Of a stretch of DNA of 64,000 nucleotides, positions 1 through 64,000 are shown one piece after another; position 1 is the stretch's first letter, and each line of letters begins with the position of its first letter. Under the pieces are notes generated by a model. It saw nothing but the letters and a program-made list of their open reading frames with translations. It was not told where the DNA came from and did no database searches. Made by a program: the position numbers and the translations under genes. The DNA lies in the NCBI GenBank assembly GCA_026395515.1, contig JAPLYN010000005.1:527210-591209 (forward strand). The letters run 5' to 3'. Source of the stretch: Candidatus Peregrinibacteria bacterium. Lineage in GTDB: Bacteria; Patescibacteriota; Gracilibacteria; UBA1369; LOWO2-01-FULL-3.

Positions 1-2088
1 TTCAAGCCAACTCAAACTGTAAATAAAGTAGAAGCTTTAAAAATCATAGGGAAAGCCCAAAGTTGGCAATTGAAAAGTACTGAATCTTTTAACATCCAAT
101 CAGTTTTTTCAGACATAGAAAAAAATAGTTGGTATGAACCATATGTAACTTTTGCTGAATCAAATAAATACCTAGAAGAAAAAGGTCCAACCTTCTCTCC
201 TATAAAATTAATGACCCGAGGCAGTATCAGCGAAATCATTTATCGCACAATTGTCAGTACCAACACTCCAGTCACAGATCCTACAAACACAAATCCTGGT
301 TCCACAGACCCTGTCACAAACACAACAAATTTTGGACTAATAGCCAACGACTCTTACCAGAATATTAAACTAAGCGAAAACCTACCAAACACTTTCTATA
401 AAAACGAGGTCTACATAATAAAAGGTGACGTTGTCGGCTCTGTCTACAATAGCGCAACGGTAATACTCGATGCAAAAGATAAAACTAGTCATCAATACTT
501 CTCAGGACCAGTAACCAACAAACATTTCGAGATACCGGTTTATTTCAAAAACTCCGGAGATTACTTTCTAGGACTAGTACCAGGAGACAGTGGCAATAGC
601 GATGCCTTTGAAGTTTATGTGAATTCAGATTTGCCTTCAGCTTCAACAAACTCCGCCGCTCCAGCAAATTTGAAAAACGCTTTGATATCCTATGGCAAAG
701 ATAAAACTTCTATAGATTTTAATAACATCACCAACACTTTAAAAAGATTTGATTTCACCCAGAACAATAAAACAGTCACATATTTATCTCGTCAAAATAT
801 TAGCAGCATCAACCTTCGCTATAGTGATTTCGAAAATTTCACTCAAGGATCAGTGAATTATTCCACTTCAATAGCAAAAGTCAGTTCTCAATCACCACTA
901 ATAATAGACTCAGCATTCTCTCCCGTTTCCACAAAATCATTCAATGCCGTCGATCATAGTTTTACCGACGACAACACAAGCGAAATTCAGATTAGTATTC
1001 CTGATAACCTAAGCAGTCCCAAGAAAATCAGCCTCACGGGAACAGCGAAAACAGACATTAAAAATGAAGCCCTTATTATTACTCCTAGTGGCGAAGTAGA
1101 CCAACTAGAGCTAGCAACAACAGGCCAAACTTACACCTACTTCAACCAAACATTAATTAAAAGTGGCAGCTCTTTCGCCTTTGAATACACTCCTAAAACC
1201 ACAGGACGCTACATCGTAGAACTAAACAATAAAAACAGTGAACCTTCAATCAATCATCCAGTTTACGTAGGAAACATTGTTCCTCTAATTCCAGACTTTT
1301 TTGACCTCAACGAAAGAGCCTACTACAAAGACAGTTTTAACTTAACAAACGAAAGGAAGAAGCTTCTCAATCTCATAAATCAAAGTCGTAGCGCCCATGG
1401 ACTGGCAGAAATTGTCATGGACGATCAATTAAATATTTTGGCCCAAGAACACTCTGACGACATGAAAACCAATAATTATTTCAGTCATTATGATTTGAAT
1501 AATAAAACTCCGGAAGATCGTCGCATTGCCTTAGGTATTACAACTCCTGTTGGAGAGAACATTGCTAAAGATATTTCCGTAGAATTTGCTCATTTTGGAC
1601 TAATGAGAAGTGCATCACATTACGAGAACATCCTCACTTCAGAATGGAAAAAAGTCGGACTAGGAATCAGCCTAGATCAAGGCGAATTAATCATAACCGA
1701 AGAGTTTGCTATTAATCCAATAACAGCGGAAGATTTAGCTCAATTCAAAATAGAAATTCTCAACTCAATTAACGACCTCAGACAAAGCAAAAACCTCAGC
1801 CTACTCACAGAAAATGACTCCCTAAACAAAAGCTCAGAACAAGTAAACACTGACAATATCAACTCACTTCCAATCAACGACCAAACTCTCAGCAAAGCCC
1901 TAAATGACAACAACTTCACTGGTGGAGCTCAACTAATTGGGCGAGTAGGAAGTCCATGGTCATACTTAATTAAATCAATAATCACAGGAGAAGCATCTCT
2001 TCTAGATGCGACATGGAAAAATATTGGCTCAAATATTCAGACTGACAAAAACGGAAAAATCTATACAATTGTAATAGTCGGCGATTAA
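1..2088 (+). CDS. Surface protein, 5'-truncated: N-terminal SLH repeats and C-terminal CAP/SCP domain
   Basis: Frame is open to base 1 (FKPTQTVNKVEALKIIGKAQ..., SLH-like); the listed start at 70 is an internal TTG. CAP-like region RKKLLNLINQSRSAHGL...QEHSDDM...FSHYD...GENIA. Confidence 0.85.
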   Translation, partial: FKPTQTVNKVEALKIIGKAQSWQLKSTESFNIQSVFSDIEKNSWYEPYVTFAESNKYLEEKGPTFSPIKLMTRGSISEIIYRTIVSTNTPVTDPTNTNPGSTDPVTNTTNFGLIANDSYQNIKLSENLPNTFYKNEVYIIKGDVVGSVYNSATVILDAKDKTSHQYFSGPVTNKHFEIPVYFKNSGDYFLGLVPGDSGNSDAFEVYVNSDLPSASTNSAAPANLKNALISYGKDKTSIDFNNITNTLKRFDFTQNNKTVTYLSRQNISSINLRYSDFENFTQGSVNYSTSIAKVSSQSPLIIDSAFSPVSTKSFNAVDHSFTDDNTSEIQISIPDNLSSPKKISLTGTAKTDIKNEALIITPSGEVDQLELATTGQTYTYFNQTLIKSGSSFAFEYTPKTTGRYIVELNNKNSEPSINHPVYVGNIVPLIPDFFDLNERAYYKDSFNLTNERKKLLNLINQSRSAHGLAEIVMDDQLNILAQEHSDDMKTNNYFSHYDLNNKTPEDRRIALGITTPVGENIAKDISVEFAHFGLMRSASHYENILTSEWKKVGLGISLDQGELIITEEFAINPITAEDLAQFKIEILNSINDLRQSKNLSLLTENDSLNKSSEQVNTDNINSLPINDQTLSKALNDNNFTGGAQLIGRVGSPWSYLIKSIITGEASLLDATWKNIGSNIQTDKNGKIYTIVIVGD

Positions 2089-2106
2089 AACTAAATAATA
2101 ATTCAA

Positions 2107-3765
2107 ATGAATTTTAAAATTAAAAAAATAAACAATAAACCGGAACCAGAGAAAAAGCAGAAACATATCACTGACAAAATTGATGATCACAAAGATCACA
2201 AAAAACACGAAGAAGAAAAAATACCTTCTTCAACCTTAGAAGAATTACAAATAAAACACTCAGGCAAAAAATTCAAAATCAGCCTAGGACTTTCTGCTTC
2301 ACTAATAATAATCTTAATTCTTACTGTAGGTATCGTAAAAGCCATGAGTAGTATAGACTTCAAAGTATTTCTGAAAGTAGCAGGAGATGATCTTCAAAAA
2401 GACGCTTATGGCCACACCAATTTCCTTCTCCTAGGAACTGGAAATAAAGGTCACGAAGGTGCAGATCTTACAGACACTATTATGGTTGCTAGTCTTGATG
2501 ATGAAGACAAATTGGTAACACTCACTTCAATTCCACGCGACATCTTTATCAAAGACGCAGCGCTTGGATCTCAAAAAATAAATCAGATTTATTATTCAGC
2601 AAAGAAAAAATATGGTAATTCAACACAAGGTCTAGACGCGATTAAAAACGAAATAGAAAAATTTACCGGTGTCCAAATTCACTACTGGATCAAAATAAAT
2701 TTTGATGGTTTTCGTGATTTAGTAAACGCCCTTGGAGGAGTAGACGTAACTGTAAAAAAGAATCTTTACGATCCCCTATATCCAAAAGGAGAAACTAAAG
2801 GTTATGAAGTATTTAGCCTAGCTGCAGGCCCACAACATCTTGATGGAGACACTGCCCTCAAATACGCCCGCAGCCGTGAAACCACTTCAGATTTCGATCG
2901 CGCAGATCGCCAACAACAAGTAATTAACGCTATTAAAGAAAAAGCTGTGAAAACAGAAACGATTCTTAACCAAGATAGAATTAGCAAAATCCTCGACACC
3001 CTAAAAGAAAACGTAGAAACCAATATCAGCACTAAAGAATTATTCACCTTAGGATCTATAGCCGGAGAATATTCTACCGATAAAATTCAGCACAGATTTA
3101 TTCACAATGATCCAAGTAAATGTGGTGGTTTCCTCTACAATCCCCCAACCGCTCTTTACTACGGAATGTACGTACTCATTCCAGCAGGAAAGATGGATTT
3201 AGTTCATAAATATATGGATTTAAGTTTTAATTATCCTCAAGTAGGAGCCGAAAATAGCAAAATCCAAGTATTGAATGGCACAAAACGCGGAGGAGCTGCC
3301 GTAGAAACAAAACAAATTCTTCGTCGCTTCTGCTTCAATGTCACAAAGTTTGGCAACGCTAGCAATAAAAATTTCACTGAAACAACTTATTATTACCAAC
3401 AAAAAACAGATAAAGATGGCAAGAAAGTAAACTCACGCCCTAAAGCCTTAGATTTCTTACAAAAATTAATTCCTGGCAAAGAAAGCACCGAAATTCCAGA
3501 TGAATATTTGAAAGCTGGATATCCACAAAACACCGATATCATTATTGAATTAGGTACAGACTATACAAATTCCCCAAACTACATAGTTGATCCATTCCTT
3601 GGATTACCGGTATATACTCCAAAAGCTACAACACCGGCTACACCAGCAACACCAGGAGCAAAAACTCCGGCAAAACCAGGAGCTACTACCACGACAAAAC
3701 CAGCGACAACTGCAAAACCTGCTACTCCATCTACTTCAAATAAATCCTCAACCAAATCCAAATGA
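2107..3765 (+). CDS. LytR-CpsA-Psr family cell wall ligase with LytR_C-like domain and Thr/Pro/Ala-rich tail
   Basis: N-terminal TM; NFLLLGTGNKGHEGADLTDTIMVAS, TSIPRDIF, ALKYARSRETTSDFDRADRQQQVI motifs. Confidence 0.92.
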   Translation: MNFKIKKINNKPEPEKKQKHITDKIDDHKDHKKHEEEKIPSSTLEELQIKHSGKKFKISLGLSASLIIILILTVGIVKAMSSIDFKVFLKVAGDDLQKDAYGHTNFLLLGTGNKGHEGADLTDTIMVASLDDEDKLVTLTSIPRDIFIKDAALGSQKINQIYYSAKKKYGNSTQGLDAIKNEIEKFTGVQIHYWIKINFDGFRDLVNALGGVDVTVKKNLYDPLYPKGETKGYEVFSLAAGPQHLDGDTALKYARSRETTSDFDRADRQQQVINAIKEKAVKTETILNQDRISKILDTLKENVETNISTKELFTLGSIAGEYSTDKIQHRFIHNDPSKCGGFLYNPPTALYYGMYVLIPAGKMDLVHKYMDLSFNYPQVGAENSKIQVLNGTKRGGAAVETKQILRRFCFNVTKFGNASNKNFTETTYYYQQKTDKDGKKVNSRPKALDFLQKLIPGKESTEIPDEYLKAGYPQNTDIIIELGTDYTNSPNYIVDPFLGLPVYTPKATTPATPATPGAKTPAKPGATTTTKPATTAKPATPSTSNKSSTKSK

Positions 3766-4430
3766 AACTAAATCAATTTATCGCTCAGAATACACATCTT
3801 TCCCGCAGACAAGTTGATCAAGCTATTAGAGACAAACGTGTTACGGTGAAAAACAAACTCACAGTAAATATGTCTTTAGAAGTGAATCCAGCCAAAGAAA
3901 AAGTTCGTTTAGATAAAAAATTAATTGAGAACAAGAATGTAAAAGTCTACATGGCTCTCTACAAACCAAAAGACTACATTTGCAGCATTCAAAAAGCCGA
4001 AGCTAAAAAGAAAACAATTCTTAAATACATTCCCCCTCGCAAACACCTCAAACTCGTTGATCGTATGGAAGTAGAAACTGAAGGACTAATTCTTCTCAGC
4101 AACGACGGTGCTTTCATCAATAAATTCCACGATCCTAAAAAGAGACCAGAGCAAGAATATTCTCTATTAGCAAAAGGAAAGATGGAAGACAAAGACTTAG
4201 AAAAACTAAAAAAATACTATAGTTCCTTCAAAATTCTCAAGACAAATACTCGAGAAACTCTACTTACACTAGTAATTAACGAAGGACGCAACAGACAAAT
4301 AAGAAAAGCGTTTGATTCAATCAGACATCCTGTGAAATACTTGCAAAGAATCCGCATCGGCAATATAAAACTGGGTTCACTGAAGAAAGGAAAATCACGC
4401 CTATTAACTAAAGAAGAATTGGATGCTTAA
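3762..4430 (+). CDS. RsuA/RluB-type pseudouridine synthase with S4 domain
   Basis: S4-like N-terminus (LNQFIAQNTHLSRRQVDQAI), LVDRMEVETEGLILLSNDG, NEGRNRQIRKAF; ATGA overlap with preceding gene. Confidence 0.88.
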   Translation: MKLNQFIAQNTHLSRRQVDQAIRDKRVTVKNKLTVNMSLEVNPAKEKVRLDKKLIENKNVKVYMALYKPKDYICSIQKAEAKKKTILKYIPPRKHLKLVDRMEVETEGLILLSNDGAFINKFHDPKKRPEQEYSLLAKGKMEDKDLEKLKKYYSSFKILKTNTRETLLTLVINEGRNRQIRKAFDSIRHPVKYLQRIRIGNIKLGSLKKGKSRLLTKEELDA

Positions 4431-5334
4431 CAGTCTCTTAAGCTTATACATCGCAAGTATTCTTGGACTCAGTCCAACACCTGCAAATATTCCTGGCGCC
4501 CCAAACGGTTCCGCCACACTTGCTGCAGCGACTCTTTCTGATGACCCAGCTTCTGCTTCAAAACCAATCAAAGACGCCCTACATATTTCCCCTATTATCG
4601 GAGCTCGTGGAAGTATTGCTCAAGATATAAATAGCGGTGAAGTTTTATTTGAAAAAAATCCTGATGAACGTCTAAAGATCGCCAGCATCACAAAGCTGAT
4701 GACTTTATTAATTGTGCTCGATGAAAACAAACTAGATGATGTAGTAACAGTGAGCCGCACGGCAGCAGGGACTCCTGGATCCACAATGTTTTTAGCAGCA
4801 GGAGAACAAATCACTGAAGAAAACCTAATCTATGGAGCTTTAATTAATTCTGCCAATGACGCCGCAGTAGCGCTTGCTGAACACAATGCCGGCAGTAGCG
4901 CAGCCTTTGTAGTAAAAATGAACAACAAAGCTAAAGAGCTTGGCCTTACCAATACCCACTTTTCTAATCCAGTAGGTCTAGATGATTCTGACAATTATTC
5001 TTCTTCTCGTGACATCGCCAATTTAGGCAAATACCTCTACCACAATCCACACATAAAAAAGATCGCCAAAATTAAAAACATGGACGTAAGATCTGTTAGC
5101 GGAAACTACACTCATAAATTAGAATCTACCAATAAACTTCTAGACAGCTACTTGAAAATAAATGGTTTAAAAACTGGAACAACAGATGATGCCGGACGCT
5201 GTTTAATTGCTATAGCCGAAAATAAAGATGGCCACGAAATAGTGACCGTCGTCTTAAATAGTACAGATCGTTTTGGGGAATCAAAAATTCTCATCGACTG
5301 GGTATTTAGAGCATTTACATGGCCTAACCAATAA
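4423..5334 (+). CDS. D-alanyl-D-alanine carboxypeptidase (penicillin-binding, S11 family)
   Basis: SITKLM (SxxK), SAND (SxN), GLKTGTTDDAG (KTG) motifs. Confidence 0.92.
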   Translation: MLNSLLSLYIASILGLSPTPANIPGAPNGSATLAAATLSDDPASASKPIKDALHISPIIGARGSIAQDINSGEVLFEKNPDERLKIASITKLMTLLIVLDENKLDDVVTVSRTAAGTPGSTMFLAAGEQITEENLIYGALINSANDAAVALAEHNAGSSAAFVVKMNNKAKELGLTNTHFSNPVGLDDSDNYSSSRDIANLGKYLYHNPHIKKIAKIKNMDVRSVSGNYTHKLESTNKLLDSYLKINGLKTGTTDDAGRCLIAIAENKDGHEIVTVVLNSTDRFGESKILIDWVFRAFTWPNQ

Positions 5335-5336
5335 AC

Positions 5337-6404
5337 ATGACCACTCTCACCCTAAGCTTAATAATTGAAGATTTAGTTTTAATTGTTGGCTCCGGAACAC
5401 TCGCCTTTATCATTTTTATCATTCTAACTCCTTGGTTTCACAACCAATTAATAAAATTCAAAATTGGTAAACAACTTCGCGAAAACGCCCTAAGTGGTGA
5501 GAAGTCCACAATTTTCAATCAACTCCACGCAAAAAAAACCGGCACACCAACGATGGGTGGACTTTTAATCTGGGGCACAATTCTTTTAGTTGTAGCCATT
5601 TCTATGATTCTTCAGAGAATGGGAATTTTTCATCAATCACTTTTCAATAGAAATGAAACCTGGATTCCCCTCTTCACTTTAATAGCTTGTGGAATTCTAG
5701 GCGCAATTGACGACTACATTAACGTAAGAGGCATAGGTAAACACAAAGGATTAAGTGCTAAATGGAAATTCTTCTGGCAGTTTGTTTTTGGATTAGCTGG
5801 AGGTTGGTGGTTTTATTCAAAATTAGGAGTGAACTCAATAAAAATGCCTATTCCTGGAGCACCAGAACTCTATCTAGGTATTTGGTACATCCCAGTATTT
5901 ATTTTCATCATCATCGCAACTTCAAACGCTGTGAACTTTACTGATGGTCTAGATGGTCTTGCCGCAGGCCTATTAATTCTCGCTTTTGGCAGCTTCGGAG
6001 TTCTCGCCTACGCCAAAGGTCTACTTATACTCTCTGCGCTCTGTGCAGTCATTGCAGGAGCAAATTTAGCCTTCCTTTGGTTCAATGTTCCACCGGCAAA
6101 ATTCTACATGGGAGATACGGGCTCGCTCGCCCTCGGTGCCACTTTGGGAGTGATCGCCATGATGACCGGCCAAGCTCTTATTTTACCAATCATTGGCTTC
6201 ATGTTTGTAGTTGAAGCTCTTTCCGTAATAATTCAGCTTACCTCAAAAAAGTTCTTCAAACGAAAAGTATTCAAGATTGCCCCTATTCATCATCACTTCG
6301 AACAATGCGGATGGCAAGAATACACCATCGTAATGAGGTTCTGGATCATCGGAGGAATTATGGGTGCTTTCGGCACCATCCTCGGATTACTTAACATCCT
6401 GTAA
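5337..6404 (+). CDS. mraY: Phospho-N-acetylmuramoyl-pentapeptide-transferase
   Basis: KKTGTPTMGGLLIW, NAVNFTDGLDGLAAG, FYMGDTGSLALGA, IAPIHHHFEQCGW. Confidence 0.96.
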   Translation: MTTLTLSLIIEDLVLIVGSGTLAFIIFIILTPWFHNQLIKFKIGKQLRENALSGEKSTIFNQLHAKKTGTPTMGGLLIWGTILLVVAISMILQRMGIFHQSLFNRNETWIPLFTLIACGILGAIDDYINVRGIGKHKGLSAKWKFFWQFVFGLAGGWWFYSKLGVNSIKMPIPGAPELYLGIWYIPVFIFIIIATSNAVNFTDGLDGLAAGLLILAFGSFGVLAYAKGLLILSALCAVIAGANLAFLWFNVPPAKFYMGDTGSLALGATLGVIAMMTGQALILPIIGFMFVVEALSVIIQLTSKKFFKRKVFKIAPIHHHFEQCGWQEYTIVMRFWIIGGIMGAFGTILGLLNIL

Positions 6405-8279
6405 TAGAGGAGATAAAGGTTTATCACCCTGCATCTGAACACCATAGGGGCCGTCCACTACTTTTGTTGGATCCACTGGATCTACAGGAGCAGTATCAGT
6501 AGCAGCTGGAACCGCAGGTCTAGCCGTAATAGAAATTGACGTAGGTGTTGTTTCTACTGGAGCACTTACAATAACATCAACTGGCTTAACTTCTATTACT
6601 GGTTCAACAATTTTCTGCAACTCCACAACTTTCTGAGTAGGAACCACATTAATAGCCTTTAAAAGGTCTATATTATCAGACACTTTGAGTGCAAGCTCGT
6701 CCTTCACCGCAGGAGCATCCTTAGGTAAATTATCAATCATTGTCACCACGCCAGTAATATCTTTTTTGTAATCATCTACGGCCTTATTCGCCAAATCATT
6801 TTTACCAGAGTCTTTCGCATCTTCAGCAGCAGCTAATTTATCAGCAGCTTGGTCCACTTTTAATCTTAATTTATCTACCTGATTATCTGTACCCATAAGC
6901 TGAGCATCATCCAAAATATTCTTCGCCAAATAATTTGGACTATCAGGTAAAGCAAGATTTAAATCTTTTTTCTGAATCAAAACTTTTGAATCTACATAGT
7001 CTCTCAATTCCTTAGCATAAGCTTTATCAGTATGTTCCACCTCAGAAACCATCTGGTAAAAGTTTTTAACCTTATCTCCAAACTTTTGAAGAGCTGCCTG
7101 AGCATCAGTTTTATCAGCAGCGGAAATAGTCGAGTCATTCAATTTAACCTGAGCAGCAATAAAATTTCTCTCAGATAAATCCAAATCGAATTTCTTTTTC
7201 TTTACATCATCGAAAGTCAAAAACAACAAAGCATCTTCTTTCAAAGAATTGCTGTAAGAGATTTCACCAGAATCATTTAGACCAACCGCTTTCCTCTTAG
7301 CTTCAATTAAACGTTGTTCAACTTGAGTAAGATACACGTGATCATTTTGCATATTTTCCTTCACCCATCCTGAATCCTTATCTGCCACCTTTAATTCTGA
7401 AACACTTCCTACATTTTTATCTACAACCAATTTTTCACCACTTAAAATTTGCTCAGTTTTCCCTGCAGTCTTGATAGAAACAGCATGATTAAACACACCA
7501 ATTTCCACCTTTCCATTACTAATTTCTACGTTGAAGGCAGCCTTTTTAGCAGCAGTAGAAACATTATTTGCTTTAACAACAAAGGAAGAATCAGATTCCA
7601 CTAAATTCAAAACTCTGGACCAAACCTGACCTTCCACCAAAGAAACTTCAACATATGTGTTTACTGAATTATCATTTGGGCTCACTAATTTATTAATCTG
7701 AACTTCCGTATTATTAGACATTCTGCTCACGCTATTATCAAAATAGCGAATCTCCGCAGATCCATTACTGCCAGTAATTACCTTATCATTCTCCATCAAA
7801 GCCATTCCCACGTTTGCAGGAATTAAACTTTGTGAACGTTGAATTGCAACATCACCCTTAAAAGAATCTAAAGTTGTAAAAGTTCCAGCACTAACCACAT
7901 AAGTCTCTACACTCAAAAAAGAAAGCATTCCAAAGGAAATCGCTAGGACTAAAGTAGCACTCATCATTTTCTTCATCAAACCAAAATAATTTGAAAAGAA
8001 GAAACTTGCCTGAGGAGCCTGTTCAATCTTTTCCATAATTCTTTCCTTCATCTCCGCCTTCTTCACAGCACTCAATTCCACTTTCTCAGACAAAACCCTA
8101 ACTGCACCAACCAAAGAGAAAATTGAATGATCAATTTGCTGATGAGAGCTCAGTTTTATTTTACTCATAAGACGCTGTTTCATGGCATCCTTGCGAGCAG
8201 AATCGAGATTTGGCTTAGCACTAGATTCTAGTCTAGCCATCAATTCCTCGAGTCCTAATTTTGTGTTTATTGGGTCCAT
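6387..8279 (-). CDS. FecR-like / putative anti-sigma membrane protein
   Basis: Single TM; FecR-like region (GDVAIQRSQSLIPANVGMALMENDKVITGSNGSAEIRYFDNSVSRM); directly downstream of an ECF sigma factor. Confidence 0.75.
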   Translation of the reverse strand: MDPINTKLGLEELMARLESSAKPNLDSARKDAMKQRLMSKIKLSSHQQIDHSIFSLVGAVRVLSEKVELSAVKKAEMKERIMEKIEQAPQASFFFSNYFGLMKKMMSATLVLAISFGMLSFLSVETYVVSAGTFTTLDSFKGDVAIQRSQSLIPANVGMALMENDKVITGSNGSAEIRYFDNSVSRMSNNTEVQINKLVSPNDNSVNTYVEVSLVEGQVWSRVLNLVESDSSFVVKANNVSTAAKKAAFNVEISNGKVEIGVFNHAVSIKTAGKTEQILSGEKLVVDKNVGSVSELKVADKDSGWVKENMQNDHVYLTQVEQRLIEAKRKAVGLNDSGEISYSNSLKEDALLFLTFDDVKKKKFDLDLSERNFIAAQVKLNDSTISAADKTDAQAALQKFGDKVKNFYQMVSEVEHTDKAYAKELRDYVDSKVLIQKKDLNLALPDSPNYLAKNILDDAQLMGTDNQVDKLRLKVDQAADKLAAAEDAKDSGKNDLANKAVDDYKKDITGVVTMIDNLPKDAPAVKDELALKVSDNIDLLKAINVVPTQKVVELQKIVEPVIEVKPVDVIVSAPVETTPTSISITARPAVPAATDTAPVDPVDPTKVVDGPYGVQMQGDKPLSPLLQDVK

Positions 8280-8322
8280 CCTCTGATTAAAACGATAAAA
8301 AATGGCTTCTGTTACTAAGAAA

Positions 8323-8898
8323 TTAATAGGTCACTCCTAAATCCTCCAATTCCCTCTTCAAAGCTTTCAAAGCTCTGAACTGCAAAATTCTCAAACTTCC
8401 TTCACTTTTACCAAGAATCTCTGCTATCTCGCTATTAGATAATTCGTTCACAAATTTATAAAGAATAATATCGTGATACTGCTTCTTCAATTTCACCATC
8501 GCCTTCTTCAAAACTTCATTATCAAACCTATCCTGAGTAATTTTAATTGGATGATGCATACGATCAAGATCCGGTAAATCCGGGTTCAATTCGTCATAAG
8601 CCTTATCTTTTGCCGCACGATAATGATCAATCACTAAATTATGAGCAATTCTGAAAACCCAAGCTGAAAAAGATTTCTGCTGAGGCTTATACTGTTTTAG
8701 ATTCTCCCAAACCTTCAAAAAAGCCGTTTCCACGATATCCTCTACATCCTCACCTTGAACACGATAATAAACATAACGATAAATCTGATCTATAAAGTTA
8801 TCATAAATTTTCGCAAAAGCATCCTGATCACCCTCTTGGGCTGAACAGACTAAGGCTTCCAATTCAGACTCCTTCATTTTATCTTTTTCCTCTGCCAT
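8323..8898 (-). CDS. ECF RNA polymerase sigma factor
   Basis: Region 2 (DQIYRYVYYRVQGEDVEDIVETAFLKVWENL..AWVFRIAHNLVIDHYR) and region 4 HTH (NSEIAEILGKSEGSLRILQFRALKAL). Confidence 0.93.
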   Translation of the reverse strand: MAEEKDKMKESELEALVCSAQEGDQDAFAKIYDNFIDQIYRYVYYRVQGEDVEDIVETAFLKVWENLKQYKPQQKSFSAWVFRIAHNLVIDHYRAAKDKAYDELNPDLPDLDRMHHPIKITQDRFDNEVLKKAMVKLKKQYHDIILYKFVNELSNSEIAEILGKSEGSLRILQFRALKALKRELEDLGVTY

Positions 8899-8902
8899 CA
8901 GA

Positions 8903-9802
8903 TTATTTTAACATATCGCAACATCTTTGTACTTCACTTTTGCTACCGATAAAAATTGGAGTCCTTTGCTCCAAAGTTTCTAGAGCCTTTTCCAAAATTC
9001 TCATTTTACCATCGCTACTCGCTCCTCCAGCCTGCTCCATGATTAGACTCATTGGGGCGCATTCAAAAAGGAGACGTAGTTTACCATCAATCTCGTCTTT
9101 ATGTCCAGGATAAGCGAAAACTCCCTTCTCCTTTAATAATATGTGATTAACGTCTGGAACCATTCCGCCGGAATATCTCAAAGTATATTTTTCTTTAATC
9201 CAATAATTCACTAATTCAAGGTAAGCTGGATTATTCACACAAGCTCGGAGATTTCCAGGAGCAAAATATTTACCTTCTCCAATCTGAATATTGTCCTTAT
9301 CGAGAATAAATTCTCCTTCATTATTGAGAATAAAATGAGCCACGCCTTTCTTCACTGTAAGAAAAATAGTCGTCCTCGGTCCATATACCGCAATCATAGA
9401 AGCCACCTGGTCATCACCCTTCACGCCAATAAAAGATTTTGTCTTATACAAGCCAACAATCGTACCCACAGAAAAATTAACATCAACAAGAGATGAACCA
9501 TCCAAAGGGTCAAAAGCCAAAGCATACTCACCTTCTCCAATCTTTTCTTCGTCTGGCAATTCCTCAGAAGCAATCAATCCTACCCTCGCATTCTTCTTCA
9601 ATTCATCAATCATCAAATTATTAGAAAGCACATCAAGAGCCACTTGCTCTTCACCATAAGAATTGGTGGTGCCGACTTTCCCGGTATTTGCAGTACGCAC
9701 TGCAACAGAAATCTTTTTCACCGCTTCAGCCAAAGAGCCAAAAACGCCAACAAGTTCCTTATCTACGCCTAAACCCTCCAAATAATTTTTAATATTTTTC
9801 AT
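8903..9802 (-). CDS. fbp: Fructose-1,6-bisphosphatase class I
   Basis: YALAFDPLDGSSLVDVNFSVGTI; RYSGGMVPDVNHILLKEKGVFAYPG; LIMEQAGG. Confidence 0.95.
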   Translation of the reverse strand: MKNIKNYLEGLGVDKELVGVFGSLAEAVKKISVAVRTANTGKVGTTNSYGEEQVALDVLSNNLMIDELKKNARVGLIASEELPDEEKIGEGEYALAFDPLDGSSLVDVNFSVGTIVGLYKTKSFIGVKGDDQVASMIAVYGPRTTIFLTVKKGVAHFILNNEGEFILDKDNIQIGEGKYFAPGNLRACVNNPAYLELVNYWIKEKYTLRYSGGMVPDVNHILLKEKGVFAYPGHKDEIDGKLRLLFECAPMSLIMEQAGGASSDGKMRILEKALETLEQRTPIFIGSKSEVQRCCDMLK

Positions 9803-9875
9803 GACTAATAGTTAATACGACAAAATTCTACAGAAGTTTCAGTAAAAGTGGAAGAACTTGTCTGAAGTAAAAACA

Positions 9876-10625
9876 TTAGAACGTAGCACCAATCATTCCA
9901 CCAGCTCCCAACTTATCCGGATCCACCGATACATAAGCCCCAGCTGTAAGCTGGCCCTTAGTTAAACCCAAAGTAGCCAAAAAATTTGTCAACGAAGGTC
10001 TCTCCCCAGATTCTTTACCTAAATCATGAGTCAGGTAAACAGCTGTATTTAAACTCATCTCATCTTTCAAAGGCACTTTAACCAAAGCACCATGCGTAAA
10101 ACTATCTTTACCTGCAGCACCATAATAAGTGATCGCAATTTTATTATCAGTAGTAAGAGTACAATAGAACATAAGCTGAGTTCCTATCTCCCCACCTTGC
10201 TTTCCTACGCCCGCTCCAACCTCAACGGGCCCTTTCGCCACAGACAAAAACGCCTCACCATAGCCTTTATTTTGTTCACCTGGTGTCGTCACTGAATAAG
10301 CTCCCACACCAACTGAAGTTCCACCCAAAGTTGTAAAAAGTTTGTTGGCAAACTCTAGTTTTATACCTTCCTGAGAACCATACATCATCGCTGAAATCTC
10401 CGCCGCCTCCACTTCAGCATCCGCCTGTTCACCTTTCACTTCCTCCTTATCTTCTTTATCTCCACCAACCTTTTCAACTGTTTCCACTGCTTTTTCACCA
10501 TCCTTCTGTATCTCAACTCTCAAACCCTCTACCTTCTCATTTACTGGCTGTTCTTTAACAGAAGACTTCGGTTTATCAACTGCATTTTTCTCCAAATCTG
10601 ATTGTTTACCCTCAGGACCTGCCAT
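9876..10625 (-). CDS. Hypothetical protein, charged N-terminus and Gly-rich beta-rich C-terminus
   Basis: Good ORF, clustered with the neighbouring minus-strand genes; no family recognised. Confidence 0.6.
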   Translation of the reverse strand: MAGPEGKQSDLEKNAVDKPKSSVKEQPVNEKVEGLRVEIQKDGEKAVETVEKVGGDKEDKEEVKGEQADAEVEAAEISAMMYGSQEGIKLEFANKLFTTLGGTSVGVGAYSVTTPGEQNKGYGEAFLSVAKGPVEVGAGVGKQGGEIGTQLMFYCTLTTDNKIAITYYGAAGKDSFTHGALVKVPLKDEMSLNTAVYLTHDLGKESGERPSLTNFLATLGLTKGQLTAGAYVSVDPDKLGAGGMIGATF

Positions 10626-10629
10626 ATTA

Positions 10630-10944
10630 TTATTTTAATAAATTCTCCGAATTCTCCAATTCTTTTTTTCTGCTTTTAGACTCAACTTTTTTAATAACTC
10701 TACCAGTGGTATCTTTCAACTTTGCCTTAGCCTTTTTCGCAAATTCACTCATAATTCCCAAAAATTTCTCATTCTGCTTTTTAGCATATTTCAATCTATC
10801 CGGTTCACTGGAAAATAAACCCAACGCTTGTTCAATTTGGTCCTCGGTCGCCTTATCCACTTGGGAAAGAGCCACTTTTTTATTTTGTTCACTAAGCAAC
10901 AAAGATCTCTTTATTAATTCCTTTAACTTATCGGTTTTTGACAT
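10630..10944 (-). CDS. Hypothetical Lys-rich protein
   Basis: ORF 5 bp upstream of the next gene, same strand. Confidence 0.55.
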   Translation of the reverse strand: MSKTDKLKELIKRSLLLSEQNKKVALSQVDKATEDQIEQALGLFSSEPDRLKYAKKQNEKFLGIMSEFAKKAKAKLKDTTGRVIKKVESKSRKKELENSENLLK

Positions 10945-10968
10945 AGCAAAACATTAACATATAAAATA

Positions 10969-11973
10969 TTACGCCGCAAACCATCTGATCAAATCAAGTA
11001 CACGACAGATGTATCCCCATTCATTATCATACCAAGCCATGACTTGTACGTAACCTCCTGGAAGTACTTTTGTATTTGGTAAATCCACAATTGAAGACCT
11101 TTCATCACCTTTGAAATCGATAGAAACCAAAGGCTCACTAGAAGTTCCTAGAATGCCAGAAAGTTCATGTTCCTCATATTTTTTAAACATTTTATTTACT
11201 TGTTCCACAGTCACATCCTTTTCCAATTTTGCTACCAAATAAATGCAGGACACAGTAGGAAGAGGCACTCTGAAAGCCATTCCATCCACCTTACCAGCAA
11301 GATCCGGAATCACACGACTAATCGCTTTCATCGCCCCAGTAGTTGTAGGAATGATGGACTCAGTCGTCGCACGAGCACGACGGAAATCTTCAGGATTAGA
11401 ATTATCTAATAAATTTTGAGTGTAAGTAAAAGCATGAATCGTATTCACAAAAGCCTTCTCAACTTTAAATTCTTTATGAAGAACTTTTAGCACCGGTGCG
11501 AGACAGTTTGTCGTGCATGAAGCGTTGGAAACTACTTTAAATTTATCCAAATCTACCTCTTCATCATTCACACCCATCACGATATTTGGAATTGCCTCAT
11601 CCTTGCAAGGCGCAGTCACAAGCACTCTTTTCGCTCCTGCGTGTAAATGTTTCTGAACATCTTCCATCTCCGTAAATTTACCAGTCGCCTCGATTACGAT
11701 ATCAACTTTATGCTTTTTCCAATCCAAATCTTTAGGATCACGAATTTGATAAACAGCAGTTTTCTTACCGTTTACCACTAGATCTTTCCCATCAACTTTT
11801 ATATCAGCATTACATTTGCCATACAAAGAATCATACTTCAAAAGATAAGCATGAGACTCCGCATCAGAACCACTATTAATCGCTACCAATTCAATATCAT
11901 CACAATCTACAAGTAGACGATGAAGTCCTCTTCCGATACGACCGTAACCATTGATAGCAATTTTGATAGGCAT
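10969..11973 (-). CDS. gap: Glyceraldehyde-3-phosphate dehydrogenase (copy 1)
   Basis: [34 protein letters not shown]. Confidence 0.97.
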   Translation of the reverse strand: MPIKIAINGYGRIGRGLHRLLVDCDDIELVAINSGSDAESHAYLLKYDSLYGKCNADIKVDGKDLVVNGKKTAVYQIRDPKDLDWKKHKVDIVIEATGKFTEMEDVQKHLHAGAKRVLVTAPCKDEAIPNIVMGVNDEEVDLDKFKVVSNASCTTNCLAPVLKVLHKEFKVEKAFVNTIHAFTYTQNLLDNSNPEDFRRARATTESIIPTTTGAMKAISRVIPDLAGKVDGMAFRVPLPTVSCIYLVAKLEKDVTVEQVNKMFKKYEEHELSGILGTSSEPLVSIDFKGDERSSIVDLPNTKVLPGGYVQVMAWYDNEWGYICRVLDLIRWFAA

Positions 11974-11991
11974 AACTGTATGTGATTAAAA

Positions 11992-12924
11992 TTATTTTTT
12001 AACGTTCTTGTCTAGCATTGCCTGGAATTTCTCGCTCAACTCTAGAGCTTTCTTTTCTTCTCTCTTCCACATATTGCGACCGAAAATAAATCCGAAACAT
12101 CCGGCATCAAGACATGCATTTACGTTTTCTTCCAATTCTTCATCGCTTACTTTGTCGCCTCCGCTGAATAGTACTGGCACACCTTGAGCCGCAGCCACTA
12201 CACGTTTAGCACGTTCCCATTTCTGAGCCTTAGCGTCCATAGCCTGTAATTCTTTTTCTACTTTTCTATAATATTCAGGTACATCTTTGTTCTCAAAATA
12301 TCCTGAAACTTTAGTAGCTACAGGAAGATTTGCTTTGATCACAGTCGCTCCCATTTCCACCGCCATTCTCACAGCAGATTCGATGAGATAACTACATTCT
12401 TTTCCACCTTTCTTCTCTACATACTCACCTCTTGGATAAGCCCAAACGATAAGTGGCATTCCAAATCTATCACATTCTGCTCTTACCTTAGCCAATTGAG
12501 GCAAATCCTCATCTTGTCTTGGTGAACCATAGTACAAAGTATAACCCACAGCCACAGCACCCATTCTCACCGCATCTTCTACGAAAGCAGTTGGTACACT
12601 GAGAGGATTATCCTGCGCTGGAATTGAAGTTTTTCCATTTATTTTTAAAAGAAGCGGCACTGCGCCCGCCAATTTAGTCCAATATCTTTTTGCCAAACCA
12701 TAGTGAATTGCCACAGCATTATATCCACCTTCAAGCGCGAGATTACAGATATAATCTGGATCTGCAGCCATAGGATTTGGATCCACATGACGATTATCAT
12801 GTTCAATAAATTGATCATAAGGAAGAATCATTGTTGTTCCGCTCTTACGAACAATCTGACGTAGACGAGCCATTTCTCCAGGAGAATAGTAGCGGTCCCT
12901 AAAAAATCGCATTGGATCTTTCAT
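11992..12924 (-). CDS. Fructose-bisphosphate aldolase class I (DhnA/FbaB type)
   Basis: YNAVAIHYGLAKRYW, MPLIVWAYPRGEYV, ATVIKANLP, VPVLFSGGDKVS, GFIFGRNMW; start set at MKDPMRFF. Confidence 0.88.
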   Translation of the reverse strand: MKDPMRFFRDRYYSPGEMARLRQIVRKSGTTMILPYDQFIEHDNRHVDPNPMAADPDYICNLALEGGYNAVAIHYGLAKRYWTKLAGAVPLLLKINGKTSIPAQDNPLSVPTAFVEDAVRMGAVAVGYTLYYGSPRQDEDLPQLAKVRAECDRFGMPLIVWAYPRGEYVEKKGGKECSYLIESAVRMAVEMGATVIKANLPVATKVSGYFENKDVPEYYRKVEKELQAMDAKAQKWERAKRVVAAAQGVPVLFSGGDKVSDEELEENVNACLDAGCFGFIFGRNMWKREEKKALELSEKFQAMLDKNVKK

Positions 12925-13020
12925 AAAATTTACTTTAGTGAATAAATTGCCCTTTCTTGATTGAATAGTACAAGAAAACCGAACAAAGTTCAATTATTTA
13001 TTAGAAAAACTGCCATTTCC

Positions 13021-13374
13021 CTATCTACTCGCAATTTCTGTCTGACTTTGAACGTAAACTAAAGTGTCTGGTCTTCTCATTGAACGTACCTTTGAAGAGT
13101 TTTGAATATTGCTCAATGATTTAGCTTGGGAAATTTTCATATTGCTAGCCTCACTAGACTTCACCAAATTCTGATGTTCAGTCTCTAATTTATCTAAAAC
13201 ATAACCCTTAGTAACCTGTCTTGTTGAAAACATCAAAGTAATCACCGTAACCAAAGCCACGAACAAAACCAAAGAAGAAACCAAGAAGTAAGGCCCCATC
13301 TGGAAATTGCGGAGAGCCTTAGTAATAAAGTTTTTTTGGAAGGAATCGCCGCGATTAAGGATTAGTTGGGACAT
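13021..13374 (-). CDS. FtsL-like small bitopic protein
   Basis: One TM followed by a coiled-coil-like segment; directly downstream of rsmH as in dcw clusters. Confidence 0.6.
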   Translation of the reverse strand: MSQLILNRGDSFQKNFITKALRNFQMGPYFLVSSLVLFVALVTVITLMFSTRQVTKGYVLDKLETEHQNLVKSSEASNMKISQAKSLSNIQNSSKVRSMRRPDTLVYVQSQTEIASR

Positions 13375-13443
13375 TTGAAATGGTTAGGAATGAGAGGGGT
13401 GATCTCAGGTCAGTTTGAGGAACTGATTCTGAGGGTTGTGATC

Positions 13444-14415
13444 CTACTTGGACCACTCTGCTTCTACCGGTTCAGGAGTATATTCTTTTATTTTTTTGTA
13501 AGCTCTGAGTTTTGCGCTTCTGCTTCTAGTATTTTGTGCAATCTCTGCGTCTGTAGGTACTACTGGTTTCTTAGTGAGAACTTCCACTATCGGATCATCA
13601 TAATTCTGATAAATAGACAATTCCTGTGACTTCACAGGTGGACGTTCCAAATTCTTAAAGAACTGTTTAACTATTCGATCTTCAAGTGAGTGATAAGACA
13701 TAATGACAATGCGACCTCCTATATCGAGTAATTCCATCGCCTGAGACAATGCTTCTTTGAGAACGTTCATCTCATCATTAACTTCTATTCTTATCGACTG
13801 AAAAATTCTTGCCGCCGGATTAAACACCTTCCCATGCTTCTTCACTGCTAGAACTCTTTCGATGAGCCCAGCGAGCTGAGTAGTGGAAGTAAAAGGAGTG
13901 ATCTTTCTATCTGTACAAATCGCTCTAGCCAATTTGCGGGACATTCTTTCTTCACCATAGTTGTAGAAAACATTTGCGAGCAATTCTTCAGGATAAGTAT
14001 TGATAACCAACTCGGCTGTCAGCTTATTTTTCTGATCAAAACGCATATCGAGCGGACCGTCCTTCATAAAGGAAAACCCTCTCTCCGCATCATCCACATG
14101 AGGTGAAGACAGACCCAAATCAAACAGAATTGCATCAATCTTTTTGTGTCCGGCACCAGTAACCCTACTTTTTAAGTAACGAAAATTATCATTAAAATAA
14201 ACCGTTTGCTTCTTATAATCCTTCAGTCTCTCCTGCGCTTCTTTCAAATTTCTTTCATCTTGTTCAAACGCCATCAAAACTCCTTTTTCACCAATTTTAT
14301 TCAGGATATCGAGCGAATGTCCGCCCAATCCCAAGGTAGCATCTACCACCACATCTCCGCTCTTTAGCTCTAGGTACTTTTGCACATCATTTTTCAATAC
14401 TGACACATGCTCCAT
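13444..14415 (-). CDS. rsmH: 16S rRNA m4C1402 methyltransferase
   Basis: EHVSVLKNDVQKYL...VVDATLGLGGHS; FDLGLSSPHVDDAERGFSF..GPLDMRFD; SYHSLEDRIVKQFF. Start moved to MEHVSV. Confidence 0.95.
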   Translation of the reverse strand: MEHVSVLKNDVQKYLELKSGDVVVDATLGLGGHSLDILNKIGEKGVLMAFEQDERNLKEAQERLKDYKKQTVYFNDNFRYLKSRVTGAGHKKIDAILFDLGLSSPHVDDAERGFSFMKDGPLDMRFDQKNKLTAELVINTYPEELLANVFYNYGEERMSRKLARAICTDRKITPFTSTTQLAGLIERVLAVKKHGKVFNPAARIFQSIRIEVNDEMNVLKEALSQAMELLDIGGRIVIMSYHSLEDRIVKQFFKNLERPPVKSQELSIYQNYDDPIVEVLTKKPVVPTDAEIAQNTRSRSAKLRAYKKIKEYTPEPVEAEWSK

Positions 14416-14755
14416 CTTGGCTTGAATTAAAGGAAAATCTTCGTGGATCAAGGATCTCGTGTTCAAAAGTTGTGCACACGGTGTGTATAACTTTTTTACA
14501 CCTAACTTGACTCTAAAAATAGACAATAACGCTGATATGGTCAAGATCCTTATTCAAAGTTGGTACAAAAAATATATACACCTGTGCGAAAATCACTAAA
14601 TCGATGGCTTATCCAAGAGCTAATTCGCACTTTTCACTTCTTCTTGAACAAAAATATTTCTATTGTCTACCTTTTTTGAACAGACACTATTTAATAACAA
14701 CCCTTTACCCGCATCAATTTTAGTAGTTTAATGGTACCGCTTACCCCCAAATCCT

Positions 14756-15223
14756 ATGCCAAAAACACTTCAAGTATTTCTTGCAGCAATGACTCCGTAT
14801 TTAAACCTTAAATTAGCTATTCCTTTGGGAATGAGCCTCCACCTCCCATTATATAAGATACTCTTCTTTGCCGTCGCAGGAGACCTAGTCCCTGCATTAT
14901 TCATTTTGTATCTACTTGGACCAGTTTCTGCCTTTCTAAGAAGAGTTTCAAAACCTATAGACACCTTCATGGAGAAACTTTTCACAAAAACTCGCGAAAA
15001 GCATTTTGAAAAATTTCAAAAATATGGAGCCTGGGGAATATTTCTTTTCATTGCGACTCCTCTACCAGGCAGCGGAAATATCACAGGCGGAATCATGGCC
15101 TTCATCCTCGGTATCAAATTCTGGAAAACTGCCCTTATAGTAACAGCAGGAACTTTTGTCTCAGCGCTATTAATAACCGCAGGTTTCGAATCCCTAGTGG
15201 GAATTTGGCGCTACTTCTTCTAG
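14756..15223 (+). CDS. Small multi-drug export / DedA-like membrane protein
   Basis: LKLAIPLGMSLHLP..., multi-TM, YGAWGIFLFIATPLPGSGNITGGIMAFILGI. Confidence 0.8.
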   Translation: MPKTLQVFLAAMTPYLNLKLAIPLGMSLHLPLYKILFFAVAGDLVPALFILYLLGPVSAFLRRVSKPIDTFMEKLFTKTREKHFEKFQKYGAWGIFLFIATPLPGSGNITGGIMAFILGIKFWKTALIVTAGTFVSALLITAGFESLVGIWRYFF

Positions 15224-15813
15224 ACAATCAGATCTCCCTGACGAATTACTTCAACATTATCACCCACTACTTTCGCAATAGTAGACGGTTTATTCAAAGG
15301 TATTTCACCACCATCCACCACTAAATCAATTTCATCAGCTAATTCACCAAAACTTTCCAAATCCGCCTCATACAAAGGAGGCTCACCTGAAACATTTGCA
15401 CTAGTCGTAGTAATAGGACCACCAAAAGCCTTCACCAATTCTCTGGAGAATTTATGATCAGGACATCTAATACCAACAAACTCCTGACCCTGATTAAAAT
15501 CCTTCGGCAAATTATTCAATCTTGGAACTAAAATCGTTAATGGCCCCGGCCAATAGTTTTCTGCAAGCTCCAAAGCTTTCTCCGAAAAATCTCCATATTT
15601 CTTCGCCATTTCCAAATCCGCCACCAGAATGCTCACCGGCTTATTAGCATCTCTACCTTTTAGCTTATACAACTTATCAAGAGCCTGTAGATTCGCTACA
15701 TCCACCGCAAACCCATAGCAAGTCTCAGTCGGATGCATCACCACTCCGCCAGCACTAAGAACTGCAGCAGCTTCAGCAAGAACGTCTTTTTGTTGTAGAT
15801 TAACTTTCTTCAT
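15220..15813 (-). CDS. Threonylcarbamoyl-AMP synthase (Sua5/YrdC/TsaC)
   Basis: GGVVMHPTETCYGFAVD, LYKLKGRDANKPVSILV, WPGPLTILVP, TTSANVSGEPP. Confidence 0.95.
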   Translation of the reverse strand: MKKVNLQQKDVLAEAAAVLSAGGVVMHPTETCYGFAVDVANLQALDKLYKLKGRDANKPVSILVADLEMAKKYGDFSEKALELAENYWPGPLTILVPRLNNLPKDFNQGQEFVGIRCPDHKFSRELVKAFGGPITTTSANVSGEPPLYEADLESFGELADEIDLVVDGGEIPLNKPSTIAKVVGDNVEVIRQGDLIV

Positions 15814-15850
15814 GCCAAAGGATTACAATGAAATAAAGAAAAACACAACT

Positions 15851-16168
15851 TTAAAGACCAAAAGCACCACTTATACGTTTGGCATGCTTTTTCACAGCAG
15901 CTACAACTCCAGTAGGCTCTGGCTCACCACGAAGACGTCTCACCTCTTCCCAATTCACTCTCTTCAAATTAACCGGAACCTTCGAATTAGCAAAATACAT
16001 AGGAGAACCAAACAGAGTTTTTTCATCAGCATGCTGAGCTGCAAGAAATTCTTCCGGAGATTTATAAACAGAAGGAATATTAATTTCACCAACTGAAAAT
16101 TCTCCAGCCTCTGGATCGAAATCTCCGCGCTCTGGATCGAAATCGTCATTTTTTGGTGAAGCAATCAT
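15851..16168 (-). CDS. Hypothetical protein
   Basis: ORF with acidic N-terminal repeat (DFDPERGDFDPEAGEF). Confidence 0.45.
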   Translation of the reverse strand: MIASPKNDDFDPERGDFDPEAGEFSVGEINIPSVYKSPEEFLAAQHADEKTLFGSPMYFANSKVPVNLKRVNWEEVRRLRGEPEPTGVVAAVKKHAKRISGAFGL

Positions 16169-16235
16169 AGCAAAAATTTAATTATACCTAAGCCTAATTA
16201 TAACATAAATACTCACTTCTGTGAAGAAGCCTTGA

Positions 16236-17297
<1,062 letters not shown>

Positions 17298-17324
17298 AAG
17301 GAAAGGACACTTTACAGGTGTTTT

Positions 17325-17351
17325 TTAGCACTATATAATGTGAAGTGCTAA
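17325..17351 (+). promoter_or_regulatory. CIRCE (HrcA operator) overlapping the hrcA promoter
   Basis: TTAGCACTA-TATAATGTG-AAGTGCTAA; spacer contains -10 TATAAT (17334-17339), 17 bp from TTTACA (17311-17316). Confidence 0.93.
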
Positions 17352-17361
17352 CATTACAATT

Positions 17362-18081
17362 ATGTCTGAAGACCGCAAAAAGAAAGTTCTACAAGCCATT
17401 ATCAATCATTTTGTCGAGACTGCAGAACCAGTTGGCTCAAACACTATTTTGGTAAGCTACCAGTTTCATGTATCCCCTGCGACTATTCGCAATGACATGA
17501 TGACTTTGGAGGAAGAAGGTTATATTTATCAACCCCACACTTCCGCCGGTCGTATACCTACGGACAAAGGTTATAGACTTTTTGTCGATGAAATGGCCGA
17601 CTACAAAAAAGCTCGTCAGGAAGCCATTTTAGCCCTACGCAGCGTTCGCGAAAAATATCGCGCCGACAAGGTAAGAGAGAGACTTTATGACGCCGTTTCT
17701 ATCATTGCTCGCGCTACAAACGCAGTTAGCTTCGCTACTACCCCTGATAATCCTCACACATTTTTCTTGGGCATGTCGAATGTACTTCGCCAGCCTGAAT
17801 TTTCTCAAAACAGTGTAAATGCCAGTGAAGTAATGGAGGTATTGGAACGTAGTAATAACTTTCTCAATACTCTCGCAACATTAGAAGTTGATGACACTGT
17901 TCGCACTTTTATTGGTGAAGAAAATATTCTCCCACAAATCTTAAGCTGCAGCATCATTGTCACAAAATACGAAGACGATGGATTCAAAGGATACATCGGA
18001 ATTCTTGGACCAAAACGTATGGATTACGCTTACAATATTGTTCTCCTAGAAGAAATTAAAAAACTATTAAACAACAAATAA
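17362..18081 (+). CDS. hrcA: Heat-inducible transcription repressor HrcA (short form, 239 aa)
   Basis: HTH ([59 protein letters not shown]..); CIRCE upstream. Confidence 0.94.
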
Positions 18082-18083
18082 TT

Positions 18084-18629
18084 ATGGCAGACGAACAGAA
18101 TCAACCGGTAGACGATTTAGCACAAAAATTAGCTGAAGCTCAAAAACAAGCAGCAGCAAAAGAAGAAGAAGCAGCAGCCCAAGGCGCTAACGACGAACAA
18201 ACAAACCTTCGTTTAGAACTCGAACAAATGACAGAGCTCGCAAAACGCACTATGGCTGATTTTCAAAATTACAAACGCAGACAAGATGATGAGCGTCGTG
18301 TCATTATTACTATGGCAAACGTAGACCTCATCCGTTCATTGATTCCAATCACCGACAATCTCGACCGTGCTAAACAACACGTCCCAGCCGGGGCAGAAGA
18401 ATGGTTTAAAGGAATTGAAATGTGTTCCACTCAATTACACAAAGTAATGAATGATTCAGGAATGAAACCTATCGAATCTCTCAATCAACCATTTAATCCA
18501 GATCTTCACGAAGCACTTGCTCAAGGCCCTGGACCAAAAGACACAGTTGTTGAAGAACTCGAAAAGGGCTACATGCTCGGCGATCGCGTCATCAGACACG
18601 CAAAAGTAAAAGTAGGAAACGGCGAATAA
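18084..18629 (+). CDS. grpE: GrpE nucleotide exchange factor
   Basis: DFQNYKRRQDDERR, IPITDNLDRAKQ, KGIEMCSTQLHKVMNDSGMKPIESLNQPFNPDLHEAL. Confidence 0.95.
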   Translation: MADEQNQPVDDLAQKLAEAQKQAAAKEEEAAAQGANDEQTNLRLELEQMTELAKRTMADFQNYKRRQDDERRVIITMANVDLIRSLIPITDNLDRAKQHVPAGAEEWFKGIEMCSTQLHKVMNDSGMKPIESLNQPFNPDLHEALAQGPGPKDTVVEELEKGYMLGDRVIRHAKVKVGNGE

Positions 18630-18664
18630 ATTTATCCTAAACTCATTCTCTAATCACCTCACGT

Positions 18665-19177
18665 ATGGCAAATTTTGATTACAAACAAGCTTTCGTCCAC
18701 GTAAATATCGACATCACTAAAGAGATGATCGCTTACAAAGGTAAGACAATCCCTGCTCAAGATATAGTAGGAATAGGAATGGGATTTACTGACATTGCAA
18801 AAGTGGCTATAGGACAAGCTCTCGGAGGAATTGCCGGTGGAGTCATTGCACAAAAAGGATACAATGGCCAACCTCTCAAAAAAAATCTCAGCGAATTGCC
18901 AAAGAGCCGTTTCGCTCAGATGATTATCACCTACATGAAAGATGGTAAACAAAAATTCATTCGTGTCCCTCTTACTACTATGGATGAAACTTGTGTGAAA
19001 ATGATTCACGAAGTAGTAAAAGAATATTCTCACAAATTCATCGGATTCGGAGGATTACCAATGGTAGAAAAAGAATTAAAGATTTCCGAATTCTGGGCTT
19101 TCATTGCAATCGCCGCAGTAGTTCTTCTCATAATTGTAGGTATTGTTTACGCTGCTGGACCACAAGTCCAATCTTAA
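18665..19177 (+). CDS. Uncharacterised C-terminal single-TM protein between grpE and dnaK
   Basis: 170 aa; hydrophobic FWAFIAIAAVVLLIIVGIVYA; no family recognised. Confidence 0.8.
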   Translation: MANFDYKQAFVHVNIDITKEMIAYKGKTIPAQDIVGIGMGFTDIAKVAIGQALGGIAGGVIAQKGYNGQPLKKNLSELPKSRFAQMIITYMKDGKQKFIRVPLTTMDETCVKMIHEVVKEYSHKFIGFGGLPMVEKELKISEFWAFIAIAAVVLLIIVGIVYAAGPQVQS

Positions 19178-19198
19178 AATAAACTACGCAATTTTCTC

Positions 19199-19239
19199 TT
19201 GACCACCTTTTGTTAGCACTCTATAATTCAGAGTGCTAA
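19199..19239 (+). promoter_or_regulatory. dnaK promoter with perfect CIRCE
   Basis: TTGACC (19199-19204), 17 bp, TATAAT (19222-19227); CIRCE TTAGCACTC-TATAATTCA-GAGTGCTAA at 19213-19239. Confidence 0.95.
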
Positions 19240-19266
19240 CATTTTTAAAAGTTAACTAAATATAAT

Positions 19267-21216
19267 ATGGCAAAAATCATTGGAATCGATCTAGGTACTA
19301 CAAACTCCTGCGTATCCGTTATGGAAGGTGGCGAACCTATCGTAATCGCGAACGTAGAAGGTGGTCGTACAACTCCTTCAGTCGTTGCAATTAAAAACGG
19401 TGAACGCCGCGTAGGTGTAGCCGCAAAAAACCAAGCTGCAACAAATCCTGAGAATACAATTTATTCAGCGAAACGTTTCATCGGACGTCAATTCGACGAG
19501 TGCGCTGAAGACATTAAAAAAGTTTCATATAAATGTGTGAAAGGAAAAAATGGTGAAGTAGAAATCGTGCTTGATGGCAAAGAGAGACCACCAGCAGAAA
19601 TCTCTGCAATGGTACTTCAGAAATTAAAAGCAGATGCTGAAGCTTTCCTCGGCTACGAAGTAAAAGAAGCAATTATTACAGTTCCTGCATACTTCAATGA
19701 TGCTCAGAGACAAGCCACAAAAGACGCTGGTGCAATTGCCGGCCTCGATGTTAAAAGAATTATTAATGAGCCTACTGCAGCTGCCCTAGCTTACGGTCTA
19801 GACAAAAAAGGTGGCGACAAAAAAATTGCGGTATTCGACCTTGGAGGTGGTACTTTCGATGTTTCAATTCTTGAAATTGGTGGAGGAGTATTCCAAGTAA
19901 AATCCACAAATGGTAACACTCAATTAGGTGGTGATGATTTCGATAGAAAAGTTATGGATTGGATTATTGCTGAATTTAAAAAGGAACAAGGAATCGACGT
20001 TTCAAAAGACAAGCTCGCAATTCAACGTATCAAGGAAGCTGCAGAGAAAGCCAAAATTGAGCTCTCAGCACTTCACGAAACAACTATCAGTCTTCCATAT
20101 TTAACTATGGATGCTAATGGTCCTAAAAATTTCGAGACAAAATTAAGCCGTTCAAAATTGGAAGATCTTACTATGGATCTTATCAATGCTTGTGAAGAAC
20201 CTTGCCGTAAGGCAATGAAGGATTCTGGCTTGTTTGAAAGCGATATCGACGAAGTAATTCTCGTTGGTGGATCTACTCGTATGCCAGCCGTTCAAGCAAA
20301 AGTAAAAGAAATTTTCGGTAAAGAACCAACTCGTGGTGCTAATCCAGATGAGGTAGTAGCTCTTGGTGCCGGTATCCAAGGAGGAATTTTACAAGGAGAC
20401 AGCAACGTAAAAGACATCTTGCTCGTGGACGTTACTCCCCTTTCACTTGGTATCGAAACTCTTGGTGGCGTGAGCACTGTAATGATTGAAAGAAATTCCG
20501 CTATTCCTACATCTAAATCTCAAGTGTTCTCAACTGCTGCTGACAATCAACCTTCTGTAGAAGTACATATTACTCAAGGTGAACGTCCAATGGCCGCTGA
20601 CAATAAAGATCTTGGTAAATTTACTCTTGATGGAATTCCACCTGCACCTCGTGGCGTCCCACAGATTGAAGTGACTCTCGACATCGATTCAAACGGAATT
20701 TTGAATGTGAAAGCTAAGGACAAAGGAACTGGAAAAGAACAACACATTACTATCACTGGAAGCAGCAATATGAGCAAAGACGATATTGCTAAGATGAAAC
20801 AGGAAGCTGAAAAATTTGCAGAAGAAGACAAGAAAAAGAAAGACATGATCGAAGTGAAAAACAAAGCTGAATCTCTCATTTTCCAATCTGAAAAAACCTT
20901 GAAAGACGCTGGAGAAAAAGTAAGCGAAGCTATCAAAAAACCAGTACAAGAAAAAATCGCAGAATTGAAGAAAGTTTTGGAAAACAAAGATGCTAAAGTT
21001 GAAGAAATCAACAAAGCCTATGACGTACTAAGCGACGAAATCCAGAAAGTAGGCGCTGAAATGTACAAGAACGCTGGCCCTGCTACAGGCGCTGACGCGA
21101 ACGCGGCAGCTGCTGGAGCAACTCCTGAAGACGACGGCGTAAAAGTCTACAACAAAGACAAGAAAGCCGACGAACCAGTAGAGGCGGAAGTGGTGGATAA
21201 GAAGAAGGAGGTGTAA
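19267..21216 (+). CDS. dnaK: Chaperone DnaK (Hsp70)
   Basis: [66 protein letters not shown]. Confidence 0.99.
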
Positions 21217-21241
21217 TGGACAAACTAATTAAAACCTAAAT

Positions 21242-22021
21242 ATGGTAAACCAGGAGGCAATAACAATAGTGCGTGCAAACATTGCCTCTTTGCACGCACT
21301 GGCTAAAGCAGCTGAATCAGTAAATCACAATGGGTTAAAAGGAAAATTTAGAGAAATATTTATCCAAGACATATTGAAAGACTATATGCCCCCAACCGTC
21401 GAAGCGCTTGGTGGAACTATAATTTTTCCCGACGGATTTTCAAGAGAATTTCGCAACGAAGACGACGTTGTATTGTATGATCACAACAAGTCACCGCTTC
21501 TACTCAAAACTAGCTCTAGAGAATCAATAATGTCAGTAACAGGCGTTCGTGCTCAAATCGAAGTAAAGAGCACACTAAAACTCGAAGACTTAAATAAAGC
21601 CATTAATGCAGCAATAGAAATCAATAAGCATTTTCCAAGCAATGAACGTTTTCCAAAGGAAGAAAATAACTTACCAATACATGCAATATTTGCTTTTGAC
21701 ACAGAAATAGATAAAAAGAGTAATATCGGAGAATTGATTTTAAACATATCTAATAAAATCAAATATTCTCCAATAAAAGGCGAACCGACTTGCCCAATAC
21801 AATCAATTTGTATTGTAAATCACGGGTGTTGGCTTTTTACGGAAAATAAAGGAAAGTGCGGCTGGCACAAAGTAGAAGCAGTTGAGGACAGGGAAATTTT
21901 GACTTTCATCAGTATTGTTTCAAATACTCTTTATGGAAACGGCCACGGCCTCGGAGAATACGTCTTTGACACTAACTGGCTAAACGCCCCTGATCCAGAG
22001 ATGCCCCTAATTAAAATATAA
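21242..22021 (+). CDS. DUF6602-like putative PD-(D/E)XK nuclease-fold protein
   Basis: NEDDVVLYD...GVRAQIEVKSTLKLEDLNKAI (D...ExK arrangement). Confidence 0.6.
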   Translation: MVNQEAITIVRANIASLHALAKAAESVNHNGLKGKFREIFIQDILKDYMPPTVEALGGTIIFPDGFSREFRNEDDVVLYDHNKSPLLLKTSSRESIMSVTGVRAQIEVKSTLKLEDLNKAINAAIEINKHFPSNERFPKEENNLPIHAIFAFDTEIDKKSNIGELILNISNKIKYSPIKGEPTCPIQSICIVNHGCWLFTENKGKCGWHKVEAVEDREILTFISIVSNTLYGNGHGLGEYVFDTNWLNAPDPEMPLIKI

Positions 22022-22031
22022 CATCGCCTTA

Positions 22032-22658
22032 ATGTCCTACCTACCCCTAATCACAACCGTCACTATAATCCATCTTTTGGCTGTAATTAGCCCTGGACCG
22101 GATTTCATTATGTGCGTGCGCAACGCACTTACCTATTCTAGAAAAACTGGAATTTGGACAGCGGTTGGATTTGGGGCCGGTATTTCAGTACATATTTTTT
22201 ACTGCTTGGCCGGATTAGCATTAGTCATTTCAAAATCGATTCTCGTTTTCAACACCATAAAACTTTTAGGTGCAGCGTACCTAATCTACATTGGAGCGAA
22301 ATCAATTTTCTCAAAATCGTCAGTAATCGACGTCGGTCAACAAACTAAAAAAGAAGACATTTCACCGCTTGCAGCCATCAAAATTGGATTCCTTACAAAT
22401 GCCTTAAATCCAAAAGCAACACTACTATTTTTGAGCTTATTTACGATGGTAATTTCCCCAGAAACTCCAGCAACAGTTCAAGGAATAATGAGCTTCATCA
22501 TGATCGCAAATACAATCATCTGGTTCTCACTTGTTTCCGTTTTCTTCACACAAAAAAAAGTCCGCACCATATTCAATAAATTTCAAAACATCTTCAATAG
22601 AACTTTCGGAGGATTGCTAATTGCGCTAGGAGTGAAGGTGGCATTGAGTAATAAATAA
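22032..22658 (+). CDS. LysE/RhtB family exporter
   Basis: ISPGPDFIMCVRNALTYSRKTGIWTAVGFGAGISVHI; GFLTNALNPKATLLFLSLF. Confidence 0.93.
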   Translation: MSYLPLITTVTIIHLLAVISPGPDFIMCVRNALTYSRKTGIWTAVGFGAGISVHIFYCLAGLALVISKSILVFNTIKLLGAAYLIYIGAKSIFSKSSVIDVGQQTKKEDISPLAAIKIGFLTNALNPKATLLFLSLFTMVISPETPATVQGIMSFIMIANTIIWFSLVSVFFTQKKVRTIFNKFQNIFNRTFGGLLIALGVKVALSNK

Positions 22659-22663
22659 TAAGA

Positions 22664-22707
22664 ATTTTAGAATTATTTTAACTTTATTTTAAGTTTATTT
22701 AATATTT
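22664..22707. repeat. Four tandem 11-bp units
   Basis: ATTTTAGAATT|ATTTTAACTTT|ATTTTAAGTTT|ATTTAATATTT. Confidence 0.9.
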
Positions 22708-22726
22708 GCCTGCTACTCTTTGGTAT

Positions 22727-23140
22727 ATGCAAGTATACAAAACCAAGGCAAACAGATTACAAGGAACAGATTTCCACGAAGTTCGTAAAAAAGCTTTTGG
22801 AATTTATACGACAATAAAAAAGAAAAGCAAAAGAAGTCCATACGTCAGATCAGCATATTTCAACAAAGAAAAAATATTTCTTGCCATCTTCTGGCAACAC
22901 CTTTGGTCTAAAGAAAAATGGCAGGATAGAATGCGTAGATTAAAATACTACGCTGCAGCAATTGAACTAATACAAAATAGTAAATTTGATCCAAAATCAA
23001 AAGACAATCCTAATAAACCTGGAGAAATTCTCCATCGATTTACAGGTATTACAAATGATCATTATCTATTTCACGTACAGATTAAAATTGATAAACAATC
23101 TGGCCGTAAAGATTTCATTTCAGTCTTTCCAGACAAATAA
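22727..23140 (+). CDS. Small basic protein, possible RNase-toxin-like/PBECR-type fold (tentative)
   Basis: MQVYKTKANRLQGTDFHEVRKKAFGIY...NKPGEILHRFTGITNDHYLFHVQIKIDKQSGRKDFISVFPDK; start placed at the second Met. Confidence 0.5.
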   Translation: MQVYKTKANRLQGTDFHEVRKKAFGIYTTIKKKSKRSPYVRSAYFNKEKIFLAIFWQHLWSKEKWQDRMRRLKYYAAAIELIQNSKFDPKSKDNPNKPGEILHRFTGITNDHYLFHVQIKIDKQSGRKDFISVFPDK

Positions 23141-23141
23141 A

Positions 23142-23192
23142 AAAAGACCATCCGCTAGGTGTGGTATATAAACCACGGGCCGAAAGTCTTTT
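23142..23192 (+). ncRNA. Structured RNA element / hairpin starting right after the ORF stop
   Basis: Outer stem AAAAGAC/GTCTTTT, asymmetric internal loop CATCCGCTAGGT / GGGCCGAAA, inner stem GTGGT/ACCAC. Confidence 0.55.
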
Positions 23193-23240
23193 CGAGCCAA
23201 TAGTAGCAAAATAATAGTTAAAATCAAGTTTTATTTAGAA

Positions 23241-23273
23241 ATTTTAGAATTATTTTAAGTTTATTTAATGTTT
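23241..23273. repeat. Three tandem 11-bp units
   Basis: ATTTTAGAATT|ATTTTAAGTTT|ATTTAATGTTT. Confidence 0.9.
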
Positions 23274-23353
23274 GCCATAAACAATCTTCCTCATACCCTC
23301 ACCCTTCCCTTCCTCAAGCCATTCTGCTATACTCTTCTCTATTAATTTTAAAT

Positions 23354-23998
23354 ATGAGCGAGACAGAAGACCGCGAACATGAACAACCAGAATCACCAAT
23401 TTTCGATCCTTCCAGAATGGCACCGGGTGCAGATGCCGCACAATTTCTCGAAGAGCTCAGACAGCTTCAGATACCATGTCCCTGGGGCGACCTCACTAAA
23501 GGTGCAGGATTCGTTAAATTCCCCCATCCCATATCTTACATGCCAGACATGGAAGTCCTTCCTTACGTTCCATTAGCTTTAACTTTAGGATCAGGAATGT
23601 CGCCACATGACGCTCAATGCAGAGGATTTATACCAACATATCAATTCGGAAAATTAATTCACAGTGACATTATTGAACCACGCGTAGGTCCTAAAAACTA
23701 TTTAAGAATGGATTTAAGAGATCCGGAAAATATTAATCTTGGTGGCTTCAAAGTCCATGCCCTCATGAGCCAAGCTGTTTTCACTTATGACGGACTCGGA
23801 GTTAATTTCAGAGGAAGAGAGAACGAAATAGCAGTCGCAAAGGCTCTTTCGAATCTACTCATGCCAGGCGGAATCATCATAAACAACAACGTAGGGCCTA
23901 ACATATTCGAAGAAATTCTAATGAAAGAATGTGGATTCAAATACGTTAAAGAAGACTCAGCGTTTGGGGCAGTCATGCTTCAAAAACCATTTGAATGA
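23354..23998 (+). CDS. Hypothetical protein, possible degenerate methyltransferase-like fold
   Basis: C-terminal LLMPGGIIINNNVGPNIFEEILMKECGFKYV resembles the end of a class I MTase fold; extended -10 TGCTATACT upstream. Confidence 0.5.
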   Translation: MSETEDREHEQPESPIFDPSRMAPGADAAQFLEELRQLQIPCPWGDLTKGAGFVKFPHPISYMPDMEVLPYVPLALTLGSGMSPHDAQCRGFIPTYQFGKLIHSDIIEPRVGPKNYLRMDLRDPENINLGGFKVHALMSQAVFTYDGLGVNFRGRENEIAVAKALSNLLMPGGIIINNNVGPNIFEEILMKECGFKYVKEDSAFGAVMLQKPFE

Positions 23999-24477
23999 AA
24001 CTATTTTTTAGACTAGCATCTAAGCACATGCCAAATTTCACCCTTCAAAAAGCCACAATCGCCAACTGGGAAACTATCGAGCAAATCGAAAAAACTTCGA
24101 ATAGAAAACTTTATGCACCGAGAATAGATAAAGCAGAAATTCTTCACGACATCACTAATAATTTCATTTATTTTATTGTCGTTGAAAATAAAAAGATTGG
24201 ATTCATCTCATACATCGTAGAAGCTGATGGAAATATCGAATTCAACGGTCTCGTAATTCTTCCAGAATTCCAAGGCCAAGGAATAGCCAAAGCCACTTTC
24301 GAGCAAGTGCTAGAAATGACTAATGCTAAACATTATTCACTCTTCGTTCATCCGGAAAACGAAGCTGCTCTTAAAATTTACACCGATGCGGGTTTTACTA
24401 TACAATCACGTCTAGAAAATCACTTCGGCGACGGCGAACCAAGATTATTCATGACCCTCGCACATACACTCGCTTAG
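23995..24477 (+). CDS. GNAT family acetyltransferase
   Basis: LVILPEFQGQGIAKATFEQVLEM...LFVHPENEAALKIYTDAGFTI. Confidence 0.92.
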   Translation: MKLFFRLASKHMPNFTLQKATIANWETIEQIEKTSNRKLYAPRIDKAEILHDITNNFIYFIVVENKKIGFISYIVEADGNIEFNGLVILPEFQGQGIAKATFEQVLEMTNAKHYSLFVHPENEAALKIYTDAGFTIQSRLENHFGDGEPRLFMTLAHTLA

Positions 24478-24493
24478 TGCTAAACTCTCGCTG

Positions 24494-25372
24494 ATGACAA
24501 AAATCACCAACGAGCAAAAAGCTATCAACACCATTTATTTCAGCATCGCTGGAAGTGCTGTTCTAGCAATCATAAAATGGCTAGCAGGATTCTTTGGAAA
24601 TTCATACGCTCTTATCGCTGACGCCATCGAATCGACCACCGACGTTTTTTCATCCTGCTTAGTTTGGTTTGGAATAAAATATTCCAGCAAACCACCAGAC
24701 AAGAATCATCCCTACGGACATGGCAGAGCGGAGCCATTAATCACCTTTATCGTTGTAGGATTTCTAATCACTTCCGCCACTATCATCGCCTACGAAAGTA
24801 TTAAAAATATTCAAACTCCCCATTCATTACCAAAAGCGTGGACACTTATTTTTCTTGCTGGAATTATTATTTGGAAAGAAATTTCATACCAACTCGTTCT
24901 CAAAAAAAGCAAAGAAACAAAAAGCTCTTCACTCAAAGCAGACGCTTGGCATCACCGCAGTGACGCCATCACTTCCGTAGCAGCTTTCATTGGTATTTCC
25001 ATCGCCCTCATCGGCGGAAAAGGTTATGAACTAGCGGACGATTGGGCCGCACTTTTTGCATCAGGATTCATTCTCTACAACAGCTATTTAATTTTCAGAC
25101 CTGCGCTCGGCGAAATTATGGACGAGCATTTATATGATGATCTAGAGGCAGACATTAGAAAAATTTCCAAAAAAGTCGAAGGAATAGTAGACACTGAAAA
25201 ATGTCTAATTCGCAAAACAGGAATGAAATATCACGTAGATCTACACGCCATTGTCGACGCAAACATCTCAGTAAAAGAAGGGCATTCATTAGCCCACAAA
25301 CTACAATCAAGACTCCAAGAAGAAATTCCAGAACTAGGTCACGTACTCATACACGTGGAACCTACGGAATAA
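24494..25372 (+). CDS. Cation diffusion facilitator (CDF) transporter
   Basis: SYALIADAIESTTDVFSSCLVWFGIKYSSKPPDKNHPYGHGRAEPL; DAWHHRSDAITS. Confidence 0.94.
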   Translation: MTKITNEQKAINTIYFSIAGSAVLAIIKWLAGFFGNSYALIADAIESTTDVFSSCLVWFGIKYSSKPPDKNHPYGHGRAEPLITFIVVGFLITSATIIAYESIKNIQTPHSLPKAWTLIFLAGIIIWKEISYQLVLKKSKETKSSSLKADAWHHRSDAITSVAAFIGISIALIGGKGYELADDWAALFASGFILYNSYLIFRPALGEIMDEHLYDDLEADIRKISKKVEGIVDTEKCLIRKTGMKYHVDLHAIVDANISVKEGHSLAHKLQSRLQEEIPELGHVLIHVEPTE

Positions 25373-25432
25373 ATCTTAAACTCTATTCAATTTAGTGCTA
25401 CAATCGAATCATAAACCATAACCCCCTATCCT

Positions 25433-25540
25433 ATGGCTCACGGTCGCGAACAATTTAATCAAACTGAAACAAGAAAGAAACCAAAGAAAACTATGGCAGA
25501 GAAAAAACAAGAAAAAAGAGAGAAAAAAGCTAATCGTTAA
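25433..25540 (+). CDS. Lysine-rich 35-aa microprotein (absent from ORF track)
   Basis: MAHGREQFNQTETRKKPKKTMAEKKQEKREKKANR*; TGCTACAAT extended -10-like motif upstream. Confidence 0.5.
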   Translation: MAHGREQFNQTETRKKPKKTMAEKKQEKREKKANR

Positions 25541-25555
25541 TATCTAATTATCAAG

Positions 25556-25897
25556 ATGGGCGAATCAATCCCAACTTCCGAAGAAAGAAAAACTGCTATT
25601 AGAGAAGAACTTATCGCTGGAATAACAGATGAGATAGAAAGAGGCAGTGGCAATACTTGGCTGGCGTGTTTTGCCAGTAAACTCACTGTTTTAGGATTGA
25701 GACTACAACAACTAATAAGAAACGAAAAAACAAAAGACGCAGCTCAAGAACTCAAAACACAAGTAAACATCTTAGCTCAGAAACAATTCGGAATAGCTAC
25801 AGAATTGAATTATCAAGATCCTGGTGAAAAAATTAAAAACAACTTGCTAGACGAACTGACAGAATTATTTTACAAATTTGAACAACTAACATGCTAA
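25556..25897 (+). CDS. Hypothetical protein
   Basis: ORF overlapping the mscL start. Confidence 0.5.
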
Positions 25898-26337
25898 AGG
25901 AATTTAAAGATTTTGCCATCAAAGGAAATGTCATGGATATGGCCATTGGTATCATTATTGGTACGGCTTTTGGCAAGATAGTAACTTCCCTGGTAACAGA
26001 CGTCATCATGCCGCCAATTGGCTGGCTCACCGGCGATGTGGATTTCTCAAATTTAAAAATTATTTTGAAACCAGCAGTAGGAACAACCGACGCCGTGAGT
26101 ATTAATTATGGTAATTTTATTAATTCAATTTTAAGCTTTTTAATAGTCACCTTCTCAATTTTTTTCTTCATCAAACAGATGCATAAAATTCGAGAAAGAT
26201 TAGACAAGCACCTCGGCAAAGAAAAAAAATCTGCCGAAGAAGAACTCTCAGCAAAACAAATTTCCGACAAACACAAAGAACTAATTGAGCAAACAAAACT
26301 CCTCCGCGAGATCCGCGACCACTTGAAGAAGAGCTAA
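25891..26337 (+). CDS. mscL: Large-conductance mechanosensitive channel
   Basis: [46 protein letters not shown]. Confidence 0.97.
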
Positions 26338-26424
26338 TATCCGACACTCTTCTTACCAAAATCCAATCATTGCATCCAAAAATAAACGGCCGTATAATCC
26401 ACGCGCATATTTTCCAAAAATAAA

Positions 26425-28071
26425 ATGAAAAAAACTTTCAAAGCAGATTTAATTGCCGGAATAATTGTCGGTCTTATTGCTCTTCCACTAGCCATAGCTT
26501 TTGCCGTAGCAAGTGGGGCTCGCCCGGAACAAGGTATTTACACCTCCATCATCGCCGGACTCGTAATAGGCCTCCTTTCAGGCTCAAAATTCCAAATTTC
26601 CGGACCTACCGGAGCCTTTGTAGTCATTCTCCTCGGCATAGTAAACAAATTCGGCATGGATGGATTAATGCTCGCCGGATTTATGGCAGGTATAATTCTC
26701 TTACTTTTTGGAATTTTCAAATTTGGCTCAGCCATTAAATATATTCCCTACCCAGTAGTAATTGGCTTCACCGCCGGCATTGGTGTCACCATTTTTTCAG
26801 GAGAAATAAAAGATTTTTTCGGACTACATTTTGATAAAAGACCTGAAGGATTCATCGAAACAATAGTCATGGTAATATCAAATATTGAAAAAGGCTTCAA
26901 TACCAGCGCTGTCATGATTGGTCTCGTCACCATCATCGCCTGGATACTTTGGAAACGCTACAGCAAAACCTTCCCACCAGCCCCAATCGCCCTAGCTGCA
27001 GGCATAATTACTAGCATCATAATCGAATTATTTTTCACAAAATGGTTACCAAAACCAGTTTTAGTCGGGCTAATTCCATCAGGACTTCCGGAATTTCACA
27101 TGCTCAATTTTTCTTTAGATAGAATAAAACTCCTACTACCATCCGCATTTACAATTGCAATGCTCGGCTCCATAGAATCACTGCTATCCGCGGTAGTCGC
27201 AGATGGAATGACAGGTACTAAACACAATTCCAACAAGGAATTAATGGCTCAAGGAATTGGAAATATGATCCTTCCATTTTTTGGTGGAATACCAGCCACA
27301 GGAGCTATCGCCCGCACCGCAGCAAACATAAAATCAGGTGCACGCACACGCGCTGCCAGTGTAATTCACGCAATTACTTTGCTACTAATAATGCTCGTTT
27401 TTGGAACTTATGCTCAATACATTCCACTTTCCGCCCTAGCCGGAATTCTTATTATGGTTGCTTACAACATGGCTGAAATCCCACATTTCCTACATCTGTT
27501 AAAAGCGCCAAAACAAGATGCAGCAGTACTCGTAGCCACATTCTTGCTCACTGTATTTGTGGACCTTACTACGGCAGTAGGAATTGGAATCGTGCTTGCG
27601 GCTCTACTTTTCATTCAAAGAGTCAGCAAACTTTCCGTCACCAATATTTTAGAAGACGAAGACATTGGCACAGAGGGCTCAAAATTAATGCATGAATCCC
27701 TCAAAGAATTTCCACAAATCAGACTCTACGAATTATCCGGCTCACTATTCTTTGGAGTGGCTTCAGCGCTAGAGAATTCCATTCATCATGGTGCCGGAGA
27801 AATTCTAATTTTACGCATGAAACATGTTCATCACATGGACGCTACTGCTTTAAATACTTTAGATATTATCGTAGAAAAAGCCGTAAAAAAGAATGGTGAA
27901 GTTTACCTTTCCACAACCAGCGAAAAGATTTTGAAAAAATTAGACAAATACGGAATTATAAAAAAGATTGGTGGTCGAACTCATTGCCCTTCATCAACAA
28001 CAAAGGCGATAGAATTAGCAAAACATGATCTACATGCTACAATGGCAGCAAATCTAAAGATTCAGAAATGA
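26425..28071 (+). CDS. SulP family anion transporter with STAS domain
   Basis: DLIAGIIVGLIALPLAIAFAVASGARPEQGIYTSIIAGL; C-terminal STAS-like region (MKHVHHMDATALNTLDIIV). Confidence 0.93.
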   Translation: MKKTFKADLIAGIIVGLIALPLAIAFAVASGARPEQGIYTSIIAGLVIGLLSGSKFQISGPTGAFVVILLGIVNKFGMDGLMLAGFMAGIILLLFGIFKFGSAIKYIPYPVVIGFTAGIGVTIFSGEIKDFFGLHFDKRPEGFIETIVMVISNIEKGFNTSAVMIGLVTIIAWILWKRYSKTFPPAPIALAAGIITSIIIELFFTKWLPKPVLVGLIPSGLPEFHMLNFSLDRIKLLLPSAFTIAMLGSIESLLSAVVADGMTGTKHNSNKELMAQGIGNMILPFFGGIPATGAIARTAANIKSGARTRAASVIHAITLLLIMLVFGTYAQYIPLSALAGILIMVAYNMAEIPHFLHLLKAPKQDAAVLVATFLLTVFVDLTTAVGIGIVLAALLFIQRVSKLSVTNILEDEDIGTEGSKLMHESLKEFPQIRLYELSGSLFFGVASALENSIHHGAGEILILRMKHVHHMDATALNTLDIIVEKAVKKNGEVYLSTTSEKILKKLDKYGIIKKIGGRTHCPSSTTKAIELAKHDLHATMAANLKIQK

Positions 28072-29681
28072 AATCTTGCCATAAATGTCAAAATAAATTC
28101 ACGGTAACTTCTGAAGATAAGAAATTTCTCGAAGAAGTTAGTCCTATTTTCCATAATCAAAAATACTTAATTCCAGAGCCTACTCTCTGCCCTGACTGCC
28201 GTGCTCAACGCCGCATGTCTTGGCGTAATGAACGTTACTTCCACAAAAGAGAATGCGACCTCTGCAAAAAATCTATTTTATCAATGTACAGTTCAGAAGT
28301 TAAATTCCCAGTCTACTGTCTTGATTGTTGGTGGAGCGATAATTGGGATCCTAAAAAATATGCCCAAGATTTCGACTTTAATCGTCCATTTTTCGAACAA
28401 TTTTTCGAACTTCGCGATAAAACTCCTCATTTTTGTCTCGCAAATCTCGCTAGCACAATGGAAAATTCTGATTTCTGCAATCATGCTGGATACTTAAAAA
28501 ACTGCTATCTCCTGCTGAATTCCGATGAATCCGAACAATGCATGTATGGAAAAGGGGTGAACCGCTGCTTCAATTGTCTCGACTGTTTCAAAATCTATGA
28601 TTGCCAAGCTTGCTACGAATGTATCAATTGTAATAACTGCGCATTTTCTACCTTCCTCATTGATTCCTACACCTGTGATTCATGCCATTTTTCCGCCAAT
28701 CTTATAGGCTGCAAAAACTGTTTCGGCTGTGTAAATCTTCGCAATAAAGAATATTATTTTCTCAATAAACAATACAAGAAAGAAGAATACGAAAAAAAAG
28801 TAATCGAATTCAAAAAAAATCGCTCACTTACAGATCTCTGGAATCAATTTCAAGAATTTAGAAATAAACTTCCCTTCAAAGCGATGCAGGAAAAAAACAC
28901 TGAAAACTGCACGGGAGAATATTTAGTAAATTGCAAAAACTGTTCAGATTGTTATGACTCAGAAAATCTAGAAGAATGCCGTTATTGCAACGATTTAAAG
29001 AAGGGAGAAAAGGTTAGCTACAAGAATATGGACATCTCCTATTTTGGTATGGGCGTAGACTATTCATATGAATGTTCCGCATCGGGATACAAAGCAAATC
29101 ACACTCTTTTTTGCGAAAATGTTTGGGAATCTTATGATGTATTTTACTCACAACTTTGCACCAATAATTGTCACGATCTTTTCGGCTGCGCAGGAATGAA
29201 ACATGCAGAGCACTGCATTCTTAATAAGCAATATTCAAAAGATGAATATCAAAAATTAGCACCAAAAATAATAGAACATCTCAAAAAAGAAAATGCTTGG
29301 GGAGAATTTTTCCCATCTGAATATTCTGGCTTCAAATACAATGAAACAACAGCTTCAGAATATTTCCCAATGAATACCAAAGAAGAAAAAGATATAAACG
29401 AAACAAAAGCCGACAGCAAAAATAATATTCTGATTTGTGCAGAATCAGGGCAGCCTTTTAAACTTCAATCCTCAGAATTAAACTTCTACAATCAAATGGG
29501 TTTACCAATTCCCCTATTCCATCCAGACGTACGTCACTTCCACCGTCTTGCACTTCGCCGCCCGAGAAAACTCTTCGAGCGCACTTGCAGCAACTGCCAA
29601 AAACAAATTATAAGCAGTTTTTCACCAGAACGCCCAGAAAAGGTTTACTGCGAAAAATGTTATCTAGAAGCCGTTTATTAG
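28068..29681 (+). CDS. Cysteine-rich multi zinc-ribbon-like protein
   Basis: Many CxxC/CxxCxxxxxC repeats (CFNCLDCFKIYDCQACYECINCNNC...); terminal CSNCQKQ...CEKCY. Confidence 0.85.
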   Translation: MKSCHKCQNKFTVTSEDKKFLEEVSPIFHNQKYLIPEPTLCPDCRAQRRMSWRNERYFHKRECDLCKKSILSMYSSEVKFPVYCLDCWWSDNWDPKKYAQDFDFNRPFFEQFFELRDKTPHFCLANLASTMENSDFCNHAGYLKNCYLLLNSDESEQCMYGKGVNRCFNCLDCFKIYDCQACYECINCNNCAFSTFLIDSYTCDSCHFSANLIGCKNCFGCVNLRNKEYYFLNKQYKKEEYEKKVIEFKKNRSLTDLWNQFQEFRNKLPFKAMQEKNTENCTGEYLVNCKNCSDCYDSENLEECRYCNDLKKGEKVSYKNMDISYFGMGVDYSYECSASGYKANHTLFCENVWESYDVFYSQLCTNNCHDLFGCAGMKHAEHCILNKQYSKDEYQKLAPKIIEHLKKENAWGEFFPSEYSGFKYNETTASEYFPMNTKEEKDINETKADSKNNILICAESGQPFKLQSSELNFYNQMGLPIPLFHPDVRHFHRLALRRPRKLFERTCSNCQKQIISSFSPERPEKVYCEKCYLEAVY

Positions 29682-30214
29682 ACCTTCAGCTTAGCCTTGT
29701 ATTTCTCCCTTAGTTTCGTCAGCTTCGGTGAAATAACCACCTGGCAATATGGCGCATCAATATTCTTCGCGAAATAATTTTGATGATAATCTTCTGCTTC
29801 ATAAAATTCATGCAATGGTTCCACTTCAGTCACAATCATATCTTTAAATTCCCCAGAGTTTTCCAAATCACTAATGAAATTTTCCGCAGCAGCCTTTTGT
29901 TCTTCAGAAGTATACAAAATTACAGATCTATACTGAGTCCCTCTATCCGCACCCTGCTGATTCATCGTCGTAGGATTATGAGTATGGAAAAACACATCCA
30001 ATAAATCTCGATAAGGAATCACACTAGGATCAAATTCAATTCTAATAACTTCTGCATGACCGGTCTCGCCACTAGAAACACTCTCATAATCATGATCCAA
30101 ACCTTCTCCACCGGCATAACCAGGCTTCACTGAAACGACCCCATTCAACATTACAAAAATGGCTTCAGTACACCAGAAACATCCTCCACCAAAAACTGCA
30201 ATTTCTGTTTTCAT
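29678..30214 (-). CDS. msrA: Peptide methionine-S-sulfoxide reductase MsrA
   Basis: FGGGCFWCTEAIF; YHQNYF. Confidence 0.97.
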   Translation of the reverse strand: MKTEIAVFGGGCFWCTEAIFVMLNGVVSVKPGYAGGEGLDHDYESVSSGETGHAEVIRIEFDPSVIPYRDLLDVFFHTHNPTTMNQQGADRGTQYRSVILYTSEEQKAAAENFISDLENSGEFKDMIVTEVEPLHEFYEAEDYHQNYFAKNIDAPYCQVVISPKLTKLREKYKAKLKV

Positions 30215-30217
30215 AAA

Positions 30218-30583
30218 TTATTTCTTAGGAACAAATTTTAAAGAAAGTGAATTAACACAATGACGAGTATTCTTAGGCGTATATCTCTCCCCCTCAAACA
30301 CATGCCCCAAATGACCACCACAATTTATGCAGGTAATTTCCGTTCTGATCCCATCTTTATCTACAGTTTTCTTCACCGCACCAGGAATTTCCTGATCAAA
30401 ACTCGGCCACCCACAACCCGAATGGAACTTACTATCTGAGGTATAAAGCGGCGCATTACAACGACGACACATATAAGTACCTTCCACGTAAAAATCCTCA
30501 TATTCACCAGTAAAAGGCCTTTCCGTGCCCTTATAAACAATCACTCTCTCCTCCTCTGGAGTAAGATCATTAAATTTTGCCAT
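30218..30583 (-). CDS. msrB: Peptide methionine-R-sulfoxide reductase MsrB
   Basis: [53 protein letters not shown]. Confidence 0.96.
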
Positions 30584-30584
30584 A

Positions 30585-31853
30585 TTAATCATTATCAATA
30601 AATATTTCCGTACTTCTCAACCATTTTCTCACAGCCTTCCAGAAAGGCAAAATAGACAAAGCATATTTCAAATAAACAATTCTCTTCAAAAGCCAAACCC
30701 AATTCCCACTAAAAAGTCTTTCTCCGGATTTCCACACAGCATACTTTCCACCTATAGGTATCACCATCTGCATTTTACCAGGAACAAAGGCTTTCATTTC
30801 TTTTCCCTGAGACAATCTAAATATATTTTCAGCCAGTATTTCACCCTGTTCCACAGCCACAGATCCCAGCATAGGTAAGCGCTTCCCTGGATTAACAGTA
30901 TCTTCAAAAAAAGCATTATCTCCACCGGCAAAAACATTTCTATCTTCGTAGGATTGTAAAAATGGATTTACCAAAATTGCACCACCATATTTTTTCTCAC
31001 CCAGACCCGCCGACACTACCGGATTCACCATTACTCCACCTGTCCAAACCAAAATATCATAAAATTTCTTCTTCAATTTTCCATCCTTGCCTTTCAAAAC
31101 AATTTCTTTTTTCTCAACTTTTTTAATCAAAGTCTGCAAAGATACCACCACTCCTAGCTTCTTCAATCTCGCTAACACAAGAGCTGTTCCTTCTTTATCC
31201 ATGCCCAATAATTTTTCAGTTCCTTCAATTAGTTCCACATTCACTTTTCTACAATCGTATTTATATTTCGCACATAATTTTTTCAATGATCCAATCAACT
31301 CTCCAGCCATTTCTACACCAGTTGCCCCGCCCCCGCCAATCACAATATTCACCGTTCTAGAAACTCTTTTCTTCTTTAACTCAGCAAAGAAACCATCAAG
31401 ATGACAATTGAATTTCAAAGCATCGGCCACGGTTTTCATGGTCATAGCATTCTGTCTTAAACCAGGAATACCAAAATAATTATTCTCACTACCCATAGCC
31501 ACAATCAAATAATCGTAACTCAATGCTCCACTATCTTTCAAATGCACTATTCTCTTATCACCATCAATTCCAATCACTTCATCATGAATAAAACGCCCTC
31601 TACCAAAAAGCAATTTATAAATTGGTGTAGCCACAGTCTCCTTGAGCTGAAGCATACAACTATCCGTAATCTTCTTATTAAAAGCAGTAGCGACTTCATA
31701 TAAATCAGATCGATATATATGAGTAGATTCCTTATCTACCACTACAATCTCTCTTTTTATTCCAGCATTAATACACTTTTCCGCCAAATCTTGGGCAGCA
31801 CGAATTCCCACGAATCCACCACCCAAAATTACAATTTTGGTAACTTTTACCAT
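30585..31853 (-). CDS. Type II NADH dehydrogenase-like FAD oxidoreductase
   Basis: [45 protein letters not shown]. Confidence 0.9.
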
Positions 31854-34225
31854 CTCATCTTATTTATATCATCCGGATCATTTCCAAATCTACAAATATA
31901 TTCTTGATGAACAGCAATTTTTTGTCTCAATAAATCAATCACTGCATCGCGCTTTGCAGCAACGGCATGATTATTTTTCGCACCTTCTCTAATCAAATCC
32001 ATCGCTACATGATAACAACTCACACCATTCGCCACAGCCATATCAAAAGGTGTAGTAGTAGAACCTTCTTCTTTATATCCATGAATTATAAATCTTTCAG
32101 AACTAGTATATGGCCACAAAATTTGCTCCACATCATTAGTATATCCATGATAATTGAAAACAACTTTTCTATCCTTAGTGAGATAGTAATTGAGTCCTTC
32201 CTTAGTCAGACAATTCTGCCCATGAGAACAATAATCACCCAAACCAATAGAAGTTAATTCAGAAACATTCACATAACGAATTTTCAATTCAGGTACCAAT
32301 TCTTTACAAAGCTTCACTCCAAAAAGTGCTTCTCTAGTTACATAATCTCCACAAGAAGCTAGCACTACATCAGGATTTTCCGTAGCCTCTTTTCCGCCTA
32401 CCCAATCCCATACTCCAATACCAACTTTTGCCTGCTCTCGTGCCTCTTTTAGCGTAAGCCACTGCGGTAATTCGGTCTTTCCAGCTACGATTACACAGAT
32501 TGCATTTTTACGTTTCAAAGTCTCCTCATAAGCTACCAATAAACTATTTGCATCCGAAGGGAAATAAAGCTGACTAAATTTTCCATGTTTCTGCAAAACA
32601 TTAGAAATAAAACTAGGATTTTGATGTGAATATCCATTATGATCTTGTCTCCAACCCAAACTAGTAAGCAAATAAACTGGACTCGCCACAGGTTTTCTCC
32701 AGCTTACTTTCATGCTTTGTTTTAGGAACTTCGCATACTGATCGACCATACTGGAAATAATAATTCCAAACGCTTCATAAGTTGCGAAAATTCCATGACG
32801 ACCCGTAAGAATATATCCCTGCAACCAGCCCTGAAGCGTATGTTCACTAAGCATTTCCATCACACGACCTTCAGTCGTAATATTTTCGTCAGTTTTCTTA
32901 ATTGGCCACATATAAGCGCGTTTTGTAGCCTCGAAAATCACACCCAATTTATTTGATTCGAATTCATCCGGACACATCATACGGAAATTATCTTTGTTCA
33001 CTTTGAAAATATCTCTAAGCAATTTTGAAGACTGCCCAACACTGCTCGCCATAAGCTGTCCTCTTCGTTCAATTTTCAATTCATACTTTTCTAATTTTGG
33101 AATTTTCAAAGCTTTGAAAAAATTTCCACCAACCGTATGACGATTCATTCCCATGCGATATTTAGCCTTCGGCATGAATTCAAAAAGTTCTTTTTTTGGC
33201 TTACCTTTCTTATCAACAAGCTCCTCAACCTTATAACTTTTGAGCCATCCATCAATAGCAACAAGAGCATCTTTATCAACACTTGGATGTTCAACAGGGA
33301 TGCCATGAGCACGGAAAGATCCCTCCACCAAACGATTATGATACTCATGAATTCCATGCCATCCTTTTGGTGAACGCAACAAAATTACTGGCCACTTTGG
33401 CTTATTAATAATTCCTTTCTTACGCGCCAACATCTGTACTTCACGAATTCTTTGATAAGCTTTTTCCAAAGTCTCTACCATCTTCACATCAGTTTTTTCA
33501 GCATCATTCTCAGGCTCATGAACAATCATCGGTTCATAACCATAACCAGTAAACAATGACTTCAATTCCGCATCACTCATTGTTCCATAAAGTGTCGGAT
33601 TTGATATCTTGTATCCATTTATATGCACAATCGGCAACACCGCACCCGAAGTTTTTGGATTCAAAAATTTATTACTATGCCAAGCCGTCGCTGTCGGACC
33701 AGTCTCAGATTCTCCATCACCAACTACCACCGTAGCAATCAAATCAGGATTATCCATCACCGCACCATAAGCCGTCGCGAGACTATAACCAAGTTCTCCG
33801 CCCTCAAGAATAGAACCAGGCACTCCAGGAGTCACATGACTCGGAAAATGTGTATGTGGCCAACTAAAATCATGAATCAAACGTCCAAGCCCCTTCTCAT
33901 CAACACTAAATTCCTTATAAAATTCTTGCAAAGTTCCCTCCATAAAAAGATTAGCAAGTACTGCCGGCGCACCATGACCAGGTCCCACAATAAACATCAT
34001 TTCGCACTTATGTTTCCAAATTAAATAATTCAAATTGGAATAAATAAAATTAAGTCCTGGAACTGTACCCCAGTGACCCAAAATACGTGGTTTAAAATCT
34101 TCTATCTTCAAAGGCTCGCGCAACAAATAATTACCTTTCAAATAAAGCGCAGAAGCGGCTATGTAATCAACAAAACGGCGATATTTTTTCTGCCACTGCA
34201 GAAACTTTTGATCATTCTTATTCAT
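31847..34225 (-). CDS. Phosphoketolase (xylulose-5-P/fructose-6-P)
   Basis: ILGHWGTVPGLNFIYSNLNYLI, GPGHGAPAVLANLFMEGTLQEFY, VVGDGESETGPTATAWHSNKFLNP, LTSLGWRQDHNGYSHQNPSFI. Confidence 0.97.
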   Translation of the reverse strand: MNKNDQKFLQWQKKYRRFVDYIAASALYLKGNYLLREPLKIEDFKPRILGHWGTVPGLNFIYSNLNYLIWKHKCEMMFIVGPGHGAPAVLANLFMEGTLQEFYKEFSVDEKGLGRLIHDFSWPHTHFPSHVTPGVPGSILEGGELGYSLATAYGAVMDNPDLIATVVVGDGESETGPTATAWHSNKFLNPKTSGAVLPIVHINGYKISNPTLYGTMSDAELKSLFTGYGYEPMIVHEPENDAEKTDVKMVETLEKAYQRIREVQMLARKKGIINKPKWPVILLRSPKGWHGIHEYHNRLVEGSFRAHGIPVEHPSVDKDALVAIDGWLKSYKVEELVDKKGKPKKELFEFMPKAKYRMGMNRHTVGGNFFKALKIPKLEKYELKIERRGQLMASSVGQSSKLLRDIFKVNKDNFRMMCPDEFESNKLGVIFEATKRAYMWPIKKTDENITTEGRVMEMLSEHTLQGWLQGYILTGRHGIFATYEAFGIIISSMVDQYAKFLKQSMKVSWRKPVASPVYLLTSLGWRQDHNGYSHQNPSFISNVLQKHGKFSQLYFPSDANSLLVAYEETLKRKNAICVIVAGKTELPQWLTLKEAREQAKVGIGVWDWVGGKEATENPDVVLASCGDYVTREALFGVKLCKELVPELKIRYVNVSELTSIGLGDYCSHGQNCLTKEGLNYYLTKDRKVVFNYHGYTNDVEQILWPYTSSERFIIHGYKEEGSTTTPFDMAVANGVSCYHVAMDLIREGAKNNHAVAAKRDAVIDLLRQKIAVHQEYICRFGNDPDDINKMRW

Positions 34226-34302
34226 AGGAGAAATTTGAGGAAATAACTCTACAAAAGAGAATAACACCTATGCGCCAGATTGTAAAAATTATCGCCACAC
34301 AA

Positions 34303-34334
34303 AAATAGCCCCGCTCTTTCAAGCAGGGCTATTT
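34303..34334 (-). terminator. Hairpin terminator downstream of the CARDB/SLH gene
   Basis: AAATAGCCC...GGGCTATTT, T-run on the minus strand. Confidence 0.85.
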
Positions 34335-34344
34335 AGAAAAAGTT

Positions 34345-35292
34345 CTAATTAAGAGCCAACATAGTATTTACAAAGCTAAAACTTGCATAAGAATATGGAA
34401 AAAACTTAGAACCTCCACCAAAATTACTAAGCAAATTTTTCTCAAAAGCTTTAGAATATATAAAACTAACTACACCATTGCTTCCACCATACCATGAGTT
34501 AGGATCAATATCCGTATATGGTGCAGTCAACCAAACTTTTGGTTGAGAAGCAGCAAGAGTCAATAATTTAGCAGCCTCAACTCTGCTAACAGGTTGCTGT
34601 GGCTTAAAAGTACCATTAGAAGTACCTGCGATCCATCCCTCAGCATAAAGTTTTTGGACAGCAATAAAATAAGGGCTAGAACTTGGTACATCACTAAAAA
34701 TTGGTGTAGTACTTGCCGTAGACTTAAAAACATATTTTTTACTCACTAAATCCTTATAAAGAGCATTTGCTGCTTCACCTCTAGTTACTGATTCGAGCAT
34801 ACTATTAGGACAAGGCGTTGAAGCCATAGTAAAAATTGACTGATTATTTTCGTTATATTCAGCAATTTTATTGTTTGGATCAAGAGTTACGCCTACACCA
34901 GGATCAAGAACCTTACCTCCAGCACAAGCAAAGCTTTGCAAAATATCAAAAGAATATGTCGTATCAGTATTTGCCGGAACTTTTTTCCATCCCATATACT
35001 TAGTATAATCTCCAGCATTCAAATCTACTTTCCACTCAGCCTCTGGACCACTATTTTTCAATGCAACACTAACACGATAATAAGGAACACCATTGTAACT
35101 AGTATCGGCAATTTTTACACTTGATACGCTAAGATCAGGCAATAATGAGATTTGACCTTTTAACCCATTACCACCCATAAATAAAGAACCTGCCAGAACA
35201 GCAGCAACAACTGCCACACCAATAAAAATTTTGCTTTTTTGTTCCATTTTGTTTTTGTTATTTAATAGAAACTTGAATATATTATAACACAA
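34345..35292 (-). CDS. Secreted protein with CARDB-like and SLH domains
   Basis: N-terminal TM; LPDLSVSSVKI...; FSDVPSSSPYFIAVQKLYAEGWIAGTSNGTFKPQQPVSRVEAAKLL. Confidence 0.85.
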   Translation of the reverse strand: MCYNIFKFLLNNKNKMEQKSKIFIGVAVVAAVLAGSLFMGGNGLKGQISLLPDLSVSSVKIADTSYNGVPYYRVSVALKNSGPEAEWKVDLNAGDYTKYMGWKKVPANTDTTYSFDILQSFACAGGKVLDPGVGVTLDPNNKIAEYNENNQSIFTMASTPCPNSMLESVTRGEAANALYKDLVSKKYVFKSTASTTPIFSDVPSSSPYFIAVQKLYAEGWIAGTSNGTFKPQQPVSRVEAAKLLTLAASQPKVWLTAPYTDIDPNSWYGGSNGVVSFIYSKAFEKNLLSNFGGGSKFFPYSYASFSFVNTMLALN

Positions 35293-35343
35293 ATAGACGC
35301 CTTAGTCAAAGAGCTGCTTACCCATTTTACTTAAGAAAATCTC

Positions 35344-36042
35344 CTATCTATGGGCCCAAATAAATCCCATCCTCTTATCATAGTGGTTTGACCACATCTC
35401 CACCTTAAAACCATGCTTTTGAAAAACATCCTGAAGTTTTTTAGGATTCATATCAAAAGTATAGCGATGACATTCTACATAAAAATTCTCAATCACAGCA
35501 AAAGCCTCCACACTCAAATTTTCCAAAATTTCAAATTCCGCTCCTTCACAATCCATCTTCACTAAGCTCACACTAGCTAATCTGTTTTGCTCCAAAATGC
35601 GCTCTAGAGTCACCACATTCACCAATTTCTCCTCACCGGAAAAATCCCCAGCCGCCTCAGCACTAAGCAAAGAATGATTATGCGAATCATTACTCACATA
35701 CATAGTCCTCTGCTCAATCTTCGCACCTACAGCCACATTCTTCGCCGTCACATTTTTCACATTATTATACTGTAGATTATCTTTCATCGCCGTAAAATTA
35801 TCTTCATCAGGCTCATAAGCAAATATCTGCATCTTTGGATTCAACACCGAACAATACACTGAAAACATTCCCACATGAGCCCCAATATCAATAATGGGAC
35901 TTTTAGCCTTCATTATCACCGGCTCGAGCATTTTATATTCACGCTCGGCAAAAATCTCACTAAACACTGACTCATCTGCATCAGAATTAATAGTAATTTC
36001 TACCTGTTTCTTATTGTAAACAATTTTCTTTTTATAAGGCAT
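35344..36042 (-). CDS. FkbM family methyltransferase
   Basis: IIDIGAHVGMFSVYCSVLNPKMQIFAYEPDEDNFTAMKDNL; VSLVKMDCEGAEFEIL. Confidence 0.93.
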   Translation of the reverse strand: MPYKKKIVYNKKQVEITINSDADESVFSEIFAEREYKMLEPVIMKAKSPIIDIGAHVGMFSVYCSVLNPKMQIFAYEPDEDNFTAMKDNLQYNNVKNVTAKNVAVGAKIEQRTMYVSNDSHNHSLLSAEAAGDFSGEEKLVNVVTLERILEQNRLASVSLVKMDCEGAEFEILENLSVEAFAVIENFYVECHRYTFDMNPKKLQDVFQKHGFKVEMWSNHYDKRMGFIWAHR

Positions 36043-36051
36043 CTCTAATTT

Positions 36052-37680
36052 TTAATTTGCGCTCGTCGTAACCGTCTTAGTCACTTTATCACTAACTCTA
36101 CCATCCGCATTTTTTACCCAAAAACTAACAGTATAAGTAGTATTTGGTGAAAGCATATTGCCTACAGTCAAAACTCCTTTCAAGTTATTCTCAAAAAAAT
36201 CTTTGCCATAACTACCACTTCCCATTCCTTGATCTCCAGGCTTAGAAGAAGAATCCATACTATAGTAATAATCAGTTATAGGAGTGCTACCATAGTAATC
36301 TGGCTTCTTCACATTGAAATCGATACTATTCTTGTTAATCGCAGCCGTAGAAACAGTAGGTCTATCAGGATTTACGGAAAGACCAGGGAAAGTCGCCACG
36401 ACTTTATTTCCTACTTTTCCATTTTTATTATTTACCCAAAAACTAAATTCATAATTTGGTTGCTCAAGCTTAGTTTTATCTGGAAAAAGCTGATATGTAA
36501 CAGTCCAGCTTTCACCAATATTATTACCAGCGATACTCGTGGATCCCTTCTGTCCTGATCCATCATTTGGATTAGTATAATCTTCAAAAATAGAATCCAA
36601 AGCACTATCACCAGTATATTTAGGCAATGTAACTTTCAAAGTAATCGCAGAGAAAGTCTGAGAAACTTTAGACACAGTCGGAGCAGCAGGCTCTAAAGGC
36701 TGAGCAGTAGTAAGAGTTTCCACATTAGAATAAACACTACTCTCTCCACCTACATTCAAAGCCTTCACTCTAAAATGATACATAGTCGAAGGAAGACTAA
36801 TAAAAATCATTCCTCCATTTGCTTTAAGTTCAGCAGCATAATATTCCACCGAAACAGTATTGCTAGTGTAATCAACATCATTGCCGACCTTATATTCAAC
36901 TACATAAGACTTCAAAGCACCATTACTAGTCTTCGCAGGTACAGTCCACTTAAGTAAAACAGCATTAGGAGTAGTAGAACTTGCAGTCAAAACCGGCGCA
37001 TCAAATTGCTGATTTACCACTGGCGGATTCACCACCTTATCAAAAACCACCTGATCAAAACTACCAACTTTTTGCTCTAAAATTAACATCGCACGATAAA
37101 TATTATTGCTCACTTCTCCTCTAGTAACAAAAGACATAGGCGCATATTTAGTACCAGCAATATCCACTATATCCATAGACTCAGCTACGAACATATAAGG
37201 ACCAAACCACTGAGAAAAATCTACATCACTATAAATTGATTGGCCAATAGCCTTATCTGGAATTGGGAAACCTTCAGCATTCAAAAGCATTTTCATCGCT
37301 TCTACTTTCATCGAAGGCTGTTCAGGTTTAAAAGTGCCATCATCATATCCCTTCACCCAATTTTTTTCCTTCGCAAAACAAACATATTTTGCATACCACT
37401 CAGTTTTCACATCAGGAAAACAATTTTTATAAACCAATTCGCTTGGATTGTAACCAGCTCCCCCAACTAAAATTTTCAAAAGTTCCGCTCTATTAATTTG
37501 ATTATCAGGTTTAAAAGTGGCATCTGCATATCCACTCACCACGCCTTTTGAAAGTAGATATTGAATTGCTGTCTCATACTTATGACCAGAGATATCAGTC
37601 AAACCAGGTGTAGCGAAAACAGTACCGCCAATTTGAAATAACATAATACCGGCAAGCATTAATCTAATAATTTTTTTCAT
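36052..37680 (-). CDS. S-layer protein: SLH repeats plus fibronectin type III-like domains
   Basis: FKPDNQINRAELLKILVGGAGY, GYDDGTFKPEQPSMKVEAMKMLL; Fn3-like repeats. Confidence 0.9.
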   Translation of the reverse strand: MKKIIRLMLAGIMLFQIGGTVFATPGLTDISGHKYETAIQYLLSKGVVSGYADATFKPDNQINRAELLKILVGGAGYNPSELVYKNCFPDVKTEWYAKYVCFAKEKNWVKGYDDGTFKPEQPSMKVEAMKMLLNAEGFPIPDKAIGQSIYSDVDFSQWFGPYMFVAESMDIVDIAGTKYAPMSFVTRGEVSNNIYRAMLILEQKVGSFDQVVFDKVVNPPVVNQQFDAPVLTASSTTPNAVLLKWTVPAKTSNGALKSYVVEYKVGNDVDYTSNTVSVEYYAAELKANGGMIFISLPSTMYHFRVKALNVGGESSVYSNVETLTTAQPLEPAAPTVSKVSQTFSAITLKVTLPKYTGDSALDSIFEDYTNPNDGSGQKGSTSIAGNNIGESWTVTYQLFPDKTKLEQPNYEFSFWVNNKNGKVGNKVVATFPGLSVNPDRPTVSTAAINKNSIDFNVKKPDYYGSTPITDYYYSMDSSSKPGDQGMGSGSYGKDFFENNLKGVLTVGNMLSPNTTYTVSFWVKNADGRVSDKVTKTVTTSAN

Positions 37681-37773
37681 AGGAAATTGTTTTTAATAAA
37701 ACACTAATTAAATATACGCGACTAATTAGGTATACGGCAAGCATTCGCCTAAATTACATATAACTGAATCTAC

Positions 37774-37802
37774 TTGCCGCTAAATTTCAATTAACCTATA
37801 TT
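37774..37802 (+). promoter_or_regulatory. Putative promoter of transaldolase
   Basis: TTGCCG, 17 bp, TATATT. Confidence 0.6.
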
Positions 37803-37830
37803 AAATTCAACAGGCCTTAAACCAATTTTT

Positions 37831-38481
37831 ATGCAATTCTTTCTCGACACAGCAAACATCGAAGATATCAAGAAATATTCTACATGGGGAATTATTGATG
37901 GAGTCACTACAAATCCATCTCTCATCGCTAAAGAAGGAGTCTCCCTCGAAAAACGCATCAAAGAAATTGCCAAAGTAATTAAAGGACCAATCAGTTCAGA
38001 AGTAATTAGCACAGATTTAGCAGGCATGCTCAAAGAAGGTCGCGCATACGCTAAATGGGCTAAAAATATTTATGTAAAAGTGCCAATGACGGCGGTAGGT
38101 CTTCAAGCAGTATCCACTCTCAGCAAAGAAGGAATTAAAACAAATGTAACTTTGATTTTTTCCGCAGGACAAGCCATTTTAGCAGCCAAAGCAGGAGCTA
38201 CTCTTATCAGTCCATTCATTGGTCGTCTCGACGATATTTCCGAAGACGGCATGGCTCTAATCGCTGACATTGTGAAAATTTTCCAAAATTATAAATTTCC
38301 AACTAAAGTACTCGTAGCCAGCATTCGTCATCCACGTCATGTCATCGAAGCGGCAAAACTTGGCGCAGATATAGGCACAATGCCACCTGCAGTTTTCGAA
38401 CAATTAGTTCATCACCCACTTACCGATTCCGGAATCAAAAAATTCATGGAAGATTGGGAAAAAGTAAAAAACAAACAATGA
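37831..38481 (+). CDS. Transaldolase (short/FSA-type)
   Basis: [61 protein letters not shown]. Confidence 0.96.
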
Positions 38482-39725
38482 TTAAATTTGATTTAAAAAA
38501 TTTAGGATCACAAAATTTAGAAGGTAATATTGGCGCCTACATTGAAGCTGTAAAAAGCCGCAAACAAGGTTTCTACAAAATAGTTGATGATAAAAAAACT
38601 ACCAAAGAAATTCTAAAATTTGCCAAGACCTCACGCAAAAAATATAAACATTTTGTCTTGCTTGGAATTGGCGGATCATCACTCGGCCCTATTTGTTTGG
38701 AACAAAGTTTTAAACATCTTTTTAAAGAGAAGAAACTCCTCGTTCTCGATAATATTGATCCTGTAGTTTTAGCTGAGACCGAAGAAGTAATTGATTACAA
38801 AACTACACTTTTTCTTGTAGTAACAAAGTCCGGAACTACACCGGAAACAATGTCCCAATATTTTTATTTCCGCGATAAAATTAACAAGAAAAAACTCGAT
38901 CCTAAAAAACATTTTGTTTTCATTACCGATCCGGAAAAAGGCTTACTTCGCAAAATTGCCAAAGAAGAAAAAATTCCATCTTTCGTAATTCCAGATAATG
39001 TCGGTGGCAGATTTTCTGTACTCACTCCTGTCGGACTTTTACCAGCTGCATTACTCGATATAAAAATCGAAAAAATGCTCAAAGGTGCGCAAAAAATGCG
39101 CGACCAATTTCTCTCCAAAAATACCAAGACAAACCTTCCTTTTCAATTAGCAAAAATTCAATACGACCTTGCTCAAAAAGGAAAATCCATCAACGTGATG
39201 ATCCCCTACGCGCAGAAACTTTCACGCATGGCCGACTGGTATCGCCAACTTCTAGCCGAAAGTATTGGCAAGAAATTTAACAATGAAGAAGAAATCATAA
39301 ACGTAGGAATTACTCCTGTAAATGCCCTAGGCGTCACTGATCAACATTCTCAATTACAACTCTACAACGAAGGACCAAATGACAAACTTTTCATCTTCAT
39401 CGAAGTGGAAAAATTGAAACCTGTACTGAAAATTCCAAAGGTCTACAAAAACAATCCAGACCTCGACTTCCTAGATAAGAATGTGACTTTCAATCAACTT
39501 CTTCAAATCGAAAAAGACGCCACAGCTTCCGCTCTAACAAAAAATTCTCGTCCAAATTTCACCATTAAAATCGATGAAATAAACGAAGAAAATATCGGCG
39601 CACTATTCATGCTCTTCGAAGGCGCCACCGCTTTCCTAGGAGAAATGTTCAACATAAACACCTTTGATCAACCAGGTGTCGAGCTCAGTAAAAAACTCAC
39701 TAAAGAAGCGCTATTGAAACTCTAA
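38478..39725 (+). CDS. pgi: Glucose-6-phosphate isomerase
   Basis: [69 protein letters not shown] overlap. Confidence 0.95.
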
Positions 39726-39747
39726 GTCTGATCTTCTTTAAATTCAA

Positions 39748-40284
39748 TTACTTATTAGATTTTCTTAATTTATTAGCGCCCATATTAGTGCGTGGCTTAC
39801 CCTTAGGCGCAGCACTCAATAAGCCTCTCAATTTATAATCCGGAATACCATCCACCTTCGTAAATTGATCAAAATCAACACGAGTCATCATCCCCTTGCG
39901 TGAACCAGAAACCATTACCACATAAAAAGCCTGACCATCTTCAGTTACTCTAGGATTTATCGCATAGGTATCAGCAAAAAGACCACCAACAATCTTATGA
40001 GTCGCATCTGATGGAACCTCAACATTCACAGTCGATTCTCTAACTCTCTCGGAAATAGAGCGAACTTCACTCGCTGTATCAAGCCAAGGATCCCTATCTC
40101 TCGCATTATCAATTCTTCTCAAACGAGCAGCAAGAGCCACCTTTATTGCTTCCGGATCCTTTGAAGCAGCTGGGATAGAAGCTCCCCTAAAATCAAGAGA
40201 CCAACGTGTATCTCTAATAGTAGGCATTTCCTCCAAATCAGTAGGATCTAATCCATCACTATCGTCTAAACCTTTTATAGACAT
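39748..40284 (-). CDS. Hypothetical protein
   Basis: ORF only. Confidence 0.5.
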   Translation of the reverse strand: MSIKGLDDSDGLDPTDLEEMPTIRDTRWSLDFRGASIPAASKDPEAIKVALAARLRRIDNARDRDPWLDTASEVRSISERVRESTVNVEVPSDATHKIVGGLFADTYAINPRVTEDGQAFYVVMVSGSRKGMMTRVDFDQFTKVDGIPDYKLRGLLSAAPKGKPRTNMGANKLRKSNK

Positions 40285-40420
40285 AATTTAAATTATAAAA
40301 TTAGGAGAGTGATTTTCGCACGAAAACCACCCTCTGTCAATTATGCGTAAACCAAAAGTAGACTCTCGAAGAAATTTCCGCTAAACTGCTGCAAGAACAA
40401 GCCATTAAGCCAGATTTACC

Positions 40421-42340
40421 ATGACAATTCCACAACTCTCGACTCCCCTTTCTCCAGATCAGATCAGTTTTCTCCAGACATTCAGTAAATCCTGCCGTCG
40501 TTCAATTTTGGAAATGGTAACCAATGCACAAAGCGGTCATCCAGGTGGAGCCCTCTCTTGCATAGACTTTTTGACTGTCGTTTATTCCTACATCATCTCT
40601 CAAGGAGGCGAGAAAATCGTGATCAGCAACGGTCATATCTCCCCTGCCGTTTACAGCACTTTGGCTGAAATGGGCTACATTCCAAAAGAAGACGTCGTAA
40701 AGAATTTCCGCAAAATTGGTTCAGTGTATGAAGGTCATATCACTCGCCACGTTCCAGGAATTTGGTATGGAACTGGTCCTCTTGGAATTGGTGTTTCAGT
40801 AGCTTCAAGTTTTGCTTGGGCAGAAAAACACAATGGCACTAATCAAAAAGTTTTCGCAGTTGCCGGTGATGGTGAATGTCAGGAAGGAGAAATTTACGAA
40901 ACAATGCACTTCGCTAGAAAATATAATCTCGATAATTTAATTCTTTTTGTTGATTACAATAAAGTGCAATTAACGGCTAGTATTAAAGAAACAATGAACC
41001 TCGACCTCGTGAAAGTTTTCGCAGCTTCAGACTGGAATGTGATTGAAGTAGACGGACATGATTATCAGAAAATGTGGGCAGCAATCGGCGAGGCTTACAA
41101 AAATACTGGCAAACCTACAGTCCTTATTGGTCACACAATTATGGGACAAGGTGTGGATTTTATGGAAGTAACAGGCCAAGCTCACAAATCTGATTGGCAC
41201 GGAAAAGCGCCAAAGCCAGAACAAATTGCTGAACCGGTAAAAGCCTTAACTCTCACTCCGGAAGAAGAAGCTCTACTCGCAGATTTCCGCAAAAATTCTA
41301 TCAAGTGGCATCCGACTCCAACAGTTTATCCAGCACTATTAAGCGAAACAAAAGTAAAACCAGGCACACCAATTACATACAAAAAAGAAGAATTAACAGA
41401 TTGCCGCACGGCTTACGGTAAAGCACTTCTCGACCTCGCAAAAAATAATCCAGAAGTAGTGGCTCTTACTTGCGACGTTAAAGATTCAGTAATGACAAAG
41501 TTTGTTGCTGCTGAATATCCAGATCGTCATATCGAATGCGGAATCGCCGAACAGCACATGATTTCAGCTTCAGGTGGACTCAGCTTAGATAATTTCACTC
41601 CATTCTGTTCTACTTTCGGCGCTTTCATTTCTAGCCGCGCCAAAGACCAAGCCCGTGTAAATGACATCAATTATGCCAACGTAAAAATGGTCGCAACTCA
41701 CTGCGGACTTTCCGTGGGCGAAGACGGTCCTACTCATCAGGCAATCGACGACATGATGTCTTTCCTAGGAATGTACAACACTATGGTAGTAGAACCTTCC
41801 GACCCAAATCAAACTGACCACATGATTAGATATGTGGCTTCCCACTACGGAAATTTCTATGTACGTATGGGTCGTCATAAATTCCCAGTTCTTACAAAAA
41901 CTGATGGCACACCTTTCTACAATGCTTCATACAAATATGAATACGGCCGCAGCGATGTAATCCGCGAAGGTAAAGATCTTACTATCGCCGCTACCGGCGC
42001 TATGGTGAATGAAGCAATGAAAGCTTATGAAATTTTAAAGACATCAAAACCAGAACTTTTCATCGAAGTTGTCGCTGTAAGTTCAATCAAAAAATTCGAC
42101 GATACATTGATAAACTCAATTAAGAAAACTGGAAAAGTAATTACAATTGAAGATCACAATGTAAACTGCGGTCTCGGCAATCAACTCGCCGCACACCTCT
42201 TACAGCTCGGCATTAAGCCAAATTCATACAAGAGCCTTGGCGTCACAGCCTACCAACTTTCCGGCACTTCTGAAGCTCTCTATCATCTCAATGGTTTGGA
42301 CGGTGAAGGAATTGCGAAGACAATAAATGAAACAAACTAA
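40421..42340 (+). CDS. tkt: Transketolase
   Basis: NAQSGHPGGALSCIDFL; GTGPLGIGVSVASSFAWA; AGDGECQEGEIYETMHFA; C-terminal pyrimidine-binding domain. Confidence 0.95.
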   Translation: MTIPQLSTPLSPDQISFLQTFSKSCRRSILEMVTNAQSGHPGGALSCIDFLTVVYSYIISQGGEKIVISNGHISPAVYSTLAEMGYIPKEDVVKNFRKIGSVYEGHITRHVPGIWYGTGPLGIGVSVASSFAWAEKHNGTNQKVFAVAGDGECQEGEIYETMHFARKYNLDNLILFVDYNKVQLTASIKETMNLDLVKVFAASDWNVIEVDGHDYQKMWAAIGEAYKNTGKPTVLIGHTIMGQGVDFMEVTGQAHKSDWHGKAPKPEQIAEPVKALTLTPEEEALLADFRKNSIKWHPTPTVYPALLSETKVKPGTPITYKKEELTDCRTAYGKALLDLAKNNPEVVALTCDVKDSVMTKFVAAEYPDRHIECGIAEQHMISASGGLSLDNFTPFCSTFGAFISSRAKDQARVNDINYANVKMVATHCGLSVGEDGPTHQAIDDMMSFLGMYNTMVVEPSDPNQTDHMIRYVASHYGNFYVRMGRHKFPVLTKTDGTPFYNASYKYEYGRSDVIREGKDLTIAATGAMVNEAMKAYEILKTSKPELFIEVVAVSSIKKFDDTLINSIKKTGKVITIEDHNVNCGLGNQLAAHLLQLGIKPNSYKSLGVTAYQLSGTSEALYHLNGLDGEGIAKTINETN

Positions 42341-42341
42341 T

Positions 42342-42812
42342 ATGACTAAATTAACCATAGAACGCTCATTCTCAGCCCCAATAGAAAAAGTTTGGGAAGG
42401 ATTTACTAACGCAGATAAACTAAAAAAATGGTGGGCTCCACAAGGGATGGAATCATCATATATTTCTGTTGATTTAAAAAAGGGCGGAATATTTAGATAT
42501 TGTCATAAAGGGCCAGATGGCAAAGAATTTTGGGGCCGAGGAGTTTATCAAACAATTGAGCAACCAAAATTTTTATCCTTCATTGACACATTCAGTGATT
42601 CACAAGGCAATCCGGTTCCATCATCCTACTACGGAATGGATGGCAAAGAGGTAGTAGAGTCATTAGTAGAATTTAAATTAACAGTAGCAAATGGAATCAC
42701 TAAAATGGAAATGATCGGAGATAATCCACATGATGATTCTATCTTGGAAGACATGAAAAAAGGATGGAACGGTATGTTTGATAAGCTTGAGACACTTTTA
42801 AAAAACGAATAA
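42342..42812 (+). CDS. SRPBCC / AHSA1-like protein
   Basis: IERSFSAPIEKVWEGFTNADKLKKWWAPQGM. Confidence 0.92.
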   Translation: MTKLTIERSFSAPIEKVWEGFTNADKLKKWWAPQGMESSYISVDLKKGGIFRYCHKGPDGKEFWGRGVYQTIEQPKFLSFIDTFSDSQGNPVPSSYYGMDGKEVVESLVEFKLTVANGITKMEMIGDNPHDDSILEDMKKGWNGMFDKLETLLKNE

Positions 42813-42834
42813 TTTAACATCCCTTCCTATCAAT

Positions 42835-43704
42835 ATGCAAAAAATCATCCCACACCTATGGTTTGATAAAGAAGCCTTAGCAGCTGCAGAATTTTATACT
42901 TCCATTTTCGAAAATTCCAAAATTACCGTCAAAGCAAAAATCAACGATACTCCTTCTGGCGATTGCGACATTGTCAGTTTTCAAATCATGGGTTTTAACT
43001 TCGCAGCTATCAGCGCAGGTCCAATTTTCAAAATCAATCCATCAATATCCTTCAGTTTGAATCTAGAAACTAAAGAAGAAGTACAAGCACTTTGGGACAA
43101 GCTCTCCCCTGGTGGACAAGTTCTTATGGAATTACAAAAATATCCTTTTAGTGAATTCTATGGTTGGCTAAATGATAAATTCGGAGTTTCCTGGCAATTA
43201 ATTGCGCTTGGCGAAAACGCCCATGGCAGACCAAAAATCACTCCAGCACTAATGTTTACACAAGATGTCGCAGGAAAAGCCGAAGAAGCAATAAATTTTT
43301 ATAAATCAATTTTTGAAAATTCTAAGATTGGAGATATTTTTCGCTACCCTGCAAGCCCAGGACCAGATAAGGAAGGGACAATCGCACATTCTACATTTTT
43401 TCTGGAAGGCCAAGAATTTATGGCTCTTGATTCTGCTCAGAGACACGCCTTCACTTTCGACGAAGCAGTTTCGCTAATAATAAATTGCCAAGACCAAAAA
43501 GAGATAGATCATTTCTGGGGCAAACTTTCCGCCTTTCCAGAAGCTGAACAATGCGGCTGGGTAAAAGATAAATACGGCGTCTCGTGGCAAATAATTCCCG
43601 CAAACATGGGAGAACTAATGTCAAAAAATCCTGCCAAAACCACTCCCGTCATGCTCAAAATGAAAAAAATAGATATTGAAGCATTAAGAAAAGCCGGAGA
43701 ATAG
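42835..43704 (+). CDS. Tandem PhnB-like VOC superfamily protein
   Basis: Two repeats: IIPHLWFDKEALAAAEFYTSIFENSKI and ITPALMFTQDVAGKAEEAINFYKSIFENSKI. Confidence 0.92.
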   Translation: MQKIIPHLWFDKEALAAAEFYTSIFENSKITVKAKINDTPSGDCDIVSFQIMGFNFAAISAGPIFKINPSISFSLNLETKEEVQALWDKLSPGGQVLMELQKYPFSEFYGWLNDKFGVSWQLIALGENAHGRPKITPALMFTQDVAGKAEEAINFYKSIFENSKIGDIFRYPASPGPDKEGTIAHSTFFLEGQEFMALDSAQRHAFTFDEAVSLIINCQDQKEIDHFWGKLSAFPEAEQCGWVKDKYGVSWQIIPANMGELMSKNPAKTTPVMLKMKKIDIEALRKAGE

Positions 43705-43713
43705 ATCTTAACT

Positions 43714-43757
43714 ATTTTAGAATTTATTTAACTTTAATTTAAGAAAATTTTAACTTT
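43714..43757. repeat. Four tandem 11-bp units upstream of the ncRNA candidate
   Basis: ATTTTAGAATT|TATTTAACTTT|AATTTAAGAAA|ATTTTAACTTT, then a -10-like TATTATAAC. Confidence 0.9.
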
Positions 43758-43774
43758 GGTTATTATAACTGAAG

Positions 43775-43873
43775 TGTATTTAACATTCCATGGGGGTGGC
43801 AGGTTGCACAACGAGCCTGATAAACTACCCTGTAGGGGTTCAACTCCCCTCACATCCACCGGTGTTAAGTACA
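43775..43873 (+). ncRNA. Structured small RNA with tRNA/tmRNA-like T-arm, not a canonical tRNA
   Basis: 11-bp closing stem TGTATTTAACA/TGTTAAGTACA; GGTGG/CCACC; CAGG/CCTG hairpin; TGTAGGGG-TTCAACT-CCCCT(C)ACA; T-loop TTCAACT fits TTCRANY; terminator follows. Confidence 0.7.
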
Positions 43874-43879
43874 AACATA

Positions 43880-43907
43880 AAGAACCCCAAATCAAAGGGG
43901 TTCTTTA
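43880..43907 (+). terminator. Rho-independent terminator of the ncRNA
   Basis: AAGAACCCC-AAATCAAA-GGGGTTCTT followed by TATTT. Confidence 0.9.
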
Positions 43908-43967
43908 TTTGTGACAGTGCATCGCAAGCCTGATATGCCAATATTATAGCAAAACCACCAATCAAAA

Positions 43968-44017
43968 GAAAAGGCCCCAGTCGGCTTGCGCCTCGTGAGA
44001 CCTTTTCGGGTAAGCAT
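43968..44017 (-). terminator. Hairpin terminator of the RRM gene
   Basis: Minus strand: AAAAGGTCTC-ACGA-GGC-GCAA-GCC-GACT-GGGGCCTTTTCTTTT. Confidence 0.8.
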
Positions 44018-44046
44018 AAGTTAATTGCGTCCTAGGACGCTCAACC

Positions 44047-44334
44047 TTATTCTTCGTCTCCGAAACTTCTTCTAGAACCTGAGAAACCTCCTGTTCTTGG
44101 TTTTGGTGGACGAGCCTCGTCTAATTTGAGAGGACGACCATCAATTTCTTTACCTTGTAGAGCTTCTAGAGCTTTTTCAGCTTCTTCGATGCTTGAGAAG
44201 GTAATGAATGCGAAACCTTTTTGTTCTGGTTTGTAGCAATCTACGACAGTGCCGTAAGCGCCAAACTCAGCCATAAGAGTTTCTTTTGTAGTAACGTAAG
44301 CAACGTTACCAACAAAGATCTTTGGATTTGTCAT
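44047..44334 (-). CDS. RRM-domain RNA-binding protein
   Basis: KIFVGNVAYVTTKETLMAEFGAYG...KGFAFITFSSIEEAEKAL; RG-type tail. Confidence 0.95.
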   Translation of the reverse strand: MTNPKIFVGNVAYVTTKETLMAEFGAYGTVVDCYKPEQKGFAFITFSSIEEAEKALEALQGKEIDGRPLKLDEARPPKPRTGGFSGSRRSFGDEE

Positions 44335-44482
44335 ACTTTTTAAAGTAATGAAATAATAATGCACGCTTCTTATCCTTACGTCATTACTTAAGATAATTAA
44401 GATGTGAGTGATAGATACGAGTCAATGCAACGGAACTATAACAGATCTACGAGAAAGCGCAAGATGAAATTGAGCCCGCAAA

Positions 44483-47400
44483 TTATTTTTTTGGCATCAT
44501 TTTTATGAAGTTCAATTTTTCAGTTTCCCAGTTTTCCAAAATCTTTTCGACTACCTCACTTCCAGTCTCGCTATAATAATCCGTCATTCTAGCTTTCATA
44601 GCATCAAAATCGGTCTCATTCATATCCTCTGTCTCAATATAAGCCTTAGAAATTTTATCTCTTCTTGTTCCTGCCGGATCATATACAAATAATTTTCCAC
44701 CGGTCATTCTTGAACCAAGCTCACCAACCCAATCACCAAGCATAAATCCTTCACCCGCAGTCATGTATTCAAAAGGATAATCATTCGCACCTTCAGCCAC
44801 AATTGTCGCTCCACTATTTCTCACACCAAGACGTGCACCAGCTCTACCCGGACAATACAAAGTACCACCGGTGGCACACATACAAGCCTGATTTCCAATC
44901 AAGACATGACCAGATTTTTTCTTCAAATCCGGATGAGCTCTTACGATAATTTTTCCATTTCCAGACATATAAGCACCTACTGAATCATTGAGGAATCCTT
45001 CATGTTTCAAAACCATACCATTACCAGCATATGCACCATAATTATGTCCTCCTTCTCCCACAGTATTCAAAGTAACCTCTTGTCCTGGCTTCAACTTTCC
45101 AAATCGTTCTAATCTTTCATAAATCTGCCCAGAAAGACCGGTACCAATTTCTCTGTCAGTACTCTTAATTTGCAAAGAAATATTCAATTCATTCACCTCT
45201 CCATTCAAAAATCTTTCCGCCTCAGCCAAAATTTTATCGCCAGCTTTATTTCTATAAACATTAGCCAAAGATTCATGAGTCGCACCAGACATTTCTTGAG
45301 CACTCATCCATTCCGGCTCATTACAAGAAGCCAAAAGTACTGACCCCAAATCCAAACTATCCATCACCGGATTTCCAGTTTCCACTTGAGTAAGTCTCTC
45401 CACATCGCCCACCATTTTTTCAAATTGCTCAGCAGTAATTCCCGCCTTCGCAAGACCTCTTTGAATATCACGCGCCAAAGCCTCTAATCCATTTTTTACA
45501 CCCTTAGCACCAGCTTCTATTTGGAATTCATCCTGAAAATTTAAATCTTGAGCCCCAACCTTTTCTTTTCCAACAAACCTCTTTCTCTGCAACTCCACAT
45601 CCTGAGTAGTAATTCCAGTCGGACATTTATTTGTATGACAACTAGAACAGGCAATACACTGCACATAAATCATCAACAAAGTTCCGAGTCCAATTTCATC
45701 AGCTCCAGTAAGACGCATTTTAATAAAATCTTCCGCCGTCATCATCTTTCCATCAGCTACAAGTTTCATTCTTTTGCGTAAACCAGCCTTCACCAAATAC
45801 TGATGAGATTCAGCCAACCCAATTTCCACCGGATAACCACAATGATTAATAGACTGTTCGCCGGCAGCACCAGTTCCTCCATCAAATCCACTAATTTCAA
45901 ACACATCCGCACCAGCTTTAGCCGCACCTACCGCAATAGTTCCAAGTCCTGGCATTGAAGCTACCTTGATAGAAATTTTTGCACGTGGATTAAGAGCACG
46001 AAGACCCATAATACGTCCTTTCAAATCTTCAATGCTGTAAATATCATGATTTGGTGGCGGAGAAATTAATCTCGTGCCTTGCTTTACATGACGAATTTCT
46101 GAAATAAATGCCGTCACCTTAGCACCAGGTAAATCTCCACCTTCACCAGGCTTCGCACCTTGAGCAACCTTAATACAAATTTCTTGAGCCTCACACAAAA
46201 ATTGTCTATCCACACCCCAACCAGCCGTACCCACCTGACGAGCATAAGAAAGATCTTCCGGTCTACTACCAGTTCTACTACGTGATTTTTCTTCTCCACC
46301 CTCACCACTCGCCGATTTCACTCCAGCTCTATTACATCCACGAACCATTGAAGCATGAGCCACCGCTCCATGAGCACCAAGCGACATATGAGACATTCTC
46401 AAAGTCGACATAATTTGTTCCATGCTCGGAGCATTAGCCAATAATTCCGGCGTCACTTCCTCATGTTTATAATCAACTGACAAACAATCTCTCAAAGTTA
46501 ATTTTTTATCCAAACGTCTCTTCGTCGCAATTTGGAAAGCAATATCGGAAACCGCCACTTCATCCAAAGACTCTCCACCCAAAAGTGCAGAGTAATCCTC
46601 GCTACCCAAATCTCCACCTTCTCTTTCCACTCGCTCAATAAGTTTCTTTAATCTTCCAGCATCGGGAATCGCCGCCAAATTAAAAAATTCTCTAGTCAAT
46701 AAATCATAAGCACCCTCAGCCTTATCAGCTTTTTCACTCGTGTCCTTCATCCATTTCTCCGCATCGGTTAATCTTCTCAATTGTGCTTCAACCAATGCCT
46801 CAAAAATTAATTTTGTTCCCATTCCTCCCACTTGAGAAACAGTTTTTCCACCTCCAAGACTTGTAACTTCCGGCGCCAATCCCACAGCTCCAAACCAATA
46901 TCCGGTTCTCGCTCCAAGCACCGTAGTAATTCCAGGCTTAGACATCATCTTTACTAATTCAGCATTCAATTCTTTATACAAATTTCCCATCGCTTGATCA
47001 GGATCATCGGCCATTTGCGCGACTTGCTCAAGCATCCAAGGCACTACCGCAGACGCTCCATTTGCAATCAACAAACCAATATCATGACCACTACGAATAG
47101 TTCCTGAATCCACGACCAAAGAAACATTTCTCTCCAAACCATTATTCATCAACTCAGTATTTATCGCCTGCACTAACAAGATCGGCGGGATACCCATACT
47201 CGCCATTTCACCCTCAAAAGCTTTTCTGTCAGACAAAACAATTATTGAAGGACCGTCGCCATTATTAGCTCGAGCATATTGCAAAACTTGCTGCTTCACT
47301 TCCTCCATCTTCACCAAAAAATCTTTATAACCACCATGGAAATTTATATGAATTCTTTTCGTTTTAGGTGCATCCACTCCATCTTCAGCAGCATCGTTGG

Positions 47401-49183
47401 ATTTTTCTTTCATCTCCGTCAAATCCTTCGAAGAAACTATTGGAGAATTCATGTGCCACTGAGGATAAATCGGCTCATAGGATTTATCGCTCACAGTAAC
47501 ATTCGGAGATTTTCCTAAATACACATCGGTCTCCACAGCATCTCCCTCACCCTGAGGATCAAAAGGAGGATTAGTGATAATCGCCGCACGCGCCAAAAAC
47601 AAATCATTAATATTCGCTAAATTTGGATCAAGAATTCCCAAAGGACCATGCACACCCATAGAGGAAATAATTCCCTTACCCTGATTTATTCTCTCAATCA
47701 CACTCTTCAAAAGAGATTCCGTCCAGCCAAATCCTGCCAGCTTAGAATACAAAGGTCCGTTTTCCTTAATATCTTTTAAATTAATTTTCACCTCACTCAC
47801 GGGTTTCTTTTTTTCATGCACACTACTTGGTACAAAAATTTTCTTTTCAACAAGCTCCTTCCAATTCAATCCGGTATCTCTCATCACACGTTCATATAAA
47901 GCCTTTCCCTCCAAAACTTCACCAGTATCCAATCTCACCGCAATTGTTTCTCCACCTTTCAAATTTCCAGTTCTAACAATTTTTTCATATTCAAAAGGAA
48001 CAGCTCCCACTTCACTTGATAATACAAATCTAGTTCCACCAGCAGGACCATCCTTTTCTACCTCCATCCATCTTGCCGGACGAAGTCCCAATCTATCCAA
48101 ATGTGCCGCAAAATGAGTATTGTCCAAAGCCAAAACTGCCGCAGGCCCTTCCCACATTCCAAAAGTTTCCATCGCGCGCTGACTAGCCTGAATAAATTGT
48201 CTCATTCTGGGATCATCCACCTTCATCAAAGCTGGTGGAATCAAACGAATCAAAGCTTCCGGCAAAGGTACTCCATTCACCAACATCAATTCCAAAGCAT
48301 CATTCATATGAGCAGAATCACTTCCGCCTTTCACAAGCACGCTATCAATAAAACCCCAAGCCTTAGCCATATTCATCAAAGCCTTACGAGTCGCTGCCAC
48401 TGAATTAATTTCTCCATTATGAGCAAGAGAACCAAAAGGCTGCTCCTGATCCGTCACCACATTTGTAGAATATCTCACATGGGAAATCGCTGCTCGCGCT
48501 TCAAGTTGAGCCAAAATTGGGAAAAATTTCCCAAGCTCAGTACCAGTCAAAACTCCTTTGAATGCAACCCTATCCATTGCCATCGAAGCCAACTTCACAC
48601 CATTCACCTGACTATTAATTCTTCTCGCAACTCTATAGGCCTTAGCAGCATCTACCTGAGTAGATTCAACTCCAGGAACTTGATAAGTTAATTTATGATA
48701 TTTAGGAATTCTCGCTAAACGTCTATCATCGATTCCATCTTCATTTGTTTCAACTCTTTCCCAATCCAAAACCTCCAAACCTCTGCGATGCAAAGCTTCG
48801 TTAATTGCATCTCTACGCGCGCCCACATCCAGCTCAGTCAAAGATCTATCAAAATGAACTAAACTTACTTGTACATCCCTAGGATCGTGAACTCTGCGCT
48901 TCTGTCTATCCGTCATCATATCCATCCACTGTCCTTTATCTTTCGTATCAAAAAGCACACCGGCACCATCAGCACCAACTATTTTTCCTTCATCATCTTC
49001 AGTAATACCACTACGAAACTCCATTCTCTGCCCCGCATCCATCACCATTCGTATAACATTATTATCAGCCCTACCATCCAAATTAACCACCGCAGACAAA
49101 CCACAAGCACCGTGATCATCCGCTACATGATCATCATCATAAGCGGTCTGTTCTTTGAAAATTAAGAATTTTTCTTTAAACAT
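44483..49183 (-). CDS. gltB: Glutamate synthase large subunit (GltB-like)
   Basis: HGACGLSAVVNLDG amidotransferase N-terminus; ISIKVASMPGLGTIAVGAAKAGADVFEISGFDGGTGA; CIACSSCHTNKCPTGI; GXGXG C-terminal domain. Confidence 0.92.
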   Translation of the reverse strand: MFKEKFLIFKEQTAYDDDHVADDHGACGLSAVVNLDGRADNNVIRMVMDAGQRMEFRSGITEDDEGKIVGADGAGVLFDTKDKGQWMDMMTDRQKRRVHDPRDVQVSLVHFDRSLTELDVGARRDAINEALHRRGLEVLDWERVETNEDGIDDRRLARIPKYHKLTYQVPGVESTQVDAAKAYRVARRINSQVNGVKLASMAMDRVAFKGVLTGTELGKFFPILAQLEARAAISHVRYSTNVVTDQEQPFGSLAHNGEINSVAATRKALMNMAKAWGFIDSVLVKGGSDSAHMNDALELMLVNGVPLPEALIRLIPPALMKVDDPRMRQFIQASQRAMETFGMWEGPAAVLALDNTHFAAHLDRLGLRPARWMEVEKDGPAGGTRFVLSSEVGAVPFEYEKIVRTGNLKGGETIAVRLDTGEVLEGKALYERVMRDTGLNWKELVEKKIFVPSSVHEKKKPVSEVKINLKDIKENGPLYSKLAGFGWTESLLKSVIERINQGKGIISSMGVHGPLGILDPNLANINDLFLARAAIITNPPFDPQGEGDAVETDVYLGKSPNVTVSDKSYEPIYPQWHMNSPIVSSKDLTEMKEKSNDAAEDGVDAPKTKRIHINFHGGYKDFLVKMEEVKQQVLQYARANNGDGPSIIVLSDRKAFEGEMASMGIPPILLVQAINTELMNNGLERNVSLVVDSGTIRSGHDIGLLIANGASAVVPWMLEQVAQMADDPDQAMGNLYKELNAELVKMMSKPGITTVLGARTGYWFGAVGLAPEVTSLGGGKTVSQVGGMGTKLIFEALVEAQLRRLTDAEKWMKDTSEKADKAEGAYDLLTREFFNLAAIPDAGRLKKLIERVEREGGDLGSEDYSALLGGESLDEVAVSDIAFQIATKRRLDKKLTLRDCLSVDYKHEEVTPELLANAPSMEQIMSTLRMSHMSLGAHGAVAHASMVRGCNRAGVKSASGEGGEEKSRSRTGSRPEDLSYARQVGTAGWGVDRQFLCEAQEICIKVAQGAKPGEGGDLPGAKVTAFISEIRHVKQGTRLISPPPNHDIYSIEDLKGRIMGLRALNPRAKISIKVASMPGLGTIAVGAAKAGADVFEISGFDGGTGAAGEQSINHCGYPVEIGLAESHQYLVKAGLRKRMKLVADGKMMTAEDFIKMRLTGADEIGLGTLLMIYVQCIACSSCHTNKCPTGITTQDVELQRKRFVGKEKVGAQDLNFQDEFQIEAGAKGVKNGLEALARDIQRGLAKAGITAEQFEKMVGDVERLTQVETGNPVMDSLDLGSVLLASCNEPEWMSAQEMSGATHESLANVYRNKAGDKILAEAERFLNGEVNELNISLQIKSTDREIGTGLSGQIYERLERFGKLKPGQEVTLNTVGEGGHNYGAYAGNGMVLKHEGFLNDSVGAYMSGNGKIIVRAHPDLKKKSGHVLIGNQACMCATGGTLYCPGRAGARLGVRNSGATIVAEGANDYPFEYMTAGEGFMLGDWVGELGSRMTGGKLFVYDPAGTRRDKISKAYIETEDMNETDFDAMKARMTDYYSETGSEVVEKILENWETEKLNFIKMMPKK

Positions 49184-49360
49184 GACTGAATTTATCTTAA
49201 ATCTAATTAAGGAGACAAAGGTAACAGAAATAAACTTCCCAGCACAACGACAAAACCTGAAAACATGTTTACGAAAGTAAAAAAATCATGGCTAATTAAT
49301 CTTATATTTTTTCAAGCAATTTGTTAGAATAGCCAATAGAAAATAACCTCCTCCTTCCTC

Positions 49361-50071
49361 ATGGCTAAAAAAATCATTAAAAAAGCATCCACCAAAACTC
49401 CTATTGCTGCTGCCGTAAGTCCTGCAGTAAAGCGCCAACATCGCACTTATGCTAAAGAATTAAAACGTCGAGATTTTCGCATTACAATTTTTGGTTCTGC
49501 TCGTATTAAACCAAATGATAAAATCTATAAACAAGTTTACGATCTCGCCGAAACAATTGGTAAACGTGGTTTTGACGTAATCACTGGAGGTGGTCCAGGC
49601 CTTATGGAAGCCGCAAATGCAGGACACGACTCTGGTGACAAAAAAGACCGTTCTACTAATATTGGACTTGGTATCAGACTTCCTCACGAACAATATGACA
49701 ATCCACATCTTGAAATAAAAAAACATTTCAATAAATTTTCTGCTCGTTTAGACAATTTCATGGCACTATCAAGTGTTGTAGTAGTTATGCCTGGAGGTGT
49801 TGGAAGTTGTTTAGAATTTTTTTACACTTGGCAATTAATCCAAGTCGGCCACATTCACCCAATTCCTATTATCATGGTTGGAAAAATGTGGAAACAACTA
49901 GTGAAATGGATTAAGAAATTTCCTCTTAAAGAAGGCCTAATCGACAAGAAAGAAATGGAATGCATTCACTATGCAAAAAATAATAAAGAGGCAATGAAAA
50001 TAATTATGAAAGAACATATCCTTTTCAAAGACGGCAAAGAATTTAGTAACGCAAACTACTTAAAAAGATAA
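49361..50071 (+). CDS. LOG family (TIGR00730-like) protein
   Basis: FGSARIKPNDKIY; GGGPGLMEAANAGH; VVMPGGVGSCLEFFYTWQL. Confidence 0.92.
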   Translation: MAKKIIKKASTKTPIAAAVSPAVKRQHRTYAKELKRRDFRITIFGSARIKPNDKIYKQVYDLAETIGKRGFDVITGGGPGLMEAANAGHDSGDKKDRSTNIGLGIRLPHEQYDNPHLEIKKHFNKFSARLDNFMALSSVVVVMPGGVGSCLEFFYTWQLIQVGHIHPIPIIMVGKMWKQLVKWIKKFPLKEGLIDKKEMECIHYAKNNKEAMKIIMKEHILFKDGKEFSNANYLKR

Positions 50072-50082
50072 CATCGCTAAAT

Positions 50083-51507
50083 ATGTCAGCAAAATCAAAC
50101 ATCGGCTTAGTAGGTCTCGCAACAATGGGCGCCAACCTCGCCCGCAATATTGCGAATAAAGGATTCCATATCAGCGTCTTTAATCGCACCACCGAAAAAA
50201 CCGAAAAGTTCATTCAGGATTTTGGCAAAGAATCTGGCGGAAAATTACACGGCAGCAAAACTCTCAAAGAATTTATTGCCAGCTTAGAAGCTCCTCGCAA
50301 AATAATTTTACTCGTAAAAGCGGGCCAGCCAGTAGACGACATGATTGCTGAATTATCCCCTCTCTTAGACAAAAACGACATCATCATAGATTGCGGAAAT
50401 TCTCATTTCAAAGATACAGAAAGAAGACAAAATGCCCTCGCATCTCAAGGCCTAAACTTTATCGGCTGCGGAATTTCCGGTGGTGAAGAAGGCGCCCTCC
50501 ACGGTCCATCTCTCATGCCAGGCGGAAGCAAAGCGGCTTGGGAAAAGATCCGTCCAATTTTTGAAAAAGTTGCTGCCAAAGATTTTGCTGGAAAACCATG
50601 TGTCATACACATCGGCGATCTCGGCAGCGGACACTTTGTAAAAATGGTCCACAACGGAATTGAATATGCCATTATGCAAATTCTTGCGGAGAGCTACGAC
50701 ATCTTAAAAAACATAGGAAAATTCACAAATCCAGAACTTTCAAAAATATTCGCCGGCTACAATAAAAATTCCAATCTCAAATCTTTTCTCATAGAAATCA
50801 CCACAAAAATTTTCAATAAAAAAGAAGACGGAAAATTCATCATCGACTATATCAAAGACGCCGCGGGCCAAAAAGGTACCGGCAAATGGACCACTGAAAT
50901 TGCTCATGACTTAGGCGTTTATAGCCCTACTATCAATGTCGCAGTCGACGCTCGTATTGTTTCCGGCGACACCAAAGTCCGCGAAATGTCTCAGGGCATG
51001 TTAAAGCAAAATATTACCGCAAAAAAAATCACAATATCCGGCAAAAAAAATCTCATCAAACAAGTAGAAAACGCTCTCGAACTCGCCACCATCCTCTGCT
51101 ACGAACAAGGAATTTCCCTCATCAGCAAGACCAGCAAAGAATTTGATTGGAAACTAAATCTCGCCGAAATCACTCGCATCTGGCAAGGAGGTTGCATCAT
51201 TCGTTCCAGTTATTTGAAAGATCTCACTACTGCCTTAAATCCCGCGAACGAAAAAGCTGCCATGTCTGCATTCCAAAAAATTATGAAAACTCTCAACGGA
51301 GATAAACAAAAATCTTGGCGCAAACTTATGTCTCTAGCCATGGAATCCGGCATTCCTACTCCAGCTTTTTACGCTTGCTTAGGCTATTTTGATTCCTACG
51401 CCAAAGCGCGTCTGCCTCAGAATTTAATCCAGGCCCAACGCGACTTCTTCGGCGCTCATGGCTACGAAAGAACTGACAAAGAAGGTTCATTCCACACTGA
51501 GTGGTAA
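50083..51507 (+). CDS. gnd: 6-phosphogluconate dehydrogenase (decarboxylating)
   Basis: IGLVGLATMGANLARNIANKGF; GCGISGGEEGALHGPSLMPGG; HIGDLGSGHFVKMVHNGIEY; GQKGTGKWT. Confidence 0.97.
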   Translation: MSAKSNIGLVGLATMGANLARNIANKGFHISVFNRTTEKTEKFIQDFGKESGGKLHGSKTLKEFIASLEAPRKIILLVKAGQPVDDMIAELSPLLDKNDIIIDCGNSHFKDTERRQNALASQGLNFIGCGISGGEEGALHGPSLMPGGSKAAWEKIRPIFEKVAAKDFAGKPCVIHIGDLGSGHFVKMVHNGIEYAIMQILAESYDILKNIGKFTNPELSKIFAGYNKNSNLKSFLIEITTKIFNKKEDGKFIIDYIKDAAGQKGTGKWTTEIAHDLGVYSPTINVAVDARIVSGDTKVREMSQGMLKQNITAKKITISGKKNLIKQVENALELATILCYEQGISLISKTSKEFDWKLNLAEITRIWQGGCIIRSSYLKDLTTALNPANEKAAMSAFQKIMKTLNGDKQKSWRKLMSLAMESGIPTPAFYACLGYFDSYAKARLPQNLIQAQRDFFGAHGYERTDKEGSFHTEW

Positions 51508-51541
51508 TAGTCTATAATCAAAACGTTTCCTCATCTCACTT

Positions 51542-52972
51542 ATGAATTCATACCGCATAGAAAAACCTTTCTCTCTCGTCATCTTCGGTGCTTCCGGCGA
51601 TCTGGCAAAACTCAAACTTTTCCCAGCTCTTTACAGCATGGTTGAACAAAAAAGACTTCCAAAAGAATATTATATTGTGGGCTACGCTAGGACAAAAACC
51701 GAAAAAGAAGTTTTTCAAAAAGAGTTTTCCGACAGCGTTAGAAATCATTTTAAAAAACATCCAAAAGATCTAAACGAAAAAATTCTCAAAGAACTTACCT
51801 CCCATGTTAGCTACGTTTCAGGACAATATAATAAACTCGATGACTTCAAAAATCTTCGCAAATATTTAAGCAAAATTACTGGCAATAAAGAGATCACTAC
51901 TCTCGCCTATTTTTCAGTTCCTCCTCAAGTTTTTCAAGACATCATCGAAAATCTCGGCGAAACAAAACGTCATGAAAACGAAGACCTACGTTTAATTTTA
52001 GAAAAACCTTTCGGCGAAGACGCTCAATCAGCACGTGAACTTTTCCACTTTGTGGCTCGTTATTTCAAAGAAGAAAATGTTTATCTGCTCGACCACTACC
52101 TCGGAAAAGGCGCAGTACAAAGCCTTCTTCACCTTCGTCATTCCAATCGTCTCATCAACATGATGATGAAAGGGCCGGAAGTTTCAAACATTCAAATTAC
52201 CGCTTTTGAAAAAATTGGTGTAACTACTCGTGCCGGATATTTCGACCAAGTAGGAACTATCAAAGACATGGTGCAATCTCACCTGCTCCAAATTCTCGCG
52301 CTCATCACGATGTCCATTCCAATCACTGAAAACGCTGCGAGTTTACATCGCGAAAAATATAGCATTCTTTCCGCTTTAAAATTTATTGAATCAAAGAAAA
52401 ATATCGTTCTCGGACAATATGAAAGCTACATCGAAGAAAAAGACATTCCTAAAAATTCAAAAACCGAAACTTTCGCAGCCATGAGGCTTTTTATCGACCG
52501 TGAAAGTTGGTATAAAACTCCAATTTATATTCGTACAGGAAAGAAACTTCACGAGAAACACACCTACGTTGTTGTTGAATTAAAAAAGTTTGCCTTTCAA
52601 CCAAAAGATGAAGAACCAAATCGCCTAATTTTCGAATTACAACCTGAGGAAAGAATTAATATTCGTCTTGTAAATAAACAGGGACAGACTTCTCATTATC
52701 AAGAAATTACTACTTCCGATACTTTGAGCTGCACTGGCGACGACTGTCTTCCAGAACATTCTATGCTTCTTCTCGACGTCATTAGAAAACGCCGTCTCCA
52801 CTTCTTGAGCTTTGAAGAAATCATTGCAACTTGGGAAATTACAGATACAATTCTGGCCTTCATTGAAAAATCAAAATTGAAACCTGAGAAATATATAGAT
52901 TTTTCACCAGGACCAGAAGCACAAGATCAACTTACAACAATCGACGACTTTAAATGGTTTGATATCCACTGA
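51542..52972 (+). CDS. zwf: Glucose-6-phosphate 1-dehydrogenase
   Basis: VIFGASGDLAKLKLFPALY; LILEKPFGEDAQSARELF; LLDHYLGKGAVQSLLHLR; PIYIRTGKKL. Confidence 0.96.
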   Translation: MNSYRIEKPFSLVIFGASGDLAKLKLFPALYSMVEQKRLPKEYYIVGYARTKTEKEVFQKEFSDSVRNHFKKHPKDLNEKILKELTSHVSYVSGQYNKLDDFKNLRKYLSKITGNKEITTLAYFSVPPQVFQDIIENLGETKRHENEDLRLILEKPFGEDAQSARELFHFVARYFKEENVYLLDHYLGKGAVQSLLHLRHSNRLINMMMKGPEVSNIQITAFEKIGVTTRAGYFDQVGTIKDMVQSHLLQILALITMSIPITENAASLHREKYSILSALKFIESKKNIVLGQYESYIEEKDIPKNSKTETFAAMRLFIDRESWYKTPIYIRTGKKLHEKHTYVVVELKKFAFQPKDEEPNRLIFELQPEERINIRLVNKQGQTSHYQEITTSDTLSCTGDDCLPEHSMLLLDVIRKRRLHFLSFEEIIATWEITDTILAFIEKSKLKPEKYIDFSPGPEAQDQLTTIDDFKWFDIH

Positions 52973-52977
52973 CACAC

Positions 52978-53661
52978 ATGAACATCCAATCCATCACCAG
53001 ACCTCACGACTTCATTAATGTTTCCGCAGATTTTATTTTGAAAATTTGTCGAGGCAATGGAAAGAAAACTCCCGTGAATATCGCTCTCAGCGGCGGCAGC
53101 ACTCCCAAAGAAATTTATCAATCCTTAGCCAAAAAGCTAAGCTTCATGCCGTTTGCCAATCCCCTTCATTTTTACCAAGTTGATGAACGCTACGTCCCAG
53201 CCAGCAACGAAGATTCCAATCAAAAAATGATTACGGAAGCCTTTTCCATTTTAGAATCATCACAGAATCCTTCTACAAAAAATATCCATTTTCATTTTTT
53301 CGACACTACTCTACCAATAGAAAAATCTATTAAAGAATATACCAAAGAATTACCAAAAACTTTCGATCTCGCCATTCTCGGAATTGGACCAGACGGCCAC
53401 ACCGCTTCACTTTTTCCAAATTCAAAAGAGCTTACCAGCAAGGCAAAAGTAGCCCACACCACCACCAAAGATTTTGCCGTAAAAGATCGTCTTACTCTCA
53501 CTTTCCAAACAATTCTAAAAGCAAAAAATCTCCTCGTCCTTTTAAAGAACAAACCAGAAATTATTGCCGAGCTCGAAAAACCTACAAAATCAGCAAAAGA
53601 ATTCCCAGCTCACAAACTCCTCTCACACAAAAAACTCACTCTTCTAAATTTACCTTCTTAA
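52978..53661 (+). CDS. pgl: 6-phosphogluconolactonase
   Basis: NIALSGGSTPKEIYQSL; FYQVDERYVPASNEDSNQ; AILGIGPDGHTASLFP. Confidence 0.95.
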   Translation: MNIQSITRPHDFINVSADFILKICRGNGKKTPVNIALSGGSTPKEIYQSLAKKLSFMPFANPLHFYQVDERYVPASNEDSNQKMITEAFSILESSQNPSTKNIHFHFFDTTLPIEKSIKEYTKELPKTFDLAILGIGPDGHTASLFPNSKELTSKAKVAHTTTKDFAVKDRLTLTFQTILKAKNLLVLLKNKPEIIAELEKPTKSAKEFPAHKLLSHKKLTLLNLPS

Positions 53662-54666
53662 TTCAAAAAGAACTTCTCTTACCAATCTTCCAAAATTATC
53701 TCTCATATTTCCAGCTGCATCTTTCACATGATCATGCTTTAATTCTCCAGTCATTAATCCTTTTGGACCAAGCATTGCGGCATAATTTGTTACAGCACTT
53801 AAATAAGCCCTATTTTTGAAAGCTGGAAACTTCTCAGACTGAGACGCATGTTGAGCCACCATATTTTCATAAGTTGAAGACATTCCGGCCGTACCAACCG
53901 CAAAAGGCTGTTGAAATCTTACATCACCCTCAGCTCTACCTTGATACCACATTTCATCAAGCACTGCTCTCAAATCATAAACCTGTTCAGTTGATTCATA
54001 ATTTGGTCCAGGCATACGCACATAAGTTCCCTCTTTAACTCCTATTCCGTTTCTTTCAGCAACATTCATCACCAACTCTCTCATTTTTCTAGGATAATGA
54101 TCTCCCCTATGCGGAAATCTTGGGCCGAATCTTTCATCATTCGATCCAGTCAAAGGATTATCATTACCATAATCCTTTTCACTATGAACCAACATCAAAT
54201 CACCTATTCCTAAACCCTGAGGAGTTAGACTTCCGCTCGCATTTGAACCAATCAAATTTTCTACACCCATAAGCTGGGCTACTCTAAGCCAAAAAGTAGC
54301 TCTACGAGTAGGGACATTTTCATATGGATGTTCTCTCCCTGACTGAGCCAAAACAAGTCTTCCACTTGAATCACCATTCATAGGACCAACCACTAAAGAT
54401 CTTGCGTGACCTTTCACCGATCCCTCAAGCCTATCTATTCCTAAACCATCATAGACTTTATTAAATGGAGTTTTTACCGGACCACTTTCACTATCAGTTT
54501 TCTCTTCATTCATATAATCAATCCCAAAAGTATCCAAACCAGATCCTAAAATCACCATATCTTTCACCTGAGTTGGATCCATTCCGTGCGTTTCTAATTC
54601 AGAAACAAGAAAGTCTCTCGCTCTAGACGCATCATCATATCCAAATCTTTCAGCAGAATTTTCCAT
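53650..54666 (-). CDS. Purine nucleoside phosphorylase-like protein
   Basis: ILGSGLDTF; SGREHPYE; LIGSNASGSL; GTYVRMPGPNYESTEQVYDLR; start at MENSAERF. Confidence 0.85.
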   Translation of the reverse strand: MENSAERFGYDDASRARDFLVSELETHGMDPTQVKDMVILGSGLDTFGIDYMNEEKTDSESGPVKTPFNKVYDGLGIDRLEGSVKGHARSLVVGPMNGDSSGRLVLAQSGREHPYENVPTRRATFWLRVAQLMGVENLIGSNASGSLTPQGLGIGDLMLVHSEKDYGNDNPLTGSNDERFGPRFPHRGDHYPRKMRELVMNVAERNGIGVKEGTYVRMPGPNYESTEQVYDLRAVLDEMWYQGRAEGDVRFQQPFAVGTAGMSSTYENMVAQHASQSEKFPAFKNRAYLSAVTNYAAMLGPKGLMTGELKHDHVKDAAGNMRDNFGRLVREVLFELRR

Positions 54667-54785
54667 AAATTTTAAAATTAAAAATGGAGCGAATGATATT
54701 ACAAGTTTGTAATCCACACAAGATCTGCTATAAAAGGGCTATGCAATGCGACAAAACCACAGCCAAAACTAAGGTGGAGTGCCAC

Positions 54786-55871
54786 ATGAAGTATGTGGCC
54801 AAAAACAGAAGTTCATTCATTCAAAAAATTCGTGATTTTTTTGTGCATGCAGATTTTTTGGAAGTAGAAACTCCTATCATGACTCCAATTCCAGGCATGG
54901 AACCTCACCTCACGCCTTTCGAATCTAGATTAAATTTTCCTTCTGTTTCTAATTCAAAAACAGCTGATCTTCCAGTGTATCTAAACACTTCCCCCGAGTT
55001 ACAAATGAAAAAACTTCTCGGCTCACCAGAAGGTTTCGATAAAATTTTCAATATCACCAAAGTCTTCCGCAATGGAGAAATGGACGGACCGCTGCACAAT
55101 CCAGAATTTACGATGATAGAATGGTATAGAAAAAATGCCGACTACAAAGATTTGATGAAAGATTGCGAGAATCTTATCTTGGAGTTAGTAAGAATTAACA
55201 GATTGAAAACTATCGGCGCCGATGAGACACAAAACAATCTCGCCGTGAGTCAAACGGCTGCCCCTCAAATCCCTTCTCTCACCTACCAATCCGAAACAAT
55301 AAATCTCTCCACTCCTTGGCCACGCTTCACCACGAACGAACTTTTCATAAAATATTGTGGACTCGACCTTCTTGAGAACCAAGAATTCGCGACTTTCAAA
55401 AAAAATGCCGAAGCCAAAAACTTAGACACTAATGGCTGCGAAAATTGGGACGATATTTATTTCAAAATTTTCTTGAACAATATAGAACCGGAACTCACAA
55501 AATTAAATCAGCCAATTTTCATTTACGACTATCCTGCCTCACAAGCCGCGCTCGCAAAGAAATCATCATCAAATCAATTCTTCGCCGAACGCTTTGAGCT
55601 CTACATCAAAGGCATAGAACTCGCCAACGCCTTTTCCGAATTAACAGATTCAAAAGAACAACTAGCCCGCCTCCTCGAAGAACAAAATCTCCGCAAAACT
55701 ATGGGCAAAACAATTCTCCCAATCGACGAAGAATTTCTCTCTGCATTAGAAGCAATCACCACCCCCACAGCCGGCATCGCCCTCGGCCTAGACCGCCTCA
55801 TCATGCTACTCCTCGACAAAAAATCTATTGAGGAAGTTCTACTCTTTCCAATGAATAAAATGGCGAAATAA
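54786..55871 (+). CDS. epmA: EpmA/GenX-like EF-P lysine ligase (class II LysRS paralogue)
   Basis: FLEVETPIMTPIPGMEPHL; YLNTSPELQMKKLL; FNITKVFRNGEMDGPLHNPEFTMIEWYR; GIALGLDRLIMLL. SD GGTGGAG sits 6 nt before ATG 54786. Confidence 0.9.
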   Translation: MKYVAKNRSSFIQKIRDFFVHADFLEVETPIMTPIPGMEPHLTPFESRLNFPSVSNSKTADLPVYLNTSPELQMKKLLGSPEGFDKIFNITKVFRNGEMDGPLHNPEFTMIEWYRKNADYKDLMKDCENLILELVRINRLKTIGADETQNNLAVSQTAAPQIPSLTYQSETINLSTPWPRFTTNELFIKYCGLDLLENQEFATFKKNAEAKNLDTNGCENWDDIYFKIFLNNIEPELTKLNQPIFIYDYPASQAALAKKSSSNQFFAERFELYIKGIELANAFSELTDSKEQLARLLEEQNLRKTMGKTILPIDEEFLSALEAITTPTAGIALGLDRLIMLLLDKKSIEEVLLFPMNKMAK

Positions 55872-56066
55872 GCCAAACCTGCTAGACAAACTCCCCCTCA
55901 CTCCTTGTAAAATTTGACGTCTTTTTACCATCATTTTTTACAAGAAATCAAAATCAAAATATTACTGACCAAGATTCATCTTCTCCCCATTCAGTTCACT
56001 TCCCTTGCAAAACCGCCCAAGCAAAGGTAAATTCCAACTGTTCGAAAATTTGCTAATCACTCACAC

Positions 56067-56624
56067 ATGTCCAGCACAACAGATTTAAAACAAGGTTTAA
56101 CAATCCTTCACAAAGGAAATCCATGGCTTATCGCAGTAGCTCAATTCGTGAATCCAGGTAAAGGTTCTGCTTTTACTAGAGCAAAATTGAGACAATTAAA
56201 AACAGGTCAGGTTGTTGAACACACTTTCAAATCTGGAGAAGCTGTAGAATTAGTAGATGTAGTAAGAACAAAATGCCAATATTTATACAACGATGGTGAA
56301 AATTTCAACTTCATGGACAACGAAAGCTACGAGCAATTTTCTTTAGATAAAGAAGCTATCGGCGATTCTACAAAATACCTAGTTGAGAATACTGAATGCT
56401 ATGCGATGTATATTGATGGAATTCCAGTAAGTATTCAGGTTCCACCAAAAATGACTTTCAAAGTAATCTCAGCACCTCCAGGATACAAAGGAGATACAGC
56501 AACTGGCGGTTCAAAGGATGCCACCATTGAAACTGGCGCTACCATCAAGGTTCCCCTCTTCATCGAGGAAGGCGATCTCATCATGGTCAATACCGCTGAA
56601 GGAAACTACGTCAGCAAGGGATAA
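56067..56624 (+). CDS. efp: Elongation factor P
   Basis: DLKQGLTILHKGNPWLIAVAQFVNPGKGSAFTRAKLR; lysine retained in PGKG loop. Confidence 0.96.
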   Translation: MSSTTDLKQGLTILHKGNPWLIAVAQFVNPGKGSAFTRAKLRQLKTGQVVEHTFKSGEAVELVDVVRTKCQYLYNDGENFNFMDNESYEQFSLDKEAIGDSTKYLVENTECYAMYIDGIPVSIQVPPKMTFKVISAPPGYKGDTATGGSKDATIETGATIKVPLFIEEGDLIMVNTAEGNYVSKG

Positions 56625-56810
56625 AGGACCTGCTTGATCAATTTTGCGACTGTGGCGCATAAAAAAAGTTAGAAGAAGCGATTCTAGCTTATTTAGGCTA
56701 AAAGTCAATCTTACAAACACAACCTTTCAAAATAAGGATTGTTATTGGATGTGTATCAATACTATTGCCATAAACTAAAAACGGCATAGAATAGCCTCTT
56801 TTCGCAATTC

Positions 56811-57617
56811 ATGACACACCTAACAGCAGAAAATCAGACCTTCACTCCAGAGAATCTCCTAACCGAGGTAACAAAAGTTTGTGCCGAAGCTGAATTAGAG
56901 ATGCTCGCTAAAAACAATAGCCCTGAAATTACAGATCAAATTAATCAGATACGAACACGTGTTTTTGAAATAATTCAAAACCAAACAGAAACCGGGAAAC
57001 AACTACTAAAAAACGTCTTGGGTCAAATACACGGCATTCCTGGTAAATCAGTAATTCGTTCAAAACTTATACAGTTTCTCACAAATTTAATTCAACCCCC
57101 AAAACCCACAGAAAATACACTACATTTCACCCTAGATGACCGAGAACGTCAAGAAAAGAGTAAAGCAAAATATTTACATTCTTCCAGGCAATATCCAGCA
57201 GCTATCGCTGTTTTAGAAGAGATGATTACTAAAAATAAAAAACTAAATGGTAACAAAGGAATTCTCGGACTATTAATGTGTTGCTACTTCAAATCTGGAA
57301 ACACAAAAAAAACCATAGAATTAGGAAAAAGACTTCTAGCCTTGGACGAGAAAGACGGTATTCAAACCATTGGAATGTTAGCAATTACTTTTAGACAAAT
57401 TGGACAATGGGAGGAATGCTTACGTTATGCAGAATTAGGACTCAAAGAAAAGCCAGATGACGTGATCTGCATATACCTCGCATCTATCGCTAGTAGTGAA
57501 CTTAATTACAGAGGAATAGCCGAAACTCATATCCTGAAATTAATAGATCTCAATCCAGATCATCCAGCACTAGAAAAATTAATTGGAAAATTTACTGCGC
57601 CAGCCGCTCTTTACTAA
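56811..57617 (+). CDS. TPR-like repeat protein
   Basis: AIAVLEEMITKNKKLNGNKGILGLLMCCYFKSGNTKKTIELGKRLLALDEKDG. Confidence 0.7.
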   Translation: MTHLTAENQTFTPENLLTEVTKVCAEAELEMLAKNNSPEITDQINQIRTRVFEIIQNQTETGKQLLKNVLGQIHGIPGKSVIRSKLIQFLTNLIQPPKPTENTLHFTLDDRERQEKSKAKYLHSSRQYPAAIAVLEEMITKNKKLNGNKGILGLLMCCYFKSGNTKKTIELGKRLLALDEKDGIQTIGMLAITFRQIGQWEECLRYAELGLKEKPDDVICIYLASIASSELNYRGIAETHILKLIDLNPDHPALEKLIGKFTAPAALY

Positions 57618-57668
57618 AAACAAATTCCCTTCTAGAATCGGCATACTGACTACTAAAAATATTCCTTT

Positions 57669-58955
57669 ATGCTAGACATTAAATTTATCGTTGAAAATCC
57701 AGGAGCTATAAAGCAAGGTGCTGCTCGCAAACGTTTCAAAACCGACATTGATCAGATCATCAAACTCTACAACGAACGCAATGAAAAGATGCAGAAATTT
57801 GAGGTTCTTCGCGCTAAACAAAATGAACAAAGCACCAAAGTAAAAGATGCTCCAAAAGAAGAAAAAGCGACAATCATCGCTGAAATGTCCAAAATTAAAG
57901 AAGAAATCAAAGCTCTAGAACCAGATCTCTCAAGACTTGAAAAAGAAATCGATGACCTCGCAGTCTTCGTACCAAATCCTCCGGGAGAAACTACACCAGA
58001 CGGAACAGAAGAAGACAATAAACCATGCAAAACACACGGAGAAAAGCCAAAATTCGACTTCGAACCAAAAGACCATATTCAACTAGGAACTTCTCTAAAT
58101 CTTCTCGATCTTGAACGCGGCACTCGCACTTCCGGCACACGCTTTTACTATCTAAAAAACGAAGCGGTACTTCTAGAATTTGCGCTTGTACAACACATTC
58201 TTCACAAATTAATGGCGAAGGGATTCCAGCCAATTATTCCTCCGGTTCTTGTAAAAGAAGAAGCGATGTTTGCTACCGGATTTTTCCCGGCTGATAAAAA
58301 TGAAATTTACCAAGTAAATCCAAAGTCTGCCGAAAATCCTGAGAACGACGATCTCTATCTTGCAGGAACATCTGAAGTTCCACTTACAATGCTTCACTAC
58401 ACAGAAATTTTGCCTGAAGAAAAATTGCCAATAAGATACGTTGGTTTCTCCACTTGTTTCCGCCGCGAAGCAGGTTCATACGGGAAAGATACAGCCGGAA
58501 TTATTCGCGTTCACCAATTCGACAAGATCGAAATGTTTAGTTTCTGCCATCCAGATAAATCTGAAGCAGAACACGAATTAATCCGCAGCATCGAAGAAGA
58601 AATTATGCAGGAATTAGGTTTCCATTACCAAGTTCTCGATATTTGCGCCGGCGATTTAGGTATGCCAGCAGCAAAGAAATATGACATCGAAGTTTGGATT
58701 CCTACTCAAGGAAAATTCCGCGAACTTACATCTTGTTCAAACTGCACAAACTTCCAGGCTCGTCGCAGCAAAATCCGTTATAAGACAAAAGAAGGAAAGA
58801 ACGAATACGTTCATACTTTGAACGGTACAGCTTGCGCCATGACTCGTACCCTCGTAGCGATTTTGGAAAACTACCAAAACGCCGACGGCTCAGTCACAAT
58901 CCCAGCAGTACTTCAGCCATATCTCGGCGGAAGAACAAAGATTGAGGTGAAATAA
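57669..58955 (+). CDS. serS: Seryl-tRNA synthetase
   Basis: MLDIKFIVENPGAIKQGAARKR coiled-coil; TSEVPLTMLHYTEIL; FRREAGSYGKDTAGIIRVHQFDKIEMF; NGTACAMTRTLVAILENYQ. Confidence 0.98.
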   Translation: MLDIKFIVENPGAIKQGAARKRFKTDIDQIIKLYNERNEKMQKFEVLRAKQNEQSTKVKDAPKEEKATIIAEMSKIKEEIKALEPDLSRLEKEIDDLAVFVPNPPGETTPDGTEEDNKPCKTHGEKPKFDFEPKDHIQLGTSLNLLDLERGTRTSGTRFYYLKNEAVLLEFALVQHILHKLMAKGFQPIIPPVLVKEEAMFATGFFPADKNEIYQVNPKSAENPENDDLYLAGTSEVPLTMLHYTEILPEEKLPIRYVGFSTCFRREAGSYGKDTAGIIRVHQFDKIEMFSFCHPDKSEAEHELIRSIEEEIMQELGFHYQVLDICAGDLGMPAAKKYDIEVWIPTQGKFRELTSCSNCTNFQARRSKIRYKTKEGKNEYVHTLNGTACAMTRTLVAILENYQNADGSVTIPAVLQPYLGGRTKIEVK

Positions 58956-58957
58956 GT

Positions 58958-59281
58958 TTAGGCACCCAAAGCCAAATTTCTCAAAAATGCAGAAACAGTT
59001 TTGTAGCCACTTTTCTGCGCCTTAATTAAAATGGCCTTCTTATCATCAGCATCAAGCCTAAACCTGATAATTTCGCTTTGACCAGGCTTGTATTCCTTTT
59101 CCGCTAGAATTAAATTAGGCAAATCTATCAGTAAATCTGATACATCTTCTTTCAGAAATTCCTGAGCAATATTTGCAGCCTCACACTCAACAAAAACGGT
59201 CTTTTTATCAATATTTTTCAAAGTATAAAAATACTTCTTATTATTCACTGTAACAAAATATTTTGAATCCATTTTATTCAT
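58958..59281 (-). CDS. Putative antitoxin with C-terminal RHH-like domain, partner of HicA
   Basis: C-terminal SEIIRFRLDADDKKAILIKAQKSGYKTVSAFLRNLAL; 2-bp gap to the upstream toxin gene. Confidence 0.65.
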   Translation of the reverse strand: MNKMDSKYFVTVNNKKYFYTLKNIDKKTVFVECEAANIAQEFLKEDVSDLLIDLPNLILAEKEYKPGQSEIIRFRLDADDKKAILIKAQKSGYKTVSAFLRNLALGA

Positions 59282-59283
59282 AT

Positions 59284-59523
59284 TCAGATAATAAATTTCT
59301 TAATTATTTTTGCTGCATAAGATTTATAGAATTCTTTACAGTCACCACCATGCACGGGAATTATCAGATCTCTTTGCAACAATTTATGCTTAAACTTAAC
59401 ATGACTTCCCTTTGCCCATACCTTTTCAAACCCTAAACTCAGCAACAACCTTTCCAGTTCAGAATATCTAATTCCAGAAGGATTATTCAAAAATTTCAGC
59501 AACAACTTCTCTATACTCGCCAT
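59284..59523 (-). CDS. hicA: HicA-like mRNA interferase toxin
   Basis: YSELERLLLSLGFEKVWAKGSHVKFKHKLLQRDLIIPVHGG (GSHxxF and IPxHxG motifs). Confidence 0.85.
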   Translation of the reverse strand: MASIEKLLLKFLNNPSGIRYSELERLLLSLGFEKVWAKGSHVKFKHKLLQRDLIIPVHGGDCKEFYKSYAAKIIKKFII

Positions 59524-59606
59524 TTAATTCGTGGTTACATTATATATCTTCATAGCCACAAAGTCAATTTTCAAACCTCATGACAAATCCACCTTAACCT
59601 TCAAAG

Positions 59607-59650
59607 TTAAAATTTTCTTAAATTTTTCCTAAATTCCGCCTAAAGCCAAA
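59607..59650. repeat. Degenerate 11-bp phased units
   Basis: TTAA/CTAA cores at 59607, 59618, 59629, 59640 (11-bp steps). Confidence 0.55.
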
Positions 59651-59663
59651 CAATCGAACACAC

Positions 59664-59691
59664 TTTCGGCAACGCCCCTGCCTTGCCGAAA
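59664..59691. other. Inverted repeat TTTCGGCAA...TTGCCGAAA
   Basis: 9-bp perfect arms, 10-nt loop; right arm supplies -35-like TTGCCG, 18 bp before TAAAAT (59707-59712). Confidence 0.7.
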
Positions 59692-59735
59692 AGGCCTATT
59701 TCGTGCTAAAATATAAGATGATTTAAAACAAAAAC

Positions 59736-60533
59736 ATGATTATTATTTCTACAGATTCGTTGAGAGGTTATGGTTTAAACCGCACTTTCGATCTAGCTAA
59801 ACAAGCTGGATACGACGGTGTCGATCTCGTAGTAAACTACGGTGAATTCGATACTTTTAACGCTGAGTACGTAAAGAAGCTTATCTTGGAGTACAAACTT
59901 CCAGTTCATGCTGTTACTGCTCCGAATGAAATTGCCCCAAAAAGAATTGAAGAAATCGTGACTTTAGCCAAAGAAATTGGTGCAAAAGTAGTAGTTCTTC
60001 AACCTCCTAAGATTCTTGATTTCAAGATGACTAGCTGGATGAAAACTGAAATTCCAAAACTACGCGAAAAAGAAGCTATTTCTATCGCTCTAGAAAACGC
60101 CCCTTCCGGCACTTTCTTAGGAATTATTCCTGAACATGCCATGGGTAGCGCTTCAGATTTAAAAGATTTCAAACACGTTTGTCTCGATGTAGCTCGTCTC
60201 GGCGAACAGAAAAAAGATCTTATGCGTGCATATACAGCACTCAAGAAATTCCTCGTTCATATTCACCTTTCAAACTTTTACCACGGCAAAAAATACGCAC
60301 CTCCTCAAGAAGGAATTATGCCTCTAGAAAGCTTCATGACTAAACTCAAAGAAGATGGCTACCCAGGCGCAATTTCCATGAAGATTTTGCCAAAATATCT
60401 CCACTGCGGAGATGACGCTAGAGTAGTAAAAGAGCTCGTAAAAGCTAAAAAATACTACGAAAAATTCTACGGAAAAGTAGATGGTGGTACAGCAAAGAAT
60501 GATAAATTCAATATGGCATCGGAAGCGTTCTAG
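59736..60533 (+). CDS. Sugar phosphate isomerase/epimerase-like TIM barrel
   Basis: AKQAGYDGVDLVVNYGEF; LPVHAVTAPNE; HIHLSNFYHGKKYAPPQEG. Confidence 0.8.
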   Translation: MIIISTDSLRGYGLNRTFDLAKQAGYDGVDLVVNYGEFDTFNAEYVKKLILEYKLPVHAVTAPNEIAPKRIEEIVTLAKEIGAKVVVLQPPKILDFKMTSWMKTEIPKLREKEAISIALENAPSGTFLGIIPEHAMGSASDLKDFKHVCLDVARLGEQKKDLMRAYTALKKFLVHIHLSNFYHGKKYAPPQEGIMPLESFMTKLKEDGYPGAISMKILPKYLHCGDDARVVKELVKAKKYYEKFYGKVDGGTAKNDKFNMASEAF

Positions 60534-60548
60534 AGTTATAATCACGGC

Positions 60549-61223
60549 GTGATTCAACTCAAAAATATTTCCAAAAAGTTCGTCTCCGGCAAGTCTGCGA
60601 CTAATGCTCTTTTCGATATCAATTTAAATATCAAGGAAGGACAATTTGTGGCGCTAATCGGACCGTCCGGATCTGGAAAATCCACACTTTTGAATCTTAT
60701 AGGTGGCCTCGATACACCAAGTGAAGGTTCAATTTTTGTAGGTGAAAAAGATATAAGCGAATACAACGACAAAGACCTTTCCAAATACCGAAATAATACG
60801 ATTGGTTTCGTCTTCCAAGAGTTTCATTTGGAACCTTTTATGACGGTGAAAGATAATGTTCTTCTTCCTACCTATTTCAATCATCCGGACAAACACGACG
60901 AAATTTATGCCGAAAAATTAATCAAAGAAGTAGAGCTCACCAATAAAATCGATAGTAAAATAAACGAACTCTCCGGTGGCCAAAAACAACGCGCCGCAAT
61001 TGCCAGAGCGCTGATCAATAAGCCAAAAATCATCCTTGCCGACGAGCCTACCGGAAACCTAGATTTAAAAACCGGACAAACAATTATAGACCTATTAAAG
61101 CGCCTCCAAAAAGCTCACAACATTACTCTCGTCATCGCCACTCACGATCCTCTCGTTGCCAAAGCAGCGGAAAAAATTATAGAAATTCGCGATGGCCAAA
61201 TATTCAAATCCGCAAAAAATTAA
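60549..61223 (+). CDS. ABC transporter ATPase (LolD/MacB type)
   Basis: [58 protein letters not shown]. Confidence 0.97.
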
Positions 61224-61232
61224 ACAGCCAAA

Positions 61233-62516
61233 ATGCTCCTTTCTCTCGCCTTAAAAAACATCAAAGAACGCAAATTCCGCACTCTGCTAGCCAGTTTCAG
61301 CATTACTATTGGCACAGCTTCAATGATTGTTTTTTTGGGATTAAGCAATGGAATTCAACAAGCAACTTTTAGTGAAATAGAGAAAAAGAGTCCCCTCACT
61401 CAAATCACCGTCACTCCAACAGTAGAAAAAAGTGGTGTCATTTCCCTACTCAATCATTCCGAAAAAGGAAAACTCACTGAAGATACGGTGAAGCAAATTT
61501 CCTCTATCTCTGGCGTCAAAATAATAAATCCAGAAATTCAATATAACAATTTTTCTTCTTTAGAAATTCCGATTTTCGGTATGACATTTTCTACAGAAAC
61601 TATGGTTTTCGGAGTGCCAAAAGATTTTATAAAAAATGATTTACACAATCCTGACGTCTGGGACAAAAACGAAGAACCATATCCTGCACTCATCCCGCGT
61701 AAACTTCTCGACCTCTACAATCTCACCATCGCCACACCTCAAAGTTTGCCTCAACTAAGCGAAGATTCTCTCATAGGCAAAGAGCTCACCTACTATCCGA
61801 ACTATTCTACTTTCTTTCCCTCAAATAATTACAAAACCGACACAATCAGATTGGAAGTCGTAGGATTTTCCGACAAAATTAATTTAATTGGTGCGACATT
61901 ATCCGATCAGGTAGTGCAAAAATTAAACGAAAAATACGCTGGAGAAAAACCGGATTCACAAAAAAAATATCTCGAACTTTTTGTGGAAACTGACAATGCG
62001 ACTCAGACAGTAGAAATTGCTAAAAAAATAGAAGCCCTCGGATTAAATACCAGCTACTTTCAAAAGAATCTCCAAGACGTTGATGCCAAATTCACCTATT
62101 TGAAAATTTCTCTCACAGCCATCAGCTTAATAATTTTCCTCACCGCGGCCATCGCCATCATCAGTACATTCTTGGCAACTATTGCCGAACGCACCAAGGA
62201 AATCGGCCTCTTCCGTGCTCTGGGCGCCACAAAAACTCATATCAAAACTCTCATTTTAATCGAAGCCGGAATCACCGGACTCATAGGCAGCGGCATGGGC
62301 GTAATCATTGGAATAATTGCCAGCAAAATCATCGACAACGTCAGCCTCACTCAGCTCGCATTGACAACCTTCCATCCTGAATCAGTTTTCAACATCACTC
62401 CAACACTGATTCTGGGCGCCTTATTCTTTGGCACGCTCTTGAGTATCCTCGCCGGCCTCATCCCCGCCCAAAAAGCGGCAAATATTAGTCCTATGGTGGC
62501 ATTGAATAGGCTTTAG
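61233..62516 (+). CDS. FtsX/MacB-type ABC transporter permease
   Basis: ALKNIKERKFRTLLASFSITIGTASMIVFLGLSNG; ERTKEIGLFRALGATKTHI; C-terminal TMs. Confidence 0.95.
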   Translation: MLLSLALKNIKERKFRTLLASFSITIGTASMIVFLGLSNGIQQATFSEIEKKSPLTQITVTPTVEKSGVISLLNHSEKGKLTEDTVKQISSISGVKIINPEIQYNNFSSLEIPIFGMTFSTETMVFGVPKDFIKNDLHNPDVWDKNEEPYPALIPRKLLDLYNLTIATPQSLPQLSEDSLIGKELTYYPNYSTFFPSNNYKTDTIRLEVVGFSDKINLIGATLSDQVVQKLNEKYAGEKPDSQKKYLELFVETDNATQTVEIAKKIEALGLNTSYFQKNLQDVDAKFTYLKISLTAISLIIFLTAAIAIISTFLATIAERTKEIGLFRALGATKTHIKTLILIEAGITGLIGSGMGVIIGIIASKIIDNVSLTQLALTTFHPESVFNITPTLILGALFFGTLLSILAGLIPAQKAANISPMVALNRL

Positions 62517-62606
62517 AACTGAAATCGCGACAGCTGAAATTTCAACAAAAGGCCTGCCTTCACGAAACTATTTAAAGTCACATTTACCAGTTGCACAGAT
62601 TATAAT

Positions 62607-62622
62607 TTGCGCCCGGGCGCAA
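62607..62622. promoter_or_regulatory. 16-bp perfect palindrome directly after TATAAT
   Basis: TATAAT (62601-62606) then TTGCGCCCGGGCGCAA. Confidence 0.7.
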
Positions 62623-63195
62623 GAAATAAATCAAAAACCAAACATGTCAAAAACAGCCAAAGCATTTCACTAAGTCGCACGACTCACCAGACTTTACAGA
62701 TAAAAATCTTAGCATGTGACAGATTACAAAGCTTTCTTTCTTTTCATCAAACTCACCCACTCGTCATTTTTACAGATCAAAAAGTCCCGACGTCGGTGAA
62801 TTACAAAATCTCCGATACCTCCGTCAATCCCACGATTGACAAAGTAGTCATTTCCTGATACATTAACCCTCTTGCAACTCGCTCTTTAGTGGAGTGCAGG
62901 AACTTGTTCTTTAAAAATTGGAATTTAGGTATAGATTCTTTCGGCATGTTTTCGGTTTAGCAACCTGTTAAAAAACAGATCTGAGGTTCTCCTCATTTTT
63001 GACAGCTTGCTGAATCGACGACATCGCACGGCTCTTCTGAGTCCGTGAAAGAATCGTTGGAAACAGGGTCGATCGGCGCGTTGCCGAGCGATCTAAAGAG
63101 TTACTGCGGCATTTCGCCAAAGCAACTCATGGAACTGATCGCGTTCCGGCCACAGAGTTGGCGGACGCATTCACAGAATGGAGCTAGACAATACT

Positions 63196-63645
63196 ATGAA
63201 CCCGAACATCACCTTCGACACCCTGGCCCTCCTCCTCGTCGCCTACCCCGACCTCACGAAGCTGCTCAACACCAGCGGCGTGATCGTGGTCTACACCGAC
63301 GACAGCTTCATCATCGTCCCGGACGCCTTCCGCGGCAAGACGCGAGTGCCCTCTGCAGGCGCGATCTTCCTGCGCTACGTCACCACCAGCCCGACCAAGA
63401 ACGGCGCTGGCTACGTGGGCGAGCCGAACGAGCGCATCGCGGAGCTGGTCAGCAACCTGAAACTGCAGGCGGCCGACTCCTGGCGCTTCGGCGCCCCGAG
63501 CGGCGAGATCGTCAACCTCGACGGCAAGGTCCTGACGATGGACACCTGCGGCTCCGAGCTGGTTTTCGACGACGAACGGAACCCGGTCGTCATCAACACG
63601 TTCCAGGTCGGCGACGAGTACGAGATCACCATCACCCAGGCCTAG
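63196..63645 (+). CDS. Uncharacterised protein in a GC-rich island
   Basis: MNPNITFDTLALLLVAYPDLTKLLNTSGVIVVYTDDSFIIVPDAF...; nearly all codons end in G/C; GGAG upstream. Confidence 0.75.
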   Translation: MNPNITFDTLALLLVAYPDLTKLLNTSGVIVVYTDDSFIIVPDAFRGKTRVPSAGAIFLRYVTTSPTKNGAGYVGEPNERIAELVSNLKLQAADSWRFGAPSGEIVNLDGKVLTMDTCGSELVFDDERNPVVINTFQVGDEYEITITQA

Positions 63646-63717
63646 TCTCGCTCGCGACCGACATTCGCCGCGCGTGACTCCGTAGCCGCCCCCATGCGCC
63701 CCCAGCGCTACCGAACC

Positions 63718-63760
63718 TGCCCCCTCCCCCCACAGACATTCCGGGGTGAGGGGGCGGGCA
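63718..63760 (+). other. Strong GC-rich inverted repeat downstream of the GC-rich gene
   Basis: TGCCCCCTCCCCCC...GGGGTGAGGGGGCGGGCA. Confidence 0.75.
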
Positions 63761-63844
63761 AAGTCCCACCTTTCCACCTAAAATTCCACTCCAAGCCGCG
63801 TCGCCTCGTCATAGAGAGCACGCAGCAAAAAAGCACAAGAACAA

Positions 63845-63861
63845 CCCCGTCAAAAGCGGGG
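63845..63861 (-). terminator. Terminator hairpin downstream of the following minus-strand gene
   Basis: CCCCG-TCAAAAG-CGGGG; T-rich flanks on both strands. Confidence 0.75.
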
Positions 63862-63880
63862 CTTTTCGAATTCCAAAATA

Positions 63881-64000
63881 TCACCCCTTCAGCAAACCCA
63901 ACGCCCACAAAACCACCATAATCACCGGCACGTGAATCATATAAACTGCCAAAGAATGTCTACCTAAAAAGCACACACTATTTTTCGCCACCCCTTCACT
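63881..64000 (-). CDS. C-terminus of a membrane acyltransferase-like protein (truncated by window)
   Basis: Minus strand SEGVAKNSVCFLGRHSLAVYMIHVPVIMVVLWALGLLKG*; LGRHSLAVYxIH pattern seen in DUF1624/acyltransferase-type proteins. Confidence 0.65.
   Translation of the reverse strand, partial: SEGVAKNSVCFLGRHSLAVYMIHVPVIMVVLWALGLLKG

Follow-up and report, generated by a model that had tools for sequence, protein, structure and literature searches.

What is the small structured RNA encoded between two protein genes of this bacterium, and is it a tRNA, a degenerate tmRNA or something else? The window that was analysed, a stretch of 64,000 nucleotides (contig 6: 527210-591209), belongs to a 1.30-Mb genome that is 99.9% complete. 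Within it, the element is flanked by a glyoxalase-like gene that ends at 43704 and by a minus-strand gene for an RRM-like RNA-binding protein (44047-44364), both named from their protein sequences. A DNA search found the element and its flanks at 85% identity in two sister genomes of the same genus. An earlier note had described the locus as a single gene for a compact junction RNA with a T-arm but no anticodon arm. That description left out a second gene, for an antisense RNA, on the minus strand (about 43877-43951), and it did not recognize that the element is multi-copy. Comparison with relatives indicates that the locus is very probably a two-RNA module, in which a tRNA-like RNA is encoded beside its own antisense RNA. 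The full statement, that an alanyl-tRNA mimic is silenced by this antisense RNA in a toxin-antitoxin-like, RNA-only module, stands at about an even chance.

The forward transcription unit begins with A/T tracts phased at 11 bp (43710-43759, plus strand), which lie 5' of the promoter and recur as the same block in sister copies and paralogs. These tracts had been taken for four 11-bp direct repeats; the sole exact repeat found is TTTAACTTT, present twice at a distance of 22 bp. The phased tracts may act in a UP-element-like manner. The proposed -10-like box is real and reads TATAAC (43764-43769, plus strand), within TGnTATAAC in the sister copies. A leader strand (43775-43786) pairs with a trailer strand (43862-43873, both plus) in the closing stem, which exists as proposed but comprises 12 bp including G-U instead of 11 bp. 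The strong terminator hairpin reported downstream was found at 43877-43908. It has a T-rich tail on the plus strand, is terminator-like on the minus strand as well and would be common to both convergent transcripts.

The closing stem encloses the tRNA-like RNA of 70 nt, which runs from the acceptor stem through ACCG (43792-43861, plus strand) and is recognized by two covariance models (R1, 85.5 bits; R2, 68.4 bits) and by pair counts. Its acceptor 5' strand, GGGGGTG (43792-43798), carries G3 of a G3:U70 pair and contains one mismatch, G4-A69. The 3' strand, CACATCC, provides U70 and is followed by A73 and CCG (43851-43861); this acceptor-like pairing followed by ACC had already been noticed and is present in the sequence. 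A mini D-arm, GCA-GGT-TGC (43799-43807), has a covarying 3-bp stem. It is followed by an anticodon-like arm of 6 bp, a bulge, 3 bp and the 7-nt loop CTGATAA (43808-43833), which is the predicted landing site of the antisense RNA. All nine pairs of this arm show double changes in relatives, and its lower stem is degraded in the window copy. The T-arm-like hairpin is likewise real (AGGGG-TTCAACT-CCCCT, 43834-43850) and is kept in all members.

By sequence comparison, the cloverleaf fold of the family is well supported. The aligned members form a contiguous four-way structure consisting of a 7-bp acceptor stem, a D-arm, a long arm and a T-arm. The D-arm has 3 bp and a short loop containing GG, and in the 9-bp anticodon-like arm a 3' bulge separates 6 bp from the 3 bp that carry the 7-nt loop. 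The T-arm contains 5 bp and the loop TTCRANY, the discriminator base is A, and most members end in CCA. The structure lacks an 8-9 linker and usually also a variable loop. Six sequences, aligned without structure, are 94.4% paired with 13 pairs showing double changes against 5.2. The alignments of 40 and 72 sequences, which were fitted to a model, gave the same answer, with 93.6% paired and 258 double-change cells against 79.9 in the former, and 94.3% paired and 586 double changes against 177.6 in shuffles and at most 132 in slid controls in the latter, held-out set.

Other folds did not survive this comparison. The hand fold of the earlier note, built on GGTGG/CCACC and CAGG/CCTG helices, lies near the minimum-energy fold of the window copy but is not conserved; pair counts in relatives revealed no both-side changes and broken pairs in these helices, and the fold was rejected on these counts. 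A D-armless tRNA, the first reading considered here, was dropped because the 3-bp D-stem covaries. An H-type pseudoknot (CAGGTT/AGCCTG with GTCCCA/TGGGAC) was rejected as well, with its first helix unconserved and its second helix being the arm itself. The absence of an anticodon arm does not hold for the family, as sister copies carry GTCCCA-AGC-CTGATAA-ACT-A-TGGGAC. The arm was overlooked because 4 of the 24 cloverleaf pairs are broken in the window copy, and the compact junction RNA without it is an artefact of this diverged copy.

The window copy retains the RNA body, G3:U70, the terminator and a well-placed antisense promoter. Its lowest-energy fold differs from the cloverleaf, and this difference and the broken pairs suggest that the copy may be decaying. 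Folded alone, it is close to shuffled sequences (z -1.1; z -5.3 with the terminator); thus, the support for the cloverleaf is comparative rather than thermodynamic. The arm is intact in relatives of the window copy in two other genomes (G002 and G003), and members L051 and L104 have a minimum-energy fold that coincides with the cloverleaf or lies adjacent to it. Intact copies include G003:C6:90123-90192 and, in the window's genome, C4:207566-207635. The window antisense RNA still pairs extensively in computation, with a duplex energy of -37.0 kcal/mol and a cofold energy of -60.0 kcal/mol. This diverged member is either decaying or drifting toward a new specificity.

Neither Rfam at default thresholds nor ARAGORN matched the window copy, and no matching family was found in Rfam 15. 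Relaxed Rfam thresholds gave only weak matches, including a 17-nt tmRNA piece at 10.9 bits and mascRNA-menRNA (RF01684) at 21.4 bits (E 0.044), far under its gathering score of 42.5. The mascRNA-menRNA family shares the reduced cloverleaf with a T-arm but is derived from animal lncRNAs and has no antisense partner. The element resembles tmRNA (ssrA, RF00023) in G3:U70, A73, CCA, the T-arm and predicted alanylation. It differs in its length of 70 nt, its lack of a tag frame and pseudoknots, and its D-stem, closed anticodon-like arm and antisense partner. The genome's own ssrA, for which the earlier note had advised a search, is located at C4:188041-188460 (110.8 bits) and contains a tag frame. 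A reduced tmRNA, one of the identities first proposed, is contradicted by this separate full-length gene and by the D-stem and anticodon-like arm of the element. The other proposal, a tRNA mimic or novel class of non-coding RNA, agrees with the missing Rfam and ARAGORN matches, the strong covariation and the tRNA-Ala/tmRNA-like acceptor, T-arm, G3:U70 and A73. A match to a known family and an absence of covariation, named in advance as outcomes that would speak against it, were both looked for, and neither occurred.

The element shares its acceptor identity (G3:U70/A73), T-loop and cloverleaf with tRNA-Ala. It departs from tRNA-Ala in the missing 8-9 linker, the usual lack of a variable loop, the 3-bp D-arm with a loop of 3-4 nt, the 9-bp bulged arm, the non-Ala loop triplets and C37. 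Neither a score above the RF00005 gathering threshold nor an ARAGORN call was obtained, and the alignments and loop sequences do not show the canonical tRNA set of an 8-9 linker, a D-stem of 3-4 bp with a long D-loop, a 5-bp anticodon stem, a variable loop and a purine at position 37. Decoding tRNAs carry a purine at position 37. Position 37 of the family is C in 72 of 110 loops and the loop triplets vary freely, both of which argue against an odd-shaped decoding tRNA that would reassign or supplement codons under antisense control, as does the broad regular tRNA set of the genome. Despite the cloverleaf and the 7-nt loop with U33, which fit such a role, we consider it improbable.

The acceptor stem points to alanine. 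A G:U pair occupies position 3:70 in 39 of 40 and 70 of 72 distinct rows (109/112 in total), counts that include a mild search bias toward G3:U70 because members with this pair were used to build the models. The two held-out exceptions (L143:1501-1572 and L181:506-575) have C3:G70 with U73, a combination that we take to resemble glycine identity, and both have a strong antisense match. Among 30 canonical tRNAs checked in the host genome, all of which encode CCA, G3:U70 occurs only in the two tRNA-Ala; the tmRNA also has G3:U70. AlaRS recognizes G3:U70 in the acceptor stem, and alanylation is predicted on this basis. From G3:U70 and A73, the tRNA-like RNA is thus a predicted substrate for charging with alanine.

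Four paralogs, detected as sub-threshold tmRNA/tRNA matches, are located in the same genome (C1:41478, C1:75180, C1:116651 and C4:207566), and listed paralogs score 26 and 20 bits against the RF00005 cut-off of 29. R1, built from the six members aligned without structure, matched 28 of the 30 genomes of the GTDB family; the genomes with true members are fewer because some R1 matches were canonical tRNAs, and matches that were 74-77 nt long and scored under about 35 bits were set aside as such. R2, built from 41 members, gave a match at 1e-5 in 80 of 90 genomes of the order, some with only canonical tRNAs, and in scans within Patescibacteria it also reached other classes of the phylum. Two 0.6-Mb genomes of family f77 (G451 and G393) contain 9 and 7 matches, a high density for very small genomes, and two tandem members lie about 300 bp apart in L175 from the same set. 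An odd short tRNA-like sequence in the window's genome (L047, G000:C6:50206-50269; RF00005, 32.6 bits) is outside the family. A literature search, with preprints and most subscription papers outside its reach, found no description of such an RNA family, which is multi-copy in Patescibacteria and apparently undescribed. We rate the kind of module as new within the partial reach of that search and scans confined to Patescibacteria.

The antisense partner is well supported by the arrangement of the flanks. For about nine in ten members, an antisense RNA that matches the loop and the 5' half of the arm by complementarity is encoded nearby. In most members of the window's family, a same-strand copy of this segment lies approximately 40-65 nt past the 3' end, beyond the terminator, and is followed by ATTATAnCA, which reads TGnTATAAT on the minus strand. 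The window contains a copy of AGCCTGATA at 43927-43935 as the antisense segment complementary to the loop and arm 5' half, and an extended -10 promoter, TGCTATAAT, at 43943-43951 on the minus strand. The predicted antisense RNA (43877-43936, minus strand) would carry the complement at its 5' end, prefers its own partner and extends its pairing into the D-arm and the 5' part of the acceptor. Other families encode the complement in tandem downstream (often with TTGACA-like and TATAAT-like promoter elements), divergently upstream or in tandem upstream. Together with the convergent arrangement, four layouts are found, each of which leads to one product, an RNA with a 5' end complementary to the loop. 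That all orientations give this same product argues more strongly than any other observation for a complementarity acting between two RNAs.

These layouts also bear on a reading without any RNA pair, in which a mobile element that inserts into tRNA-like genes left the duplicated arm behind as an att-like scar. The direct-repeat copy downstream in the window's family, the dispersed copies and an empty site in another genome of the genus (G001) would suit it. Other families have an inverted and/or upstream copy, always placed for a promoter to transcribe the complement, and an att site predicts neither feature. A direct-repeat or att duplication was rejected as largely refuted by the four layouts, and we regard it as very improbable.

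Antisense matches are specific to their loci. The own-flank match score has a median of about 13 against a foreign-flank mean of 6.9, and in a separate comparison foreign flanks scored at least 13 in 2 of 930 cases. R2 alone contributed 41 further members, of which 38 show an antisense match scoring at least 9; in three members (L163, L180 and L190), none was detected within 300 nt. In 78 of 98 pairs, a -10 box matches at 5/6 or better (35 perfect; shuffles 25.5). The distance to the first complementary base is 6-7 nt for 50 of these 78 boxes, and 46 have a TG extension. The antisense covers the loop in 98%, the arm 5' half in 94% and the D-arm in 79% of pairs. The median net computed binding is -16.0 kcal/mol for own pairs versus -2.3 kcal/mol for foreign pairs. 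The five pairs of the host genome are computed to be orthogonal, with diagonal values of -13.3, -17.1, -20.2, -10.8 and -8.3 and no other entry below -6.6. In the convergent class, leader/trailer pairing is own-specific, with a helix of at least 7 in 74% of own versus 20% of foreign combinations.

Such strong and specific complementarity would also be expected if the antisense RNA were the effector, base-pairing with mRNAs, and the tRNA-like RNA its sponge. We judge this quite unlikely; it leaves unexplained why G3:U70, the T-loop and the CCA end are conserved, and why the antisense RNA differs in each copy yet always matches its own partner. The loop suits a landing site, with U33 in 102 of 110, R35 in 93 of 110 and a full YUNR match in 67 of 110 members, which is of the U-turn type. 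In hok/Sok and further sense/antisense systems, the YUNR U-turn pattern accelerates pairing (PMC6562991). Type I antitoxin RNAs such as hok/Sok further resemble the present system in the antisense RNA, the U-turn loop as landing site, the convergent genes and the common terminator (PMC6562991), but their target is a toxin mRNA, whereas here it is a structured non-coding tRNA mimic.

By comparison of loci, the module is accessory, and it seems self-contained. In the window, a transketolase gene is found approximately 1.4 kb before the element, and in the empty site of G001 the RRM-like gene directly adjoins the transketolase gene without the element. An integrase/transposase-like reading frame is situated beside the RRM-like gene at this empty site (L193, G001:C105). 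All-against-all comparison of flanking proteins at the compared loci identified no conserved protein partner. A phage origin was rejected: the single viral pattern match, L150 (IMGVR_UViG_3300044961_000421), is an ordinary phage tRNA array with 18 tRNA genes, two of which, both tRNA-Leu, share GGCAGGTTGC by chance.

The accessory nature weighs on the main rival, that the charged mimic has a physiological job as a regulated alanine donor or translation factor, with the antisense RNA setting its dose and no toxin involved. Candidate jobs include ribosome rescue like a message-less tmRNA, alanine tailing and alanine transfer to the wall or lipid. G3:U70, A73 and the T-arm are the same as in the genome's tRNA-Ala and tmRNA, and the wide distribution in the order is consistent with such a function. 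Several orthogonal copies per genome, the empty site in a sister species and the layout freedom are unlike a housekeeping factor, and no enzyme gene is linked. On balance, this rival appears unlikely.

A toxin-antitoxin-like (type VIII-like) reading of the RNA-only module is given slightly less than an even chance. It is based on the private antisense, the several copies per genome, the gain or loss and the layout freedom, because these resemble RNA-antitoxin loci. Sequence comparison provides the fold, the identity pair, the antisense complementarity and promoter, the computed specificity and the accessory, multi-copy nature. In the proposed mechanism, both RNAs would be made. RNA 1, the cloverleaf tRNA mimic of about 70 nt, would undergo tRNA-type maturation and receive alanine. 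RNA 2 would be transcribed as a short antisense RNA from a promoter of its own. Its first bases would pair with the 7-nt U-turn loop of the long arm, and extension through the arm 5' half and usually the D-arm would unfold the cloverleaf and silence RNA 1. Free RNA 1 would be harmful by disturbing translation, as a mischarged adaptor or as a drain on AlaRS, EF-Tu or ribosomes. Against this proposal, some members have no detectable antisense, the window copy is possibly decaying, and in the convergent class the pairing of leader with trailer might delay maturation by RNase P.

In type VIII toxin-antitoxin loci, both partners are RNAs and can be encoded on either strand (PMC10767807). The present loci resemble SdsR-RyeA and CreTA (PMC10767807) in having two RNAs, one of which is presumed to neutralize the other, and by sequence both partners are encoded close together. 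The known toxic RNAs are not tRNA-shaped, however, and toxicity here is presumptive. CreA works via CRISPR effectors and not as an antisense RNA. CreTA has a CRISPR-repeat-like CreA beside cas genes; at the loci compared here, no conserved neighbour was found.

Each pair has the appearance of a dedicated RNA-RNA switch, perhaps an RNA-only toxin with its antidote. We tentatively propose, with somewhat less than even confidence, a new class of RNA-only modules across Patescibacteria, in which alanine-identity (rarely glycine-type) tRNA mimics are silenced by dedicated orthogonal antisense RNAs and act as toxin-antitoxin, phage-defence or dormancy switches. If so, mischarged tRNA-like molecules would be fed into translation once the antisense is lost. 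This combination of tRNA mimicry and antisense control was not found described, and it is widespread in Patescibacteria, small-genome bacteria that are mostly uncultured and about whose regulation little is known. That genomes carry several copies suggests strong selection or self-maintenance. G3:U70 alanylation, the predicted antisense start site and the orthogonal pairs are directly testable claims. Below-cut-off tRNA-like matches in these genomes may belong to a distinct RNA family and not be tRNA pseudogenes. In the downstream flanks of five members (L106, L080, L093, L095 and L092), the antisense region also copies the acceptor 3' end (e.g. ACGGCTCCACCA), past a hairpin. By analogy with the double contact of the T-box, the antisense RNA of this subgroup may grip both the loop and the CCA end.
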